The position numbers were made by a program, and so were the translations under genes. Shown one piece after another: positions 1 through 48,021 of a stretch of 48,021 nt of DNA. The DNA comes from a virus. How positions within the stretch are numbered: position 1 is the first letter of the stretch; each line of letters opens with the position of its first letter. A model generated the notes under the pieces. That model saw only the letters and a program-made list of their open reading frames with translations. It had not been told where the DNA came from and ran no database searches. The DNA lies in IMG/VR virus record IMGVR_UViG_3300005288_000092, positions 1 to 48,021 of that record, one strand, 5' to 3'.

Positions 1-288
1 TTTTGGCTCGTATCTGTAAACGCAAGGAATCTCATTAGGCCCACATTCATAGACCACTATTTCAACAGCGGAAGAAATAACTGATTCTATTGCTGCGCGA
101 AAGGTATCGTCAAAGTCCAATTCGGACTCGCCAGGATAGCTACCGCCCCACTTCCCAGCAACTATGCCGCAACTGTCAATGTATTCGGCGTGCAGGTGCT
201 TTTCAGCACGCCCCAAGACGCTTGCTAGCGCTTCGCCGTCAACTCGCGTAAAAATACGGCTGCTTACAAACGATCCACGTATGCTCAC
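1..288 (-). CDS. hypothetical protein, C-terminus outside the window
   Basis: An open frame of 96 codons runs leftward off the edge without a stop. It begins with GTG at 288-286, preceded by a good ribosome binding site (AAAGGTGG) about six bases upstream. The visible N-terminus begins VSIRGSFVSS and is a mixed acidic sequence with no motif I recognise. It is the most distal visible gene of the leftward cluster. Function unknown; the start is reasonably sure because of the ribosome binding site. Confidence 0.6.
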   Translation of the reverse strand, partial: MSIRGSFVSSRIFTRVDGEALASVLGRAEKHLHAEYIDSCGIVAGKWGGSYPGESELDFDDTFRAAIESVISSAVEIVVYECGPNEIPCVYRYEPK

Positions 289-343
289 GATAATCCACCT
301 TTCTCGTCCATACCTTGCAATTGCGATGCTATTAGCGACTTCT

Positions 344-544
344 TCACGGCTTTCCTTTCTGGCGTTTCAGTTGAGCGCGACGTGCGCGCTTGGCTTCAAG
401 CTTGCGCTGGTCCTTGTCTGCTGGGTCGCGTACCGCTGCTATCGTAGACTGATCAATTGGGATGATAAGACCACTACGTGAAATCAAGCCGCGCATGTGC
501 AGTGACAAACTTGAACTAGGACGAAGTTGCTGAGGTATTTTCAC
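344..544 (-). CDS. small basic hypothetical protein
   Basis: A 66-residue protein starting with GTG, which overlaps the TGA stop of the upstream gene as GTGA and so suggests translational coupling. The C-terminal third is very rich in Lys and Arg (KLEAKRARRAQLKRQKGK), so nucleic-acid binding is possible but unproven. No family recognised. Its place in a tight leftward chain is the main support that it is real. Confidence 0.5.
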   Translation of the reverse strand: MKIPQQLRPSSSLSLHMRGLISRSGLIIPIDQSTIAAVRDPADKDQRKLEAKRARRAQLKRQKGKP

Positions 545-963
545 AGATCATCCCCTGGCAGTGGCCGCGCCACGACCTGATGCGCGTTCCGGTGGATCTC
601 AAGCCAAGCCAGAATAGCGGCGGTCTCGTCGGCGGTCAGGTTCAGCAGCGCCGCATCGCGCCCGCTGTCCGGCTGCGGGGCCGCAAAGAATTTATCGGCC
701 CACTCATCATTGCTTAGACCGGCATTGAGCAGTGAAGACTCGACCGCTTTTTCCGCAAGTGCATAGTGCGCCAGCTTCTGCTCTGCCGCTTCCAGCGCCG
801 CCCTCAACTCGGCGATTTCAGCGTCGCGCCCCTGCCATCCACGCATGAATGCAACGCGGTCAGCGGCAGATTGCATCATCACGGACGTGTGCGGACTATC
901 GGGCGTCGGGTAGGCTTCATCTAGCGCGGCATCCAACGTCTTGATCGCGGTGCCGGCGCTCAT
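541..963 (-). CDS. hypothetical protein with a central coiled coil
   Basis: A 140-residue acidic protein. Residues about 45-75 form a clear amphipathic helix with regularly spaced Leu and Ala (AEIAELRAALEAAEQKLAHY), a likely coiled coil. The rest has no motif I can name. It overlaps its upstream neighbour (ATGA) and its downstream neighbour (GTGA), so it sits inside a coupled leftward operon of small accessory genes. Function unknown. Confidence 0.65.
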   Translation of the reverse strand: MSAGTAIKTLDAALDEAYPTPDSPHTSVMMQSAADRVAFMRGWQGRDAEIAELRAALEAAEQKLAHYALAEKAVESSLLNAGLSNDEWADKFFAAPQPDSGRDAALLNLTADETAAILAWLEIHRNAHQVVARPLPGDDL

Positions 964-1130
964 GCTGCACCGCCGTCACGGTAGAGGCGCGCAGTACGGC
1001 GCTTGCAGACCTCGTTAAATTTGCGCGCATGCTGGCTCCAACCATCCGCGACCATCTTCTTGGCTGCGGCTTCTTGGCATGCGCTCCAGCGGCGCTGATC
1101 GATTGTCGACCCGAGATAGAAGCCTGGCAT
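960..1130 (-). CDS. small hypothetical protein (56 aa)
   Basis: A short leftward gene beginning MPGFYLGSTIDQRRW and ending in a TGA that overlaps the next ATG (ATGA). An AAAGGGG ribosome binding site lies about eight bases before the start. The product is basic with two Cys and Trp residues spread through it and no recognised domain. Spacing and ribosome binding site make translation likely; function unknown. Confidence 0.55.
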   Translation of the reverse strand: MPGFYLGSTIDQRRWSACQEAAAKKMVADGWSQHARKFNEVCKRRTARLYRDGGAA

Positions 1131-1210
1131 TATGCATCCCCTTTCTGTTTCGTATTGCTGCCCTCCGATGGCTTGGCGGCGAGAGCGCGGTACAAATTTT
1201 CTTTGTTCAT
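1130..1210 (-). CDS. very small hypothetical protein (26 aa)
   Basis: A 26-residue frame starting MNKENLYRALAAKP, with an AAGGGA ribosome binding site a few bases upstream. Its TAA shares one base with the next ATG (TAATG). It fills the gap between the HNH/AP2-type gene and the 56-residue gene and keeps the coupled layout. It could be only a leader peptide for the following gene. Confidence 0.4.
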   Translation of the reverse strand: MNKENLYRALAAKPSEGSNTKQKGDA

Positions 1211-1220
1211 TATTTCCCTT

Positions 1221-1799
1221 TTAGTCGGTAATTTCTACTTGATAGGCCATCAGTGCTGCATAGGCTCGTGGATCAATTGCGGCCTTGTACTTCTCGGCAA
1301 CGGCCTTGATGTGTAACTCTTTTGCTTCTTTATAGGCAAAAAATGCTTGTTCTGGGGTGTCGTATGAGCCGATCCTTTTTCTTGTGTTGCAAATCGAAAT
1401 GTAGGCGTAATACCTATTTCCCTGACGATTCACTCCTATCGGATAATCACCTCGCCTCCCCTTTAATTGCACCAGAAGACTATTTACTTCTCCTGGTACA
1501 AAAACACAGAATTCCGGGGCATAAATGGTATTCCCCTTTTTGAGAATGTCTTTGTCAATAGCCCATCCCATATGAAATCCATCTTGCTTCCATGCCCAAT
1601 CTGCAAATTCTTGAAACTTGAGAAATTCCTTGCTTACGGTGCAGCCAGCATAAGACGGCCGTTTCGCTAGACTGATAGGGCAATAGCATCGCTGTAGCAT
1701 ATGATTCCACATGCTATGAATACGCGTTGTCTTGCCATTCACGCTAGTAGTGAAATGACCATCGTTGCGCTCACCTACGCCATAAATTAGCCTTCTCAT
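1221..1799 (-). CDS. HNH/AP2-type homing-endonuclease-like protein
   Basis: A 192-residue protein with the pattern of free-standing phage HNH-like endonucleases joined to an AP2-type DNA-binding domain. Residues about 28-110 carry the W-x2-ML-x-RCY segment, a Y-x-GC-x-V block, and the AIDKDIL..GN..Y.PE..VFVP core. Residues about 115-165 (RRGDYPIGV, then a YYAYISI strand and an IGSYDTPEQAFFAY helix) match the AP2 fold that binds DNA. Such proteins are usually selfish mobile elements of phages. It overlaps the upstream gene by one base (TAATG), so it is expressed with the leftward operon. Nuclease activity is inferred from family, not shown. Confidence 0.75.
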   Translation of the reverse strand: MRRLIYGVGERNDGHFTTSVNGKTTRIHSMWNHMLQRCYCPISLAKRPSYAGCTVSKEFLKFQEFADWAWKQDGFHMGWAIDKDILKKGNTIYAPEFCVFVPGEVNSLLVQLKGRRGDYPIGVNRQGNRYYAYISICNTRKRIGSYDTPEQAFFAYKEAKELHIKAVAEKYKAAIDPRAYAALMAYQVEITD

Positions 1800-3178
1800 T
1801 ATTTTCTTTCGGTGGCTGCGAGTGCGGCGCGGTCAATTGGTTTCCGCTGCGCCGAGTTCTTATCCCATTCGGCGCGCCATGCGACAACCAAATCAATAAC
1901 ATCCTGCCGGACAAGGTAATCAATATTCCGTTTTAGTGACCCTTCCTGGGTTGGCAAATGAAGCAGCGCAGCGGCAAAATTCATGCTTATTTTATCGAGG
2001 CCGCGAATCGTGGCGAGGCAGCCGGCGTATCGCTCATCCAGCGCCGCCCCTTCCTGTTGAATGGCTGGCGCAGCGGCGCGTTTTTCGAACTCGCGCAGAA
2101 TTTCGCCAAGTATTGAGAACGCTGAGCGATAATAGAACTCATCCTGGTCGAACGGTTCATAGTCGGCCAGCACCGAGAGCCGACCCAGACGCTTGCCGAT
2201 GAAGGAGCGCTCCTGATCATCGTGCTGGTAGAGTTTCGGCGCTGCGGCTGGCTGCTGGCTGGCGGCGAGGATGGCGCGAGCGAAGCGCAGCATCGAACTC
2301 GTCATCTGTTTATCATCGCTGTAGTTGAATGTGTCGCGATAGACATCAGCAATTTCGCCTTCGCTCAGCGCCGCTTGCGCATGCTGCTGTGGGGCTGGAA
2401 GCGCGACGATGAACAGGCGCTTGCCGTCCTTGGAGCCGTCGCCGAAGATGGGCAGATCGATGGTGTTACCGTCAACGGTCCGACCTTCGATCAGCAGTTC
2501 ATCAGGGCGGATGTAGCGCTGCTGTGGAGCGGCAGCTTGAATGCGCGCAAGCTGGTCACGGGCCGCATCGCGCTCGCCGGTTATGTCCTCGACGAGCTTC
2601 GCTCCATCGCTGAAGCCCCTGCGGTATTCGACTGCTGCCGATTGCGAGGTGTGGCCGTCGATGTGGGAAATGAACTCCGCTCGGGCTATTTTGTAGCCGT
2701 CCTCGTTATCTGGTGTATCGCCAGCCACATCCAAGGTGCTCAGGCGCATGCGGAAATGAGGCGTATCCACCGTCACCGCTGGCATTCCCGATGCCGATGC
2801 AGCATCAATCTTGTGCATCGCGGTTTGCAGGTAGTTTGCGCAGTCGAGCGATTCCAGCAACGCGTGCTCCAGCCAATCGCGCAGCGGTGCTTTGGAATCG
2901 GCGAGGGTCGTTCCGTACTTCCCGATGCCCAAGGCGCTGCGCGACCGCAGCAGTTCCACATTAGCCTCAACCACTGGGTCGGCCGCTGGCATTCCCGTGT
3001 TCGCGGGAATCATACTAGCCACATACTGCTCACGCGCCGCTGCCGCTGCTTCAGCGCGCACCAGCAGATCGCGGACTTCTGTTAGTTCCGCTTCCTGCTT
3101 GCGCACCAATTGCACAAGTTCTAATACATCATCGTCACCGGCAACGCGTGCGCTATTCTCAATCTGGTCCAAGTTCAT
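1799..3178 (-). CDS. hypothetical mosaic protein (Ead/Ea22-like style)
   Basis: A 459-residue protein. Residues about 15-50 are a predicted coiled coil. Residues about 70-125 contain a helical block (LGIGKYGTTLADS...DWLEHALLESLDCANYL) like the short alpha-helical module found in phage accessory proteins and resembling MazG-like all-helical nucleotide hydrolases; catalytic acidic residues are not clear. Ala/Gln-rich linkers separate further segments, giving the patchwork look of Ead/Ea22-type proteins. It overlaps both neighbours. Function not known. Confidence 0.6.
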   Translation of the reverse strand: MNLDQIENSARVAGDDDVLELVQLVRKQEAELTEVRDLLVRAEAAAAAREQYVASMIPANTGMPAADPVVEANVELLRSRSALGIGKYGTTLADSKAPLRDWLEHALLESLDCANYLQTAMHKIDAASASGMPAVTVDTPHFRMRLSTLDVAGDTPDNEDGYKIARAEFISHIDGHTSQSAAVEYRRGFSDGAKLVEDITGERDAARDQLARIQAAAPQQRYIRPDELLIEGRTVDGNTIDLPIFGDGSKDGKRLFIVALPAPQQHAQAALSEGEIADVYRDTFNYSDDKQMTSSMLRFARAILAASQQPAAAPKLYQHDDQERSFIGKRLGRLSVLADYEPFDQDEFYYRSAFSILGEILREFEKRAAAPAIQQEGAALDERYAGCLATIRGLDKISMNFAAALLHLPTQEGSLKRNIDYLVRQDVIDLVVAWRAEWDKNSAQRKPIDRAALAATERK

Positions 3179-3405
3179 TTAGGCTGCTCCTTAATTTCTA
3201 TTTCGGTTGCTGGGATAAGCTCAGGATTTCCAGCGAGGTAGACGCTGGTTTTAAATCCTGGCCCTGATGGATCGGGGTAGCGCTGGAACTCTTGAATGTA
3301 GTGCTTCAGGCCCTTGTAGACTACTGGGTGGGCTAGCTCTTGAGCATTCATTAGAAGTCTAGCGTGCTTGTACTCGACCTCTGCGGGGTTTGTTTTGTCT
3401 TTCAT
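3175..3405 (-). CDS. hypothetical protein (76 aa)
   Basis: A short hydrophilic protein beginning MKDKTNPAEVEYKHARLLMN. It overlaps the upstream gene's stop and the next gene's start by four bases each, so it is clearly part of the coupled leftward chain. The second half is rich in Pro and Gly (YPDPSGPGFKTSVYLAGNPE). No domain recognised. Confidence 0.6.
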   Translation of the reverse strand: MKDKTNPAEVEYKHARLLMNAQELAHPVVYKGLKHYIQEFQRYPDPSGPGFKTSVYLAGNPELIPATEIEIKEQPK

Positions 3406-4073
3406 TCTTCGCCAAGATGCAATTGACCGCCTTTGATGGCATCAAGACCAGCACGCATTAGCGTAGATGTGGTGTAAGCATTGACTTCAACTTTTGCCTT
3501 CTCAACCGTATTTTCCATAAATTCGCCGAATTGCTTCATAACGAAATCCATAGAGCTACTGATTTCACGCGACGATTTGTTAGCCAAGCTAATCATCTCT
3601 TCCTTCTCTCTTTTGCTGAGCTTGGAAGATTCGATTGCTTCGGCCAGCTTAGCCAAATTCTTACGCGCATCGATCAAATTTTGATCCGCCTCCATGCGGT
3701 ATTGCTCTTTGCGGCTTTTATTTGGTGGAAGACCGTTAATCCACTGACCATTAAAGCCTGTCATGGTGCAGCATGTTCCGCTGCCTTGGTTCATTGAGCT
3801 GACGAATGTGGCCCACTGAGCTTCGCTCAAAGCTACCTCAATGTACGGCATTGTGGATTCGCTATGCCAGTCACGCGACAAGCTACGATTCAATTTGCTA
3901 GACGCAATGCGAATCGTTATATAGTTTTGATGCTGAAAATCAGAGCCGTAAAGAATGGCTCCGCCCTGCACGCGACTAGCCCCAATCTGCGCATAGCTTG
4001 GGTGAGTGGTTGTTGTACCGCCAAAATAACTATCATTCTCTACGGTAATTGGTTCTTCAATCATTCTCATCAT
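3402..4073 (-). CDS. hypothetical phage protein with helical C-terminus
   Basis: A 223-residue protein. The N-terminal half is beta-rich and includes a conserved-looking segment (VALSEAQWATFVSSMNQGSG, near residues 80-100) followed by paired Cys. The C-terminal half is a long helix or coiled coil of Lys, Glu and Ala. Three in-frame ATG codons lie at the start (4073, 4070, 4064). The AAGGA ribosome binding site is only three bases from the first but six from the second, so 4070 may be the true start. A good sigma-70-like promoter lies just upstream, so it may head a transcription unit. Function unknown. Confidence 0.65.
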   Translation of the reverse strand: MMRMIEEPITVENDSYFGGTTTTHPSYAQIGASRVQGGAILYGSDFQHQNYITIRIASSKLNRSLSRDWHSESTMPYIEVALSEAQWATFVSSMNQGSGTCCTMTGFNGQWINGLPPNKSRKEQYRMEADQNLIDARKNLAKLAEAIESSKLSKREKEEMISLANKSSREISSSMDFVMKQFGEFMENTVEKAKVEVNAYTTSTLMRAGLDAIKGGQLHLGEE

Positions 4074-4114
4074 AATTCCTTAGTTATCCGCGCACAACGC
4101 GCCGCCATGAACAA

Positions 4115-4143
4115 ATCATGCCACAGCAATTATTCTTACGCAA
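4115..4143 (-). promoter_or_regulatory. sigma-70-like promoter, leftward
   Basis: On the minus strand TTGCGT (4143-4138) and CATGAT (4120-4115) are separated by 17 bases, in the 72-base gap between two leftward genes. It would give the downstream genes (3402-4073 onward) a start independent of the exonuclease-RecT genes. Confidence 0.45.
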
Positions 4144-4145
4144 GT

Positions 4146-4427
4146 CTAATCCGACAATTCAACGCCAAGTGTTGCAGATATGTATAAAACGAACTCGATA
4201 AAATTGTTCATGCGGTCAACGTCCATCTTTGAAGTTGACTCAGGCAACGAGATATCGCGCATCTCCAGCCCATCTGCCTCTGCAAGCGCTGCATTGAAGT
4301 AGCTGCAAAGTATGATCTTGAACTCTGCGGCGGTTAGGTGTACGCCTTCGTGCGACCAAGAGCGCGCAAAATCGGACAGTAGGGCATGTGCTGCCCGGTT
4401 TTGCGAGTTGGTGCGTATGCCGCTCAT
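4146..4427 (-). CDS. hypothetical protein (93 aa)
   Basis: A small acidic, mostly helical protein starting MSGIRTNSQNRAAHALLSDF and ending in a hydrophobic helix (IEFVLYISATLGVELSD). Its start abuts the stop of the exonuclease gene, and a promoter follows its end. No family recognised; position suggests an accessory to the recombination genes, but this is only context. Confidence 0.6.
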   Translation of the reverse strand: MSGIRTNSQNRAAHALLSDFARSWSHEGVHLTAAEFKIILCSYFNAALAEADGLEMRDISLPESTSKMDVDRMNNFIEFVLYISATLGVELSD

Positions 4428-5186
4428 TTAGGCGCGCAGAATGGCTTCGTACTGCTTAACGAGGCCTTCAAAGTCAGCCAGTTGAGCCGCCATCTTGTCT
4501 ATGAAATCATCATCGCGCAGGATTCGTTTCACGTACAAGTCTTTACCTACATTTTTCAGCATAGGCGCATACATAATGAAGTCGCAATATTTCCGCGCAG
4601 TAAGCCATAGGCCTCCTTGAATCTGGCAGAGATATTCGCTAACGTCGCCAGTACGCCACATATCCATGATCTTGATGCTGTCAATCGGGGATTTTATTTC
4701 TATTAAGCCATCATTGTCTACAAGGCCATCAGAGCTGTATGCAAAAACGTCATCAGCATCAATACACAAGCCAGCCTCGGTAACGAAAGCTTGCGTCCTG
4801 GCTTCGTAGTGCATACGCGCCAAGGCTTCCATCTCGTGGCCGCGCTCCAGAGCCCAAGCGTTCGCTGGCTCTTGGAATGGGCCTCCATTGATACGCTCAA
4901 ATGCCAAATCAGCAGCGTAACGTTTTGCGGTATCAGACGGCTCAACGGTAGATTCGTCACGTAGGGCGCGCTTGATGATATCGGCACTAGGAGCGCCTTT
5001 GTAACCAGCGCCAGCCGCCGCATCTTTTTCTGATAAGCCAGCCTTTACCAGCTCGACATACTTTTGTTGCTGCTCATTTAGACCGCCAATCGTGCTGATT
5101 GCATCGCTGAAACATGACGCGGTAATTAATCCGGCCCTTAATGCAAGCCACTCGGAAGTTCCTTGTTGGCATTCAATAAATCTCAC
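4428..5186 (-). CDS. YqaJ/lambda-exonuclease-type recombination nuclease
   Basis: A 252-residue PD-(D/E)XK nuclease of the YqaJ (lambda Red-alpha-like) family, which resects one strand of double-stranded DNA ends to make substrate for an annealing protein. The N-terminal QGTSEWLALRAGLITAS motif (residues 8-24), GHEMEAL (about 117-122), D153, the EIK motif at 163-165 and the Q-I-Q motif near 188-190 match the family's active site. Residues about 37-100 look like an extra helical insert containing a helix-turn-helix-like segment (LVKAGLSEKDAAAGAGY). It overlaps recT by four bases (ATGA), the usual arrangement for the pair. Confidence 0.9.
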   Translation of the reverse strand: MRFIECQQGTSEWLALRAGLITASCFSDAISTIGGLNEQQQKYVELVKAGLSEKDAAAGAGYKGAPSADIIKRALRDESTVEPSDTAKRYAADLAFERINGGPFQEPANAWALERGHEMEALARMHYEARTQAFVTEAGLCIDADDVFAYSSDGLVDNDGLIEIKSPIDSIKIMDMWRTGDVSEYLCQIQGGLWLTARKYCDFIMYAPMLKNVGKDLYVKRILRDDDFIDKMAAQLADFEGLVKQYEAILRA

Positions 5187-6166
5187 GGCTGGCCTCCTGT
5201 GCGCTGAGCATCAAGTTCTTCGTCGCTGAGCACGCGCTCGGCTTCCTGCTCGGCCAGAACTTCCGGCATGGCCTGATCAATCACTTCTGGCTTTTTTGCA
5301 TCTTCAGCCATCCGCGCACGATGGCCGGCGATGGCATCCTTGAGCTTCTTGTAAGCCGCAGGATTATTCACCAACAGCGCGTTGTGCTCACGCCAGTAGG
5401 TCAGCGCGGCGGCGTCACTAGTGGTCTTCAGCGCTTCGGCAATAAGCGGGTCTACGTCCATGGTATCCGGTGCGTTGTTGATGTCGCGCATGCCCTCACC
5501 GCCCTCCGTGTTAAGGTGATGGATTGCATTTTCCAGGCGGTCAGTCTTAGGCCAGTATTTATAGGCTTGCTTGACGCAAGTTTTCTTGATCATCTCGGCG
5601 GGGTCGGTCTTCCACGGCCCTGAGTTGCGCTTCCACGCTTCCGAGCGGTTGCGGATATCGTAGACCTCGCTTATTTCCATGGTGTGTGTCAGGTAGTCAC
5701 CATCCGCAGTCTTGACGACAACGTAGACGCCGATTATCTCGCCTCGATCCTTTGCAAACGGATTAAACGTGTGCACAGGCGCTTGGTCGAAGCGTCCACG
5801 TGAGAAGCCATCGCCAGCGCGTACAATCTCAGCCTGCGCCCATTTGATCGATCCTGTAGCCATTGCCAAGTCCATTAGGCCCATGTAGCTAATATCAAGG
5901 CAGATTGCGCCGCCACGTGGTACTAGATAAGCTTGCTTCTTGGCTGGGTTGAGACTGATGCCAATAGCGGCAATATTCTTGACCGCATTCACGACAGATT
6001 GACGATTGTTAGCCGCGATCTTCAGTGCGAAATCATTGTTCCCCAGCACTTGAATCGCAAAGCCAGCCTCTTGCTCAAACTTTATTGAGCGGTCAGCTAG
6101 CAATGTCTGGAATTCATCCCGAGTAGCGTTGATGTCTCCGGTAATTAGAGTTAATGCGTTGCTCAT
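5183..6166 (-). CDS. recT: RecT-family single-strand annealing protein
   Basis: A 327-residue RecT homologue, which coats single-stranded DNA and anneals complementary strands in phage recombination. The core is clear: NIAAIGISLNPAKKQAYLVPR (residues about 68-88), an ISYMGLMDLA block, GDxF..G, and the AEMIKKTCVKQAYKYWP helix at about 188-204. The C-terminal 100 residues are charged and probably flexible. The start has a good AAGGA ribosome binding site. It is followed directly by the exonuclease gene, its expected partner. Confidence 0.95.
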   Translation of the reverse strand: MSNALTLITGDINATRDEFQTLLADRSIKFEQEAGFAIQVLGNNDFALKIAANNRQSVVNAVKNIAAIGISLNPAKKQAYLVPRGGAICLDISYMGLMDLAMATGSIKWAQAEIVRAGDGFSRGRFDQAPVHTFNPFAKDRGEIIGVYVVVKTADGDYLTHTMEISEVYDIRNRSEAWKRNSGPWKTDPAEMIKKTCVKQAYKYWPKTDRLENAIHHLNTEGGEGMRDINNAPDTMDVDPLIAEALKTTSDAAALTYWREHNALLVNNPAAYKKLKDAIAGHRARMAEDAKKPEVIDQAMPEVLAEQEAERVLSDEELDAQRTGGQP

Positions 6167-6175
6167 AGTTTTTCC

Positions 6176-6835
6176 TTAGAATTGTTTCAAAAATTCTTTT
6201 GCTTGCTCTAATGGGTCATACGTCTCGTATTCAGATTCTGTTGGACGCCAATCAGTTTCGTCCCAGTTACATTTGCCTTGATTACAGGCCCCGCAAAGAA
6301 TTTGTAGATTTTTTATATCTAAAGCCAAATTAGGAAAGTATTTTCGTGGCTTGATGTGGTCAACATTCATGATGGCCCCATTGGAAGGGTTGTCACCGCA
6401 GCACATGCACACTGCCCCGTATAGTTTTAATGCCTGCATACGCAATGTGCGCCAAGCGTAACTAGTAAGGAAGTCAGGCCCATTCGGATCGACGTAGCGC
6501 TGCTTTGGTGGCTTTGATGGCGGTGGAACGTAAGACTTGATGGCTGGATATGTAACTGGGCCGCTTTTCTTTTCAGACAGGGATAGAGCAACCAACTGAT
6601 ACGCGTTCGGGTTCCGGCCCTTCTTTTCGCGGCGCTTTATCTTGGCCGTCATGGCTTTACTGATTTTAGACAGCATGTACTCAGTAACAAGGCGCGGCCC
6701 ATGTTTCGCCATCCACCCTGATTTCAATGGGTATGGAATCCCAAAGGCATGCGCCTCTGATCGCGTGATTGCGAAAGGTCGCTCTACGTTGTACTTTTCC
6801 TGTAAATATTCCAAAATATTCATTAAAAAACCCAT
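6176..6835 (-). CDS. HNH endonuclease
   Basis: The C-terminal half holds a classic HNH zinc motif: a CMCCG knuckle, then MNVDHIKP with the catalytic His, then LDIKNLQILC..CN. The N-terminal half is basic and begins MGFLMNILEYLQEKYNVERPF. No start has a convincing ribosome binding site. I chose 6835; 6823 (MNILEYL) lies just after the T-run of the upstream hairpin and is equally possible. Longer starts up to 6925 would run through that hairpin and look unlikely. It could be a homing endonuclease or a packaging/recombination nuclease. It is followed nine bases later by recT. Confidence 0.8.
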   Translation of the reverse strand: MGFLMNILEYLQEKYNVERPFAITRSEAHAFGIPYPLKSGWMAKHGPRLVTEYMLSKISKAMTAKIKRREKKGRNPNAYQLVALSLSEKKSGPVTYPAIKSYVPPPSKPPKQRYVDPNGPDFLTSYAWRTLRMQALKLYGAVCMCCGDNPSNGAIMNVDHIKPRKYFPNLALDIKNLQILCGACNQGKCNWDETDWRPTESEYETYDPLEQAKEFLKQF

Positions 6836-6912
6836 GTGGTCGAAGCAGAGGCGGTGATCGTAAAACCTGACGGATTGCAGGCATTGCGAAACTCTGCTTC
6901 GACCACATGGGT
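6825..6912 (-). terminator. very long hairpin with T-run, leftward
   Basis: Positions 6830-6850 and 6892-6912 form a perfect 21-base-pair inverted repeat around a 41-base loop. Read leftward the stem is followed at once by six T (6830-6825, the first of them shared with the stem base). This has the form of an intrinsic terminator but with an unusually long stem and loop. It lies directly before the HNH gene's likely start codons, so it could end transcripts arriving from 7493 and/or occlude translation of the nuclease. Confidence 0.65.
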
Positions 6913-7493
6913 CTTCCGTTGGCACTGAAAGCCATCACCACAACAGCTATTCAGAATCCACATATTGCCATGAAATATTATTTCCAGCAAGGGATATTTA
7001 TGAGTCTTTCACCGGTTGTCTTTTTAAGCAAGATTGCTATATGCAGAAAACTGGCGGCACGTTTTTTATCCTGAGTCTGCTCAGAAACCGCCTCTGCATC
7101 CCGGCTTTAACCAAGTCCGGCTTGGGCATATGCGCTGTGCATGCTAGCGTGTGGACCCGTCCTCCTGTTTGCGCTCCCCGGCAGACGCCTGCTTTACAGG
7201 CCGATTCGGCTCATTGCGCATCCCGCTACTCCAAAGGGCAGTATAGCGGCCCCTTACCACACATAGCCGCCCTACCTTTGGTAGGCGTCATCAGGCGTAG
7301 TTCCTGAATCATACGATTTAACGGGGTAGCGCCCAAATCGTTGCATCTTCTCGCCGTTCAGGCGGAGGGCTACATCAGCGGCTATGTGTAGTGACTGGTT
7401 ACGCCAGTCAGGCGATGCACGGTGTTACTCCCTTGACCGTGCAGCTTTGCCAGATTCCCCCAGCAATTTATTAGCTCTGGCGGGCTAAAAACT
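6913..7493 (-). ncRNA. candidate large structured RNA, gene-free block
   Basis: About 580 bases with no credible coding frame but many perfect short inverted repeats: a 12-base-pair pair ACACATAGCCGC (7260-7271, plus strand) with GCGGCTATGTGT (7378-7389) enclosing at least three smaller hairpins (cores CCTACC/GGTAGG, AGGCG..CGCC-type, and a 7-bp stem with AAATCGT), then a TGACTGG/CCAGTCA hairpin, a TGCACGGT/ACCGTGCA hairpin, CTGAG/CTCAG, CCAAG/CTTGG and GCCTG/CAGGC hairpins. Loops are purine-rich when read on the minus strand, matching the direction of neighbouring genes and of the 6825-6912 terminator. Structure is inferred by eye. It might belong to a known large phage RNA class such as GOLLD or ROOL; I cannot confirm that. 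Confidence 0.5.
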
Positions 7494-7673
7494 TTACTTA
7501 AAATGCTTGTCCAGCACATCGATTACCATGTAGCAGACGAAAGGAGCGATGACTAGGAACAAGAGCATGATAGCAACTTGGTCGGAGAATTGCTTCTCTT
7601 TTTCGTGGCGCTGCTTCATATCGAGCCACGTTTCGTCTCTTTTAGGCCACTTGTCGAACGGATCGTTGAGCAT
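7494..7673 (-). CDS. small single-pass membrane protein (59 aa)
   Basis: A 59-residue protein starting MLNDPFDKWPKRDETWLDMK, with a charged N-terminal half and one transmembrane helix at residues about 33-54 (VAIMLLFLVIAPFVCYMVI). An AAAAGGGG ribosome binding site lies six bases before the ATG. It follows the 83-residue gene by 12 bases in the leftward operon and is the last gene before the RNA-like block. Function unknown. Confidence 0.65.
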   Translation of the reverse strand: MLNDPFDKWPKRDETWLDMKQRHEKEKQFSDQVAIMLLFLVIAPFVCYMVIDVLDKHFK

Positions 7674-7685
7674 TTCATTCCCCTT

Positions 7686-7937
7686 TTAAGGTGCAACTTT
7701 GAAATCTTCGTCTGTGAATTCATGAACCCAGCGTGAGGCGGATTCAATTCGTGAGGTGCGAATATCATTGGCTGGAGCGCGTTCTTCCGTCAACGGCTGA
7801 ACCAGCAGAAAAGGCCCAGCCGCATCAGTAAAAAGAACATTCACATCGCGCCTGATTACTTCCCATCTATCGCCGTGCTGCTTAACGATCTGCTTGGCGC
7901 GCTTTGATAGAGGGATCAAAGTAACTATTCTCATCAA
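7686..7937 (-). CDS. hypothetical protein (83 aa)
   Basis: A small protein starting MMRIVTLIPLSKRAKQIVKQ, with a beta-alpha look and a basic first third. It overlaps the upstream gene by four bases (ATGA). A hypothetical early protein of the short leftward operon driven from the divergent promoter; no family recognised. Confidence 0.6.
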   Translation of the reverse strand: MMRIVTLIPLSKRAKQIVKQHGDRWEVIRRDVNVLFTDAAGPFLLVQPLTEERAPANDIRTSRIESASRWVHEFTDEDFKVAP

Positions 7938-8236
7938 TCGCCTTGGATATGCGCTTGCATCGCTTCGTTTTCCTCAGCCTCGGCGCGGATTTGGCGCTCC
8001 AAGGCCGCACGGTTGCAGATGTCGGTTATTTCGTATCCTGGCTTGTAGCTCAGACCGATAAAGCCGCCATCGCTCAGGAACTCGATACCTGCATCGGCGT
8101 GTACACGTTTAACCTTGCTGCCATCCATGATGCAAGTAACGAATACCGGCGATACCTGAGTCAGGATTATTTCAATGCCGCCATCGATGCTAATCGGCAC
8201 GGTCAATTCTTTTACTAGGGTTGCTTTGCCAAACAT
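7934..8236 (-). CDS. hypothetical protein, first gene of leftward early operon
   Basis: A 100-residue protein beginning MFGKATLVKELTVPISIDGG. The start at 8236 has a strong AGGAGA ribosome binding site; a longer frame to 8272 lacks one and would extend past the likely transcription start. Beta-rich N-terminal two thirds and an acidic helical tail (RAEAEENEAMQAH). It lies directly downstream of the leftward promoter at 8261-8289. Function unknown. Confidence 0.65.
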   Translation of the reverse strand: MFGKATLVKELTVPISIDGGIEIILTQVSPVFVTCIMDGSKVKRVHADAGIEFLSDGGFIGLSYKPGYEITDICNRAALERQIRAEAEENEAMQAHIQGD

Positions 8237-8260
8237 GCTTATCTCCTGTTGATGGAATGA

Positions 8261-8289
8261 ACTATGACACACCTAAATCCGTTGCGCAA
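8261..8289 (-). promoter_or_regulatory. sigma-70-like promoter, leftward early
   Basis: Minus-strand TTGCGC (8289-8284) and CATAGT (8266-8261) are 17 bases apart, placing the transcript start just before the AGGAGA site of the 7934-8236 gene. The -35 lies inside the palindrome TTGCGCAA (8282-8289), which recurs at the 11562 promoter. Confidence 0.5.
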
Positions 8290-8293
8290 TAGC

Positions 8294-8328
8294 TGCACAC
8301 AAATAATTTACCGATTGCACGCAAATAA
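8294..8328 (+). repeat. 13-base direct repeat, candidate operator
   Basis: TGCACACAAATAA (8294-8306) and TGCACGCAAATAA (8316-8328) differ at one base and start 22 bases apart, about two helical turns, so a protein could bind both on the same face. The second copy overlaps the -35 of the rightward promoter and the first lies between the two divergent promoters. The small regulator-like gene at 8376 is the obvious candidate binder. Confidence 0.5.
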
Positions 8329-8343
8329 GCAACAAGGTAGAAT
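8315..8343 (+). promoter_or_regulatory. sigma-70-like promoter, rightward early
   Basis: TTGCAC (8315-8320), a 17-base spacer and TAGAAT (8338-8343) give a good promoter firing into the gene at 8376. It is back to back with the leftward promoter, and its -35 overlaps the direct repeat, so the two arms may be co-regulated. Confidence 0.6.
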
Positions 8344-8375
8344 GAAGCCTCAATACAACTCAACCGGAGAACCGC

Positions 8376-8618
8376 ATGGCACGAACGCAAAAGCACTTCC
8401 CTCTAGACTCATCGGGCGGCTTGCTCAACCACTTACGACAGAAGTACGGCTTTGATACCGATAGCGAGCTGTGCAAGCGCATCAACCTGTTGCCCTACGT
8501 GGTCAGCAAAATCCGCAACGGCAAACAGCCAGTGTCGAAGCAGAACAAATACGACATCAGCGTCGCTACGGGCCTTTCCATCAAGAAGATTGAAGAACTG
8601 ATTAAGGAGAAAGCATGA
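8376..8618 (+). CDS. probable helix-turn-helix regulator (80 aa)
   Basis: An 80-residue basic protein, size typical of Cro-like phage regulators. Residues about 15-70 (a LLNHLRQKYGF helix, SELCKRINLLPYVVSKIRNG, then a KYDISVATGLSIKKIEEL helix) read as an XRE/Cro-like helix-turn-helix with the usual S-K-I-R-N-G recognition-helix ending. It is first in the rightward early operon and faces the divergent promoter with its direct repeat, the expected place for an autoregulated switch protein. A GGAG ribosome binding site precedes the ATG. No CI-type partner is seen. Confidence 0.65.
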   Translation: MARTQKHFPLDSSGGLLNHLRQKYGFDTDSELCKRINLLPYVVSKIRNGKQPVSKQNKYDISVATGLSIKKIEELIKEKA

Positions 8619-8875
8619 CCGCGCATATCTACAGCGTCAGCATCACCTTGACTACTCTTGTGCAGGCTGAGAGCCAAGAGCACGCAGTAAAAGTGGCAAA
8701 GGAAGAATTACAAGAGATTGCCAGCGATACGTTGCCTCGCGATGTGATCGTCGGCGTCATGGCTGAGATAACCGCTGTGTCTGGCCTTCCAATGGGTTGG
8801 GATGGCCGTTGCCTGCCGTATGGCGGCGATGGCGAGACGCGGCTCGACAAAATTCTGCCGGAGCGTGCGCCATGA
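8615..8875 (+). CDS. hypothetical protein (86 aa)
   Basis: A small protein starting MTAHIYSVSITLTTLVQAES. The first half (beta strand, then an EHAVKVAKEELQEIASDTL helix) looks like a small alpha/beta domain; the second half is Gly-rich. Its ATG overlaps the previous stop (ATGA). Early, unknown function. Confidence 0.6.
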   Translation: MTAHIYSVSITLTTLVQAESQEHAVKVAKEELQEIASDTLPRDVIVGVMAEITAVSGLPMGWDGRCLPYGGDGETRLDKILPERAP

Positions 8876-9144
8876 GCGGCCAACATACGCAGGAATGGAT
8901 TGATGCAGCATGCAAGGCGTGCGAAGGGCTGACTCAAGACCATTTTGACGGCGGTTGGACTGCAAAGGAACTAAGTGCATATGCCAAGCGTCAGGAAACT
9001 GAACTCGCCGCCGCCTGCGCTCTGCTGCGCGAGGTATTTAAGGCTGACGACGAGATAGCCGAGATAAGCGGCTCCACTAGACCACTGACTGAGCGCATCC
9101 GCTCCTACCTTGACGCATCCGATACGCTGGGAGGTGAGGGATGA
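8872..9144 (+). CDS. hypothetical protein (90 aa)
   Basis: Starts MSGQHTQEWIDAACKACEG at 8872, overlapping the previous stop as ATGA; a longer open frame upstream lacks that junction and lies inside the previous gene. Mostly helical, with a segment YAKRQETELAAACALLREVF that looks like a short coiled coil as in many phage accessory proteins. Function unknown. Confidence 0.6.
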   Translation: MSGQHTQEWIDAACKACEGLTQDHFDGGWTAKELSAYAKRQETELAAACALLREVFKADDEIAEISGSTRPLTERIRSYLDASDTLGGEG

Positions 9145-9320
9145 CAGACCAAATCGAGCCAGGACACGTAATGAGCCGCAAGGCATTTTCGCGGATTGAG
9201 GCGCAAAGGCCAGCCTCTGAATCGACCAAGCATCGCCGTTGCCTTGTCGATGATATTCGTTCGATGATGGGTACACCAGAACACTTTGAGCGCATCAAGG
9301 CGCAGCAGGAGGGAAAGTGA
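9141..9320 (+). CDS. small hypothetical protein (59 aa)
   Basis: A 59-residue frame starting MTDQIEPGHVMSRKAFSRIE, overlapped four bases by each neighbour (ATGA at its start, GTGA at its end). A good AGGAGGGA sequence near its end serves the next gene. Basic and probably helical; no recognised domain. The junctions support it being real. Confidence 0.55.
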   Translation: MTDQIEPGHVMSRKAFSRIEAQRPASESTKHRRCLVDDIRSMMGTPEHFERIKAQQEGK

Positions 9321-9523
9321 GCAAAACAATAGGTACTCTAACCAATCAAGCGGCCCGGGAAGCCAAGACGCGCAAAGACTTGACCTATGCGCGCTCGCTG
9401 CTTGCCGAAGTATTAAAAGGTAGCGACTTGGCTATCGCTGAAATGCGCGCTGATGGCGATTCTATCGAGCCTGAAGCGCTGGCGATGGTGGGTAAGATTC
9501 GTGATTTTCTTGGTGCCGCATGA
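9317..9523 (+). CDS. hypothetical protein (68 aa)
   Basis: Starts with GTG, overlapping the previous TGA, with a strong ribosome binding site AGGAGGG. The product MSKTIGTLTNQAAREAKTRK... is helical and amphipathic. It overlaps ninG by four bases. Function unknown. Confidence 0.55.
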   Translation: MSKTIGTLTNQAAREAKTRKDLTYARSLLAEVLKGSDLAIAEMRADGDSIEPEALAMVGKIRDFLGAA

Positions 9524-10173
9524 CACTCAAGCAAAAAGCGCCGCTAGTCCGTAAGGCTCCAATGCGCTCAGCCTCAATAACGAAGATGCCAAAGCCAGCA
9601 AAGGGGCCGAAGCTCAAAGCTTGCAGGGTTTGCAAAACGAAGTTTGAGCCTCGTTCTCCGCTTGCTGTGGCTTGTTCAGTTGTTTGTGCATTAGCGCATG
9701 GGAAGAAGGTTACGGCGCTACAGAAGGCTAAATTGCAGCGCCAGGAACGGGCAGTTGACAAGCTTAAAAAAGAGTCGCTCAAGACCTATCCGCGATTAAT
9801 CCGCGAGACGCAAACGGCCTTCAATGCAATGATCCGATTGCGTGATCGGTTGGCTGGCTTTAATTGCATATCAAGCGGAAGGTCGCTCGATTGGTCCGGT
9901 AATGCCGTAGATGCCGGTCATTACAGATCACGCGGTAGCGCCCCGCATTTGCGCTTTAATGAGGATAATTGTCACGCACAATCAAAGCAGGATAATAGAT
10001 ATGGAAGCGGCGAGGCGGTCGCTTATCGTATTGGTCTGATCGCCCGAATAGGCCTTGATCGTGTTGAATTGCTGGAGGCAGATAACGCTCCATGCAAGTG
10101 GACACATGATGAACTACGCGCTATGAAAGCTGACTACCAGCGCCGCGTGAGAGAAATGAAAAAGGAGATGTGA
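9520..10173 (+). CDS. ninG: NinG/Rap-like recombination protein
   Basis: A 217-residue homologue of lambda NinG (Rap), a structure-specific nuclease acting on recombination intermediates. A basic N-terminus is followed by a zinc knuckle (ACRVCKTKF..., CSVVCA, residues about 34-62), a charged helix, and the family signature NCISSGR.LDW..NAVDAGHYRSRG (residues about 115-140) with FNEDNCHAQSKQDNRYGSG after it. It lies in a chain of overlapping small genes in the nin-like early region and would cooperate with the exonuclease and RecT of the left arm. Confidence 0.9.
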   Translation: MTLKQKAPLVRKAPMRSASITKMPKPAKGPKLKACRVCKTKFEPRSPLAVACSVVCALAHGKKVTALQKAKLQRQERAVDKLKKESLKTYPRLIRETQTAFNAMIRLRDRLAGFNCISSGRSLDWSGNAVDAGHYRSRGSAPHLRFNEDNCHAQSKQDNRYGSGEAVAYRIGLIARIGLDRVELLEADNAPCKWTHDELRAMKADYQRRVREMKKEM

Positions 10174-10481
10174 TGTTCGTTCGCGAATCAAAATACCAAG
10201 ATATGAGAATCCGCGCTCTGACTGCTGAAATGCGGTATGAGCATGCGGTTGATGCCTATAACAAGCTTAGTAGGAAATGGGGAAAGTTGGTTGACCGTGT
10301 TAATGCTCTAGGCGGCGAACAATTCCTGCTACGAGGTGAGGCGAAACAAAATCAATCACAGTTCGCCGCCGAAGATGTGCAACGCCTGCTTCAACTCTGC
10401 CATCCAGACAAGCATGACGGCAAACCGATGGCTACAGAAATGACCGCCAAGCTTTTGAAACTCAAGGAGCAACTGAAATGA
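10173..10481 (+). CDS. small protein with J-domain-like HPD motif
   Basis: Starts at ATG 10173 with AAAGGAG five bases upstream (a GTG at 10170 is in frame). About 102 residues. The N-terminal 45 residues are a basic coiled-coil-like helix. Residues about 65-100 (AAEDVQRLLQLCHPDKHDGK then a second helix) carry the HPD triad between two helices that defines DnaJ J-domains, although the domain is short and comes last. It could recruit host DnaK or simply be a phage-specific fold. Downstream of ninG and overlapping it. Confidence 0.55.
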   Translation: MFVRESKYQDMRIRALTAEMRYEHAVDAYNKLSRKWGKLVDRVNALGGEQFLLRGEAKQNQSQFAAEDVQRLLQLCHPDKHDGKPMATEMTAKLLKLKEQLK

Positions 10482-10657
10482 ACGCCGCTAAACTTTCCGC
10501 CGCCGCTCGCCTCAACGAGCTTGAAAACCGGCTGAACATCATCAACGAGAGCATCACCAAGACAGAGGATGCGTTAATTTCTGCGCGCCAAGTCCAAGCC
10601 ATTACGCGCCTGGAGTTGAAGCAGGCGCGCGAAGCTTTAGCGGCTTTGCCAGACTAG
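10478..10657 (+). CDS. small coiled-coil hypothetical protein (59 aa)
   Basis: A 59-residue frame starting MNAAKLSAAARLNELENRLN, overlapped with the previous gene as ATGA. Two heptad-rich helices (LNELENRLNIINESI and TRLELKQAREALAAL) suggest a coiled coil. AAGGAG lies before the start. Function unknown. Confidence 0.55.
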   Translation: MNAAKLSAAARLNELENRLNIINESITKTEDALISARQVQAITRLELKQAREALAALPD

Positions 10658-10676
10658 CAACTACCGAAAGGCAAAT

Positions 10677-11015
10677 ATGAAGATCATCACACGGCAATTA
10701 CTTGCTGATACGGTTCCTGCAAGATTCAAGCTTCAGTATGAACAATATCGTGGATCAATAAATTATCGAAGTATCGATCATGGCGAAATAATTGACCAGT
10801 TAGCGCAATTGGTGAACCCAATCAATCCGGATGAAGTTGATAAGATCATCGGAAACAAGTCATGGACCAGTGTTCCAATATGTGATGAGTGTGGCGCAGA
10901 TGGGCAGATAGCCGTGATTCAGGTTGGGCAAGAGCCTGACTACGAGTCAAATACTGCGCACCTCTGCCGTGTTTGTTTGACGGCAGCGGCATTGATGCTC
11001 GGTAAAGTGGTCTAG
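10677..11015 (+). CDS. hypothetical protein with zinc-ribbon-like Cys pairs
   Basis: A 112-residue protein. C69-x2-C72 and C97-x2-C100 form a spaced pair of knuckles typical of a small zinc ribbon. The N-terminal 60 residues are helical. A GAAAGG ribosome binding site precedes the ATG after a 19-base gap. The binding partner is unknown; nucleic acid is possible. Confidence 0.6.
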   Translation: MKIITRQLLADTVPARFKLQYEQYRGSINYRSIDHGEIIDQLAQLVNPINPDEVDKIIGNKSWTSVPICDECGADGQIAVIQVGQEPDYESNTAHLCRVCLTAAALMLGKVV

Positions 11016-11070
11016 CGCGAATAACGGCTTTCTTGCTGATTTGCGCTAGTCAAACAACGAAAGGAGAACC

Positions 11071-11277
11071 ATGAAAAACCTCACCATCAAGCAGCTTGCC
11101 GTCTACGAGTTCATACGTGCAAAGATCGTTGGCGGCATTCCTCCAACACGTCAAGATATCTGCGATAAGTTTGGCTACAAGTCGATCAATTCGGCTGAGT
11201 TGATGATTAAGGCGATCATCAAGAAAGGCTACTTGCTTCACGTTCCGGGGATTAGCCGTGGCTTGAGGTTGCCATGA
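11071..11277 (+). CDS. LexA-type winged-helix DNA-binding domain, stand-alone
   Basis: A 68-residue protein that matches only the N-terminal DNA-binding domain of LexA: LTIKQLAVYEFIRAKI, then G-I-PPTRQDICDKFGYKS with the family's PPT-x-x-x-I turn, then an AELMIKAIIKKGYL recognition/wing region and a P-G-x-SRGLRL end. The C-terminal self-cleaving peptidase is absent, so it cannot be an ordinary SOS repressor. It could bind LexA-like boxes in phage or host DNA. Good AAAGGAGAA ribosome binding site. Confidence 0.75.
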   Translation: MKNLTIKQLAVYEFIRAKIVGGIPPTRQDICDKFGYKSINSAELMIKAIIKKGYLLHVPGISRGLRLP

Positions 11278-11513
11278 GAGGGATGACCGCGCTAGCCGAT
11301 TTGATAGGCATGGCAGAGCCTGTAGACCCTTCTCAGATGCGATTCACGACAAAGCATGGTGCATCATGCCACGCGTGTATTTTTAAGGGCCAGCGGGCGG
11401 CTGTGTGCAGAGAAGCGAGCCGGCTAGCTGTTCTCGCCGGACTTGAGGATTGTGACCGTGAGGTAGTGTATGTCCCTCTCCCAATAGACACGCGCCAACT
11501 TACAATCGAATAG
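11274..11513 (+). CDS. hypothetical protein with Cys cluster (79 aa)
   Basis: Starts MRGMTALADLIGMAEPVDPS, overlapping the LexA-like gene by four bases. A C-H-A-C motif followed by a further Cys (residues about 32-46) could bind a metal. It is the last gene before a clean terminator, so it ends the 8.3-11.5 kb early operon. Function unknown. Confidence 0.6.
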   Translation: MRGMTALADLIGMAEPVDPSQMRFTTKHGASCHACIFKGQRAAVCREASRLAVLAGLEDCDREVVYVPLPIDTRQLTIE

Positions 11514-11517
11514 ATCA

Positions 11518-11540
11518 AGCCTCCTTCGGGAGGTTTTTTT
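11518..11540 (+). terminator. intrinsic terminator of the first rightward operon
   Basis: CCTCC (11520-11524), a TTCG loop and GGAGG (11529-11533) are followed by seven T. The TTCG tetraloop and the T-run are classic. It separates the early operon from the promoter at 11562. Confidence 0.9.
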
Positions 11541-11561
11541 ACGACAGTCAACAAATACCAC

Positions 11562-11590
11562 TTGCGCAAAGATAATTACTTGCGTATATT
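11562..11590 (+). promoter_or_regulatory. sigma-70-like promoter before clamp-like gene
   Basis: TTGCGC (11562-11567), 17 bases, TATATT (11585-11590), just after the terminator and about 40 bases before the ATG at 11629. The -35 lies within TTGCGCAA, the same palindrome as at the leftward promoter near 8284. Confidence 0.75.
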
Positions 11591-11628
11591 CTTACTTATG
11601 GCAGCGCAAACTTAAAAGGAGAAAAGTC

Positions 11629-12213
11629 ATGGAAGTATCGATTCAAGCCAAGCACCTAAAAGCAGCAGCCGTATTTTCGGCATCTCATGATATCCGCTAC
11701 TACCTTCATGGCGTATTAGCAGAGGTACGAGCGAAGGAGACTCGCCTAGTCGCCACCGATGGATCGTGCGCAGTTGTTTTGCGCGATCAAGTAATAGGCG
11801 GGGATCAGCCAGACATGCCTGATGTGATTATCCCAAACGCAACTGTAAAACTTGCGCTTTCAATGAAAAAAGATGTACTCCCATTGCAGCTAAATGCCGA
11901 AGGGAACTGGACGCTAGGAGGGATCGAATTTTCACCAATCGAAGCTTTATTTCCTGACTACAGACGCGTAATGGTCAGCGAAACAAGCGGAGAGGTGGGT
12001 AATTTTGATTTCGAACTTTTGGGGCGATTTTTGAAGGCCGCTAAAGCGCTTGGGAGTCGCCAAACCCCTGTATTACGCCAGAATGGTGAAAATGGAGCTC
12101 AGGTGCAGATATACGGCTTTGAGGATGAATTTATAGGCGTCATCATGCCGATGCGCATGTTTAATGGAAACCGCCAGGACCCTGGCATCTCCACATGGGG
12201 AGGATCGCGCTAA
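11629..12213 (+). CDS. short DnaN-like (beta-clamp) protein
   Basis: A 194-residue protein resembling DNA polymerase III beta (sliding clamp) domains: strands with A-E-V-R-x-x-x-T-RLVATDGS (residues about 30-48), the usual end of a clamp helix-sheet unit, and LFPDYRRVM (about 104-112), the F-P-D-Y turn common to DnaN. A second unit follows (FDFELLGRFLKAAKAL, ending in a VIMPMR strand). It is about half the length of a bacterial beta clamp and would hold two domains rather than three. It may be a phage clamp or an inhibitor/recruiter of the host clamp. It has its own promoter and a strong AAAAGGAG site. Confidence 0.65.
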   Translation: MEVSIQAKHLKAAAVFSASHDIRYYLHGVLAEVRAKETRLVATDGSCAVVLRDQVIGGDQPDMPDVIIPNATVKLALSMKKDVLPLQLNAEGNWTLGGIEFSPIEALFPDYRRVMVSETSGEVGNFDFELLGRFLKAAKALGSRQTPVLRQNGENGAQVQIYGFEDEFIGVIMPMRMFNGNRQDPGISTWGGSR

Positions 12214-12246
12214 AACCGCCTATCACCATTTTTCAAGGAACCCATC

Positions 12247-12321
12247 ATGACCCTCAAAAGAATCGCCTACAACGCCGCTTGGTTCGTTGTGTTTGTCGCT
12301 ATCGTTTGGCTGATCGACTAA
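12247..12321 (+). CDS. tiny membrane peptide (24 aa)
   Basis: A 24-residue frame MTLKRIAYNAAW... containing one hydrophobic helix (WFVVFVAIVWLI). AAGGA lies about eight bases before the ATG. One of several tiny transmembrane frames at 12247-12792. Confidence 0.4.
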   Translation: MTLKRIAYNAAWFVVFVAIVWLID

Positions 12322-12342
12322 CCTAAATGAAAGGATAAAGTT

Positions 12343-12426
12343 ATGGATTTCTTTGCTGGCTTTATGTTCGGATTTTTGTGTGCTCGGTTGTGGATCACAT
12401 GGAGGGAATATAAAGATAAAGAGTAA
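12343..12426 (+). CDS. tiny membrane peptide (27 aa)
   Basis: A 27-residue frame (MDFFAGFMFGFLCARLW then a charged tail) with one hydrophobic helix and an AAGGATAA site nine bases before ATG. The hydrophobic head and basic/acidic tail resemble small phage membrane proteins. It is followed by a 6-base-pair hairpin (12435-12451) without a T-run. Confidence 0.4.
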   Translation: MDFFAGFMFGFLCARLWITWREYKDKE

Positions 12427-12458
12427 CAACCGACACCGCCCGCGAGGCGGTTAAGGCA

Positions 12459-12486
12459 TTGCAAGAGCAATGAAATAGTCTACTAT
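12459..12486 (+). promoter_or_regulatory. sigma-70-like promoter
   Basis: TTGCAA (12459-12464), 16 bases, TACTAT (12481-12486), 35 bases before the gene at 12521. A hairpin with stem ACCGCC/GGCGGT lies immediately upstream (12435-12451). Confidence 0.5.
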
Positions 12487-12520
12487 TCCATCAGGAAACC
12501 AACCTGTAGCGGAGGCAATC

Positions 12521-12709
12521 ATGCAGTTGATAACAGTAAGCCAAATGGTACGCGCCTTGAATTCCTCGCCATTGGGCTTGGCTTCTTGGGAGAAGGATGC
12601 AATGCAGCGCGCACATTTCGACAGTTGCCACGGCTTGAAGCCTTACCGCCTCTCGCAACGTCAGATTGAGCTTGTAACTACAATATTTCACAGGATTTAT
12701 CAGCCATGA
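12521..12709 (+). CDS. hypothetical protein (62 aa)
   Basis: A 62-residue protein starting MQLITVSQMVRALNSSPLGL, helical, ending in QIELVTTIFHRIYQ. A GCGGAGG ribosome binding site precedes the start. It is the first gene after the promoter at 12459-12486 and overlaps the next tiny gene (ATGA). Function unknown. Confidence 0.55.
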   Translation: MQLITVSQMVRALNSSPLGLASWEKDAMQRAHFDSCHGLKPYRLSQRQIELVTTIFHRIYQP

Positions 12710-12792
12710 AGATTAATTGGCCTTTTGTTTTTGCTTTGATGCTGTGCACGGTCATCTGGAGCGCGTTTGTATGGCGTCTTTACCATGCGTAG
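12706..12792 (+). CDS. tiny membrane peptide (28 aa)
   Basis: A 28-residue frame starting MKINWPFVFALMLCTVIWSA, almost wholly hydrophobic, ending in a short basic tail (WRLYHA). The ATG overlaps the previous TGA, which supports translation by coupling. Possibly a membrane-inserted toxin-like or regulatory peptide; nothing specific is seen. Confidence 0.45.
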   Translation: MKINWPFVFALMLCTVIWSAFVWRLYHA

Positions 12793-13012
12793 GGCTGGGC
12801 GTCCATCGCATCGCGAAAACGTGCTGGCGGCGCTTCCAGGCACGCGCAATCAGATCGCCGAGCGAGTATCGATTAGCGCTGCTGCTGCCGGTCGCTGGGT
12901 TACATCGCTGCTTGCAGATGAAGCTATCTACGTCATCACGCATCGAGTTCCAAAGCAAGGCCCTAAGATGCCTGTGTTTGCAATTAAACGAGAGGGGAAG
13001 GTACATGGCTAA
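12785..13012 (+). CDS. winged-helix-like protein, first of a tandem pair
   Basis: I start it at 12785 (MRRAGRPSHRENVLAALPG). The 75-residue product contains a helix-turn-helix-like stretch (RNQIAERVSISAAAAGRWVTSLL) and a beta-wing tail (AIYVITHRVP...PVFAIKREG). It aligns over its length with the next gene, with a shared GRPS-x-x-x-V-L-x-ALPG-x-R start, so the two arose by duplication. It overlaps the membrane-peptide gene upstream. DNA binding is inferred from the fold pattern. Confidence 0.65.
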   Translation: MRRAGRPSHRENVLAALPGTRNQIAERVSISAAAAGRWVTSLLADEAIYVITHRVPKQGPKMPVFAIKREGKVHG

Positions 13013-13415
13013 GCCGAAAATGGGACGCCCATCAGTGCGCGATAAAGTTTTAACCGCCCTTCCCGGCATCCGTAGTCGCGTTGCTAAGCGAGCTGGTGTC
13101 GCCGTGTCAAGCGCTGGCTTATGGATCGATGCATTGCACGCTGAAGGATTGATTTACATCAGCGAGTGGCGCACACAAAAGAACAACGGCGCTCGATTGC
13201 CGCTTTACAGATTCAAGGTGAAGGGAACCGAAGTAGATAAGCCCAAGCCGCCAGCACTCGGCGAGGCAGTCTATCAGCAACGCTACAACGAGCGCCATCC
13301 CGAACGCCGCGCAGAAATCCGCCAGCGCTACGAAGCACGACAGATCGCCAAGAAAGCACGCATCAAGACGCTGTTTGCGCCGCTGATGAGCAATAGCACA
13401 AAGCAATACTACTGA
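13005..13415 (+). CDS. winged-helix-like protein, second of a tandem pair
   Basis: A 136-residue protein starting MAKPKMGRPSVRDKVLTALP at 13005, overlapping its paralogue by eight bases; longer frames upstream sit inside other genes. Residues 1-70 match the preceding protein (HTH-like RSRVAKRAGVAVSSAGLWID and a wing). A unique basic tail follows, with many Arg (residues about 90-125: RYNERHPERRAEIRQRYEAR). Likely DNA- or RNA-binding. It ends just before the gene-free block. Confidence 0.65.
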   Translation: MAKPKMGRPSVRDKVLTALPGIRSRVAKRAGVAVSSAGLWIDALHAEGLIYISEWRTQKNNGARLPLYRFKVKGTEVDKPKPPALGEAVYQQRYNERHPERRAEIRQRYEARQIAKKARIKTLFAPLMSNSTKQYY

Positions 13416-13466
13416 CGCTAGGAATGTCGCTTTTCCGGGACTCAATGTATTTTGGAAAAATTTGCC

Positions 13467-13496
13467 TTGACGTATGTGCGGCAACAAACGTATGAT
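13467..13496 (+). promoter_or_regulatory. strong sigma-70-like promoter
   Basis: TTGACG (13467-13472), an 18-base spacer, TATGAT (13491-13496). Start of transcription should be near 13503. It lies in the gene-free block before the helicase gene. Confidence 0.8.
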
Positions 13497-13502
13497 TGCT
13501 TT

Positions 13503-13612
13503 GTCGATGTAGCAGCATTGGCGAATCCGAAGCCCCATAGGTCTCGGTACTTTCTGGGTTAAATCCCACTTGCTGCTACAAGGAAAGTGCCGATACTTCT
13601 GGGGCTTTTTTT
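13503..13612 (+). ncRNA. candidate small RNA or attenuated leader
   Basis: Roughly 110 bases between a strong promoter and a terminator. It contains a 4-bp hairpin TGGG/CCCA (13555-13568), a CTTG/CAAG hairpin (13569-13582), and two competing partners for its 5' end: TGTAGCAGCA (13508-13517) can pair with TGCTGCTACA (13571-13580), while TGTCGATGTAGCA (13502-13514) is the exact complement of 13619-13631 beyond the terminator. That is the logic of a transcription attenuator, or of an RNA with an independent product. Direct evidence is sequence only. Confidence 0.55.
13530..13612 (+). terminator. intrinsic terminator with branched stem
   Basis: AAGCCCCA (13530-13537) pairs with TGGGGCTT (13600-13607), then a 10-base-pair stem (13545-13554 with 13583-13592, one G-T pair) encloses two small hairpins. 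Seven T follow from 13606 to 13612. Confidence 0.8.
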
Positions 13613-13920
13613 GTTTTATGCTACATCGACAGCGGGGGCCATAACCCAGCCCTAGCGGATCCGCAGTCAAGGCGGCCGCGATAAACGTAGCGATGTGATC
13701 GGGAATCCACAGTGGTGGTGCAGCGATTGTATGAATCTGCCGATGATGGTGGTACGGATGACCGACAGTGAAGCTCCTGACAGTCCGTAGCTTAGATAAA
13801 CCGCTCTTGATAGGAATGTCACCTTAGCAACTTCTGTTGCGTCCTCGGGTGAGGTTTAGACGTGTGTTAAACGAAAGGGGTTTAAAAGCGCCCCGCCCTA
13901 CCAAGGGTAATTTAAAGGAG
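13613..13920 (+). other. gene-free leader before the helicase gene
   Basis: About 300 bases with no coding frame I trust. It holds palindromes GCGGATCCGC (13655-13664) and GCGGCCGC (13672-13679), CCAC/GTGG and ATCGG/CCGAT stems around 13700-13755, and GGGG/CCCC at about 13878-13895, with AAAGGAG just before the helicase ATG. It may be a long untranslated leader, part of a structured RNA, or a replication origin near the helicase/primase genes; the sequence does not decide. Confidence 0.35.
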
Positions 13921-13925
13921 CGACA

Positions 13926-15404
13926 ATGTTCGAAGCAAGAGAGTATCAAACATACGCAGTGCAAAATCTGCGCGCAGGGCTGGCTGAAGGTTTTAAGCGC
14001 CAGATGTTGAGCAGCCCAACGGGCAGCGGAAAGACTGAAATCGGTATGATTTTGGTCAGAGGTGCTATATCAAAGGGTAAGCGGGTGGCATTCCTTTGCA
14101 ACCGAATCAACTTGGTAGGGCAAACATCAGCAAGGTTCTTCAAAGCTGGAATTGCCCACGGTGTTATTCAGGGCGCGAACACGTCACGCACGTATGAGAA
14201 CGTAATTGTTGCATCAATCCAGACGGTTGCAAAGCGTGGCATGCCTGAAGTCGATTTGCTGGTGATTGACGAGGCGCACGGCGTTGCTGGGTCTAAGGAC
14301 TACCGCAAGGTAATATCGCAACACAAAGGCCCAGTGATCGGGCTTTCGGCAACTCCATTCTCAAAGGGATTGGGGAAAGTATATGATGACCTCGGCGGCC
14401 CACTGTTCGAACAAATGGTGATCGCCGCAACGATCCAAGAACTTATCGACCAAGGCTTCCTCGTTGACTGTGATGTGTATGCACCGTCACAGCCTGATCT
14501 TAGCGGGGTGAAAATCACCGCTGGCGACTATAACGAAAAGGAACTTGGCGAGGCGGTAGACAAGCCGTTGCTTATCGGCGATATCGTGACCAACTGGCGA
14601 AAATATGCAAATGGTACGCCTACTGTCTGCTTTGCTACCAATATTGCACACTCGCGACATATCGTAGAGCAGTTCATCGCGTCCGGTGTAGCAGCGGAGC
14701 ACATTGATTGCTACACCAGCGAAGACGACCGCAAGGATATCCTTGCTCGTGTGTCCGCTGGCAAAACTCTGGTAATCAGCAATGTCGGCATCCTCACCGA
14801 AGGCTGGGACTTCCCAGCTTGCCGCACGATGATCCTGGCTCGTCCGACAAAAAGCCTGATCCGATACCTGCAAATGGCAGGCCGTGTGCTTCGCCCATCC
14901 GAAGGAAAGGACCGCGCCCTTATCCTTGACCATAGCGGGACCGTGCAAAGTATCGGTTTCCCTACCGATGATTTCCCGATGGAATTGGATGACGGCAAGC
15001 CAAAACAGACCACTGGATCTGACAAAAAGGTAGAGGAAAAAAAACCGTCTAAATGTCCGCAGTGCAGCTACCTAAAAAAGACTGGCGGCAAATGTCCAGT
15101 ATGCGGATTCTTGCCTCTTAAGCCAAACACGACAGAACACGCTCCGGGAGAACTCGTACCGCTGACAAAAAAGGAAAAGGCCAAGCAGGCAAAGCTTGAT
15201 GGCCTGGGCAAGCAGGAAGTCTATTCCGAGCTATACCGCATGGCAGAAGAACGCGGCTATAAACCGGGCTGGGTAGCGAATCAATATCGCGGGATCTTCG
15301 GTGTTTGGCCTCGTGGCTTGAAAGACGTTGGGCGCCCACCAAGCCTTGTTGTGCAAAACATGGTGAAGTCCGCAATGATCCGATTTCACAAGGGTAACAA
15401 ATGA
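13926..15404 (+). CDS. superfamily 2 DEAD/DEAH helicase with zinc ribbon
   Basis: A 492-residue SF2 helicase. Walker A PTGSGKT (residues 31-37), DEAH (115-118), SAT (141-143) and QMAGRVLRP (about 316-324) are all present and well placed, giving an ATP-dependent DNA or RNA translocase of the type III restriction/UvsW-like group. Residues about 377-395 carry a CPQC...CPVC zinc ribbon, probably for nucleic-acid contact. It overlaps the primase gene (ATGA), so the two form a replication module. AAAGGAG precedes the start. Confidence 0.9.
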   Translation: MFEAREYQTYAVQNLRAGLAEGFKRQMLSSPTGSGKTEIGMILVRGAISKGKRVAFLCNRINLVGQTSARFFKAGIAHGVIQGANTSRTYENVIVASIQTVAKRGMPEVDLLVIDEAHGVAGSKDYRKVISQHKGPVIGLSATPFSKGLGKVYDDLGGPLFEQMVIAATIQELIDQGFLVDCDVYAPSQPDLSGVKITAGDYNEKELGEAVDKPLLIGDIVTNWRKYANGTPTVCFATNIAHSRHIVEQFIASGVAAEHIDCYTSEDDRKDILARVSAGKTLVISNVGILTEGWDFPACRTMILARPTKSLIRYLQMAGRVLRPSEGKDRALILDHSGTVQSIGFPTDDFPMELDDGKPKQTTGSDKKVEEKKPSKCPQCSYLKKTGGKCPVCGFLPLKPNTTEHAPGELVPLTKKEKAKQAKLDGLGKQEVYSELYRMAEERGYKPGWVANQYRGIFGVWPRGLKDVGRPPSLVVQNMVKSAMIRFHKGNK

Positions 15405-16327
15405 GCGCGCTGAAGCCAAAAACTAGTGAGCTGGCAAACGGTAAGTGGCCCGGTATTTTGGTCGCGCTCGGTGTCGATGAGCGATTTACCAGCAAGAAGC
15501 ATGGAGCATGTCCGTTTTGCGGCGGCACTGACCGGTTCCGGTTTGATGACAAGAACGGCAATGGGTCGTTCTTTTGTTCTCAATGCGGAGCGGGGTCAGG
15601 CTTTGAATTCCTGATCCGTATGTACGGCTGGTCATTCAAAGAGGCGGCGGCAAATGTCGACCGTGTTTTAGGTACCGTCAAGGAGTCGAAGCGCATGGAT
15701 GAAAGGACCGAGGCGGATAAGGTCGCCTCGATCAAAAAGGTTCTGCGCGAGTGCCAGCATGTAAAGCAAGGTGATCCAGTATGGACCTACCTGAACAAGC
15801 GCTGCGGCATTGTGGAGATACCGTCCGACATTCGCTATCACCCGTCCTTGTATCACAGCCAGGGGGGGGCGCATCCGGCAATGGTATCCATCATGCGCGA
15901 TGTCGATGGGCTAGGAATCACCTTGCACCGGACATATCTCACCTCAGCGGGTGAAAAGGCAAGCGTTAATCCAGTCAAGAAGTTCATGGCCGGCAAGCGA
16001 CTGAATGGCGGCGCTGTGCGGCTATCAAGGGTCCAAGAGTGCGTCGGTATTGCCGAGGGCATCGAGAACGCACTAGCGGCCTCTGTGCGATTCTCATTGC
16101 CAATATGGGCGGCTACAAATGCCGTTTTGCTTGAGCAGTTTATGCCGCCAGAAGGCGTTAAGGAGGTACATATTTTCGGCGACACGGATTCGTCTTGGAC
16201 GGGGCAGGCTGCTGCCTTTGTATTGGCAAAAAGACTTGAGCGTGACGGGTTTAAGGTAAAGGTAACGATGCCTGAGAAATTTGATGAGGACTGGTGCGAT
16301 GCTCGTAAGCAAGAAGTTTCTACGTGA
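15401..16327 (+). CDS. DNA primase (zinc-binding plus Toprim)
   Basis: A 308-residue primase. C37-x2-C40 and C59-x2-C62 flank a G-T-D-R-F-R-F-D segment typical of the CHC2/P4-type primase zinc domain. The C-terminal part has Toprim motifs: the catalytic E in GIAEGIENAL (about residue 222) and the D-x-D in IFGDTDSS (about 260-263). It makes RNA primers for DNA synthesis and is translationally coupled to the helicase. No replicative polymerase is seen in this window. Confidence 0.9.
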   Translation: MSALKPKTSELANGKWPGILVALGVDERFTSKKHGACPFCGGTDRFRFDDKNGNGSFFCSQCGAGSGFEFLIRMYGWSFKEAAANVDRVLGTVKESKRMDERTEADKVASIKKVLRECQHVKQGDPVWTYLNKRCGIVEIPSDIRYHPSLYHSQGGAHPAMVSIMRDVDGLGITLHRTYLTSAGEKASVNPVKKFMAGKRLNGGAVRLSRVQECVGIAEGIENALAASVRFSLPIWAATNAVLLEQFMPPEGVKEVHIFGDTDSSWTGQAAAFVLAKRLERDGFKVKVTMPEKFDEDWCDARKQEVST

Positions 16328-16520
16328 CTTTGCGTATATAGCGAACTTTTACGAATGGACTAATTTAGTTGTAGAGGAAGTCAAGGAAGAGACCAGAAAC
16401 AGCCCAGAACTTAGGGCGTATTGGTCCGAGTTGGCCGATGCTCATAGGAGTGGATATCGGCAGACGAAGGAAAACAACTTCATGCGCTTGGCTGAATGGC
16501 AGCAAAGAAAGGTAGATTAA
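16299..16520 (+). CDS. hypothetical protein (73 aa)
   Basis: A small charged helical protein beginning MLVSKKFLRDFAYIANFYEW. Its 5' end overlaps the primase gene. In-frame TTG 16281 and ATG 16284 are alternative starts; I prefer 16299 because GAGG lies nine bases upstream. Function unknown. Confidence 0.5.
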   Translation: MLVSKKFLRDFAYIANFYEWTNLVVEEVKEETRNSPELRAYWSELADAHRSGYRQTKENNFMRLAEWQQRKVD

Positions 16521-16610
16521 TCGGCAACGCTACCAAGGCCAAGCAGGTCATCACGGCGGCATTGCCAGGTGTAGCGCAGAAACAACTTGAGTGATGTATC
16601 CAAATAATAC

Positions 16611-16639
16611 TTGTGATCGGCATTAAAATGATGCATGAT
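16611..16639 (+). promoter_or_regulatory. sigma-70-like promoter before repeat gene
   Basis: TTGTGA (16611-16616), 17 bases, CATGAT (16634-16639), within the 166-base gap before the repeat gene. The rest of the gap (16521-16610) shows no coding frame or clear stem. Confidence 0.45.
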
Positions 16640-16686
16640 GTTGTTCATAGGCAGCGCATACCGCAAAGCCAAAACGGAGAATAAAA

Positions 16687-17418
16687 ATGGAAATGAATCG
16701 TGATCTGGCTGTAAAAGTTCTGAGTGTAGTAGATGCGGGCTTGGTATCGGGCCTTGGTGAGGCCGTACCCGGAAAGATGTGTGTCGAGGCTGCGGTTTGC
16801 TACGCAATGGGACTGCCGCACAGCGATGAGCCAACTTGTGTCGGCGCTGCCGTTCGCATCGCTAAGATTCGCCTGAACGACTCGCGCTGGCCTACTCCAG
16901 AAGACCGCGCTAAAGGAATGCGCAAGCTGGCAATCGCACAGCTCGGAAGCGACACCATTGACCAAATGGCTTTTGCCAAAGGATTCGGGTTGGCTTGCAA
17001 TCGCAAGGTGCTGCCAATTGCCTTGCGTATCGCCTCAGTGCGTGGCGGGCCATTTGCTGAAGAACTGGAAGCGGCGGCCAAGGTTTGCGAAAGCGCACCA
17101 GATTTTGAGGAATCCAAGGCCGCTACACTGGCTGCACGTGAAGTCACCAAGAAAGCACGCGCCTACGCCTACGCCTACGCCAACGCCTACGCCAACGCCA
17201 ACGCCTACGCCAACGCCAACGCCTACGCCGACGCCAACGCCTACGCCGACGCCTACGCCAACGCCGACGCCAACGCCAACGCCGACGCCAACGCCAACGC
17301 CGACGCCAACGCCAAGACTGTCCGCTTGCAGATGCTGAACGCTGTGGCAGATGCCATGCTGGGTGTGTTGATTGATCTGAAATCGCCGGGTTGCGAGTTC
17401 CTTGACCTGTGCGAGTAA
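16687..17418 (+). CDS. protein with alternating Ala-X repeat tract
   Basis: A 243-residue protein. The first 155 residues are a mixed helical domain with several Cys ([20 protein letters not shown]), which I do not recognise. Residues about 159-209 are 25 units of Ala followed by Tyr, Asn or Asp, then a short C-terminal domain of 34 residues. The same gene shows strict use of GCC for the Ala codons in the tract. Possibly a self-associating or surface-binding segment. Function unknown. Confidence 0.6.
17161..17313 (+). repeat. hexanucleotide tandem repeat GCC-NAC in a coding frame
   Basis: About 25 copies of GCCNAC, where N is T, A or G but never C. It is in frame throughout (Ala then Tyr, Asn or Asp). 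Such tracts are prone to slippage, which would change length by whole units without breaking the reading frame. Confidence 0.9.
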
Positions 17419-17420
17419 TT

Positions 17421-17606
17421 ATGACGCCTACCAAAGAGGAAATCGCGGCGGCGCGGCACAAGGCTGGATTAACACAAGCGGAGGCTGCGGCCTTGGTTTC
17501 TCGTGAGCGTCTGGCGTGGCATCGGTGGGAAAAAGGTGAGCCAATTGATTTGGCTTGCTGGGAATTGTTCCTGCTGAAAGTAGCCAAACTGCGCAAGAAG
17601 AAGTGA
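17421..17606 (+). CDS. small XRE-like helix-turn-helix protein
   Basis: A 61-residue protein starting MTPTKEEIAAARHKAGLTQA (a GTG at 17409 would add four residues). The segment EIAAARHKAGLTQAEAAALV..RLAWHRWEKGE is the standard XRE/Cro helix-turn-helix with the Trp/Glu-Lys-Gly turn of that family. Likely a DNA-binding regulator or anti-toxin-like partner. It sits alone between hypothetical genes. Confidence 0.75.
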   Translation: MTPTKEEIAAARHKAGLTQAEAAALVSRERLAWHRWEKGEPIDLACWELFLLKVAKLRKKK

Positions 17607-17624
17607 CCAACTAGGGAGAATGAA

Positions 17625-17933
17625 ATGGGTAAGCCGCATGTGCACGCAGAATTCATTTGCGCAAAAGCAAATGGTGCAGTTGTTCAAGAAAAAATGAACG
17701 ATCAAGAAATTTTTTTTGATATGGGGGAAGACGACTTTGATTTTGTTGATAACTACGAATACCGCATCAAGCCCGAGCCAGTTTTCCCAGTAACTCGGAT
17801 GACTCAGCAGCAAATCAAAAAAGCCTTCCATGCGAGTGCTGGTGAGACGGAAAAAGGATGGCGCGGTATCGCCAACGCCGCCATTCGGCGCGCCATCGAA
17901 GACGGCGATGTCATCCTGCCGAATAAAGACTAA
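17625..17933 (+). CDS. hypothetical protein (102 aa)
   Basis: Begins MGKPHVHAEFICAKANGAVV; a GGGAG site precedes it. An acidic centre (FFDMGEDDFDFVDNYEY) follows a beta-rich start, and the C-terminus is helical with a MTQQQIKKAFHASAG segment. No recognised family; part of a row of small genes running to 20.5 kb. Confidence 0.6.
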   Translation: MGKPHVHAEFICAKANGAVVQEKMNDQEIFFDMGEDDFDFVDNYEYRIKPEPVFPVTRMTQQQIKKAFHASAGETEKGWRGIANAAIRRAIEDGDVILPNKD

Positions 17934-17943
17934 GGGGAATAGC

Positions 17944-18321
17944 ATGGAGCAACTGATTTTGCATCTGTTCGGCGACTATCTGACGCAAACCGATATGATG
18001 GCAAAGAAGAAAACGAGCGCCATGGGGATTGCGCTGTTTCACGCAATTGTCTACACGCTGCCGTTCGTGCTGGTTTTTGACCTCAGTCTTGAAGCCGTGA
18101 TGATAATCTGCTTTTCCCACGCGCTGATTGACCGCTACCGTTTGGCGCGCTACGTTGTTTTCGCCAAAAACTGGATCACACAGCCCAGCTTGCGCTGGGA
18201 GGATTGCTCGGAAACTGGCTACCACAAAGATACGCCTCCGTGGCTAGCATTCTGGCTGCTCATTATCGCTGACAACACGCTGCACCTGGCCATCAACTAT
18301 GCCGCGATTCGCTGGGCATAA
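17944..18321 (+). CDS. DUF3307-like membrane protein
   Basis: A 125-residue integral membrane protein that I start at 17944 (MEQLILHLFGDYLTQTDMMA). The H-L-F-G-D-Y-L-T-Q-T-D-x-M-A start, the ALFHAIVYTLPF helix, the CFSHALIDRYRLARYVV block and a last helix match the DUF3307 family, whose members have conserved His/Asp pairs in helices. Biochemical role unknown; widespread in phages. Confidence 0.75.
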   Translation: MEQLILHLFGDYLTQTDMMAKKKTSAMGIALFHAIVYTLPFVLVFDLSLEAVMIICFSHALIDRYRLARYVVFAKNWITQPSLRWEDCSETGYHKDTPPWLAFWLLIIADNTLHLAINYAAIRWA

Positions 18322-18334
18322 AGGGAAACTCACC

Positions 18335-18466
18335 ATGAAAAAGCAACGCGGCTTCATCAACCTTGATGGCCTAGTGACCGTGTTTTATCTGGCGGTGATT
18401 GGCATTGTTGCCGTGGTTGGCTGCATTGGCTATGCCGTTTATTCGGCGATCAAGTATTTCATTTAG
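18335..18466 (+). CDS. small membrane protein (43 aa)
   Basis: A 43-residue frame (MKKQRGFINLDGLVTVFYLA...) with one strong transmembrane helix (VFYLAVIGIVAVVGCIGYAV) after a basic head, and AAGGGA before the ATG. It sits between the DUF3307-like gene and a hypothetical gene with tight spacing. Function unknown. Confidence 0.55.
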   Translation: MKKQRGFINLDGLVTVFYLAVIGIVAVVGCIGYAVYSAIKYFI

Positions 18467-18474
18467 GAACCATC

Positions 18475-18810
18475 ATGCAAGATCAAACCTCATACGAAGA
18501 ACTGTTGCTATCCTGGCTGCGCACAAAAAACGGCGAAGTGGTGCTTGTAACAGCGCTCACGAAAAAGTTCATGGTTGGCGAAGCGTCGATGATTACGCTG
18601 CTTAACGAGCTGGTAGCGTGCGGCAAAGTTCGGCGCAGCAACGCAAAGCGCACGCTTGGCTTTTACATTCCAACAGAATCCATGCTTAACGCAGAGCGTA
18701 AGGCAAGGGAAGAACTGCCAGAGCGCAAGCCGCTGAAGGTGGACAATGCGCGGCGCGAGCTTTATGCGCAGCTTGAGGCAGCGCGCAGCTCGATTCGTAG
18801 CATTGGCTAG
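18475..18810 (+). CDS. hypothetical protein, winged-helix-like N-terminus
   Basis: A 111-residue basic protein. Residues about 5-62 (YEELLLSWLRTKNGEVVLVTALTKK...MVGEASMITLLNELVACGKV) have the helix-helix-wing rhythm of a small winged-helix domain, then a charged helical tail. DNA binding is possible. It precedes another small gene after three bases. Confidence 0.55.
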   Translation: MQDQTSYEELLLSWLRTKNGEVVLVTALTKKFMVGEASMITLLNELVACGKVRRSNAKRTLGFYIPTESMLNAERKAREELPERKPLKVDNARRELYAQLEAARSSIRSIG

Positions 18811-18813
18811 GCT

Positions 18814-19080
18814 ATGATTATTCATCTGTTTCCATCTATTGATTGCGCAAAAAGCGCGCCAGCAGAGAAAAAGAAGCGAAGAAAAAAGACTCCAGCAGGG
18901 CAGGGATGGCAAGGAAACATAACCGTTCCTGCCGAGGTTGTACTGTCCATACGGAGAGCTTCTGAAATAGATCGTAAAACGCTAAGGGAAATTGAACGGA
19001 TGCATCCTGAGCTTTCAATGAGATATATACGGTCTGTTTTGGAATATCGCATTCGTGCAAACCTGAGAGTTAAACCATGA
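18814..19080 (+). CDS. hypothetical protein, basic, HTH-like C-terminus
   Basis: An 88-residue protein. A basic stretch (KKKRRKKTPAGQ, residues about 19-30) precedes two or three helices (ASEIDRKTLREIERMHPEL, SMRYIRSVLEYRI) resembling a small DNA-binding bundle. It overlaps the next gene by four bases. Function unknown. Confidence 0.55.
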   Translation: MIIHLFPSIDCAKSAPAEKKKRRKKTPAGQGWQGNITVPAEVVLSIRRASEIDRKTLREIERMHPELSMRYIRSVLEYRIRANLRVKP

Positions 19081-19232
19081 TTACCGAGCAGCAGCGCAAC
19101 GCGCTTATCGAAATACGCAAGTTGGGCGGCAAGCACATTAGCCCGCACATGGTTCTTGAGTTGGTTGACCTGATTGAGGAACTTGCGGGCGTTGAAGGTA
19201 AGGAACCCAGCGCACTTACGGAGAAGCCATGA
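19077..19232 (+). CDS. small hypothetical protein (51 aa)
   Basis: A 51-residue frame starting MITEQQRNALIEIRKLGGKH; helical, with acidic VLELVDLIEELAG near the middle. It overlaps its neighbours as ATGA on both sides, which supports its reality. Function unknown. Confidence 0.55.
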   Translation: MITEQQRNALIEIRKLGGKHISPHMVLELVDLIEELAGVEGKEPSALTEKP

Positions 19233-19447
19233 TTATTGCTGGTTGCAAAAATAAACCACGCCCTACCGCTGAAAGCAGCTACATAGCGCAAGACGGCTGG
19301 TCAGAATACGAAGATCGCGGCGCACCTGTTCGCGTGCCACGTTGGAAGCGGATATTCCACATCATGAGCACCGAATGCGTCTATACCCAAACAACGCCCT
19401 CGCCTCACTGTGAAGGCTGCGAGCACCGAAAGAAGGAACCAGCATGA
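19229..19447 (+). CDS. hypothetical protein (72 aa)
   Basis: A 72-residue protein starting MIIAGCKNKPRPTAESSYIA, with a late Cys-rich end (C-x-G-C-E-H) and aromatic, basic middle. The C-x2-C pair could bind metal. Coupled to both neighbours by four-base overlaps. Function unknown. Confidence 0.55.
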   Translation: MIIAGCKNKPRPTAESSYIAQDGWSEYEDRGAPVRVPRWKRIFHIMSTECVYTQTTPSPHCEGCEHRKKEPA

Positions 19448-19866
19448 AACCAGTTCGATCAAGCCAGCTAGTAGGCGCTAGAACCATGCATGAGGTCTTT
19501 GAGGCAAAGGCCAAGATAAAGCGCGAGGACGCCGACGAAATCGCCCTGCGCGTGCTCATGGCGCTCGATGCCGCAAAGCGCTCGGAATGCCCTGCAAGTC
19601 TCGCTAACTTCCTGACACGCCATTTAATTATGGCTGTTGCAATAGGTAGCCAGATGAAAAGCAAATCTTTCTACAACCTGGCGATGGAGGCTTACACGGC
19701 AATGTTCAAAGCATCTAGCCGCGATACAGTGCTGCTCGATTTTACAACCGGCGAGTATTCGACAATTCGGCGCGCAATTGCCTACTACGTCAACTATTTG
19801 CCAAACGTTGAACGCGGCTTGTTCAGCTTTGCAAACAATCACGCGCAGAAAGTTTTAGCGCAATAA
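19444..19866 (+). CDS. hypothetical helical protein (140 aa)
   Basis: A 140-residue, mostly helical protein (MKPVRSSQLVGARTMHEVFE...). Long amphipathic stretches include ALRVLMALDAAKRSECPASL and the AIAYYVNYLP segment. No family recognised. Small-gene cluster, overlapping the previous gene. Confidence 0.6.
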   Translation: MKPVRSSQLVGARTMHEVFEAKAKIKREDADEIALRVLMALDAAKRSECPASLANFLTRHLIMAVAIGSQMKSKSFYNLAMEAYTAMFKASSRDTVLLDFTTGEYSTIRRAIAYYVNYLPNVERGLFSFANNHAQKVLAQ

Positions 19867-19879
19867 CTAGGAGAGCGTC

Positions 19880-20152
19880 ATGTATGAGGTAGGTAAGGTT
19901 TATATTTGGCACGGACTAAACAATGATGGGGCGTTTTTGAATGGTAGAGAAACAATGGTGACTAGCAAACCACATTTGGTTCGTGATCCGCGCACTGGAG
20001 AAACAGCAATGGCACAATCGACAGATACTTTTGTAAATCCAGGTCGTTGCACTGCTGCTAAATTAGGTCAGCTTCGACCCAAGAACCCACCAAGCGGCAA
20101 GAAAAAAGTACGCGACCTCTTTGAACCAAAACCAGTAATGGAGCCAGCATGA
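19880..20152 (+). CDS. hypothetical protein (90 aa)
   Basis: A 90-residue protein starting MYEVGKVYIWHGLNNDGAFL, with a beta-rich first half and a Pro/Lys-rich tail. AGGAGAG precedes it. It overlaps the next gene by four bases. Function unknown. Confidence 0.6.
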   Translation: MYEVGKVYIWHGLNNDGAFLNGRETMVTSKPHLVRDPRTGETAMAQSTDTFVNPGRCTAAKLGQLRPKNPPSGKKKVRDLFEPKPVMEPA

Positions 20153-20493
20153 GCGAAGTATTGTTTTTCGGAATTCTCCGTATGCCATACGATATGGCAA
20201 TGGAAAACGAAACAAGCCGCCTCCAGTTCTACGGAGTGGCTCAGGAGGCCGCATCGCAAATAGAGCGCCTACAGGCCGAACTAGACGCCCTACGCCCTAA
20301 GAGCGGATCAGCAGGCGTTTATCACGCAAGCCACGAGGAAAGAAAGCGCCAGATTGACGCGGCAATTGCTGAAGCTGACAAGATCATGAGCGAGCACAGG
20401 GCCTCGCGTGACCGCCGGAAAATCGATATGCCGTATCAAGCAAGCGGCCTACCAGAGCGTAGGGAAGGCGATAGGCGCGCAGGTAAGAAGTAA
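20149..20493 (+). CDS. Ead/Ea22-style accessory protein
   Basis: A 114-residue protein. The FGILRMPYDMAMENETSRLQ segment (residues about 7-26) and the FYGVAQEAASQIERLQAEL helix that follows are typical of phage accessory proteins of the Ead/Ea22 kind. A charged linker and a Gly/Arg-rich tail end it. Role unknown. Confidence 0.55.
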   Translation: MSEVLFFGILRMPYDMAMENETSRLQFYGVAQEAASQIERLQAELDALRPKSGSAGVYHASHEERKRQIDAAIAEADKIMSEHRASRDRRKIDMPYQASGLPERREGDRRAGKK

Positions 20494-20520
20494 GAACGTA
20501 GCCGCTCCGGTTGAGTGGAA

Positions 20521-20526
20521 TATAAT
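20521..20526 (+). promoter_or_regulatory. perfect -10 box before RNA ligase gene
   Basis: TATAAT lies 15 bases before the ligase ATG, with AAGGAAAC between. The -35 region (20498-20503, GTAGCC) is poor, so a transcript would be nearly leaderless-length and may need an activator. Confidence 0.4.
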
Positions 20527-20540
20527 GAGAAGGAAACAAC

Positions 20541-21533
20541 ATGCGTAAATTGGTTACGGTTCGCCGCATTGATTCAATCAGCCCTATCGATGGAGCGGAT
20601 GCAATTGAATGCGCCCAGGTAGGAGGCTGGAAGGTAGTTGTAAAGAAAGGCGAGTTTTCAGAAGGCCAGCTTGCCATGTACTTCGAAATAGACTCTTGGA
20701 TACCTGAAAACGTAGCGCCGTTCCTGTGCAAGGACAAGCGCGAATTCAATGGCGTTGCAGGTGCTCGTCTGCGTACAGTCCGGCTGCGCGGGCAAGTTAG
20801 TCAAGGTTTGCTATTGCCTCTTGCTGAGGTCTTTGCGAATTGCTTAGAAGATGACGATATCACAGAAGCTGTTGGCGTGCAGAAGTGGGAAGCTCCAGTG
20901 TCAGCACAGCTTAGCGGGCAAGTTCGCGGAAACTTCCCTTCATTCATCAAGAAGACGGATCAGGAACGTATTCAGAACCTCAAACGCGATTTGGAAGTAT
21001 GGAAAAATAAGACCGTTTGGGAAGTCACAGAGAAGTTGGATGGAAGTAGCATGACCGCATATCTTCGCGATGAAGACTTTGGCGTATGCAGCCGAAATCT
21101 CGACCTCAAGTCTGATGAGAAGAACTCGTTTTGGACTATGGCTATCAAACTGAATCTTGAGGCAAAGATGCGCGATCTTGGAAGTAACATCGCTATCCAA
21201 GGTGAGTTGATCGGTCCGTCAATCCAAGGCAACAAATACAATCTGACCGAGCATCAGTTCCGCGTGTTTGACGTGTTCGATATCGATGCCTACTCATACT
21301 ATGACGCTCAGCGCCGCGATGAAGTTTGCGATGTACTAGGTTTGTTGCATTGCCCAGTTCTTGACGCCGAGCACACAATCAACCAGGATATCGACGGTAT
21401 TCTATTGATGTCCGAAGGATTCAGTGTCCTAAATGAGAAAGCGCAGCGTGAAGGATTGGTATTTAAATCAATCAGCGATCCAAACATCAGTTTTAAGGCA
21501 ATCAGTAACAAATTCCTGTTAGCCGAGAAGTAA
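20541..21533 (+). CDS. RNA ligase of the Rnl5 (DraRnl-like) family
   Basis: A 330-residue ATP-dependent RNA ligase. The nucleotidyltransferase motif I is E-K-L-D-G-S-S with Lys165 as the expected adenylated residue. Motif IV (EGLVFKS near residues 311-317) and motif V (SFKAISNKFL near 321-330) follow in order. Unlike most ligases it has about 155 residues before motif I, an OB-fold-like region (LVTVRRIDSISPIDGADAIE, EIDSWIPENVAPFL, RLRTVRLRGQVSQGLLLP), the pattern of Deinococcus DraRnl. It seals RNA nicks and might repair host-cleaved RNA; a good intrinsic terminator follows. Confidence 0.85.
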   Translation: MRKLVTVRRIDSISPIDGADAIECAQVGGWKVVVKKGEFSEGQLAMYFEIDSWIPENVAPFLCKDKREFNGVAGARLRTVRLRGQVSQGLLLPLAEVFANCLEDDDITEAVGVQKWEAPVSAQLSGQVRGNFPSFIKKTDQERIQNLKRDLEVWKNKTVWEVTEKLDGSSMTAYLRDEDFGVCSRNLDLKSDEKNSFWTMAIKLNLEAKMRDLGSNIAIQGELIGPSIQGNKYNLTEHQFRVFDVFDIDAYSYYDAQRRDEVCDVLGLLHCPVLDAEHTINQDIDGILLMSEGFSVLNEKAQREGLVFKSISDPNISFKAISNKFLLAEK

Positions 21534-21550
21534 CTGGTCCACGTTAAAAG

Positions 21551-21574
21551 AAAAGCCCCACTACGGGGCTTTTT
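21551..21574. terminator. intrinsic terminator shared by two facing genes
   Basis: AAAAGCCCC (21551-21559) and GGGGCTTTT (21565-21573) around a five-base loop, flanked by A-rich sequence on one side and T-rich on the other. It can end the rightward ligase transcript and the leftward gene at 21574-21738. Confidence 0.85.
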
Positions 21575-21738
21575 CATTTTCTCGGCTTACTAAGTGAGGC
21601 CGCAACCGCCATCACCAGAAACGATACAGCAGGAGGAATACGCCGCCCACGAGCATTGAGCAAGTTAAGGCCGCGCTCGACTTCGATACCGCGATTCTTG
21701 GCAAGAGTGCTTTGTTGATGCTTCGACAGTGGTTTCAT
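21574..21738 (-). CDS. lone leftward small protein (54 aa)
   Basis: A 54-residue frame starting MKPLSKHQQSTLAKNRGIEV, with GGAG five bases before the ATG. A basic N-terminal half is followed by a hydrophobic helix (PAVSFLVMAVAASLS). It faces the shared terminator and has its own promoter upstream (21782-21810), making a moron-like unit inside a rightward region. Function unknown; a superinfection or membrane role is only a guess. Confidence 0.55.
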   Translation of the reverse strand: MKPLSKHQQSTLAKNRGIEVERGLNLLNARGRRIPPAVSFLVMAVAASLSKPRK

Positions 21739-21781
21739 GACATCTCCGAGTGAGGTTTATAAAATACATTGCATGGAATAA

Positions 21782-21810
21782 ACTATAAGCCACTCAAAGC
21801 CAGATAGCAA
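21782..21810 (-). promoter_or_regulatory. sigma-70-like promoter, leftward
   Basis: Minus-strand TTGCTA (21810-21805), 17 bases, TATAGT (21787-21782), about 45 bases before the ATG of the leftward gene at 21738. The remaining gap to 21918 holds a TAGAAT hexamer near 21877 that could serve rightward genes, with no good -35. Confidence 0.6.
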
Positions 21811-21918
21811 GCCATTTCGCAACCGAAAAACGACGGAAATAAGCGATGACTTGTGGCAAAGTTGCCGTATTGAAGTAGAATGCAGGCTGAAGCATTCACA
21901 ATTTACTGGAGCGAAAAA

Positions 21919-22026
21919 ATGAACAGCAAGCGCGCAAAATTCAACAGCATTCAATCGGTCGGCGGGGATGGCAAGCAAAAACCAAAGCCAGGTAGTGACA
22001 AGTCCAAGAAGCCAGCTCAGAAGTAA
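21919..22026 (+). CDS. tiny basic protein (35 aa)
   Basis: A 35-residue frame (MNSKRAKFNSIQSVGGDGKQ...), Lys/Gly/Pro-rich, preceded by GGAGCG. The sequence looks unstructured. It precedes the membrane-protein cluster by five bases. Function unknown; a leader or packaged peptide is possible. Confidence 0.45.
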   Translation: MNSKRAKFNSIQSVGGDGKQKPKPGSDKSKKPAQK

Positions 22027-22031
22027 ATGCA

Positions 22032-22460
22032 ATGATTAGTCAAGTGTGGCAGATGCGCCTTCTCATTGCGTTGTTATTTGTCGCAGTGCAAGAGGTCCAC
22101 AAGGGCATATTCGGGAATCTTCCTGCAACTGACTTCGGTCAGTTAATTTATCATGCCTCCGCCGCACTTGCAGATTTTACACTGATATACACAATATCCT
22201 GCCTTACTACTGGCAGGCTTGCATTAGACCTAGAGCGCCTATGCCTCGCCTCTATGGTGTCCAATGTTTTCGGTTGGATATTTTTCACGGCCTATCTCCC
22301 GCCGACTATGTATAACATTGTTGCTGGGACGATAGTCTATGTTCAACTCCTTCGATTATTCTATATTGGCCGCTACGATGCTGATTATTCTAGGGCTGGC
22401 TTGGTTTGCGGACCTCATATTGGCCGCACTCAATTTCATCACTCAAAGGCGTATCAATGA
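22032..22460 (+). CDS. multi-pass membrane protein (142 aa)
   Basis: A hydrophobic protein with about four predicted transmembrane helices (MRLLIALLFVAVQE, ALADFTLIYTISCL, ASMVSNVFGWIFFTAYL, NIVAGTIVYVQLLRLF). No family recognised. Followed by overlapping membrane genes, it may belong to an accessory holin/exclusion module. A second frame overlaps its 3' part. Confidence 0.6.
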   Translation: MISQVWQMRLLIALLFVAVQEVHKGIFGNLPATDFGQLIYHASAALADFTLIYTISCLTTGRLALDLERLCLASMVSNVFGWIFFTAYLPPTMYNIVAGTIVYVQLLRLFYIGRYDADYSRAGLVCGPHIGRTQFHHSKAYQ

Positions 22461-22500
22461 GCGACTCAATTCGCGACGCGGTAATAGAGGCCGCGAATAG
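22339..22500 (+). CDS. possible overlapping membrane protein (53 aa)
   Basis: An out-of-frame stretch starting MFNSFDYSILAATMLIILGL lies inside the 3' end of the previous gene and runs past the start of the next. One transmembrane helix and a basic tail (NERLNSRRGNRGRE) resemble small phage membrane proteins. The ribosome binding site (GGGAC) is weak, so I keep confidence low. If real, three membrane frames would overlap here. Confidence 0.25.
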   Translation: MFNSFDYSILAATMLIILGLAWFADLILAALNFITQRRINERLNSRRGNRGRE

Positions 22501-22705
22501 CCCTAAAGTGGCGGTCGCCGTTTCTACGGCTACGACAGCCATAGGCGCAGCAGCAGCGGGCGAACTCATTCACGGAATACTGGTTAATTTATCAATGATG
22601 ATCGGTATCATTGCAAGTTCAGTTCTTATCAAAGTTCATTGGACGCGCTACAAAATCCTAAAACGGCAATTAGACAATCTGGAATCCTTGCCCGAGGAAG
22701 TATGA
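22457..22705 (+). CDS. small two-helix membrane protein, holin-like
   Basis: An 82-residue product that I start at 22457 (MSDSIRDAVIEAANSPKVAV), overlapping the previous stop. Two hydrophobic stretches (VAVSTATTAIGAAAAGELI and LVNLSMMIGIIASSVLIKV) with a basic tail suit a class II holin. The clear endolysin-linked holin lies at 42061, so this is either a second holin or another membrane protein. Overlaps the next gene (ATGATG). Confidence 0.5.
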   Translation: MSDSIRDAVIEAANSPKVAVAVSTATTAIGAAAAGELIHGILVNLSMMIGIIASSVLIKVHWTRYKILKRQLDNLESLPEEV

Positions 22706-22833
22706 TGGATATTTTATTCGCATGGTATTTCCCTCTTGTGGAAGCGATATCGCGTGTTGCGCAGCACGGCTTTAAAGGCGCATGGAAGTCATTCAAGAAA
22801 GACCTCAATAAAACCACAGGAGAAGTAAAATGA
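22702..22833 (+). CDS. small hypothetical protein (43 aa)
   Basis: A 43-residue product (MMDILFAWYFPLVEAISRVA...), which I start at 22702 from overlap with the previous stop. A hydrophobic N-terminal helix and a basic C-terminus (KSFKKDLNKTTGEVK). It overlaps the next gene by four bases. Function unknown. Confidence 0.5.
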   Translation: MMDILFAWYFPLVEAISRVAQHGFKGAWKSFKKDLNKTTGEVK

Positions 22834-23192
22834 AAATCGTATGCATCGGAATGGACGAGCAAGGCCAGTTCTTCGTAGGCATGAAGCCTGAGGGCATGGA
22901 AGGCGCACCGCCAGAAATGAACAACGAAGGCGACCCAATCGGAGGCGATCCCGGCCCGCAAGGTCCAGAAAGCTACATGCAACCAGTGCAAAGCATGCCA
23001 GAAGCATTCCAGGCTGCGCGCTCGATGCTGACCGAAGGCAACGACGCAGCACGCGAGGCGGACTTTGACGCTGGCGTAAAGCGCGTGCTAGGCCCTAACC
23101 CTAAACCACAGATTGGCGGCGCTATGGGCGCTGGCAAGCCTGCTGGCGGTCCTCCAATGCCGATGCGCGGCGGAATGAAGGGTGGTATGTGA
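22830..23192 (+). CDS. Met/Gly/Pro-rich low-complexity protein
   Basis: A 120-residue acidic protein with Met/Gly/Pro-rich parts: PEGMEGAPPEMNNEGDPIGG early and a MPMRGGMKGGM tail. Such sequence is mostly disordered; the central region (AFQAARSMLTEGNDAARE) is helical. Position upstream of terminase suggests a virion or assembly accessory, but this is not shown. Confidence 0.5.
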   Translation: MKIVCIGMDEQGQFFVGMKPEGMEGAPPEMNNEGDPIGGDPGPQGPESYMQPVQSMPEAFQAARSMLTEGNDAAREADFDAGVKRVLGPNPKPQIGGAMGAGKPAGGPPMPMRGGMKGGM

Positions 23193-23470
23193 TGGTTAAC
23201 CCATTGTTTGATTCATTCAGTGAGCGAGAAACGGTCCGCGCTATCGGTGAGCGGATCACGAATGAAGTAGCCGCACAACTCGCGCATGCTTTGAAAGGCG
23301 CACCAATAGCCGCTCCAAGTGATGTTGTTGAACTGCGTGAGCGCTGCGCACTTTCCTTGGTTAAGCAATTACTGCCAGGATATGAAGTTGCGCAAGCAGA
23401 TAAGGTCATTGAATCCGCTGACGCAATTGTGCAGTACATTCTGAACGGAAAGAACAAGGAGGGCGAATAA
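23192..23470 (+). CDS. hypothetical protein (92 aa)
   Basis: A helical protein (MVNPLFDSFSERETVRAIGE...), starting at ATG 23192 (an in-frame GTG at 23189 is possible). Most of it is two or three long helices, with no recognised family. Its stop shares one base with the next ATG (TAATG). Confidence 0.5.
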   Translation: MVNPLFDSFSERETVRAIGERITNEVAAQLAHALKGAPIAAPSDVVELRERCALSLVKQLLPGYEVAQADKVIESADAIVQYILNGKNKEGE

Positions 23471-23694
23471 TGGCATTCATTTTCCAAGAAGCCGCGCCCG
23501 ACACCGTTCCAATGCGCATCTACTGCAAAATCGACGGCTTCCTATCCCGCTGGGACTACGAGGGCGAAGGAACGCACATTGATGGCATCGCTATGGTTCG
23601 CGAGTCGCTTAACGCTGCATCCGGCCTGATGGCTGAATCCATGCGCCCGAAGGTTCGTGCAATCCTGGCTGTGATTCAAGGAGGCAAGCGATGA
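23470..23694 (+). CDS. hypothetical protein (74 aa)
   Basis: Starts MAFIFQEAAPDTVPMRIYCK, a beta-rich first half, then a helix (MVRESLNAASGLMAESM). Coupled to its neighbours. Function unknown. Confidence 0.55.
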   Translation: MAFIFQEAAPDTVPMRIYCKIDGFLSRWDYEGEGTHIDGIAMVRESLNAASGLMAESMRPKVRAILAVIQGGKR

Positions 23695-23984
23695 GCAATC
23701 CTAAAAAATACTCCGTTTTGTATTCCTATATCGATCTGGAAGGCTTGGAAAAGGCTTTGCTGGCAATTAACAAGGTAATGCAAGCATTCAAAGATGCGGA
23801 GAAATTCCAACCTACTCTAATTCCAGCCAAAGTCCCCGATGAGCCTTTGGCGCAGCGTGGCTATATCGGCGCAAGTTTCTTGTCTCGGGTAGGTCCAATT
23901 CTTCCGATTAAAGTACGTGAGCATGATAAGTCAATCTTCGATTACGAAGCTTATGTTGCTGAAGGTGAGGAGATTAAGTCATGA
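23691..23984 (+). CDS. hypothetical protein with capsid-like motif
   Basis: A 97-residue protein. Residues about 51-62 contain EPLAQRGYIGASF, nearly the same as the C-terminal DPLGQRGYIGAKF of the major capsid protein in this window. Otherwise mixed alpha/beta (YSVLYSYIDLEGLEKALLAI...). The shared motif may mean a common ancestor, mimicry, or chance; the next gene carries a related EPLGQYGY. Function unknown. Confidence 0.5.
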   Translation: MSNPKKYSVLYSYIDLEGLEKALLAINKVMQAFKDAEKFQPTLIPAKVPDEPLAQRGYIGASFLSRVGPILPIKVREHDKSIFDYEAYVAEGEEIKS

Positions 23985-24184
23985 GTAAAGTAACCACTGG
24001 CATGCTAGATAGATCGCAAGCGCACGGCAAAGAACCGCTCGGGCAGTACGGATATGCTCCAATGAGCTTTTATCACAGCCCTGCAAAGTTCATCCTAAGC
24101 CGCTACGACTACGCCACAGCAGAGGCCGCAGGCTTCGATATGTCGCAATTCGCCATTGCTCCTTCTCGCTATATGAGGTGCTGA
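23981..24184 (+). CDS. hypothetical protein (67 aa)
   Basis: Starts MSKVTTGMLDRSQAHGKEPL and contains EPLGQYGYAPMSF, related to the capsid-type motif of the previous protein. Tyr and Met-rich, with a single terminal Cys. It overlaps the previous gene (ATGA). Function unknown. Confidence 0.5.
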   Translation: MSKVTTGMLDRSQAHGKEPLGQYGYAPMSFYHSPAKFILSRYDYATAEAAGFDMSQFAIAPSRYMRC

Positions 24185-24186
24185 GC

Positions 24187-24312
24187 ATGAGCGTAATCTT
24201 CGACTGCATTTTGATTGCTTGTTTCGGCTACGTACTTTACGACGTACACCGCAACGTCAAGATCATCAAAGAGGAAATGAAAAAGCCTCGCGATGAAGAT
24301 GGGGAGGATTGA
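24187..24312 (+). CDS. small single-pass membrane protein (41 aa)
   Basis: A 41-residue frame (MSVIFDCILIACFGYVLYDV then HRNVKIIKEEMKKPRDEDGE) with one N-terminal transmembrane helix and a charged C-terminal tail. It abuts its neighbours tightly. Function unknown. Confidence 0.5.
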   Translation: MSVIFDCILIACFGYVLYDVHRNVKIIKEEMKKPRDEDGED

Positions 24313-24313
24313 T

Positions 24314-24538
24314 ATGGGCGACCGACTAGAAGGTGAGATGAGCGGCATACCTCATCCAATCACATGCATGGTAGATGGCAAGCGATGGGATTTGTACACC
24401 GCTGATTACGAAACCCCAGACGGCAAGTTTGGCTTTTACTTCTACGCCATCAGTGCGGAGCACGCCGAACTTATCCTGACCGACCTGAAGGCTACAGCCA
24501 CGCTCTCAGGTAAGGTAGAAGGCGTGTACAAGGCATAA
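24314..24538 (+). CDS. hypothetical protein (74 aa)
   Basis: I start it at ATG 24314 (MGDRLEGEMSGIPHPITCMV) because GGGGAGG lies just upstream; an earlier in-frame ATG would overlap the previous gene. A small beta-rich domain (WDLYTADYETPDGKFGFYFY) follows, then a helix ending EHAELILTDLKATA. Function unknown. Confidence 0.55.
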   Translation: MGDRLEGEMSGIPHPITCMVDGKRWDLYTADYETPDGKFGFYFYAISAEHAELILTDLKATATLSGKVEGVYKA

Positions 24539-24540
24539 CA

Positions 24541-24747
24541 ATGTACGCATACATACACGACCAGTGCGGCAAGCCTGCTTTCCTGCTCACTGAGATGCCA
24601 AGGCCGCTCGACATAGCATCAAGCGCCATTTCCTTAGGACTGAACTACCAGCCCATAGAGCGCGCCTCTGTAGCAACCTGCCAGTCATGCGATGCAAACA
24701 TGTGCACTGGCTGGCTGAGTATCGCCAATTTGCGGAAGATGATTTAA
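24541..24747 (+). CDS. hypothetical protein, Cys-rich C-terminus (68 aa)
   Basis: Starts MYAYIHDQCGKPAFLLTEMP. Cys at the end (C-Q-S-C-D-A-N-M-C) form a possible metal site, but most of the protein is unremarkable. It is the last small gene before the terminase. Function unknown. Confidence 0.55.
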   Translation: MYAYIHDQCGKPAFLLTEMPRPLDIASSAISLGLNYQPIERASVATCQSCDANMCTGWLSIANLRKMI

Positions 24748-24757
24748 GGAGTACAGC

Positions 24758-25321
24758 ATGGCACGCCCATCAAAGCTCACAGACAAGCAATGGGAAGCAA
24801 TCGGTAAGCGCCTATTACAAGGTGAGTCTGCCGCTGCTTTGTCCCGAGAGTACGGGGTAAGCAAGGCTAGTGTTTCTGGACGGTTTTCTAAACGTCACGA
24901 AACATTAAAAACCGTTGCAAAACAAATAGTTGAAGCGGAAAGCGCGCTTTCGTTATTGAACGTTTCTGAACAGATGGCTGTACGTTCAATTGCCGATGAC
25001 TTGAAAGCGATCAGTGGTCATCTAGTAGGGGCGGCACGGTACGGCGCTGCAACCGCTCATCGCTTGTCGGGGATAGCGCACGGCAAGGCAGCAGAGATTG
25101 ACGATAGTAAGCCGCTTGATGACGCTAGCCGCGATGCACTGCGAGACGTGGCTGTGCTTTCAAAGATGGCGAACGAGGCTAGCGAGATTGGCCTCAACCT
25201 CATTAAGGCCAATAAGGAAACCGTAGACGAATTGAACCGTAAGGAGCTTGAGCGCTTAAGCCCTGCGAATCCATCGCGTGGAACTGTATTCAAGATCATC
25301 CGCCCACATGAGCCAGCCTGA
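24758..25321 (+). CDS. terminase small subunit
   Basis: A 187-residue protein with an N-terminal helix-turn-helix (ARPSKLTDKQWEAIGKRLLQ, then GESAAALSREYGVSKASVS), the DNA-recognition domain of many terminase small subunits, and a long helical C-terminus likely to form the ring. It sits directly upstream of the terminase large subunit and overlaps it by 14 bases. It recognises packaging sites on concatemeric DNA. Confidence 0.85.
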   Translation: MARPSKLTDKQWEAIGKRLLQGESAAALSREYGVSKASVSGRFSKRHETLKTVAKQIVEAESALSLLNVSEQMAVRSIADDLKAISGHLVGAARYGAATAHRLSGIAHGKAAEIDDSKPLDDASRDALRDVAVLSKMANEASEIGLNLIKANKETVDELNRKELERLSPANPSRGTVFKIIRPHEPA

Positions 25322-26741
25322 AGCACTAGAGATTGAACTGTTTGAGGCCTTTGAGTTCCTGCTTTACCCAAAGCGGCTCAAAGTGCCTTATGGCGGGCGC
25401 GGCGGGGCTAAGACGGAGGAGATAGCGGAAATCCTCGTATGGTTCGCATGGCAGCACGGTGACAAGATTCTATGCGGTCGTGAGTTCCAAAACTCGATTG
25501 AAGAATCTAGCTATGCCGTCATTGTCGCCAAGATCGAGAAGATGGGCTTGCAAGAGTTCTTCGACGTGCAGCGCGACGGAATTTATGGTGCGAACGGATC
25601 GTGCTTTAAGTTCGTTGGTCTGTCTCGCAACATCACATCGTTGAAATCTAAATTTGGCTTCAATAAGGTTTGGGTTGAGGAGGCTGAGAACGTTAGTGAG
25701 AACACTTGGAAGGTTCTTATCCCTACCGTTCGTGAAGCGGATTCGGAGATTTGGGTGAGCTTTAACCCGAACGAGGCAGATGCTCCGACTTATTCCCGAT
25801 TCGTTCAGCCCTATCTTGATTCGATCAATGCTAAGGGCTATTACGAAGATGACTATATCTACGTTAAGCGCGTGTCCTGGCGGGATAATCCTAAGTTCCC
25901 TGAAGTTCTCCGAATTGAGATGGAGCGCGATAGAGACGCTAACTATAAAAAATACCTGCACGTATGGGAAGGTGAATGTAACGCTGATTACGAGGATTCT
26001 GTAATTGAGGCTGAATGGTTCGACGCTGCCATCGATGCCCATATAAAGTTGAATCATCAGCCGCGTGGGGATCGTGTTGTAGGCTTTGATCCTGCTGATG
26101 CAGGGACCGATGCAAAGGCTACTGCGCAGCGCCACGGCATGCTCGTTACAGGAATAAAGAAATGGACGGATGGTGATATTGATATTGCGGTTGATCGGGC
26201 CTTTGATGAGGCATTCGACTACCGCGCCAATATCATCGTCTATGACAACATTGGTGTAGGGGCAGGCGTGAAGGTCGGCTTGGCGGCTCGTATAGCTGGG
26301 CAAAGCATCGATGTTCAGGGCTTCGGTGCTGGCGATACGCCTTGGCCCGGTAAGTACCAAGAGGACCGAAAGAACGAAGACGTGTTCCGCAACCTGCGCG
26401 CAATGGGCTGGTGGCTGCTTAGGGACCGCTTTGAGCGAACCTATAAAGCAATCGTAAAGGGAGAGTATTACGACCCTATGTTGATGATTAGTCTTTCCTC
26501 TGACATCAATGATTTAGATTTAGCGCAACTCAAAACTGAACTTGTGAGGCAGCAACGTAAGCGAACTGCTGGAAGTAAGATGATTCAACTAATCAGCAAA
26601 GATGAAATGCGCGCTAAAAAGATTCCATCGCCGAACATGGCTGATGCTTTGATGATGTGCTTTATGGTAAAGGACGTGAAGAAAAGCGCGCCTGTCCGTA
26701 TTCCAACATACAAGCCAACCACGCCCGGCATGGGCATGTAG
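25308..26741 (+). CDS. terminase large subunit (PBSX-like)
   Basis: A 477-residue packaging ATPase/nuclease; I start at 25308 (MSQPEALEIE). Walker A is GGRGGAKT (residues about 29-36), a less usual form in which the base before Lys is Ala. An acidic Walker B VWVEEAEN is at about 121-128, and the nuclease site has VVGFDPADAG (about 257-266) and IVYDNIGVGAG (about 310-320) with NMADALMM near 443. Like PBSX XtmB-type terminases it is packaged with the small subunit. It anchors the late region. Confidence 0.9.
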   Translation: MSQPEALEIELFEAFEFLLYPKRLKVPYGGRGGAKTEEIAEILVWFAWQHGDKILCGREFQNSIEESSYAVIVAKIEKMGLQEFFDVQRDGIYGANGSCFKFVGLSRNITSLKSKFGFNKVWVEEAENVSENTWKVLIPTVREADSEIWVSFNPNEADAPTYSRFVQPYLDSINAKGYYEDDYIYVKRVSWRDNPKFPEVLRIEMERDRDANYKKYLHVWEGECNADYEDSVIEAEWFDAAIDAHIKLNHQPRGDRVVGFDPADAGTDAKATAQRHGMLVTGIKKWTDGDIDIAVDRAFDEAFDYRANIIVYDNIGVGAGVKVGLAARIAGQSIDVQGFGAGDTPWPGKYQEDRKNEDVFRNLRAMGWWLLRDRFERTYKAIVKGEYYDPMLMISLSSDINDLDLAQLKTELVRQQRKRTAGSKMIQLISKDEMRAKKIPSPNMADALMMCFMVKDVKKSAPVRIPTYKPTTPGMGM

Positions 26742-26769
26742 CAATTAAAACAACCAAAGGAGAAACACC

Positions 26770-27090
26770 ATGCAAGAAGAAATCAAAGGAAGCGGCACCA
26801 AAACAGCGCCAGTCGATGAGCGAATCTACTTCGCGGACCCAAGCGATCCAAACGCAGAAATCCACGTCTACGAGAAATTCCGCCGCCTTGAAGCGATGTT
26901 TGTACTGCTGTCTCGCGCCTATGTTCGATCTGGTGTCGAATTGCCTATTTTGTATGAGGGCAAGATTCTGGACTCAGAGCAACGAAAAGGCGTAGAATTC
27001 GGCTTGTATGAAGCGGTCGCCAAGCAGTTGATTGCCAGCGTTGATGTATGGCGCGGTGAAGCAGCGGCCATTCCAGAAATTCCGAAATAA
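26770..27090 (+). CDS. hypothetical protein (106 aa)
   Basis: A 106-residue protein (MQEEIKGSGTKTAPVDERIY...), with an N-terminal beta part and two helices (EKFRRLEAMFVLLSRAYV, GVEFGLYEAVAKQLIASV). AAAGGAG precedes it. It lies directly after the terminase. Possibly a virion accessory; no motif recognised. Confidence 0.6.
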   Translation: MQEEIKGSGTKTAPVDERIYFADPSDPNAEIHVYEKFRRLEAMFVLLSRAYVRSGVELPILYEGKILDSEQRKGVEFGLYEAVAKQLIASVDVWRGEAAAIPEIPK

Positions 27091-27120
27091 CCGCACGAAA
27101 GGCGCGTCGAGGGGAATGCA

Positions 27121-27405
27121 ATGAGCGACAACAACACAACGAGCAGCAACAATAATACAACCTTCGGCGTCATTCCCCCAGCGGGCTTTGTCGAGAAGTC
27201 CGCAATGAGTTTCAAGATTCCATTCACGATTAGCCTGTCGAGCGCCGACGCTGGCCGCAAGATCGAGTTGAGCACGGACGGTATCAACTACTTCACGCCG
27301 ACTTACGATGCGACCGCAACGGGCTTGATTAGCGTCGGCATCTTCTCGCCAATCCGCTCCATCAAGGTAACTGGCGCGTCTGGTGACAAGTGGAGCACGC
27401 TATGA
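27121..27405 (+). CDS. hypothetical structural-type protein (94 aa)
   Basis: Starts MSDNNTTSSNNNTTFGVIPP. After an Asn/Thr/Ser-rich head it is a beta-rich protein (MSFKIPFTISLSSADAGRKI, LISVGIFSPIRSIKVTGASG), as in small virion or fibre-associated proteins. It overlaps the next gene by four bases and may work with it. GAGGGGAA precedes the start. Confidence 0.6.
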   Translation: MSDNNTTSSNNNTTFGVIPPAGFVEKSAMSFKIPFTISLSSADAGRKIELSTDGINYFTPTYDATATGLISVGIFSPIRSIKVTGASGDKWSTL

Positions 27406-29087
27406 GCTGGCCGACTATGGGCGGCGCTGGTTCGCCGATTACCGTTAGCGGCGGTGATTTAGTAGGCAGCACCAAGACAGCAACTGTAGTTGGTGGGACT
27501 GGAACTATTCAGTGGGCGCACTACAATCCAACAACTGGCGCATATATCAGCGATATAACTGGTGAAACTGGCACTACTTACGTGCTTGAGGAATCAGATG
27601 GCGGCTTTATTGTCGGTGCATATCTTACTAACTACCAACCTTTTTCGCACGGTACGACCCCAGTCCCTGTTGTTAGATTGGCTTCCGCGTCCAATCGCTT
27701 GATGATGAACAGCGGTAGCGCGACGGCGGGTGCAAATAACGTTCGTTGCGGTCGATTCGGCGATATCCCCAAGGCTACCCTTACAAACCCAAAATTTCGT
27801 ATTGCTCCGTCTACCCGCGTTGATTCCACTGTTGTTAGTGGTCCGCAAGAAGTCAATACGAACGCCGTTGTCCCTGTGCGCGGTGCGCTGCTGACTGACT
27901 TGACGCTTGATGGCGGCGGTATCCCGGTGCGCAATCAGAGCGCGGCGACCTACGCCGAGGCAACCTGGTTTAATTTCGCCAATGCGGTTGCTGGCTACTC
28001 CAAGAAGCCTGACGGCACCAATCCGACTGCTGGCGAGTTTGCTGCTGCGGGCGGCCTTATCTCAGGCGACGGCAAGCAACTGACCGTTCCTATTGGCTGG
28101 TATGGCGAGAGTGATGAAATGACAATCACGCTGACGAAAGGCCAGATTTATTTGACGCAGTATGAAACAGCTTGCGCTGTCGGCTCAACCTACGCCATTG
28201 GTTCAATCACCACTGCGCATCCCAACCTGGGTGACGCTGGCAAGGACAATGCGACAACCGGGCAAGCCGTGTTCCAGAAGAACTGGGATTCGCTCACAGG
28301 TGTCAGTGGCACGCCGCCTGTCGGACCGCTCAGCGTCGTCGGCACCAGCGTTACTGGCGCATATACCGTTGGTGTGGCTGGCGACTCCATCGCCCGCGAA
28401 AACTCGGACCGTGTAACGCAACCATCCGGTCAGATTTTCGGAGATGTAAACGGCGTTACCGCATTTGCCCGCCGCGCCTTGAGTCTCGCCGGATACTGCT
28501 CGGTGAACGTGGCGATAAACGGGGCCAACGCGGCCAACCCATTCACCTACGATGGCTTCAACGTTCGCAGTTGGCTGTTGGGCATCTGTCAAGCCGTCAT
28601 CCATAACATCGGCAACAATGATCGCGGCTTGTCTTGGGCTACGTTCCAGCCGTACTGGCGCTCGTATAACAACCGCATGCGTGCGGCGTGCAATAACGGT
28701 GCAGGTAGCGGGCGCGTGGTGGCGATTGATTGGCCGCCACAGGCAACGAGCACCGACCTGTGGGCAACGACAGCTAACCAGTCGGCCAACCAAGGGCCAG
28801 GCTCGATGCAGTATGACACGTTCAATCCGTTCATCCAGGCGGGTGTGTTTAACGTCGGCGCTGGTGACTGCGATGCTGGTTACTCGATGAACAAGGCAAT
28901 TTACGACTTGGCAGCAGCGAACGGCGCAACAGATATCGACGCGCTGAAGGTGAAATGGCCGGCCAATGGCGCTTCATATGCATGGGCGGCTGACCTTACA
29001 CACCCAACGTCGTTGCCACATGCTTACGTTGCCGCCGACCTTGCGCCAAAACTTCCGGCGTTGCTTGGTTTTAATGCATCTACATAA
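27402..29087 (+). CDS. tail-associated SGNH hydrolase protein
   Basis: A 561-residue protein, starting at 27402 (MSWPTMGGAG). The N-terminal 320 residues are Gly/Thr/Ser-rich beta sequence, like tail-fibre or spike shafts. The C-terminal part is an SGNH hydrolase: GDS (about 327-329, block I), GNND (about 404-407, block III) and DLTH (about 530-533, block V with catalytic D and H). Such domains remove acyl groups from surface polysaccharides. Its position just after the terminase and before a fibre-like gene makes a host-surface role likely. The substrate is not known. Confidence 0.75.
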   Translation: MSWPTMGGAGSPITVSGGDLVGSTKTATVVGGTGTIQWAHYNPTTGAYISDITGETGTTYVLEESDGGFIVGAYLTNYQPFSHGTTPVPVVRLASASNRLMMNSGSATAGANNVRCGRFGDIPKATLTNPKFRIAPSTRVDSTVVSGPQEVNTNAVVPVRGALLTDLTLDGGGIPVRNQSAATYAEATWFNFANAVAGYSKKPDGTNPTAGEFAAAGGLISGDGKQLTVPIGWYGESDEMTITLTKGQIYLTQYETACAVGSTYAIGSITTAHPNLGDAGKDNATTGQAVFQKNWDSLTGVSGTPPVGPLSVVGTSVTGAYTVGVAGDSIARENSDRVTQPSGQIFGDVNGVTAFARRALSLAGYCSVNVAINGANAANPFTYDGFNVRSWLLGICQAVIHNIGNNDRGLSWATFQPYWRSYNNRMRAACNNGAGSGRVVAIDWPPQATSTDLWATTANQSANQGPGSMQYDTFNPFIQAGVFNVGAGDCDAGYSMNKAIYDLAAANGATDIDALKVKWPANGASYAWAADLTHPTSLPHAYVAADLAPKLPALLGFNAST

Positions 29088-29101
29088 ATGGGGGTGGAAT
29101 C

Positions 29102-30178
29102 ATGAAGCGAATTGTCTCGTTGGTACTTCTTCTCGTATCTATACCTTCATTCGCTAGCGTTGCTGGTGACTGGCAGTTTAACCGCCGGTGGTTGAATGGT
29201 GGTGTTGGCGTCGAGCCTCTATTTATCCCCGAGCCTAGCGCCGCAGCCTTCATCACTTACGACCGGATCAACCGCACGCCAGTCTATAAGCTGATTGGAA
29301 GCGGCATTGACTGCTCGACGGCCTACTGTAACGTCACTGGCGGGACTGGTGCTACTGGATCGCCTGGCAATAACGGGGCAAGCGCATACGAGATTGGCGT
29401 TGCGAATGGCTTTGTTGGCACTCAGGCCGATTGGCTTAACTCGCTGGTGAGTACGGTTCCGGGTCCAACTGGGCCGACTGGTGCAACTGGGGCGGCTGGC
29501 ACGACGAGCTATCTTGGTTTGACCAATGTCCCAAGCACCTTCGCACCGTCCGCGCACACGCATCCAGCCTCGCAGATCAGCGATAGTTCGGCTACTGGTC
29601 AGGCGATCATCACCGCGCCCACGGCAGCATCAGCACGCAGCACGCTTGGTGTCTTGAGCACGTCTGAGGTGGCGGCTGGCTACTACCCGTTGAGCGGAAA
29701 TCCTTCGTCGTTCATCAATCAGGCTGGCGCACGAACCGCGATCAGCTTGACCACGACAGGAAGCGGCGCAGCGAGCTATAACAGCGGAACTGGCGTGCTG
29801 AACGTACCAACACCAGCGGCAGCAGTCGCATTCAACTTCAGTCAGCCAGCATCGCGCACGCTTGCAGTAAGCACCAGCTATCAGGCAACCGATCCTAGCA
29901 AGGCCGCAATCATCTACCCTAGCTACGCTTGCCAGAATGCCACTCAGGTGCTGGCATCGAGCGCATGCACTATGCAGGTTCGCATGGGTACATCAGCGCT
30001 GACGTGCTCGACTGGTACCGTGTATTACACCCAGTCGCTGACGGTTGGCCTTGGCCTGCTGCTGACGCAAAACAGCACAAATCCAGTGCCGATCATGCTG
30101 CCAGCCGGCGCGCACTTTATATTGTGCGCAACTGCCGGGACATTCACCATTACCGCCAACGAGCAATCAGCGGGTTAA
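29102..30178 (+). CDS. secreted collagen-like fibre protein
   Basis: A 358-residue protein with an apparent signal peptide at the start (MKRIVSLVLLLVSIPSFASV, cleavage likely after FAS). It then has a short Gly-X-Y collagen-like tract (GATGSPGNNGA, and GPTGPTGATGAAG) and an A-H-T-H-P-A-S-Q-I-S-D motif known from tail fibres, followed by beta-rich Ser/Thr/Ala sequence. A signal peptide is unusual in a phage structural protein. It may be exported before assembly or act at the infected cell surface. GGGGGTGG precedes the start, and a terminator follows. Confidence 0.6.
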   Translation: MKRIVSLVLLLVSIPSFASVAGDWQFNRRWLNGGVGVEPLFIPEPSAAAFITYDRINRTPVYKLIGSGIDCSTAYCNVTGGTGATGSPGNNGASAYEIGVANGFVGTQADWLNSLVSTVPGPTGPTGATGAAGTTSYLGLTNVPSTFAPSAHTHPASQISDSSATGQAIITAPTAASARSTLGVLSTSEVAAGYYPLSGNPSSFINQAGARTAISLTTTGSGAASYNSGTGVLNVPTPAAAVAFNFSQPASRTLAVSTSYQATDPSKAAIIYPSYACQNATQVLASSACTMQVRMGTSALTCSTGTVYYTQSLTVGLGLLLTQNSTNPVPIMLPAGAHFILCATAGTFTITANEQSAG

Positions 30179-30223
30179 TTGGCAGGATATTCCAAATTAG
30201 TAAGTTTATTTAGCATAAAAAGG

Positions 30224-30255
30224 CCGTTAAGAAGCGATTCTTAGCGGTTTTTTCT
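30224..30255 (+). terminator. intrinsic terminator before portal gene
   Basis: CCGTTAAGAA (30224-30233), a GCGA loop, and TTCTTAGCGG (30238-30247) with one G-T pair, followed by TTTTTT. It ends the terminase/fibre transcript. A TTGACG hexamer at 30260-30265 follows but no fitting -10 was seen. Confidence 0.9.
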
Positions 30256-30307
30256 TTTATTGACGATATTTTCCTGATACCATCTTGCCATGCGGCTATA
30301 AGGCAGC

Positions 30308-32602
30308 ATGAATTGCAACAAACACACGGGATCAGGCAACTTGACCATGGAAATCGTCGTAATCGAAGAAGTGATGACCGAGGAACAGCGAGTAGATCGC
30401 TTAGAGTCCTTTGGGGAGTCGCTGACTCGTTACCGCAAGGAAGACGTTGATGCACGTAAGGCGTCTGACTGCGAGATTGAATGGCAAGAGGATGAGGAAT
30501 ACTATGACGGCGTAGACGACCTGAATCGTGGCGAGGTCATGCGCAAGTCAGAGACGCTGAACGGGCGCGCAACCACCATTTCCGAAGTCCCATCGAACCG
30601 CTGCACGGTGTTCGTGAACGTTACTCAGCCGTATGTTGATATGGCTGTGGCGCGCACTACCGAAATGCTGCTGCCTAATGACGATCTGCCTTTTGGTATC
30701 GAGCCTACGCCGATGCCAGATATGATCGACGCAAAGAACGACACCACTACGCTTATTACCGCAGCAGACGGCTCACAAGCGCCAGCTTCTGAGGTCGCTA
30801 CTGCCATGCTTGACGAGGCTAAGAAAGCCGCTGAGGGCGCGCAGAAGCAGATTTGGGACTGGTTGTCTGAGGCAGGCTGGCACGCTGAAGGCCGCAAGCT
30901 GCTGGAGGATGCTGGTAAGGTCGGCGTGGCTATCCTCAAAGGCCCGATGCCTGTGCGCGTCAAGTCGAAGCGCCGCAAGGTGCAGCAGTTGGCAGACGGC
31001 ACGCAGCAGACGACCATCGCGATTGAAGAAAAGACTCAGCCAGCATCGAAGCGCATCAGCTATTGGGACTTCTTCCCTGCGAAAGACTGCGGCGAGGACA
31101 TTCATAGCGGTTCGCGTGTTTGGGAGCGTGACCGCATCACCGCGAAACAACTGCGCGAGATGAAAAGCGAGTTGGACCCTGATGGCAATCCGCGCTACAT
31201 CAATTCGCAGATCGACAAGGTTCTGAAGGAAGGCCCATCTAAGAAGTATTTGGATGATCGCGGCCATGAGAAAGCGGATACCGACAAGTTTGAGATTTGG
31301 TACTACACCGGCACCGCAGATCATCAGGATTTGGCTGCTGCTGGTCTTGAAGTGGACGAGGAAACGTCTTACCCAGTCATCGTTACGATGGTCAATGACC
31401 ACGTTATCAAGGCCGCTCTGAGCCATCTGGATTCGGGCGAGTTCCCTTATGACGTGATGGTGTGGCAGCGTCGTCCTGGCAAGTGGTACGGCAAGGGCGT
31501 AGCGCGTCAGGTGCGCACTGCTCAGCGCATGCTCAACGCCGCGACTCGCAACATGTTCGACAACGCAGGCTTGAGCGCTGGCCCGATTCTGGTTATCCGC
31601 GAAGGCGTGCTTGAGCCAGCAGATGGCACTTGGGAACTGACGCCGCGCAAGGTCTTTACGGTCAAGGAAGACGAAGACGCAGCCAAGGTCGCCGATGCAA
31701 TCCATTCGATCATCGTCCCGAGCAATCAGGTCGAGCTGATGAACATCATTGCCAAGGTCGAGGAGTGGGCTGAGAAGATCACTTCCATGCCACTGATTAT
31801 GCAAGGTCAGCAAGGCGCGGCAACTGAGACCGTTGGCGGCATGACGATGTTGCAGAACAATGCGAGTTCGGTGCTGCGCCGCATTGCCAAGATTTTTGAT
31901 GACAAGATTACTGTTCCGCACGTTGGACGCTATTACGAATGGTTGCTGCTGTGGGGCGAAGACGAGAAGGTTAAAGGCGACTTCCGCGTGATTGCGCATG
32001 GCTCGACGGCGCTTTACGAGCGTGACGCACAGAACCAAGCAATCATTCAAATGGCTCCGCTGGTGCAAAACCCAGCATTCGGCATCGATCCTAAGAAGTG
32101 GATTGTTGAGGCATTCAAGGCTCAGAAGTTGGACCCTAAGCGCTTCCAGTTCACCGAAGAAGAAATGAAGCAGATGCAAGAGGCGGCGCAGAAGAATCCG
32201 CCTGAAGACCCGCAAGTTACTGTCGCAAAAGCGCGTGGTGAAGCTGATATTGCGAAGGTTAAGGTTCAATCTGAAGCAGATGCTGCCAAATTTAAGGCTG
32301 AACAAGAAAGTATTTCGCGAGATAACACATTCAAGGCTGAACAAGCGCGCCTTGACCGTGAATTGGAGCTAGAGCTTAAGCAGATGGATTACCAAATGCG
32401 CCTGATGGAATACGCAGAGAAGAAGAATATGCAGTTGGCCGACGTGAAGAAAGAATTGGCTAAGAGCGTGATGGACATCGATGCGCAGAAGGAAGTCTTC
32501 TATGCCGGATTGGGTCAAGACGCGAACGCAGCTCCGCAGATCGCACAGCCTGAGTTTGAGCCTGCTGGACGTGCTCCTGAAGGTCAGGCGTTTCCGCGCT
32601 GA
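30308..32602 (+). CDS. portal protein
   Basis: A 764-residue protein of the long podovirus portal type, which forms the dodecameric ring at the packaging vertex. After an acidic N-terminus come the portal-like parts: SKRISYWDFFPAKDCGEDIH, KFEIWYYTG, GEFPYDVMVWQRRPGKWYGK, VARQVRTAQRMLNAATRNM and a final EKITSMPLIMQGQQGA-type turn. Residues about 640-730 are a long Glu/Lys/Ala coiled coil, the barrel-like C-terminus seen in N4-like/Bcep22-like portals. An AAGG site four bases before ATG 30308 supports that start; 30350 is possible. Confidence 0.85.
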   Translation: MNCNKHTGSGNLTMEIVVIEEVMTEEQRVDRLESFGESLTRYRKEDVDARKASDCEIEWQEDEEYYDGVDDLNRGEVMRKSETLNGRATTISEVPSNRCTVFVNVTQPYVDMAVARTTEMLLPNDDLPFGIEPTPMPDMIDAKNDTTTLITAADGSQAPASEVATAMLDEAKKAAEGAQKQIWDWLSEAGWHAEGRKLLEDAGKVGVAILKGPMPVRVKSKRRKVQQLADGTQQTTIAIEEKTQPASKRISYWDFFPAKDCGEDIHSGSRVWERDRITAKQLREMKSELDPDGNPRYINSQIDKVLKEGPSKKYLDDRGHEKADTDKFEIWYYTGTADHQDLAAAGLEVDEETSYPVIVTMVNDHVIKAALSHLDSGEFPYDVMVWQRRPGKWYGKGVARQVRTAQRMLNAATRNMFDNAGLSAGPILVIREGVLEPADGTWELTPRKVFTVKEDEDAAKVADAIHSIIVPSNQVELMNIIAKVEEWAEKITSMPLIMQGQQGAATETVGGMTMLQNNASSVLRRIAKIFDDKITVPHVGRYYEWLLLWGEDEKVKGDFRVIAHGSTALYERDAQNQAIIQMAPLVQNPAFGIDPKKWIVEAFKAQKLDPKRFQFTEEEMKQMQEAAQKNPPEDPQVTVAKARGEADIAKVKVQSEADAAKFKAEQESISRDNTFKAEQARLDRELELELKQMDYQMRLMEYAEKKNMQLADVKKELAKSVMDIDAQKEVFYAGLGQDANAAPQIAQPEFEPAGRAPEGQAFPR

Positions 32603-32802
32603 TGGCTAAGCTTTCGCACCATGACGCGCACAGCAGCGCCTGGCTACACGTAAAGAAGTACGTTGAGGACCGCATTGAGCGCCAACGTATCGAGTTGGAA
32701 AAGACAAGCAAGGGCCACGATGAAACGATGGTCACGCGAGGACAGATTAAAGCGTTGAGATTTCTCCTGAAAGAGATGGAGCAAGGCTCCGCAGAGGATT
32801 AG
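32602..32802 (+). CDS. hypothetical helical protein (66 aa)
   Basis: A 66-residue product, its TGA-ATG junction with the portal gene overlapping (TGATGG). Two amphipathic helices (AWLHVKKYVEDRIERQRIEL, RGQIKALRFLLKEMEQGS) suggest a small coiled-coil protein. It sits between portal and scaffold and might be an assembly chaperone. No clear family. Confidence 0.6.
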   Translation: MAKLSHHDAHSSAWLHVKKYVEDRIERQRIELEKTSKGHDETMVTRGQIKALRFLLKEMEQGSAED

Positions 32803-32902
32803 GAATACCGGACGGCCCGAAAGGACTGTCCAATAGTGACAAATAACTGCTCTGGCGGCTGTTTGTCGTAAGGCCCGAAAGGGCATTTGTTGGGAGTGAA
32901 AA
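32803..32902 (+). repeat. repeat-bearing gap before the scaffold gene
   Basis: GGCCCGAAAGG occurs twice (near 32815 and 32873) and GACAAA/TTTGTC (about 32840-32868) forms an inverted repeat between them. The gap has no coding frame. It may fold as a transcript leader for the scaffold gene, which uses the rare start codon TTG. Confidence 0.4.
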
Positions 32903-33928
32903 TTGGGAAACCAAGCCACTGAGGTAGATGCAAAAGAAGTTTCTGAGCAGGAAGCGGAAGCAGCCTTTAACGCTGGCATGAAACAGGTGCGAGGTGATCG
33001 AGACCAAGCGCCAAAAGAGCCAGAGTCGAAGGATGACGAAGCAGATGATGCTGATGCGGTAGAGAAGGAAGCCGAGAAGGACGAGGGCGAGCAAGACAAG
33101 CCAGCGGACGACAAAGCCGACAAGGAAGCCAAGCCAGTAGAAGACAAGCAAGCCAAGGACAAGGGCGATAAAGCGCCCAAGGACAAAGCTGCTGCTCCTG
33201 CGAAAGAAGAACGCGAGTTTGCGGGGCTGAAAGAATCGGAATGGAAGGCCATTGCAGTAAAGGCCGCTCAGTTCGATGACCTGAAAGCCTCCATGGACAA
33301 GCTTCATGATCGTACTGCGGGAACGCTGGGCAATATGTCGAAGGTTATCAAAGACCTTCAGAACAAGCCGGCTGGAACGGGTAAGCCCCTGAAGGTTGTC
33401 AAAGAGCAGTTGAAACGATTGAGTGTAGATTTCCCCGAGCTGGCCGAACGACTAGCAGAAGACCTGAGCGAAGTGCTGATGCCGGAATCCGGTTCTGCCG
33501 CCGCCAAGTTGGACCCGGATGAAGTCAACAAGATCGTGGAGGCAAAACTCGCTGATTTCAAGTTTCGTTCTGACGTGCAGCAACTCGATACGTTGCACCC
33601 TGACCGAAAGGACGTAATCGCTTCGGATGCTTACAAAGTCTGGTATGGACTGCAATCGCCTGAGGCGAAGAACGCAATCAAGACCAGCCGCGATGTGGAT
33701 TTTGTTTCATCGGCAATCACTGCTTTCAAGACTTGGCGCGACCGAACTGCCCAAGGGTCGGCTGATGGTGCTGAACAAGCAAAGGAAGCCGCCAAGAAAC
33801 GCGACAAACGCTTGGATGCTGTCATGGCCCCGACTTCGGGTACACCGGCAGAATCTGGCAAACGAGCGCTGACCCCGGAAGAAGAATTCGAGGCCGGCTT
33901 AAAGAAAGTGCGGGGAAACCGCAGATAA
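32903..33928 (+). CDS. capsid scaffold protein
   Basis: A 341-residue protein with a very acidic, Lys-rich N-terminal 110 residues (runs of D, E, K and A). The C-terminal part ends in a basic helix (EEEFEAGLKKVRGNR), the usual capsid-binding end of scaffolds. The same A-F-N-A-G-M-K-Q-V-R-G unit also occurs near residue 25, a small internal repeat. It starts with TTG, with GGGAG six bases upstream. Directly before the capsid gene, as scaffolds usually are. Confidence 0.8.
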   Translation: MGNQATEVDAKEVSEQEAEAAFNAGMKQVRGDRDQAPKEPESKDDEADDADAVEKEAEKDEGEQDKPADDKADKEAKPVEDKQAKDKGDKAPKDKAAAPAKEEREFAGLKESEWKAIAVKAAQFDDLKASMDKLHDRTAGTLGNMSKVIKDLQNKPAGTGKPLKVVKEQLKRLSVDFPELAERLAEDLSEVLMPESGSAAAKLDPDEVNKIVEAKLADFKFRSDVQQLDTLHPDRKDVIASDAYKVWYGLQSPEAKNAIKTSRDVDFVSSAITAFKTWRDRTAQGSADGAEQAKEAAKKRDKRLDAVMAPTSGTPAESGKRALTPEEEFEAGLKKVRGNRR

Positions 33929-33946
33929 CTTAAAGGAAATTGAATC

Positions 33947-34981
33947 ATGGGTATCCAAACCTACAACAATCCGCAAGGTCGGATTAACAAGATGGCTGGC
34001 GAGATTATCGCTCACGCCATGAACACCGAAGTGCTGGCAATCGCCTGCGATGACAAGAAGATGCCGAAGAACAAATCGGAAACCATCATCTTCCGTTCGT
34101 GGGTTCCTTACGGCGGCACCGTCGCTCAGCCGAACATCTTCAACGTGTCCGCAGCCGCGCACATCGTTACCGAAGGTGTGACGCCTAACGCCGATACCAT
34201 CGTGCCACGCGATGTTACTTTCGTGCTGAACCAGTACGCCTGCCTGTACGCTCTGACCGACAAAGAGAACGACATCTACGAAGATGACATTCCTGAAGCG
34301 ATGAAAGAGCAAGTTGGCGAGCGCATGGGCCTGGTGCGTGAAAAGGCGCTGTATGGCGGCATGAAGGCAGCTACCAACAAGTTCTACTCGGGCGGCACCT
34401 CGCGCACGACCGTGGCTGGCAAGATCACCGAGCGCTTTATGCAGCAAATGGTTCGCTCGCTGGACAAAAACCACGCGAAGAAACTGCGCCCTGCGCTGGG
34501 CGGCTCGTCCGACTACGGCAGCGCACAAGTGGAAGCAAGCTACATCGCTTTCTGCCACACCGACTGCACGCAGGATATTCGCGCTCTGCCAGGCTTCAAG
34601 GAAACCGCGATCTACGGTCAACGCTCGGTCATCAGCGAGGAAGAACTCGGCTCGTGGCAGAACGTCCGCTTCATCGTGTCGGCTGATCTGGACCCGTATG
34701 CTGACGCTGGCGCGGCCATCGCTGGCTTGGGCCTGGCTTCGACCACTGGTACCTCTGCTGACGTGTATCCGGTCATCTTGGTTGCCAAGCAGGCTTACGG
34801 TCAAGTGACCCTGCGCGGCATGAACGCAATCGACCCGACCTACATTCCAACCAGCGAGAAATCGGCTGCTGACCCACTGGGCCAGCGCGGTTACATCGGT
34901 GCAAAGTTCTGGCACACCTCTGGTGTCCTGAATCCGGGCTGGATGGCTGTCGGCGAAGCTGCCGTATCCGATCTGCAATAA
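33947..34981 (+). CDS. major capsid protein (N4 gp56 family)
   Basis: A 344-residue coat protein. It begins MGIQTYNNPQGRINKMAGEI and has an N4-gp56-type pattern: EVLAIACDDKKMPKNKSETI, SWVPYGGTVAQPN, DVTFVLNQYACLYALTDKEN, GERMGLVREKALYGGMKA. The C-terminal A-D-P-L-G-Q-R-G-Y-I-G-A-K-F turn and the closing LNPGWMAVGEA strand match the family. AAGGAAA precedes it; a weak terminator-like hairpin follows. It follows the scaffold gene after 18 bases. Confidence 0.9.
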   Translation: MGIQTYNNPQGRINKMAGEIIAHAMNTEVLAIACDDKKMPKNKSETIIFRSWVPYGGTVAQPNIFNVSAAAHIVTEGVTPNADTIVPRDVTFVLNQYACLYALTDKENDIYEDDIPEAMKEQVGERMGLVREKALYGGMKAATNKFYSGGTSRTTVAGKITERFMQQMVRSLDKNHAKKLRPALGGSSDYGSAQVEASYIAFCHTDCTQDIRALPGFKETAIYGQRSVISEEELGSWQNVRFIVSADLDPYADAGAAIAGLGLASTTGTSADVYPVILVAKQAYGQVTLRGMNAIDPTYIPTSEKSAADPLGQRGYIGAKFWHTSGVLNPGWMAVGEAAVSDLQ

Positions 34982-34989
34982 ACGTGATG

Positions 34990-35010
34990 GGGGCTGAAAT
35001 ACGCCCCTTT
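34990..35010 (+). terminator. weak terminator/attenuator after the capsid gene
   Basis: GGGGC (34990-34994) and GCCCC (35003-35007) around eight bases, followed by a short TTTCTCT. Such hairpins after a capsid gene can lower transcription of the later genes. Confidence 0.5.
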
Positions 35011-35037
35011 CTCTAATCGAATAGAAAAGGAAATATC

Positions 35038-35505
35038 ATGAGCAATAATCGCGCAACCGTTCCAGAGTTTGGCGGCACCGTCAATCTTGGCAAACCAATC
35101 ATCGCCGAAGGTACCGGCGTAGGCACCATCAAGACCACTGCGGCTACCAACTACGCCATCAACGGCCTGATGTACACCAAGGCGATCACCGATAACATCG
35201 CGGTGACCGCTTCGCCACTGCAAGCCGCACTGACCACCTGTCTGTATGTGGTTGGCGTGGATGCTGCTGGTGCTGTCACTGTCGTAAAGGGTACTGAGCA
35301 ACTGACTGCCGATCTGGCTTCGGGCAACAAGGTGCTGCAATTCCCTGACAATCGTTCGCCGCTGGTCTGCCCGCTGGGCTACATCAAAGTGGTGACTGCC
35401 ACTGCGACCACCTTCACGGCTGGTACGACCGATCTGTCGGCTGCGGGCATCACCGCGACCTATCAGGACGTGTTCCAACTGCCTCCTGCACCGCTGCTGT
35501 CGTAA
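35038..35505 (+). CDS. decoration-type virion protein
   Basis: A 155-residue beta-rich protein (MSNNRATVPEFGGTVNLGKP...) of Ala/Thr/Gly/Val-rich sequence with no charged core, as in capsid decoration or head-stabilising proteins. It follows the capsid gene with an AAAGGAAA site. No exact family named. Confidence 0.55.
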   Translation: MSNNRATVPEFGGTVNLGKPIIAEGTGVGTIKTTAATNYAINGLMYTKAITDNIAVTASPLQAALTTCLYVVGVDAAGAVTVVKGTEQLTADLASGNKVLQFPDNRSPLVCPLGYIKVVTATATTFTAGTTDLSAAGITATYQDVFQLPPAPLLS

Positions 35506-35511
35506 TACCAA

Positions 35512-35533
35512 GGGGAAGCCTGATGGTTTCCCC
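35512..35533 (+). other. hairpin between decoration-type genes
   Basis: GGGGAA (35512-35517) and TTCCCC (35528-35533) form a six-base-pair stem with a ten-base loop. No T-run follows, so it is more likely an RNA-stability or processing element than a terminator. Confidence 0.4.
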
Positions 35534-35565
35534 GATTCTATAACTCGCTTATAAAAGGAATCATC

Positions 35566-36060
35566 ATGGCACTCCTGTTTAACCGAATCCAAGAACTGAC
35601 TGCGGAACGTCAGCTCATCATCGGCGCTAACGCTCATATCTCGTATGCTGGCGGTCGCAATATCACGCTCAAAGGTAGCCGCACGCTGGCTCAAGCCGAA
35701 CTGCGCGACCGCAACATGGTCATGGACTTGGCTGGCTCCGCGAACACTTACACTCTGCCCGCCGCTACTGGCTCGGGCCGTAAGCATCGCTTCTATGTTG
35801 GCACGGTGAATACGTCCAACTACATCATCAAGACCGCACGCGCTACGGACCTGTTTAAAGGCTCTGTTGCCATGCTGGGCGCTACGCCTACCGCCTTCAC
35901 GGCTGGCGCAAGCAATGCGACCTTCACCCTTAACGGTACGACTACTGGCGGCGTTGCAGTGGGAGATTGGGTGGAGTTCGTAGACCTGAAGGCCAATGTA
36001 TGGGGCGCTTCGGGCCAACTTACCTTCAGCGGCACCGCCGCAACGCCCTTCAGCAGCTAG
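35566..36060 (+). CDS. virion-type protein (164 aa)
   Basis: A 164-residue beta-rich protein (MALLFNRIQELTAERQLIIG...). Gly/Ala/Thr-rich strands (LAGSANTYTLPAATGSGRKH, STFTLNG-like) resemble decoration or fibre-base proteins. AAAGGAA precedes the start. It stands between two hairpins in the head gene cluster. Confidence 0.55.
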   Translation: MALLFNRIQELTAERQLIIGANAHISYAGGRNITLKGSRTLAQAELRDRNMVMDLAGSANTYTLPAATGSGRKHRFYVGTVNTSNYIIKTARATDLFKGSVAMLGATPTAFTAGASNATFTLNGTTTGGVAVGDWVEFVDLKANVWGASGQLTFSGTAATPFSS

Positions 36061-36070
36061 TAAGCAGCAC

Positions 36071-36093
36071 ATGAGGCGGCGATGCTGCCTCAT
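36071..36093 (+). other. hairpin after virion-type gene
   Basis: ATGAGGC (36071-36077) and GCCTCAT (36087-36093) form a seven-base-pair stem around a nine-base loop. No T-run follows. It is the third hairpin after consecutive head genes. Confidence 0.45.
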
Positions 36094-36118
36094 TCCATAA
36101 AACCATAGGAGAAGTAAA

Positions 36119-36595
36119 ATGCCACGCCATCCACGTATCGAAACTGAAAATCAGCAAATCGGCCAAGCGCAAAGCCACGTCATTCCGACGACTGGCGATC
36201 TGGACCGCAGCGACTTCGCTAGCGAGTTCACCACGGTTGACACGCCGATGCAGTCGGACCACGTTAAAGAACTGCTGTTCATGGAAGAACTCGTTTGCAT
36301 CGAGATTCCAAAAGGCCGTGACGCGAAGAACGAAGAACAGTTCATTGACGTTGGCAACAACGGCGTGCGCCAGTTCATCGAGCGTGGCAAAGCGCAGTGG
36401 GTAAAGCGTAAATTCGTTGAAGTTCTGGCACGCGCCAAGCGCGAAGAAATCACCACGCCGGAATTTACCGACGCAACCGGTGCACGCGCAACGCGCATCG
36501 ACCGCACGCCAGCACTGATTCACAACTTCATGCTGATCGAGGACAAGAATCCTAACGGTCGCGCATGGCTGAGCCGTATCCTGGCTGAGGCGTAA
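36119..36595 (+). CDS. hypothetical virion-associated protein (158 aa)
   Basis: A 158-residue protein (MPRHPRIETENQQIGQAQSH...) with mixed charge. A middle segment (HVKELLFMEELVCIEIPKGR) suggests an alpha/beta core; the protein ends in a short helix after DKNPNGRAWLSRILAEA. Its position before the adaptor gene suggests a head-tail or capsid accessory. AGGAGAAG precedes it. Confidence 0.55.
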   Translation: MPRHPRIETENQQIGQAQSHVIPTTGDLDRSDFASEFTTVDTPMQSDHVKELLFMEELVCIEIPKGRDAKNEEQFIDVGNNGVRQFIERGKAQWVKRKFVEVLARAKREEITTPEFTDATGARATRIDRTPALIHNFMLIEDKNPNGRAWLSRILAEA

Positions 36596-36601
36596 TAAGT
36601 C

Positions 36602-37285
36602 ATGAGTAATTTCCTCCAGCTTTGCCAAGCGGTACGCCAAGAGGCCGGTATTTCCGGCACTGGGCCTTCGTCAGTTCTTAATCAGCAGGGGGAAATGAAA
36701 CGCGTAGTTGACTGGGTTGCACGTGCCTATCGTGACGTGCAAAACCTGCATCGCAATTGGGATTTTCTGCGCAGTGACTTCACTTTTCCAACCATTGTTG
36801 GGAATCAGGAGTACACGCCGGCAGCAGCCAATCTTCCAGAGCATCAAAGCTGGAAGACTGACTCTTTCCGCATCTTTGAGAACGCACGCGGTTGGGATGA
36901 CGAAGTGTGGCTTCGCTACTATCCATGGGAAGATTTCCGAGACATTTATATCCGCAGCGGCAACCGTGATGCGACCGGACGCCCGCTTGCGTGGACGATT
37001 CGTCCAACCGATCAAGCCGTTGTGCTCTGGCCGCTACCTGACACTGATTACACCATTGTTGGCGAGTATTTCAAGCGCGCCCAAGTAATGACGGCAAACA
37101 CCGATGTTCCGATCTTCCCTGTTGAGTTCCACGACGTTTTAATGTGGCGCGCCCTGATGTTCTATGCAGGATTTGAAAACGCGGCTCCTGAATATGCTGT
37201 GGCGAAAGGCGAGTACGGCGACACGCTGAGCAAGCTTCGCCGCGATCAACTGCCATCAATCACCGTAGGCGGCTCCATCGTATGA
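36602..37285 (+). CDS. head-tail adaptor protein
   Basis: A 227-residue protein with an N-terminal helix pair (LCQLxQAVRQEAGISGTGP-type, then KRVVDWVARAYRDVQNLHRN) and a middle WDFLRSDFTFPTIVGNQEYT unit, the pattern of podovirus head-to-tail connector or tail-adaptor proteins that dock under the portal. Followed by a four-base overlap (ATGA-type) with the tail/stabilisation gene. The fold call is from pattern and position. Confidence 0.7.
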   Translation: MSNFLQLCQAVRQEAGISGTGPSSVLNQQGEMKRVVDWVARAYRDVQNLHRNWDFLRSDFTFPTIVGNQEYTPAAANLPEHQSWKTDSFRIFENARGWDDEVWLRYYPWEDFRDIYIRSGNRDATGRPLAWTIRPTDQAVVLWPLPDTDYTIVGEYFKRAQVMTANTDVPIFPVEFHDVLMWRALMFYAGFENAAPEYAVAKGEYGDTLSKLRRDQLPSITVGGSIV

Positions 37286-39357
37286 TTTCTAACCTGCCAG
37301 CAGCTCAGATCAAGCAGGATTACGTTAAGTTCGGCGGCGGGCTTGATCTTGTCACGCCGGTACTCTCTCTCAATGCTGGAGCGTGCTTAGCTGCGACTAA
37401 TTACGAGCCTGACCTATTCGGCGGATATCGTCGGATTGACGGCTACGAGCGCTATAGCGGCAAGCCTTCGCCCTCTGCTGGTGTGTATTCTTACATTGCC
37501 TACTCGCCGACGAATGCTCTTGCCATCGGTGATCTGGTTGTTGGCAATACTTCTGCGGCAACTGGCATTGTTTGCTACCTTGGTACAGAAGACTTCGCCA
37601 TCACCAAGTTGACCGGTGCGTTTGTCTCTGGCGAGTCAATTTGGGTAGGAGCTACGCAGGTTGGCACTACGCTCAGCACGTCCATTGTGCGCGGCTACCA
37701 AGATGGCGAGATTGACGGCGCAGCGCTTGCTGGCGCTGCCGACATCTATCGTGCTGACATTGCAGCCGTCCCTGGTGAGGGTTCCGTTATTGGAGGCTTC
37801 ATTCTCAATGGTGTCGTCTATGCAATGCGTAACAACATTGGCAGTACCGCAGCAGCCATGTATCGCTCTACGTCAGGCGGATGGGTTGCGGTTGCCCTTG
37901 GCTTTGAACTAGCATTTACTTCGGGCGGCACATACGAAGTGAAAGTTGGCGATACGATCACTGGAGCGACCTCGACCGCGACCGCCGTAGTCACACGTGT
38001 GACTTTGAAGTCGGGTACGTTTGCTGCTGGTGATGCTGCTGGCATGATTAATTTCGCATCGCAGACCGGTACTTTCGCGGCTGAGAACTTGAACGTTGGC
38101 GCTAACCTCAATGTGGCAACCATCGCAGGCAATAGCACCGCGATTACCTTGCTGCCAAACGGTCGCCTTGAGACGGTTAATTACAACTTCTTCGCCAGCA
38201 CCAACACGCTGCGCACTTACGGTGCGGACGGCGTTAATTTCGCGTTTGAGTTCGACGGCACGACGTTTTCGCGCATCCGTACTGGCATGACAGTAGACAC
38301 GCCGCAGCACGTTCTAGCGGCTAATAAGATGCTTTTCCTGTCGTTCAATGGATCGCTACAGAACTCTGGTATCGGACTTCCTCATAGCTGGATCGTGCAA
38401 ACCGGCGCGTCTGAGATTGGCATTGGCGACACTATTACCAATCTTGGCTCATCGCCAGGCGGCTCTGTGCTGATTACTTCGCGCAACAAGACTAGCCTGT
38501 TGACTGGGACGAGCATTGACGACTTCGTTTTGTCTTCCATTTCCGACAATATCGGGGCGATCCCATATACGCTTCAGGCCTTCACGCCTCAAGGCGCGCA
38601 AGATGCCGTGCTATTCCTTGACGATGCAGGCGTGGCGCAGTTGAACCGCACGAATGCATACGGTAACTACTTGGGCGGCTACATAAGCGATATGGCGCGG
38701 CCTGTGATCGATGCAATCCGCCCTAAAGCAAACGCCTCGCTCGTCTACAAGAACCGCAAACAGTACCGAATTTTCTGCAACGATGGAACCGGCATTGTCC
38801 TGTGCCTGCTGCCAAGTGCGAATGGCGTGCAAACGGCGATCACTTCGGTTAAGTACAGCCATAACGTTCGATGCACCTTCGCGGGCGAGGATTCGACTGG
38901 GCGCGATGTGATGTTCTTTGGCGATGATAACGGTTTCGTCTATCAGACTGACCGTGGATCGAGTTTTGACGGTCTAGAGATTGAATCGTATTTGCGCCTA
39001 CCTTTCAACAATACTAAGTCGCCGCGCATTCGCAAGCGCTATCGCAAAGCCGTAATGGAAATGTCCTCAAGCGGCTATGTGGCGCTGAAGTTTGTCCCTG
39101 AGTTCAATTACGGAGACATCGACATTGCCTCGCACGTTCCGCTTGATGCTCTTGTGCAAGGTCTTGGCGGCTACTGGGATGACGCGTTTTGGAATCTGTT
39201 CTTCTATGACTCGCGCAGCGTTGCCTCCCCTGAATTCGACCTGAATGGCACAGGCATCAATATATCCATGTTGTTCTATAGCAAGACAAAGATTGATCTG
39301 GGTCATGTGCTTCAAGGCGTGATCTTCCACTACACCCCGCGCCGTCTGCAACGATAA
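37282..39357 (+). CDS. tail/DNA-stabilisation-type virion protein
   Basis: A 691-residue protein. The N-terminal YVKFGGGLDLVTPVLSLNAG segment (about residues 15-33) and the Y-E-P-D-L-F-G-G-Y-R-R-I-D-G-Y-E unit are common to large podovirus tail or packaged-DNA stabilisation proteins. Beta-rich Gly/Ala/Thr repeats dominate the rest, with GTSI and LTGTSIDDFV-type turns. It is translated as part of the adaptor gene chain. The exact role (nozzle, tail tube, stabilisation) is not resolvable here. Confidence 0.65.
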   Translation: MISNLPAAQIKQDYVKFGGGLDLVTPVLSLNAGACLAATNYEPDLFGGYRRIDGYERYSGKPSPSAGVYSYIAYSPTNALAIGDLVVGNTSAATGIVCYLGTEDFAITKLTGAFVSGESIWVGATQVGTTLSTSIVRGYQDGEIDGAALAGAADIYRADIAAVPGEGSVIGGFILNGVVYAMRNNIGSTAAAMYRSTSGGWVAVALGFELAFTSGGTYEVKVGDTITGATSTATAVVTRVTLKSGTFAAGDAAGMINFASQTGTFAAENLNVGANLNVATIAGNSTAITLLPNGRLETVNYNFFASTNTLRTYGADGVNFAFEFDGTTFSRIRTGMTVDTPQHVLAANKMLFLSFNGSLQNSGIGLPHSWIVQTGASEIGIGDTITNLGSSPGGSVLITSRNKTSLLTGTSIDDFVLSSISDNIGAIPYTLQAFTPQGAQDAVLFLDDAGVAQLNRTNAYGNYLGGYISDMARPVIDAIRPKANASLVYKNRKQYRIFCNDGTGIVLCLLPSANGVQTAITSVKYSHNVRCTFAGEDSTGRDVMFFGDDNGFVYQTDRGSSFDGLEIESYLRLPFNNTKSPRIRKRYRKAVMEMSSSGYVALKFVPEFNYGDIDIASHVPLDALVQGLGGYWDDAFWNLFFYDSRSVASPEFDLNGTGINISMLFYSKTKIDLGHVLQGVIFHYTPRRLQR

Positions 39358-39373
39358 TTTAAAAGGTGAAATT

Positions 39374-41848
39374 TTGAGTACATTTAACCCGCCAGCAGAC
39401 ATTATCCCTCTGACCAAGGCTCGCAGTCTTGATATCAACAGCCTTAGCGATGCCGTAGAGGCCGCATTTGACCTTCTCCCTGACGAGCAGGCTATCGGCG
39501 CTGGCACGGTCACGTATGCCGCTGATGTGAGCACTGTCCCTAATGTGTATGTCGTCACATTGACCAATCCGCCAACTTCTTACATTGACGGCATGGAGGT
39601 CAGCTTTAACCCGAAGTTCTCCAGCACTGGTCCGTCTAGCGTCAATGTGAATGGTCTTGGCGTTGTGGCGATTAAGAGCGTGGACGGCTCCGATATCCAA
39701 TTTGAGATTTTCCAGAATATACCTGCGACGTTACGATACAGCACGACGAGCGGTTTTTTCTACGTTGAGAGTTCTTCTGGTGCTGCCGCGATTAGTGCTG
39801 CTGCTGCTGCTGCGCAATCTGCTGCTGAAGCCGCTGCGTCTGCCGCGCACTTGGTTGAAGCAAACGACCTTATCTCGACTAGTACGTCATCGGTGCTGAT
39901 TGGCTCTGGCATCAAGTCTTTCACCACGCAGCCGAACAAATTCTTCAAGCCGAACATGCCAATTCGTTTTGGCGTGACGGCAAGCCCCGGCGTGTTCATG
40001 GACGGTTATATCCGTACATACGATTCGACTACTGGCGCGACCACGATTCAATCTGAGCAGTTCCAAGGCGCAGGAACCTACTCGGCTTGGACGTTGATGA
40101 TTACCGGCCCAATCTCGCTTGGCGCATTCGGTGGTGGCGGTGCTTCGACTCTGACGAGCGGCCTCGCAACTGATTATCTGATCGATGCCACGAAGAACAA
40201 GTTCCAGACGGCCTCTGTTGCTTCTGGCGGCGCTTTTGTGATGGATGATCCGGTCAACTTCCCAAGTGGCTACTATCTGTTTGAGTTTGAGAACCGAACA
40301 GACGATACCTACAATGGCGATCTGACCATTAAAGAGAATGGAACCGGCAATCACCTTGCCTATCTTGCGCCTAATCGTGCAACTGCGGTTCATCTAGACG
40401 TTAATGCGGACTTCGTATTCCCAGACGCCAACCCAGTAGGCAAGCCGCTGCGCTTTACTGCCACGGCGGCATCACGAATCTCTGGCACTGCCGGTGCATT
40501 CGTGCGCGTCATTTCGCTAGACTCTGATCGCACGTTGTTCATTATTCACGGCATCAGCATGCACGCTGTCGTGTATCAGATTTCTACCAACACATGGGGC
40601 GCTTTGTCGTTGATTCGTACTACTTGGGCTGGCACAGGATCGATTGATAACGTGGTTGCTAAGTTGATTGGCACCGATACTGTTTTAGTTGCCTCGTGTC
40701 CTGAAAACACCACCACATTGAATATGGTGGTACTGACTACGAGCGTCCTATCTGTGACTCCTGGCGCTGTGCAAAGTAGCCCTCTCGGCGCAGCATCGGC
40801 CAGATTGCTCGAGATTATGACCGCAGGGGCATCGCATGTTCTTGGTTATGTGACTGCTGCTGGGACTCCGAGAATTCAAGCTCGGACCGTTACAGGGACT
40901 ACCGTTTCAGCACCAGGGACTGAGGCTACAGGTCCAGTAGGCACCGCGCCGCCGGCTATGATCGATGGGGCTAATAACACAATCGCGCTAGTCACATCAA
41001 CGGCATCCACGTTGAGCGGTTCTGGTTATTCGTTTGCTGGAACTGTCATTACTGCCGGTTCTGTGGCTACAACTTCACTTTCTACCGTGACCGGATTGCG
41101 GCTCGCAAAAAGTGATACTGGTCGTTGGTTCGTTGCTTATTACAATTCGACAGCGCGTGTAGCGGCATTTACAGTTGGCTCTGTTGCTGGCGCTTGCTCG
41201 GTTAGTAGCCCGGTAGTCATATCACCAAACGTCACTGCACTTAGCACGATACAGGTTCAGCAGCCGAATTCGTTCTATATGCAAGTTGCGACTACTGGGC
41301 AAAACAGTGCGGGTGAATTCTTGACTGAATTTACATCAGTATTTGACCCTGGCTCAGGAACTCCGACATTGATCGGACCAGCAATTGCACGATACTCGAC
41401 TGTTGCGCAAACTGTAGCGCCTGTTGGTACCGACTATAGCTTTGCATTTGGTCCGGTTATTGGTATGTGGACGATCAGCACGACCAAGAACACGGAGTTG
41501 CATAGCTTCCGTGATGACTTGGTGTCTAGCTTTACCACATATCGAACCTATCGACTTGGCGCGATGAGCGTGGCTTCTGGCACTCCATTGCAATCTATTT
41601 ATCCCAAACAGGTATTGCATAATTCAGCGCTGCATAAGTTCGGGACGCGCACATTTAGCACGCTCGGAGATGGTAGCAAGGCCGCTCTGTACAGCAAAGG
41701 AAACGATCTTGGCACCATGCGCACTTCGCCGCCGCTCATCAATGACCCAGTGAACGGCGCAAAAGGAACCGATCATACCTCGGTTTGGTTGGCGTACTCG
41801 ATGGGTACTGATTCGTTATTGACTCTTGAACAAGTGAGGATGGCATGA
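39374..41848 (+). CDS. tail fibre-like protein
   Basis: An 824-residue protein starting with TTG, with AAAGGTG eight bases upstream. The N-terminal domain (about 1-135) is beta-rich; an Ala-rich helix (AAISAAAAAAQSAAEAAASA, residues about 136-158) is a short coiled-coil spacer; the long C-terminus is beta-rich, with Thr/Ser/Gly and repeats like those of receptor-binding fibres. It probably makes trimers. It overlaps the next small gene by four bases. Host-binding is inferred from composition and position. Confidence 0.65.
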   Translation: MSTFNPPADIIPLTKARSLDINSLSDAVEAAFDLLPDEQAIGAGTVTYAADVSTVPNVYVVTLTNPPTSYIDGMEVSFNPKFSSTGPSSVNVNGLGVVAIKSVDGSDIQFEIFQNIPATLRYSTTSGFFYVESSSGAAAISAAAAAAQSAAEAAASAAHLVEANDLISTSTSSVLIGSGIKSFTTQPNKFFKPNMPIRFGVTASPGVFMDGYIRTYDSTTGATTIQSEQFQGAGTYSAWTLMITGPISLGAFGGGGASTLTSGLATDYLIDATKNKFQTASVASGGAFVMDDPVNFPSGYYLFEFENRTDDTYNGDLTIKENGTGNHLAYLAPNRATAVHLDVNADFVFPDANPVGKPLRFTATAASRISGTAGAFVRVISLDSDRTLFIIHGISMHAVVYQISTNTWGALSLIRTTWAGTGSIDNVVAKLIGTDTVLVASCPENTTTLNMVVLTTSVLSVTPGAVQSSPLGAASARLLEIMTAGASHVLGYVTAAGTPRIQARTVTGTTVSAPGTEATGPVGTAPPAMIDGANNTIALVTSTASTLSGSGYSFAGTVITAGSVATTSLSTVTGLRLAKSDTGRWFVAYYNSTARVAAFTVGSVAGACSVSSPVVISPNVTALSTIQVQQPNSFYMQVATTGQNSAGEFLTEFTSVFDPGSGTPTLIGPAIARYSTVAQTVAPVGTDYSFAFGPVIGMWTISTTKNTELHSFRDDLVSSFTTYRTYRLGAMSVASGTPLQSIYPKQVLHNSALHKFGTRTFSTLGDGSKAALYSKGNDLGTMRTSPPLINDPVNGAKGTDHTSVWLAYSMGTDSLLTLEQVRMA

Positions 41849-42051
41849 TTTTAGTAAGCTCGCTGGCTGGCCTGTTTGGCCCATTTTCCGTGATTGACTT
41901 GACCACTTTCACGGACCGGGCGGTGTGCGATGGCGCGCATGTGCCGTATATCGTTGTTGGCGAATGCTACGCTTTGGATATTCCAGTTCCATACGGGCGC
42001 GCTGAGGACTTTGATTTGATTGATGGTGTGCTTGTACCAAAGACGCCATAA
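41845..42051 (+). CDS. small hypothetical protein, fibre-linked (68 aa)
   Basis: A 68-residue protein (MILVSSLAGLFGPFSVIDLT...) coupled to the fibre gene by ATGA. A short hydrophobic N-terminus and a beta-rich acidic remainder. It may be a fibre chaperone or a late-region accessory. No family recognised. Confidence 0.55.
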   Translation: MILVSSLAGLFGPFSVIDLTTFTDRAVCDGAHVPYIVVGECYALDIPVPYGRAEDFDLIDGVLVPKTP

Positions 42052-42060
42052 GGAGCGACT

Positions 42061-42297
42061 ATGCAACTCGTAGAAGACTGGGACCAGATTCTCAAAAAAG
42101 CATGGTCTATCAAGTTCAGCGTCTTAGCCGCGCTGCTTGGCGGCATGGAAGTAGCCGTACAGCTAGTGAAGCCTGCGGGTGTGCCTGATGGCGTCTTTGC
42201 GGGCTTTGCTGCTTGCGTTTCGGTGGCTGCTACGCTTGTGCGTGTGCTTCAACAACAAGAACTTAGCGGGGGCAAGGATGCAAGCAATCAAGAGTAA
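42061..42297 (+). CDS. holin
   Basis: A 78-residue protein with two transmembrane helices (FSVLAALLGGMEVAVQLV and GVFAGFAACVSVAATLVRVL) and a charged C-terminus ending in EQ-rich sequence, directly before the endolysin and overlapping it by 20 bases. This context and topology suit a phage holin that forms lesions or triggers endolysin release. Confidence 0.75.
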   Translation: MQLVEDWDQILKKAWSIKFSVLAALLGGMEVAVQLVKPAGVPDGVFAGFAACVSVAATLVRVLQQQELSGGKDASNQE

Positions 42298-42814
42298 CCG
42301 CGTTCGGGCCTTAGCCGCATCGCTTGCATTGAGTGCCGCCGCATTTGGCACATGGCAAGTAAGTGAAGGTTACAGCAGCGAAGCAATCATTCCGACAAAG
42401 GGTGATGTGCCGACTATCGGGCATGGCTCAACCAAGTACGAGGATGGGACTAAGGTGAAGATGGGCGACAAGATTACGCCCCAGCGTGCAGTACAGTTGG
42501 CTCGTAACCTAGCAGACCAAGACTGCAAGAAGGTTTCCGACTCCATTCCAGGAGTTAAGTTATATCAGGGCGAGTTTGATGTCTACTGCGATTTTACTGG
42601 TCAATATGGCATTGGTAATTGGCGTAGTTCTTCCATGAGAACGCATCTGATGGCAGGCAACTATGTTCAGGCCTGCACGTCGCTTTTGCAGTACAGGAAA
42701 GCCGCTGGATACGATTGCAGCACGCTCGTCAATGGAAAGCCTAATCAGCGCTGTTACGGCGTTTGGACGCGTCAGAAAGCACGCTATGATGCATGTATGG
42801 GGGAGCAAACATGA
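42278..42814 (+). CDS. endolysin, GH24-type with SAR-like N-terminus
   Basis: A 178-residue muramidase, starting at 42278 (MQAIKSNRVRALAASLALSA). Glu30 (S-E-G-Y) with the E-x12-D-x2-T spacing (D43, T46, in GDVPTIGHGST) is the P2-type GH24 lysozyme active site. Residues 11-27 are a weakly hydrophobic helix, as in signal-arrest-release endolysins. Cys are numerous in the C-terminus (CKK, CDFT, ACTSL, DCST, CYG, CMG) and may control activity by disulfide exchange. Next to holin and spanins. Confidence 0.9.
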   Translation: MQAIKSNRVRALAASLALSAAAFGTWQVSEGYSSEAIIPTKGDVPTIGHGSTKYEDGTKVKMGDKITPQRAVQLARNLADQDCKKVSDSIPGVKLYQGEFDVYCDFTGQYGIGNWRSSSMRTHLMAGNYVQACTSLLQYRKAAGYDCSTLVNGKPNQRCYGVWTRQKARYDACMGEQT

Positions 42815-43293
42815 ACCCACTAGCCATTAAAGCATTGATTGGCGCTGCCATTCTTGCGCTGGCATTTGGCGCTGGCTGGGCTACGAACGGATGGCGACTA
42901 AATACCAAAATACAAACTGATCGTGCCGTGCGCACTGAATCTGTTGTTGCTGCTGTTGGTCAGCGAGTCAACGAGAACGCAACTGAAGAAAAGAAGCAAG
43001 CGTCCATTAATAAAAATATTGATAAGGTAAAAGATGAAGAACTTAGCCCTGTTGTTAAGCACATTATTGCTGCTCCAAGGGTGCGCGTCGGCACCGCAAT
43101 ATGTCCAAGCCCCGTTGCCAGAACGCCCGAAGCCGAAAGCGCCAGCGTCAGCAATGACAGCGATACCGGAGGCTGGGTGGTTCGAGAAGACCTTGACCGA
43201 GATATTAGAGCGCTAAAAATCAAAGTAGAAGAAGCGTTGGCAACTGGCAGGGCTTGCCAGAAATTTGTTCGCGATAATGGTCTAGCCCCCTGA
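42811..43293 (+). CDS. Rz: inner-membrane spanin (Rz-like)
   Basis: A 160-residue protein starting at 42811, overlapping the endolysin stop (ATGA). An N-terminal transmembrane helix (IGAAILALAFGAGWATNG) precedes a coiled-coil-like periplasmic part (TEEKKQASINKNIDKVKDEE), the layout of the i-spanin Rz. An outer-membrane lipoprotein is encoded inside it in another frame. Together they fuse inner and outer membranes to finish lysis in a Gram-negative host. Confidence 0.85.
   Translation: MNPLAIKALIGAAILALAFGAGWATNGWRLNTKIQTDRAVRTESVVAAVGQRVNENATEEKKQASINKNIDKVKDEELSPVVKHIIAAPRVRVGTAICPSPVARTPEAESASVSNDSDTGGWVVREDLDRDIRALKIKVEEALATGRACQKFVRDNGLAP
43034..43216 (+). CDS. Rz1: outer-membrane spanin lipoprotein (Rz1-like), nested
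   Basis: A 60-residue protein in a shifted frame wholly inside the Rz gene. A signal sequence (MKNLALLLSTLLLLQ) leads to a lipobox LLLQGC with lipidated Cys17, followed by a Pro-rich stretch (APLPERPKPKAPASA). The nesting, lipobox and proline content are the classical Rz1 features. Confidence 0.9.
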   Translation: MKNLALLLSTLLLLQGCASAPQYVQAPLPERPKPKAPASAMTAIPEAGWFEKTLTEILER

Positions 43294-43356
43294 ATATATC
43301 AGGCAATTGTACTGTGGCAATGGTAAAATCCAGCAAGAAACCGATTAGGAAATAAT

Positions 43357-44370
43357 ATGGCAATCTCCGATAGCACAGCTAATACGATGAGCGACTGGTA
43401 CACGAATTCGCTTGCTACGGCGAGCGGCACGCCAGCGGCAGCGGCTAATACTGGTACGGTATTCGGCGGAACAACTCCAGCGGCAAGCGCTACAACCTCG
43501 TCTACTGGTGCAGCAGCATCCAATAAGCCACTGTCGGGACAGAATGTTACCGAGTGGTATAAAAACATTGCTGGTCGCGAAGGTGAGCAGGAAGGACTTG
43601 ATTATTGGAATAACCAGTTGGCAAGCGGTCGAAGCTCGGAAGATGTGTACAAGGACTTTGTTCAGGGTACGATTGCTAATAACGACTTCAACCCTGTTCT
43701 TCCTTCCAAGAAACCGACGCTGCTTGATCCGAGCACGCTTAACTATCGCAGCGTTGGTTCTGACCAGACCGTTGCGGGCCAGCTTGGCGGGTTGCTGGAC
43801 GCTAATAGCAATTACATTCAATCTGCGCGTGATCGAGCAATGCGCGCATCTAATGCACGAGGCTTAAGCAATAGCAGTATCGCGGCAAGTGCTGGCGAGG
43901 ATTCTGCTTACCAAGCTGCGCTCCCAATCGCTACCTCTGACGCTCAGGCATTCCGCGAGGCTGACGCTTATAACGCTTCGCTGTACAACCAAGGCTTGAT
44001 GTACAACGCTGATGCGGAAAACGCCTTCCTGCAACAGAATAACCAGATCACCGCCGACAAAAATACGCAGATGAGCATTGCGCAGCTTCAGGCAGCGACA
44101 AGCAAATATCAGGCTGACAAAAACGAGGCTACGTCAAAGTACAACACGGATGCCGCCACGAAGCAGCAGGCAGACCAGAACAAAACTACGCTAGTCAACA
44201 ACATCATCCAGACTGCCGACTTGTCGCCAGATCGCAAGGCCGAGTTACTGAAACAGCTTGGCGAGGCAGGTTTGGCGGCGGCGATCTATGTTGCATCGGA
44301 CATCGCTGGCGAGCTAGATACCAGCAACATGGACTTCACTAACAGGCAGGCAAATGGCGGATTCGGATGA
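43357..44370 (+). CDS. probable internal virion protein (DUF4214-like segment)
   Basis: A 337-residue, Ala/Ser/Asn-rich protein. Residues about 65-102 (WYKNIAGREGEQEGLDYWNN, then QLASGRSSEDVYKDFV) resemble the DUF4214 module found in phage and surface proteins. The remainder is helical with Gln and Ala-rich parts near residues 190-300. Position after lysis and before the Ala/Gly-rich proteins suggests part of the ejected core. It overlaps the next gene by 17 bases. Confidence 0.6.
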   Translation: MAISDSTANTMSDWYTNSLATASGTPAAAANTGTVFGGTTPAASATTSSTGAAASNKPLSGQNVTEWYKNIAGREGEQEGLDYWNNQLASGRSSEDVYKDFVQGTIANNDFNPVLPSKKPTLLDPSTLNYRSVGSDQTVAGQLGGLLDANSNYIQSARDRAMRASNARGLSNSSIAASAGEDSAYQAALPIATSDAQAFREADAYNASLYNQGLMYNADAENAFLQQNNQITADKNTQMSIAQLQAATSKYQADKNEATSKYNTDAATKQQADQNKTTLVNNIIQTADLSPDRKAELLKQLGEAGLAAAIYVASDIAGELDTSNMDFTNRQANGGFG

Positions 44371-44737
44371 AATCCTTGAGCGGTATCTAGAGACGCTGGA
44401 TATCGACCTGAACGGCGCAAAGGCAAATCTTCATGGATGGGACGTGAAGATTGCTCAGCGGGCAGGACAAGACGTTGCTATATGTGTCTCTAAAGGGCCG
44501 GAACTTCATTTTGTCCCATTGGTTGAAGGCAAGGCGATGAGCCGAAGAAACACCATTGAGGCGCTAAAACCGATCCTCGATAAATACGGATACGTTACAA
44601 CCCGAGTTCCGGTTTGCGAAGAAAATCACCGGCTGCGACTCAAGCTTGGTTTCGTCAATACATGGTCGGATAACGATTTTTCATACTGGGCGCTCACCGA
44701 ATTGCCCTACCAGAAGGGGAAGAAAGAAAATGAATAA
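44354..44737 (+). CDS. hypothetical GNAT-like virion-associated protein
   Basis: A 127-residue protein (MADSDEILERYLETLDIDLN...). Segments KPILDKYGYVTTRVPVCEEN and RLRLKLGFVNTW suggest a small acyltransferase-like (GNAT) alpha/beta fold, resembling the T7 gp13-type proteins. No catalytic residues are certain. Overlaps both neighbours, so coupled in translation. Confidence 0.45.
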   Translation: MADSDEILERYLETLDIDLNGAKANLHGWDVKIAQRAGQDVAICVSKGPELHFVPLVEGKAMSRRNTIEALKPILDKYGYVTTRVPVCEENHRLRLKLGFVNTWSDNDFSYWALTELPYQKGKKENE

Positions 44738-45737
44738 GCGCTTCAACAAGAACCCGATGGCACGCGGCATTGACGTGGCTTACCTGAGTCCATCCGCAAG
44801 CCGCCGTCTGTCCATCGATATGCCGATTGGCGATCCTCGCGGCGGTGCGGCATACGGCGAAAAGAATATGCCTGTTGTTGTCGTCGCGCTTGCTGCTGGC
44901 TCTTTTGCTGCTGGCGCTGCGGCAATTGCAACGGCCACTACTCTCTTTGCGACCGTCGCTGCTGGCGCACTGATGGTTGGTAGCGCTCTGACCATCGTAG
45001 GAACCGTAACGGGTAATCAAAAGCTAACCAAGATCGGTGGCTATATTTCTCTGGCTGGTGGTGTCGCATCTTTGGCAAATGGCCTTGCTGGTGCGGGCGC
45101 TGCCGGCGCTGGTGCTGAGAATGTCGCGCCTGTGCTGAGCGATACCGCCGCTGATGTGACTGGTACCGCACTTACTGATGCTGCTGGCAGCGTTGCCGCA
45201 GACTCTGTTACCGGTCTTGCTGGCGATGCCGCGAATTCTACGCTTTCTAGCGGCCTGATGGATGCCGCGTCGGCTACTACCGCAGCGCCTGGAGCATCGC
45301 TGACCTCCGGCGTGACTGATGCTGCAACGGCAGCAGCAGAAGCTGGCGCTCAGACAGCGGGGACTGAAGCAGTCACGCAAGCGGCATCTACACCGTTTGT
45401 CACCACAGATGCTTCGCCCTTTGCACCTTCTGGCGCATCGAACGCATTCACCGCGCCTAGCAGCAATAGTAATGGACTGCTTGGCGGTATCGAGCAATTC
45501 GACCATACTAGCTCGTTCGTCCCAACGGAGCAGGGTGGCATTCAAGGCTACTTTGACAAGGCCGGAAGCTGGATCAAGAATAACAAGGAACTCGCGCAGA
45601 TCGGCGCTAATGCGGTTGGCGGTCTTGCTAAAGGTCTTGTTCCATCTGCGCAGGAAAAGGCGCAAACCGATCTTCTGCGACAACAAGCTGAACGAGAACG
45701 AATTCGCCAATTGTGGCGTCAAGGGAGGATTGCATAA
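44730..45737 (+). CDS. probable internal virion membrane-inserting protein
   Basis: A 335-residue protein starting at 44730 (MNKRFNKNPMARGIDVAYLS). Residues about 50-115 form a long hydrophobic Ala/Gly-rich region (VVVVALAAGSFAAGAAAIAT, TLFATVAAGALMVGSAL, YISLAGGVASLANGLAGA), suitable for membrane insertion or a pore, as in T7 gp14-like ejected proteins. The rest is Ala/Ser/Thr-rich, with a charged coiled-coil end (EKAQTDLLRQQAERERIRQ). GAAAGAAA is the nearest ribosome binding site. Confidence 0.6.
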   Translation: MNKRFNKNPMARGIDVAYLSPSASRRLSIDMPIGDPRGGAAYGEKNMPVVVVALAAGSFAAGAAAIATATTLFATVAAGALMVGSALTIVGTVTGNQKLTKIGGYISLAGGVASLANGLAGAGAAGAGAENVAPVLSDTAADVTGTALTDAAGSVAADSVTGLAGDAANSTLSSGLMDAASATTAAPGASLTSGVTDAATAAAEAGAQTAGTEAVTQAASTPFVTTDASPFAPSGASNAFTAPSSNSNGLLGGIEQFDHTSSFVPTEQGGIQGYFDKAGSWIKNNKELAQIGANAVGGLAKGLVPSAQEKAQTDLLRQQAERERIRQLWRQGRIA

Positions 45738-46378
45738 TGGCTGATCAAGAAATGGAAGGTCTGATGGGCGCAGGCGCGCAACCATCCCCTGAAGCTGGCA
45801 TGGCTCCAGAGGCTCAAGGCGCAGCGCCAATGCCAATGCAAGGCGAAGCGCAGCAGGGCGGCCAGATCGATATCCAGCCGATGCTGGACGGTATTGAGGT
45901 TCCTCCGAACCTGAAGCCGATGTATGACAAGGTCATCTTGTCGGGCATGCGCATCATGTTTTCAAAAGGCAGCCATCAGTTGCTAGTAGACCAGTTGCAG
46001 AAAGAAGGCCCGCTAGCCGAGAAAATCAGCGCTGGTATCGTTGCGCTGATGTACATGCTGTGGACGCAATCAAACAAGAGCATCCCGCCGCAACTGATTA
46101 TCCCTGCGGCCACGGCGTTGACTTTGCGCGCCTTTGACTACGTGCAGAAAACGGGCGATCCTGAGGCGACTAAGGAAGTGCTCGGCCAGGCTGTGGAAGG
46201 TTCAATTGATGGCATCATGAACGGCTTCGGCGGCAATATCGACACGATGGAGCAAAATCTTCAGCAGACGGCGCAAGGCATCAAAGGCGTAGCCGAGCAA
46301 ATGCCACAATCGCAAGATGGTCAGACGATGCCAATGGGCGGCGGCTTGATGGATGCAATGGGAGGCCAAAATGGCTGA
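45737..46378 (+). CDS. probable internal virion protein (213 aa)
   Basis: Starts MADQEMEGLMGAGAQPSPEA, with AGGGAGG before the ATG. A Pro/Met/Gln-rich, disordered head of about 45 residues leads into a helical domain (VILSGMRIMFSKGSHQLLVD, ...) and a Gln/Met/Gly-rich tail. Overlaps the following gene. The composition and place suggest an ejection or structural accessory; function is not proven. Confidence 0.55.
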   Translation: MADQEMEGLMGAGAQPSPEAGMAPEAQGAAPMPMQGEAQQGGQIDIQPMLDGIEVPPNLKPMYDKVILSGMRIMFSKGSHQLLVDQLQKEGPLAEKISAGIVALMYMLWTQSNKSIPPQLIIPAATALTLRAFDYVQKTGDPEATKEVLGQAVEGSIDGIMNGFGGNIDTMEQNLQQTAQGIKGVAEQMPQSQDGQTMPMGGGLMDAMGGQNG

Positions 46379-47645
46379 TTGGGGCTACGGCCTATCGCAA
46401 GGCATCGCCGCTGGAGCTAACACCGCTGGCGGCTTGATTGATGCGAGTATCAAGCGTGATGCGGCGGAAGATGCGGAGTCGCGTGCGGCTGACCGTCGCC
46501 TAGCCGATCAAGAGCGCCTCATGGCTGCGCAAGAGGCGATGAATGACCGTATAGCCGAATCGGCCTATCAACGCCAGCAGCGGCCTAATATGGCGGCTGG
46601 TGAGCTTCTGCGCGAGGCTGGTGCTTCGCAGGTTCCCGCTACGCCTGAATATGGCAACAACCCGCGTGTGAACGTGACTGGAACGCCTGAAGAGGTGCGC
46701 GCCAAGCTGAGCGCTATTCCTGATCCGCAAGGCCGCGCTGATGCCTTGGCGGCGCTTGATGCACAAGAGCAAGCGCAACGTGATGCGCAAGGTAAGACGC
46801 GTGCGCCGAGCCGTGAGGAACAGATTCAAATCGCGCTTGAGAACGCCATTAAACGCGGCGATGCGGCTTCGTATGAGCGTCTTAAGCTTCTGGCCGGCGA
46901 CAAGTTCGTACCAGTTCCAGAGGGCGGCTTGTTGAATACTACGACTGGCGAATTGGTCGGTAGCGGCACGTCTAAAGCAGACCGTGAGCGCGAGAAGGAT
47001 CAACGTCAATTTGAGAACCGTCTTGCATTGCAGCGCGAGGAAGAAGCAGCGCGAGATGCGCGGGCTGATAAAGCGGCTGCTAGTGCTGTCGCTCGTGACG
47101 AAGCGAAAGTAACTCGCGAAGGCAGCAAGCCATTGCCAGGACAAGCGCTGAAGATGCAGCAAACGGAACTTGATGCAATCGGTACTGCATCTGGTATCCA
47201 AGACCAAATTGGCAAAGTTGAGAAACAGATTGCAGATGGCAAGCTTGAGTTTGGTCCAGTGAGTAATATCCTGAACCGTGGGCTTAATGCTGCTGGCATG
47301 TCAAGCGAGGAAAGCCGGAACTTTGCCAGCTTCCAATCGACCATGGAAAAGCTTCGGAATGATTCGTTACGTCTAAATGCCGGCGTCCAGACTGACGGAG
47401 ATGCGCAGCGCGCTTGGAATGAACTTTTCGCCAACATCAATGACACTGATGTTGTGAAACAACGGCTTTCCGAAATTCGCGGCATCAATGAGCGTGCCGT
47501 GCAATTGCGTAAGTTGAACGTAGATCAAATCCGCGCCAACTATTCCAAAGAGCCATTCGACTTCTCTAAATACGAGAAGCCGGGCGGTGGCGGTACAGAT
47601 GGCAAGCCAGCAGCACGGCCAACCCTTGACGAGATTTTCAAATAA
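46371..47645 (+). CDS. probable internal virion protein, Ala/Asp-rich coiled coil
   Basis: A 424-residue protein starting at 46371 (MADWGYGLSQGIAAGANTAG). Long helical Ala/Arg/Glu/Asp stretches (about residues 30-70 and 200-250) form coiled coils. The central part includes a QIQIALENAIKRGDAASYER-type segment. Ejection-type virion protein by composition and context; shares one base with the next gene (TAATG). Confidence 0.55.
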   Translation: MADWGYGLSQGIAAGANTAGGLIDASIKRDAAEDAESRAADRRLADQERLMAAQEAMNDRIAESAYQRQQRPNMAAGELLREAGASQVPATPEYGNNPRVNVTGTPEEVRAKLSAIPDPQGRADALAALDAQEQAQRDAQGKTRAPSREEQIQIALENAIKRGDAASYERLKLLAGDKFVPVPEGGLLNTTTGELVGSGTSKADREREKDQRQFENRLALQREEEAARDARADKAAASAVARDEAKVTREGSKPLPGQALKMQQTELDAIGTASGIQDQIGKVEKQIADGKLEFGPVSNILNRGLNAAGMSSEESRNFASFQSTMEKLRNDSLRLNAGVQTDGDAQRAWNELFANINDTDVVKQRLSEIRGINERAVQLRKLNVDQIRANYSKEPFDFSKYEKPGGGGTDGKPAARPTLDEIFK

Positions 47646-48021
47646 TGGATAGCGTACAGGAAAAGATTGCCAAGGCCCGAGAAGCTGGCTATGACGATGC
47701 TCAGATCGCGGCCAAGCTTGCGGAAATTCCGGGCTACTCGGAAAAGATCAAACAGGCCGCTACCAATGGCTATGCGGCTTCCGATGTCGTCGCGCACCTC
47801 GCTGGCGGCACTTCTCAGCCGATTAGGGCGCAGGAAGCAGCGCCAGCAGCAAAAGAGGATGGCGGCTGGCTCGGTGATCTTGGCAACTACTATTCAGGCA
47901 TAGGTACTGGCCTTGCAAACGTTGGGCGAGGCTTGAAGCAACGTCTTGACGAGGGCGCGGCATATTTGGAGGAAGCTGTTGGCGGTCAGCGTCTAAATGA
48001 TGCGCTGGGCCTGAAAAGCGC
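47645..48021 (+). CDS. large virion protein, truncated by the window edge
   Basis: Open to the end of the window (125 codons visible). The start (MDSVQEKIAKAREAGYDDAQ) carries two similar units (AREAGYDDAQIAAKLAEIPG and ATNGYAASDVVAHLAG), a short duplicated helix module. An amphipathic helix (GLANVGRGLKQRLDEGAAYL) follows. Likely the first part of a long internal virion/ejection protein. Confidence 0.5.
   Translation, partial: MDSVQEKIAKAREAGYDDAQIAAKLAEIPGYSEKIKQAATNGYAASDVVAHLAGGTSQPIRAQEAAPAAKEDGGWLGDLGNYYSGIGTGLANVGRGLKQRLDEGAAYLEEAVGGQRLNDALGLKS

Follow-up and report, generated by a model that had tools for sequence, protein, structure and literature searches.

A gene-free block in a phage early operon comprises a large structured RNA with a tandem-pseudoknot core and a separate terminator-like element

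We analyzed a 48,021-nucleotide stretch of phage DNA (the window) and found that its gene-free block at 6825–7493 is two separate elements, both on the minus strand: element A (about 7481–7000) and element B (6941–6825). By covariation of its predicted helices, element A is a large structured phage RNA, and its relatives occur in about 50 other phages, where the sequence is divergent and the base pairing is kept. Element A is a new family that by score is not GOLLD, ROOL, STAXI or c4; the literature searched (subscription papers and most preprints lay outside it) held no description of it, and an unindexed description is possible. We tentatively favor the reading, at somewhat under an even chance, that element A is a stable RNA released from the early transcript that would act in trans during infection.

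The block lies within a leftward minus-strand early operon that, from the open reading frames and Pfam matches, spans ∼8272 to below 4428 and runs in minus-strand order from small genes through a 59-aa gene to the gene-free block, an HNH gene, recT and a YqaJ exonuclease gene (Table 1). The window terminase has 50% identity with the terminases of APSE phages. The first-pass annotation had described the block as gene-free, and this was borne out: 6958–7493 contains short chance open reading frames only, no reading frame is conserved, and the relatives of the block differ by large insertions and deletions, with L145 lacking the P1 domain. The minus strand of the block folds with a minimum free energy of −257.7 kcal/mol compared with −220.4 ± 6.8 for shuffled sequences (z = −5.49, with 0 of 20 shuffles as good), and the plus strand gives a z of −4.8. 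The 59-aa gene is also the upstream neighbor in L163 and L190 (tblastn, 56% identity) and, by reading, in L145. A phage RNA ligase gene elsewhere in the window (20541–21533, plus strand; phrog_968, 1.9e-93) was considered as a partner of element A and dropped, since it is present in the window only (1 of 50 records, the 49 others having none).

Table 1. Features of the gene-free block and its neighboring genes in window coordinates
Feature	Position	Strand	Description
59-aa gene	7494–7673	−	Directly upstream of the gene-free block
Helix P0	7481–7476 with 7454–7449	−	GCCAGA/TCTGGC; GCTAGA/TCTAGC in L163, a compensatory change
Hairpin P0b	7442–7436 with 7423–7417	−	7 bp; conserved loop CAAGGGNNTAA
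Hairpin H0	7392–7410	−	TGACTGG-CGTAA-CCAGTCA, directly before P1
Stem P1 and variable enclosed domain	7392–7377 with 7271–7256 (domain 7256–7392)	−	Automated search; 15–16 bp including G–U
Possible alternative helix P2	7262–7257 (GTGTGG, inside P1) with 7154–7149 (CCACAC)	−	6 bp in the window
Element A core (dPK)	7149–7101 (49 nt)	−	Two tandem H-type pseudoknots; most conserved part of element A
PK1	7149–7146/7136–7133 and 7144–7140/7130–7126	−	First pseudoknot of dPK
PK2	7125–7121/7115–7111 and 7120–7117/7104–7101	−	Second pseudoknot of dPK
Helix P4	7099–7094 with 7046–7041	−	Inner hairpin CTGAG/CTCAG; ATGCAG:CTGCAT in the window, ATGCAA:TTGCAT in L163
Hairpin P5	7038–7035 with 7030–7027	−	Small; covarying in four relatives
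3′ hairpin remnant	7000–7026	−	Intact in L163, L017 and L145 (GGGGTGAAAATCCCC type); from alignment and reading
Element B	6825–6941	−	Pseudoknotted terminator-like element; precedes HNH gene
Element B arm a	6941–6934 with 6858–6851	−	Pairing read from the sequence and L001
Element B arm b	6919–6915 with 6874–6870	−	Pairing read from the sequence and L001
Element B arm c	6911–6892 with 6850–6831, then T6	−	Perfect 20 bp, 41-nt loop
HNH endonuclease gene	6176–6823	−	Pfam HNH 8e-08; directly after element B; outside element A
recT	5183–6166	−	Pfam RecT 3.7e-33; recombination operon downstream
YqaJ exonuclease	4428–5186	−	Recombination operon

Covariation in homologues, which the first-pass annotation had named beforehand as a check, is strong in the core, P1 and the flanking helices of element A. 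Each locus carries one strong dPK core, in which PK1 and PK2 are different structures. Across 24 dPK sequences, collected with a pattern that left key positions free, the four helices are 91.7% paired and contain 28 doubly changed cells compared with 8.8 in shuffles (0 of 500), and sliding the partners by 1–3 columns abolishes the covariation signal. The window dPK scores 63.8 bits in a covariance model of the core, of which the window is itself a member; a weak dPK-like match in L072 (20.6 bits) was left out of the counts. In a less biased scan the pattern fixed most of PK1 and left PK2 unconstrained, with PK2 called present at ≥4 of 5 and ≥3 of 4 pairs. Among the 74 distinct sites found, 50 also had PK2, of which a few may be chance (e.g. 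L182), compared with 2.6% of shuffles. The inner PK2 helix is built from about twelve different fully complementary quartets among these matches, including CCGG:CCGG, CGAG:CTCG, GGGG:CCCC, GCCC:GGGC, CGAC:GTCG and TCGA:TCGA. Since the residues of PK1 were mostly fixed by the scan pattern, its covariation rests on the free positions, where one pair is C–G, A–U or G–C and another is G–C, C–G or U–A.

The helices flanking the core were compared in a four-way alignment of the window with L163, L017 and L145, which gave 93.2% pairing across P0, P0b, P4, P5 and the core; the covariation score is 0.325 compared with 0.174 in shuffles (0 of 500). With only four sequences, and with helices picked from the window, this covariation is supporting evidence. 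The changes include P0b, where GCACGGT:ACCGTGC becomes ACTAGGA:TCCTAGT in L163 and L145, with 4 of 7 pairs altered on both sides, and P5, which reads AGCA:TGCT, AGCG:CGCT, GGCG:CGCC and AGCT:AGCT in four relatives.

The stem enclosing several hairpins that had been noted as 12 bp proved to be real, and is P1. A search upstream of the core for a long helix with a hairpin immediately before it, the 3′ strand of the helix ending in a TGGT-like sequence, found H0 and P1 in 18 of 58 members compared with 2 of 232 sequences shuffled in two-base blocks. The hairpins at the H0 place in these 18 have differing stems and a loop that often contains TAA. In many P1 members the bottom of the stem, ACCACA/TGTGGT followed by GAATGCGCAGG, is conserved, while pairs 7–14 from the bottom take 2–4 pair types each and thus covary; L113 and perhaps L111 are atypical for P1, and L113 was excluded from the pair counts. 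Many members have no recognizable P1, and element A may for that reason be a modular set, not one machine. Similar units were also seen apart from this arrangement: L094 carries an H0–P1-like element without dPK (1820–1920, minus strand), the same phage record carrying its dPK element at another place (L165), and L037 (4700–5480) has a run of tandem structured units spanning ∼800 nt before recT that by reading include a second H0–P1 and a PK1-like sequence.

Besides the P1 5′ strand, the 3′ strand of P1 is complementary to the segment before the core in 8 of 76 members compared with 2 of 380 shuffles, at a cut-off of 7 bp, below which the 6-bp P2 of the window falls; of these eight, L116 and L133 probably arose by chance. 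From these complementarities, a strand-exchange switch between P1 and P2 is possible in element A.

Transfer RNAs are concentrated near the element. ARAGORN found three in the 56 kb around dPK, all in sense, compared with one in the 591 kb elsewhere in the same loci, and five compared with three under its -ps setting; the loose -ps80 setting, with 107 matches near and 706 far, was uninformative. In L142 a tRNA sits atop P1 (Rfam tRNA, 35.8 bits by cmscan), with another tRNA-like unit after the core, and L105 has tRNA-like units in both the P1 domain and the domain after it. Most members, the window included, have no recognizable tRNA, and neither ARAGORN nor Rfam found a tRNA or tmRNA in the window. 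The embedded tRNAs also bear on whether the conserved structure is that of an RNA or of single-stranded DNA serving replication or recombination. The neighboring genes do act on single-stranded DNA, and the same idea has been raised for STAXI (PMC2864571). However, the embedded tRNAs are in sense, and the sense strand has G–U pairs, both at one core pair in four of the aligned sequences and at 10 of 257 P1 pairs, the P1 search having permitted G–U and not A–C, so we regard a DNA structure as very unlikely.

The terminator-like end of the block, noted by the first-pass annotation, is likewise a real hairpin (arm c in Table 1). The annotation had also treated the block as a single transcript ending near 6825, which for element A is probably mistaken, since the 3′ end there belongs to the separate, HNH-linked element B. 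Three relatives of the HNH gene (L001–L003) match the window over the final ∼134 nt ahead of the HNH start and nowhere further upstream. Element B has 89% identity to L002 and L003 and 86% to L001; for the leader and HNH coding sequence the identity is ∼72%. That the whole block is one RNA ending at the terminator is consistent with A and B being adjacent on the same strand, and with a similar A/B-like pair in L017. In contrast, element B accompanies the HNH gene without element A in L001–L003, and element A stands without element B and HNH in its close relatives L163 and L145, making one RNA highly improbable.

Because L001–L003 carry B and HNH without A, and relatives of element A lack this HNH gene, element B together with HNH appears from these comparisons to have inserted at the 3′ edge of element A; the final hairpin of A survives as a remnant in the window and is whole in relatives. 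These relatives, in which element A stands before recT or other genes, are L017, L027 and the closer L163/L190 and L145/L157. In L163 the 59-aa neighbor gene is followed by the element A RNA and then an ERF-like gene, and in L145 by a shorter RNA and then recT. The HNH gene was thus rejected as a partner of element A: another gene directly follows A in L163 and L145, L017 has no match to the window HNH, and L001–L003 have no A. An HNH-associated RNA (HEARO type or IscB guide RNA) found no support either, since element A is not conserved together with the HNH gene, and a group I intron and HEARO, considered by eye, had no Rfam match.

From its predicted pairings, element B is likely a pseudoknotted terminator or a terminator/antiterminator pair. 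We collected long-loop terminator-like hairpins regardless of other pairing, with the window copy removed by the duplicate filter, and 14 of 36 have a segment beside the 3′ arm that is complementary over ≥7 nt to sequence before the 5′ arm, compared with 5.6% of shuffles. It is because the arms differ between phages, for example GTAGAAGTC:GACTTCTAC and GTTGCTGTC:GACAGCAAC, that we consider this assignment likely. The sigma-70-like boxes before element B are weak by eye (3–4 of 6 positions per box), and the promoter scan lists none there, so they were given no weight.

Further units of this kind were observed. A second one in the window (13508–13612, plus strand) has a 24-bp long-loop terminator-like hairpin with two mismatches and a T7 run; TGCTGCTACA in its loop is the pairing partner of arm TGTAGCAGCA, and GCTACATCGACA, immediately past the T run, is complementary to sequence at that arm. 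Others occur in L005, L006, L007, L010, L017, L021 and L068, several then followed by a common CGTACTCC. Together they suggest an attenuator or antisense class of phages that is uncatalogued, similar to c4 in its logic and with no Rfam match. Both c4, a phage regulatory RNA, and element B are phage-linked, and some B-like units by reading repeat an arm partner downstream. The c4 model (RF01695) had no match at E ≤ 2 in the element-B-like loci or at E ≤ 10 in the window, and there was no other credible Rfam match.

The first-pass annotation had proposed a structured phage RNA that was either GOLLD, ROOL or a new class. The strong covariation upholds the structured and possibly new part of this proposal, while identity with GOLLD or ROOL found no support in cmscan against Rfam, for the window as for the other members scanned. 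In Rfam 15 the window has no match at the gathering threshold and none credible at E ≤ 10 for 6100–7700, and at the core of the other members scanned Rfam finds nothing but tRNAs. In general design, element A nevertheless resembles both. GOLLD is a large phage or prophage RNA whose 3′ region is conserved and whose 5′ region is less so, the variable part sometimes containing tRNAs (PMC12286853); element A likewise has its conserved dPK at the 3′ side, a variable 5′ part and tRNA enrichment in the family, although the window has no tRNA. Element A differs from GOLLD in that there is no covariance-model match in the window or the members scanned, its core is a tandem H-type pseudoknot, and many members sit in early recombination operons. 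ROOL, a large phage RNA with several pseudoknots that is often near tRNA genes (PMC12286853), also has no covariance-model match in the window or the members scanned. In STAXI (RF01728), pseudoknots in tandem lie close to genes whose products handle DNA, SSB among them (PMC2864571), and element A likewise is near SSB or other DNA-handling genes. Yet STAXI is one pseudoknot in two or three copies, found in Enterobacteriales, whereas element A has two different pseudoknots and a large 5′ domain, and RF01728 matched neither the window (E ≤ 10) nor seven other loci (E ≤ 1). Two catalogued RNAs occur elsewhere in member phages. In L111 (8823–8897) and L098 (1281–1328), Burkholderiales-2 (RF02917) is found on the strand opposite to dPK and ∼600 nt upstream of it; since the leader in the Bordetella phage vB_BaM-IFTN2 (L204, about 5990–6240) is similar to this region read in sense, RF02917 may have the wrong orientation in Rfam. 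RT-15 RNA is found in L096, L106, L111 and L175, in surroundings that look like the variable/template region of a diversity-generating retroelement.

The members of the element A family come from viral contigs. Isolate phages and plasmids gave no credible blastn match to the block or core, the viral contigs scanned with the 59-aa neighbor protein gave only the known L163/L190 contigs, and the exact-type H0 pattern had no further copies. A model search of 398 Pseudomonadota genomes gave 14 matches of ≤31 bits, compared with 43–78 bits for nearly all covarying members, and these were treated as noise; of those inspected, L119 lies inside a glycine-dehydrogenase-like gene and L120 inside an oxidoreductase-like gene. 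Because no true-member score arose in these genomes and the core pattern had no match in 369 genomes of the class, element A is rare in the sampled bacterial genomes. Two member contigs have short DNA in common with Bordetella phages, which weakly suggests hosts in or near Burkholderiales. A partial relative is found in the cultured Bordetella avium phage vB_BaM-IFTN2 (OM293951.1, about 30300–30830, minus strand), with a 20-bp P1, H0 and GAATGCGCAGG, no dPK match, and by eye a tRNA-like sequence downstream; it precedes RecE and RecT genes.

The genes after the core offer the main case for a function in cis. A Shine–Dalgarno–ATG lies within 160 nt after the core in 42 of 60 members, usually at 20–70 nt, compared with 24% at random positions, and the element usually ends 20–120 nt ahead of it; this would suit a cis-acting 5′ leader as well. 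Among 63 downstream proteins the most frequent Pfam families are RecT (8), SSB (6) and YqaJ (6), with RdgC (2) and ERF (1) also found, and PHROGs adds RecE-type nucleases. In phage T4, gp32 binds a pseudoknot in its leader and autoregulates gene 32. Since RecT and SSB are the commonest recognized neighbors and the mRNA target of the T4 ssDNA-binding protein is established (PMC535899), the main rival to a trans-acting RNA is a cis translational operator, in which phage SSB or RecT would bind the tandem pseudoknot in the 5′ leader and autoregulate the operon. The precedent is a phage Ssb that represses its own mRNA; as in element A, an RNA structure lies ahead of the gene for a phage ssDNA-binding protein (PMC535899). 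Unlike the T4 leader, however, element A has two pseudoknots and the P1 domain, and its next gene often encodes no ssDNA-binding protein: a methyltransferase, KTSC, a nucleotide kinase and many proteins of unknown kind are also found there. An operator would moreover make several hundred nucleotides of extra covarying structure and the embedded tRNAs superfluous, and we judge it rather unlikely, if the weightiest of the rivals.

In the cases read, element A is in sense with the operon, as would be expected of a cis antiterminator that acts as nascent RNA on RNA polymerase and lets it read through early-operon terminators. The HK022 put RNAs work in this way, with terminator read-through, and are unlike element A in size and pseudoknots. 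A terminator-like element does lie between element A and recT in the window and L017, and the H0–P1-like element of L094 by reading stands directly before a terminator-like hairpin and terminase genes. Intrinsic terminators are nevertheless not enriched downstream of the core (3 of 60 within 800 nt, with a background of 0.104 per kb), and we consider antitermination improbable.

We favor a trans-acting RNA because its structure persists while the genes after it change, and because some members have tRNAs embedded in them. From its position and orientation, element A would probably be transcribed with the leftward early operon, as one of its intercistronic parts, and would fold with 5′ hairpins and the long stem P1 carrying an exchangeable, sometimes tRNA-like domain, closed on the 3′ side by the dPK core. 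It would then be excised from the early transcript to give a stable RNA, in the general manner of GOLLD and ROOL; as element A has no terminator of its own, release of a discrete RNA would need such processing. The dPK core could cap the 3′ end and so shield it from exonucleases, or could provide a platform for binding. Because tRNAs lie inside or beside element A in some members, our best guess for its role is translation or tRNA biology, or counter-defence. A more specific and distinctly less probable version is a scaffold RNA whose strand-exchange stem would present exchangeable tRNA or tRNA-like modules, the dPK cap stabilizing it as a machine or multimer that works in trans, such as a tRNA decoy directed at the anti-phage nucleases of the host.

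Large ornate phage RNAs such as GOLLD and ROOL form a small group, and the element A family is an independent system for asking what they do. It offers decisive covariation, a short searchable core, variants with and without tRNAs or the large 5′ domain, and, in a cultured phage of Bordetella, a partial relative. Phage early recombination operons harbor several uncatalogued structured RNAs.
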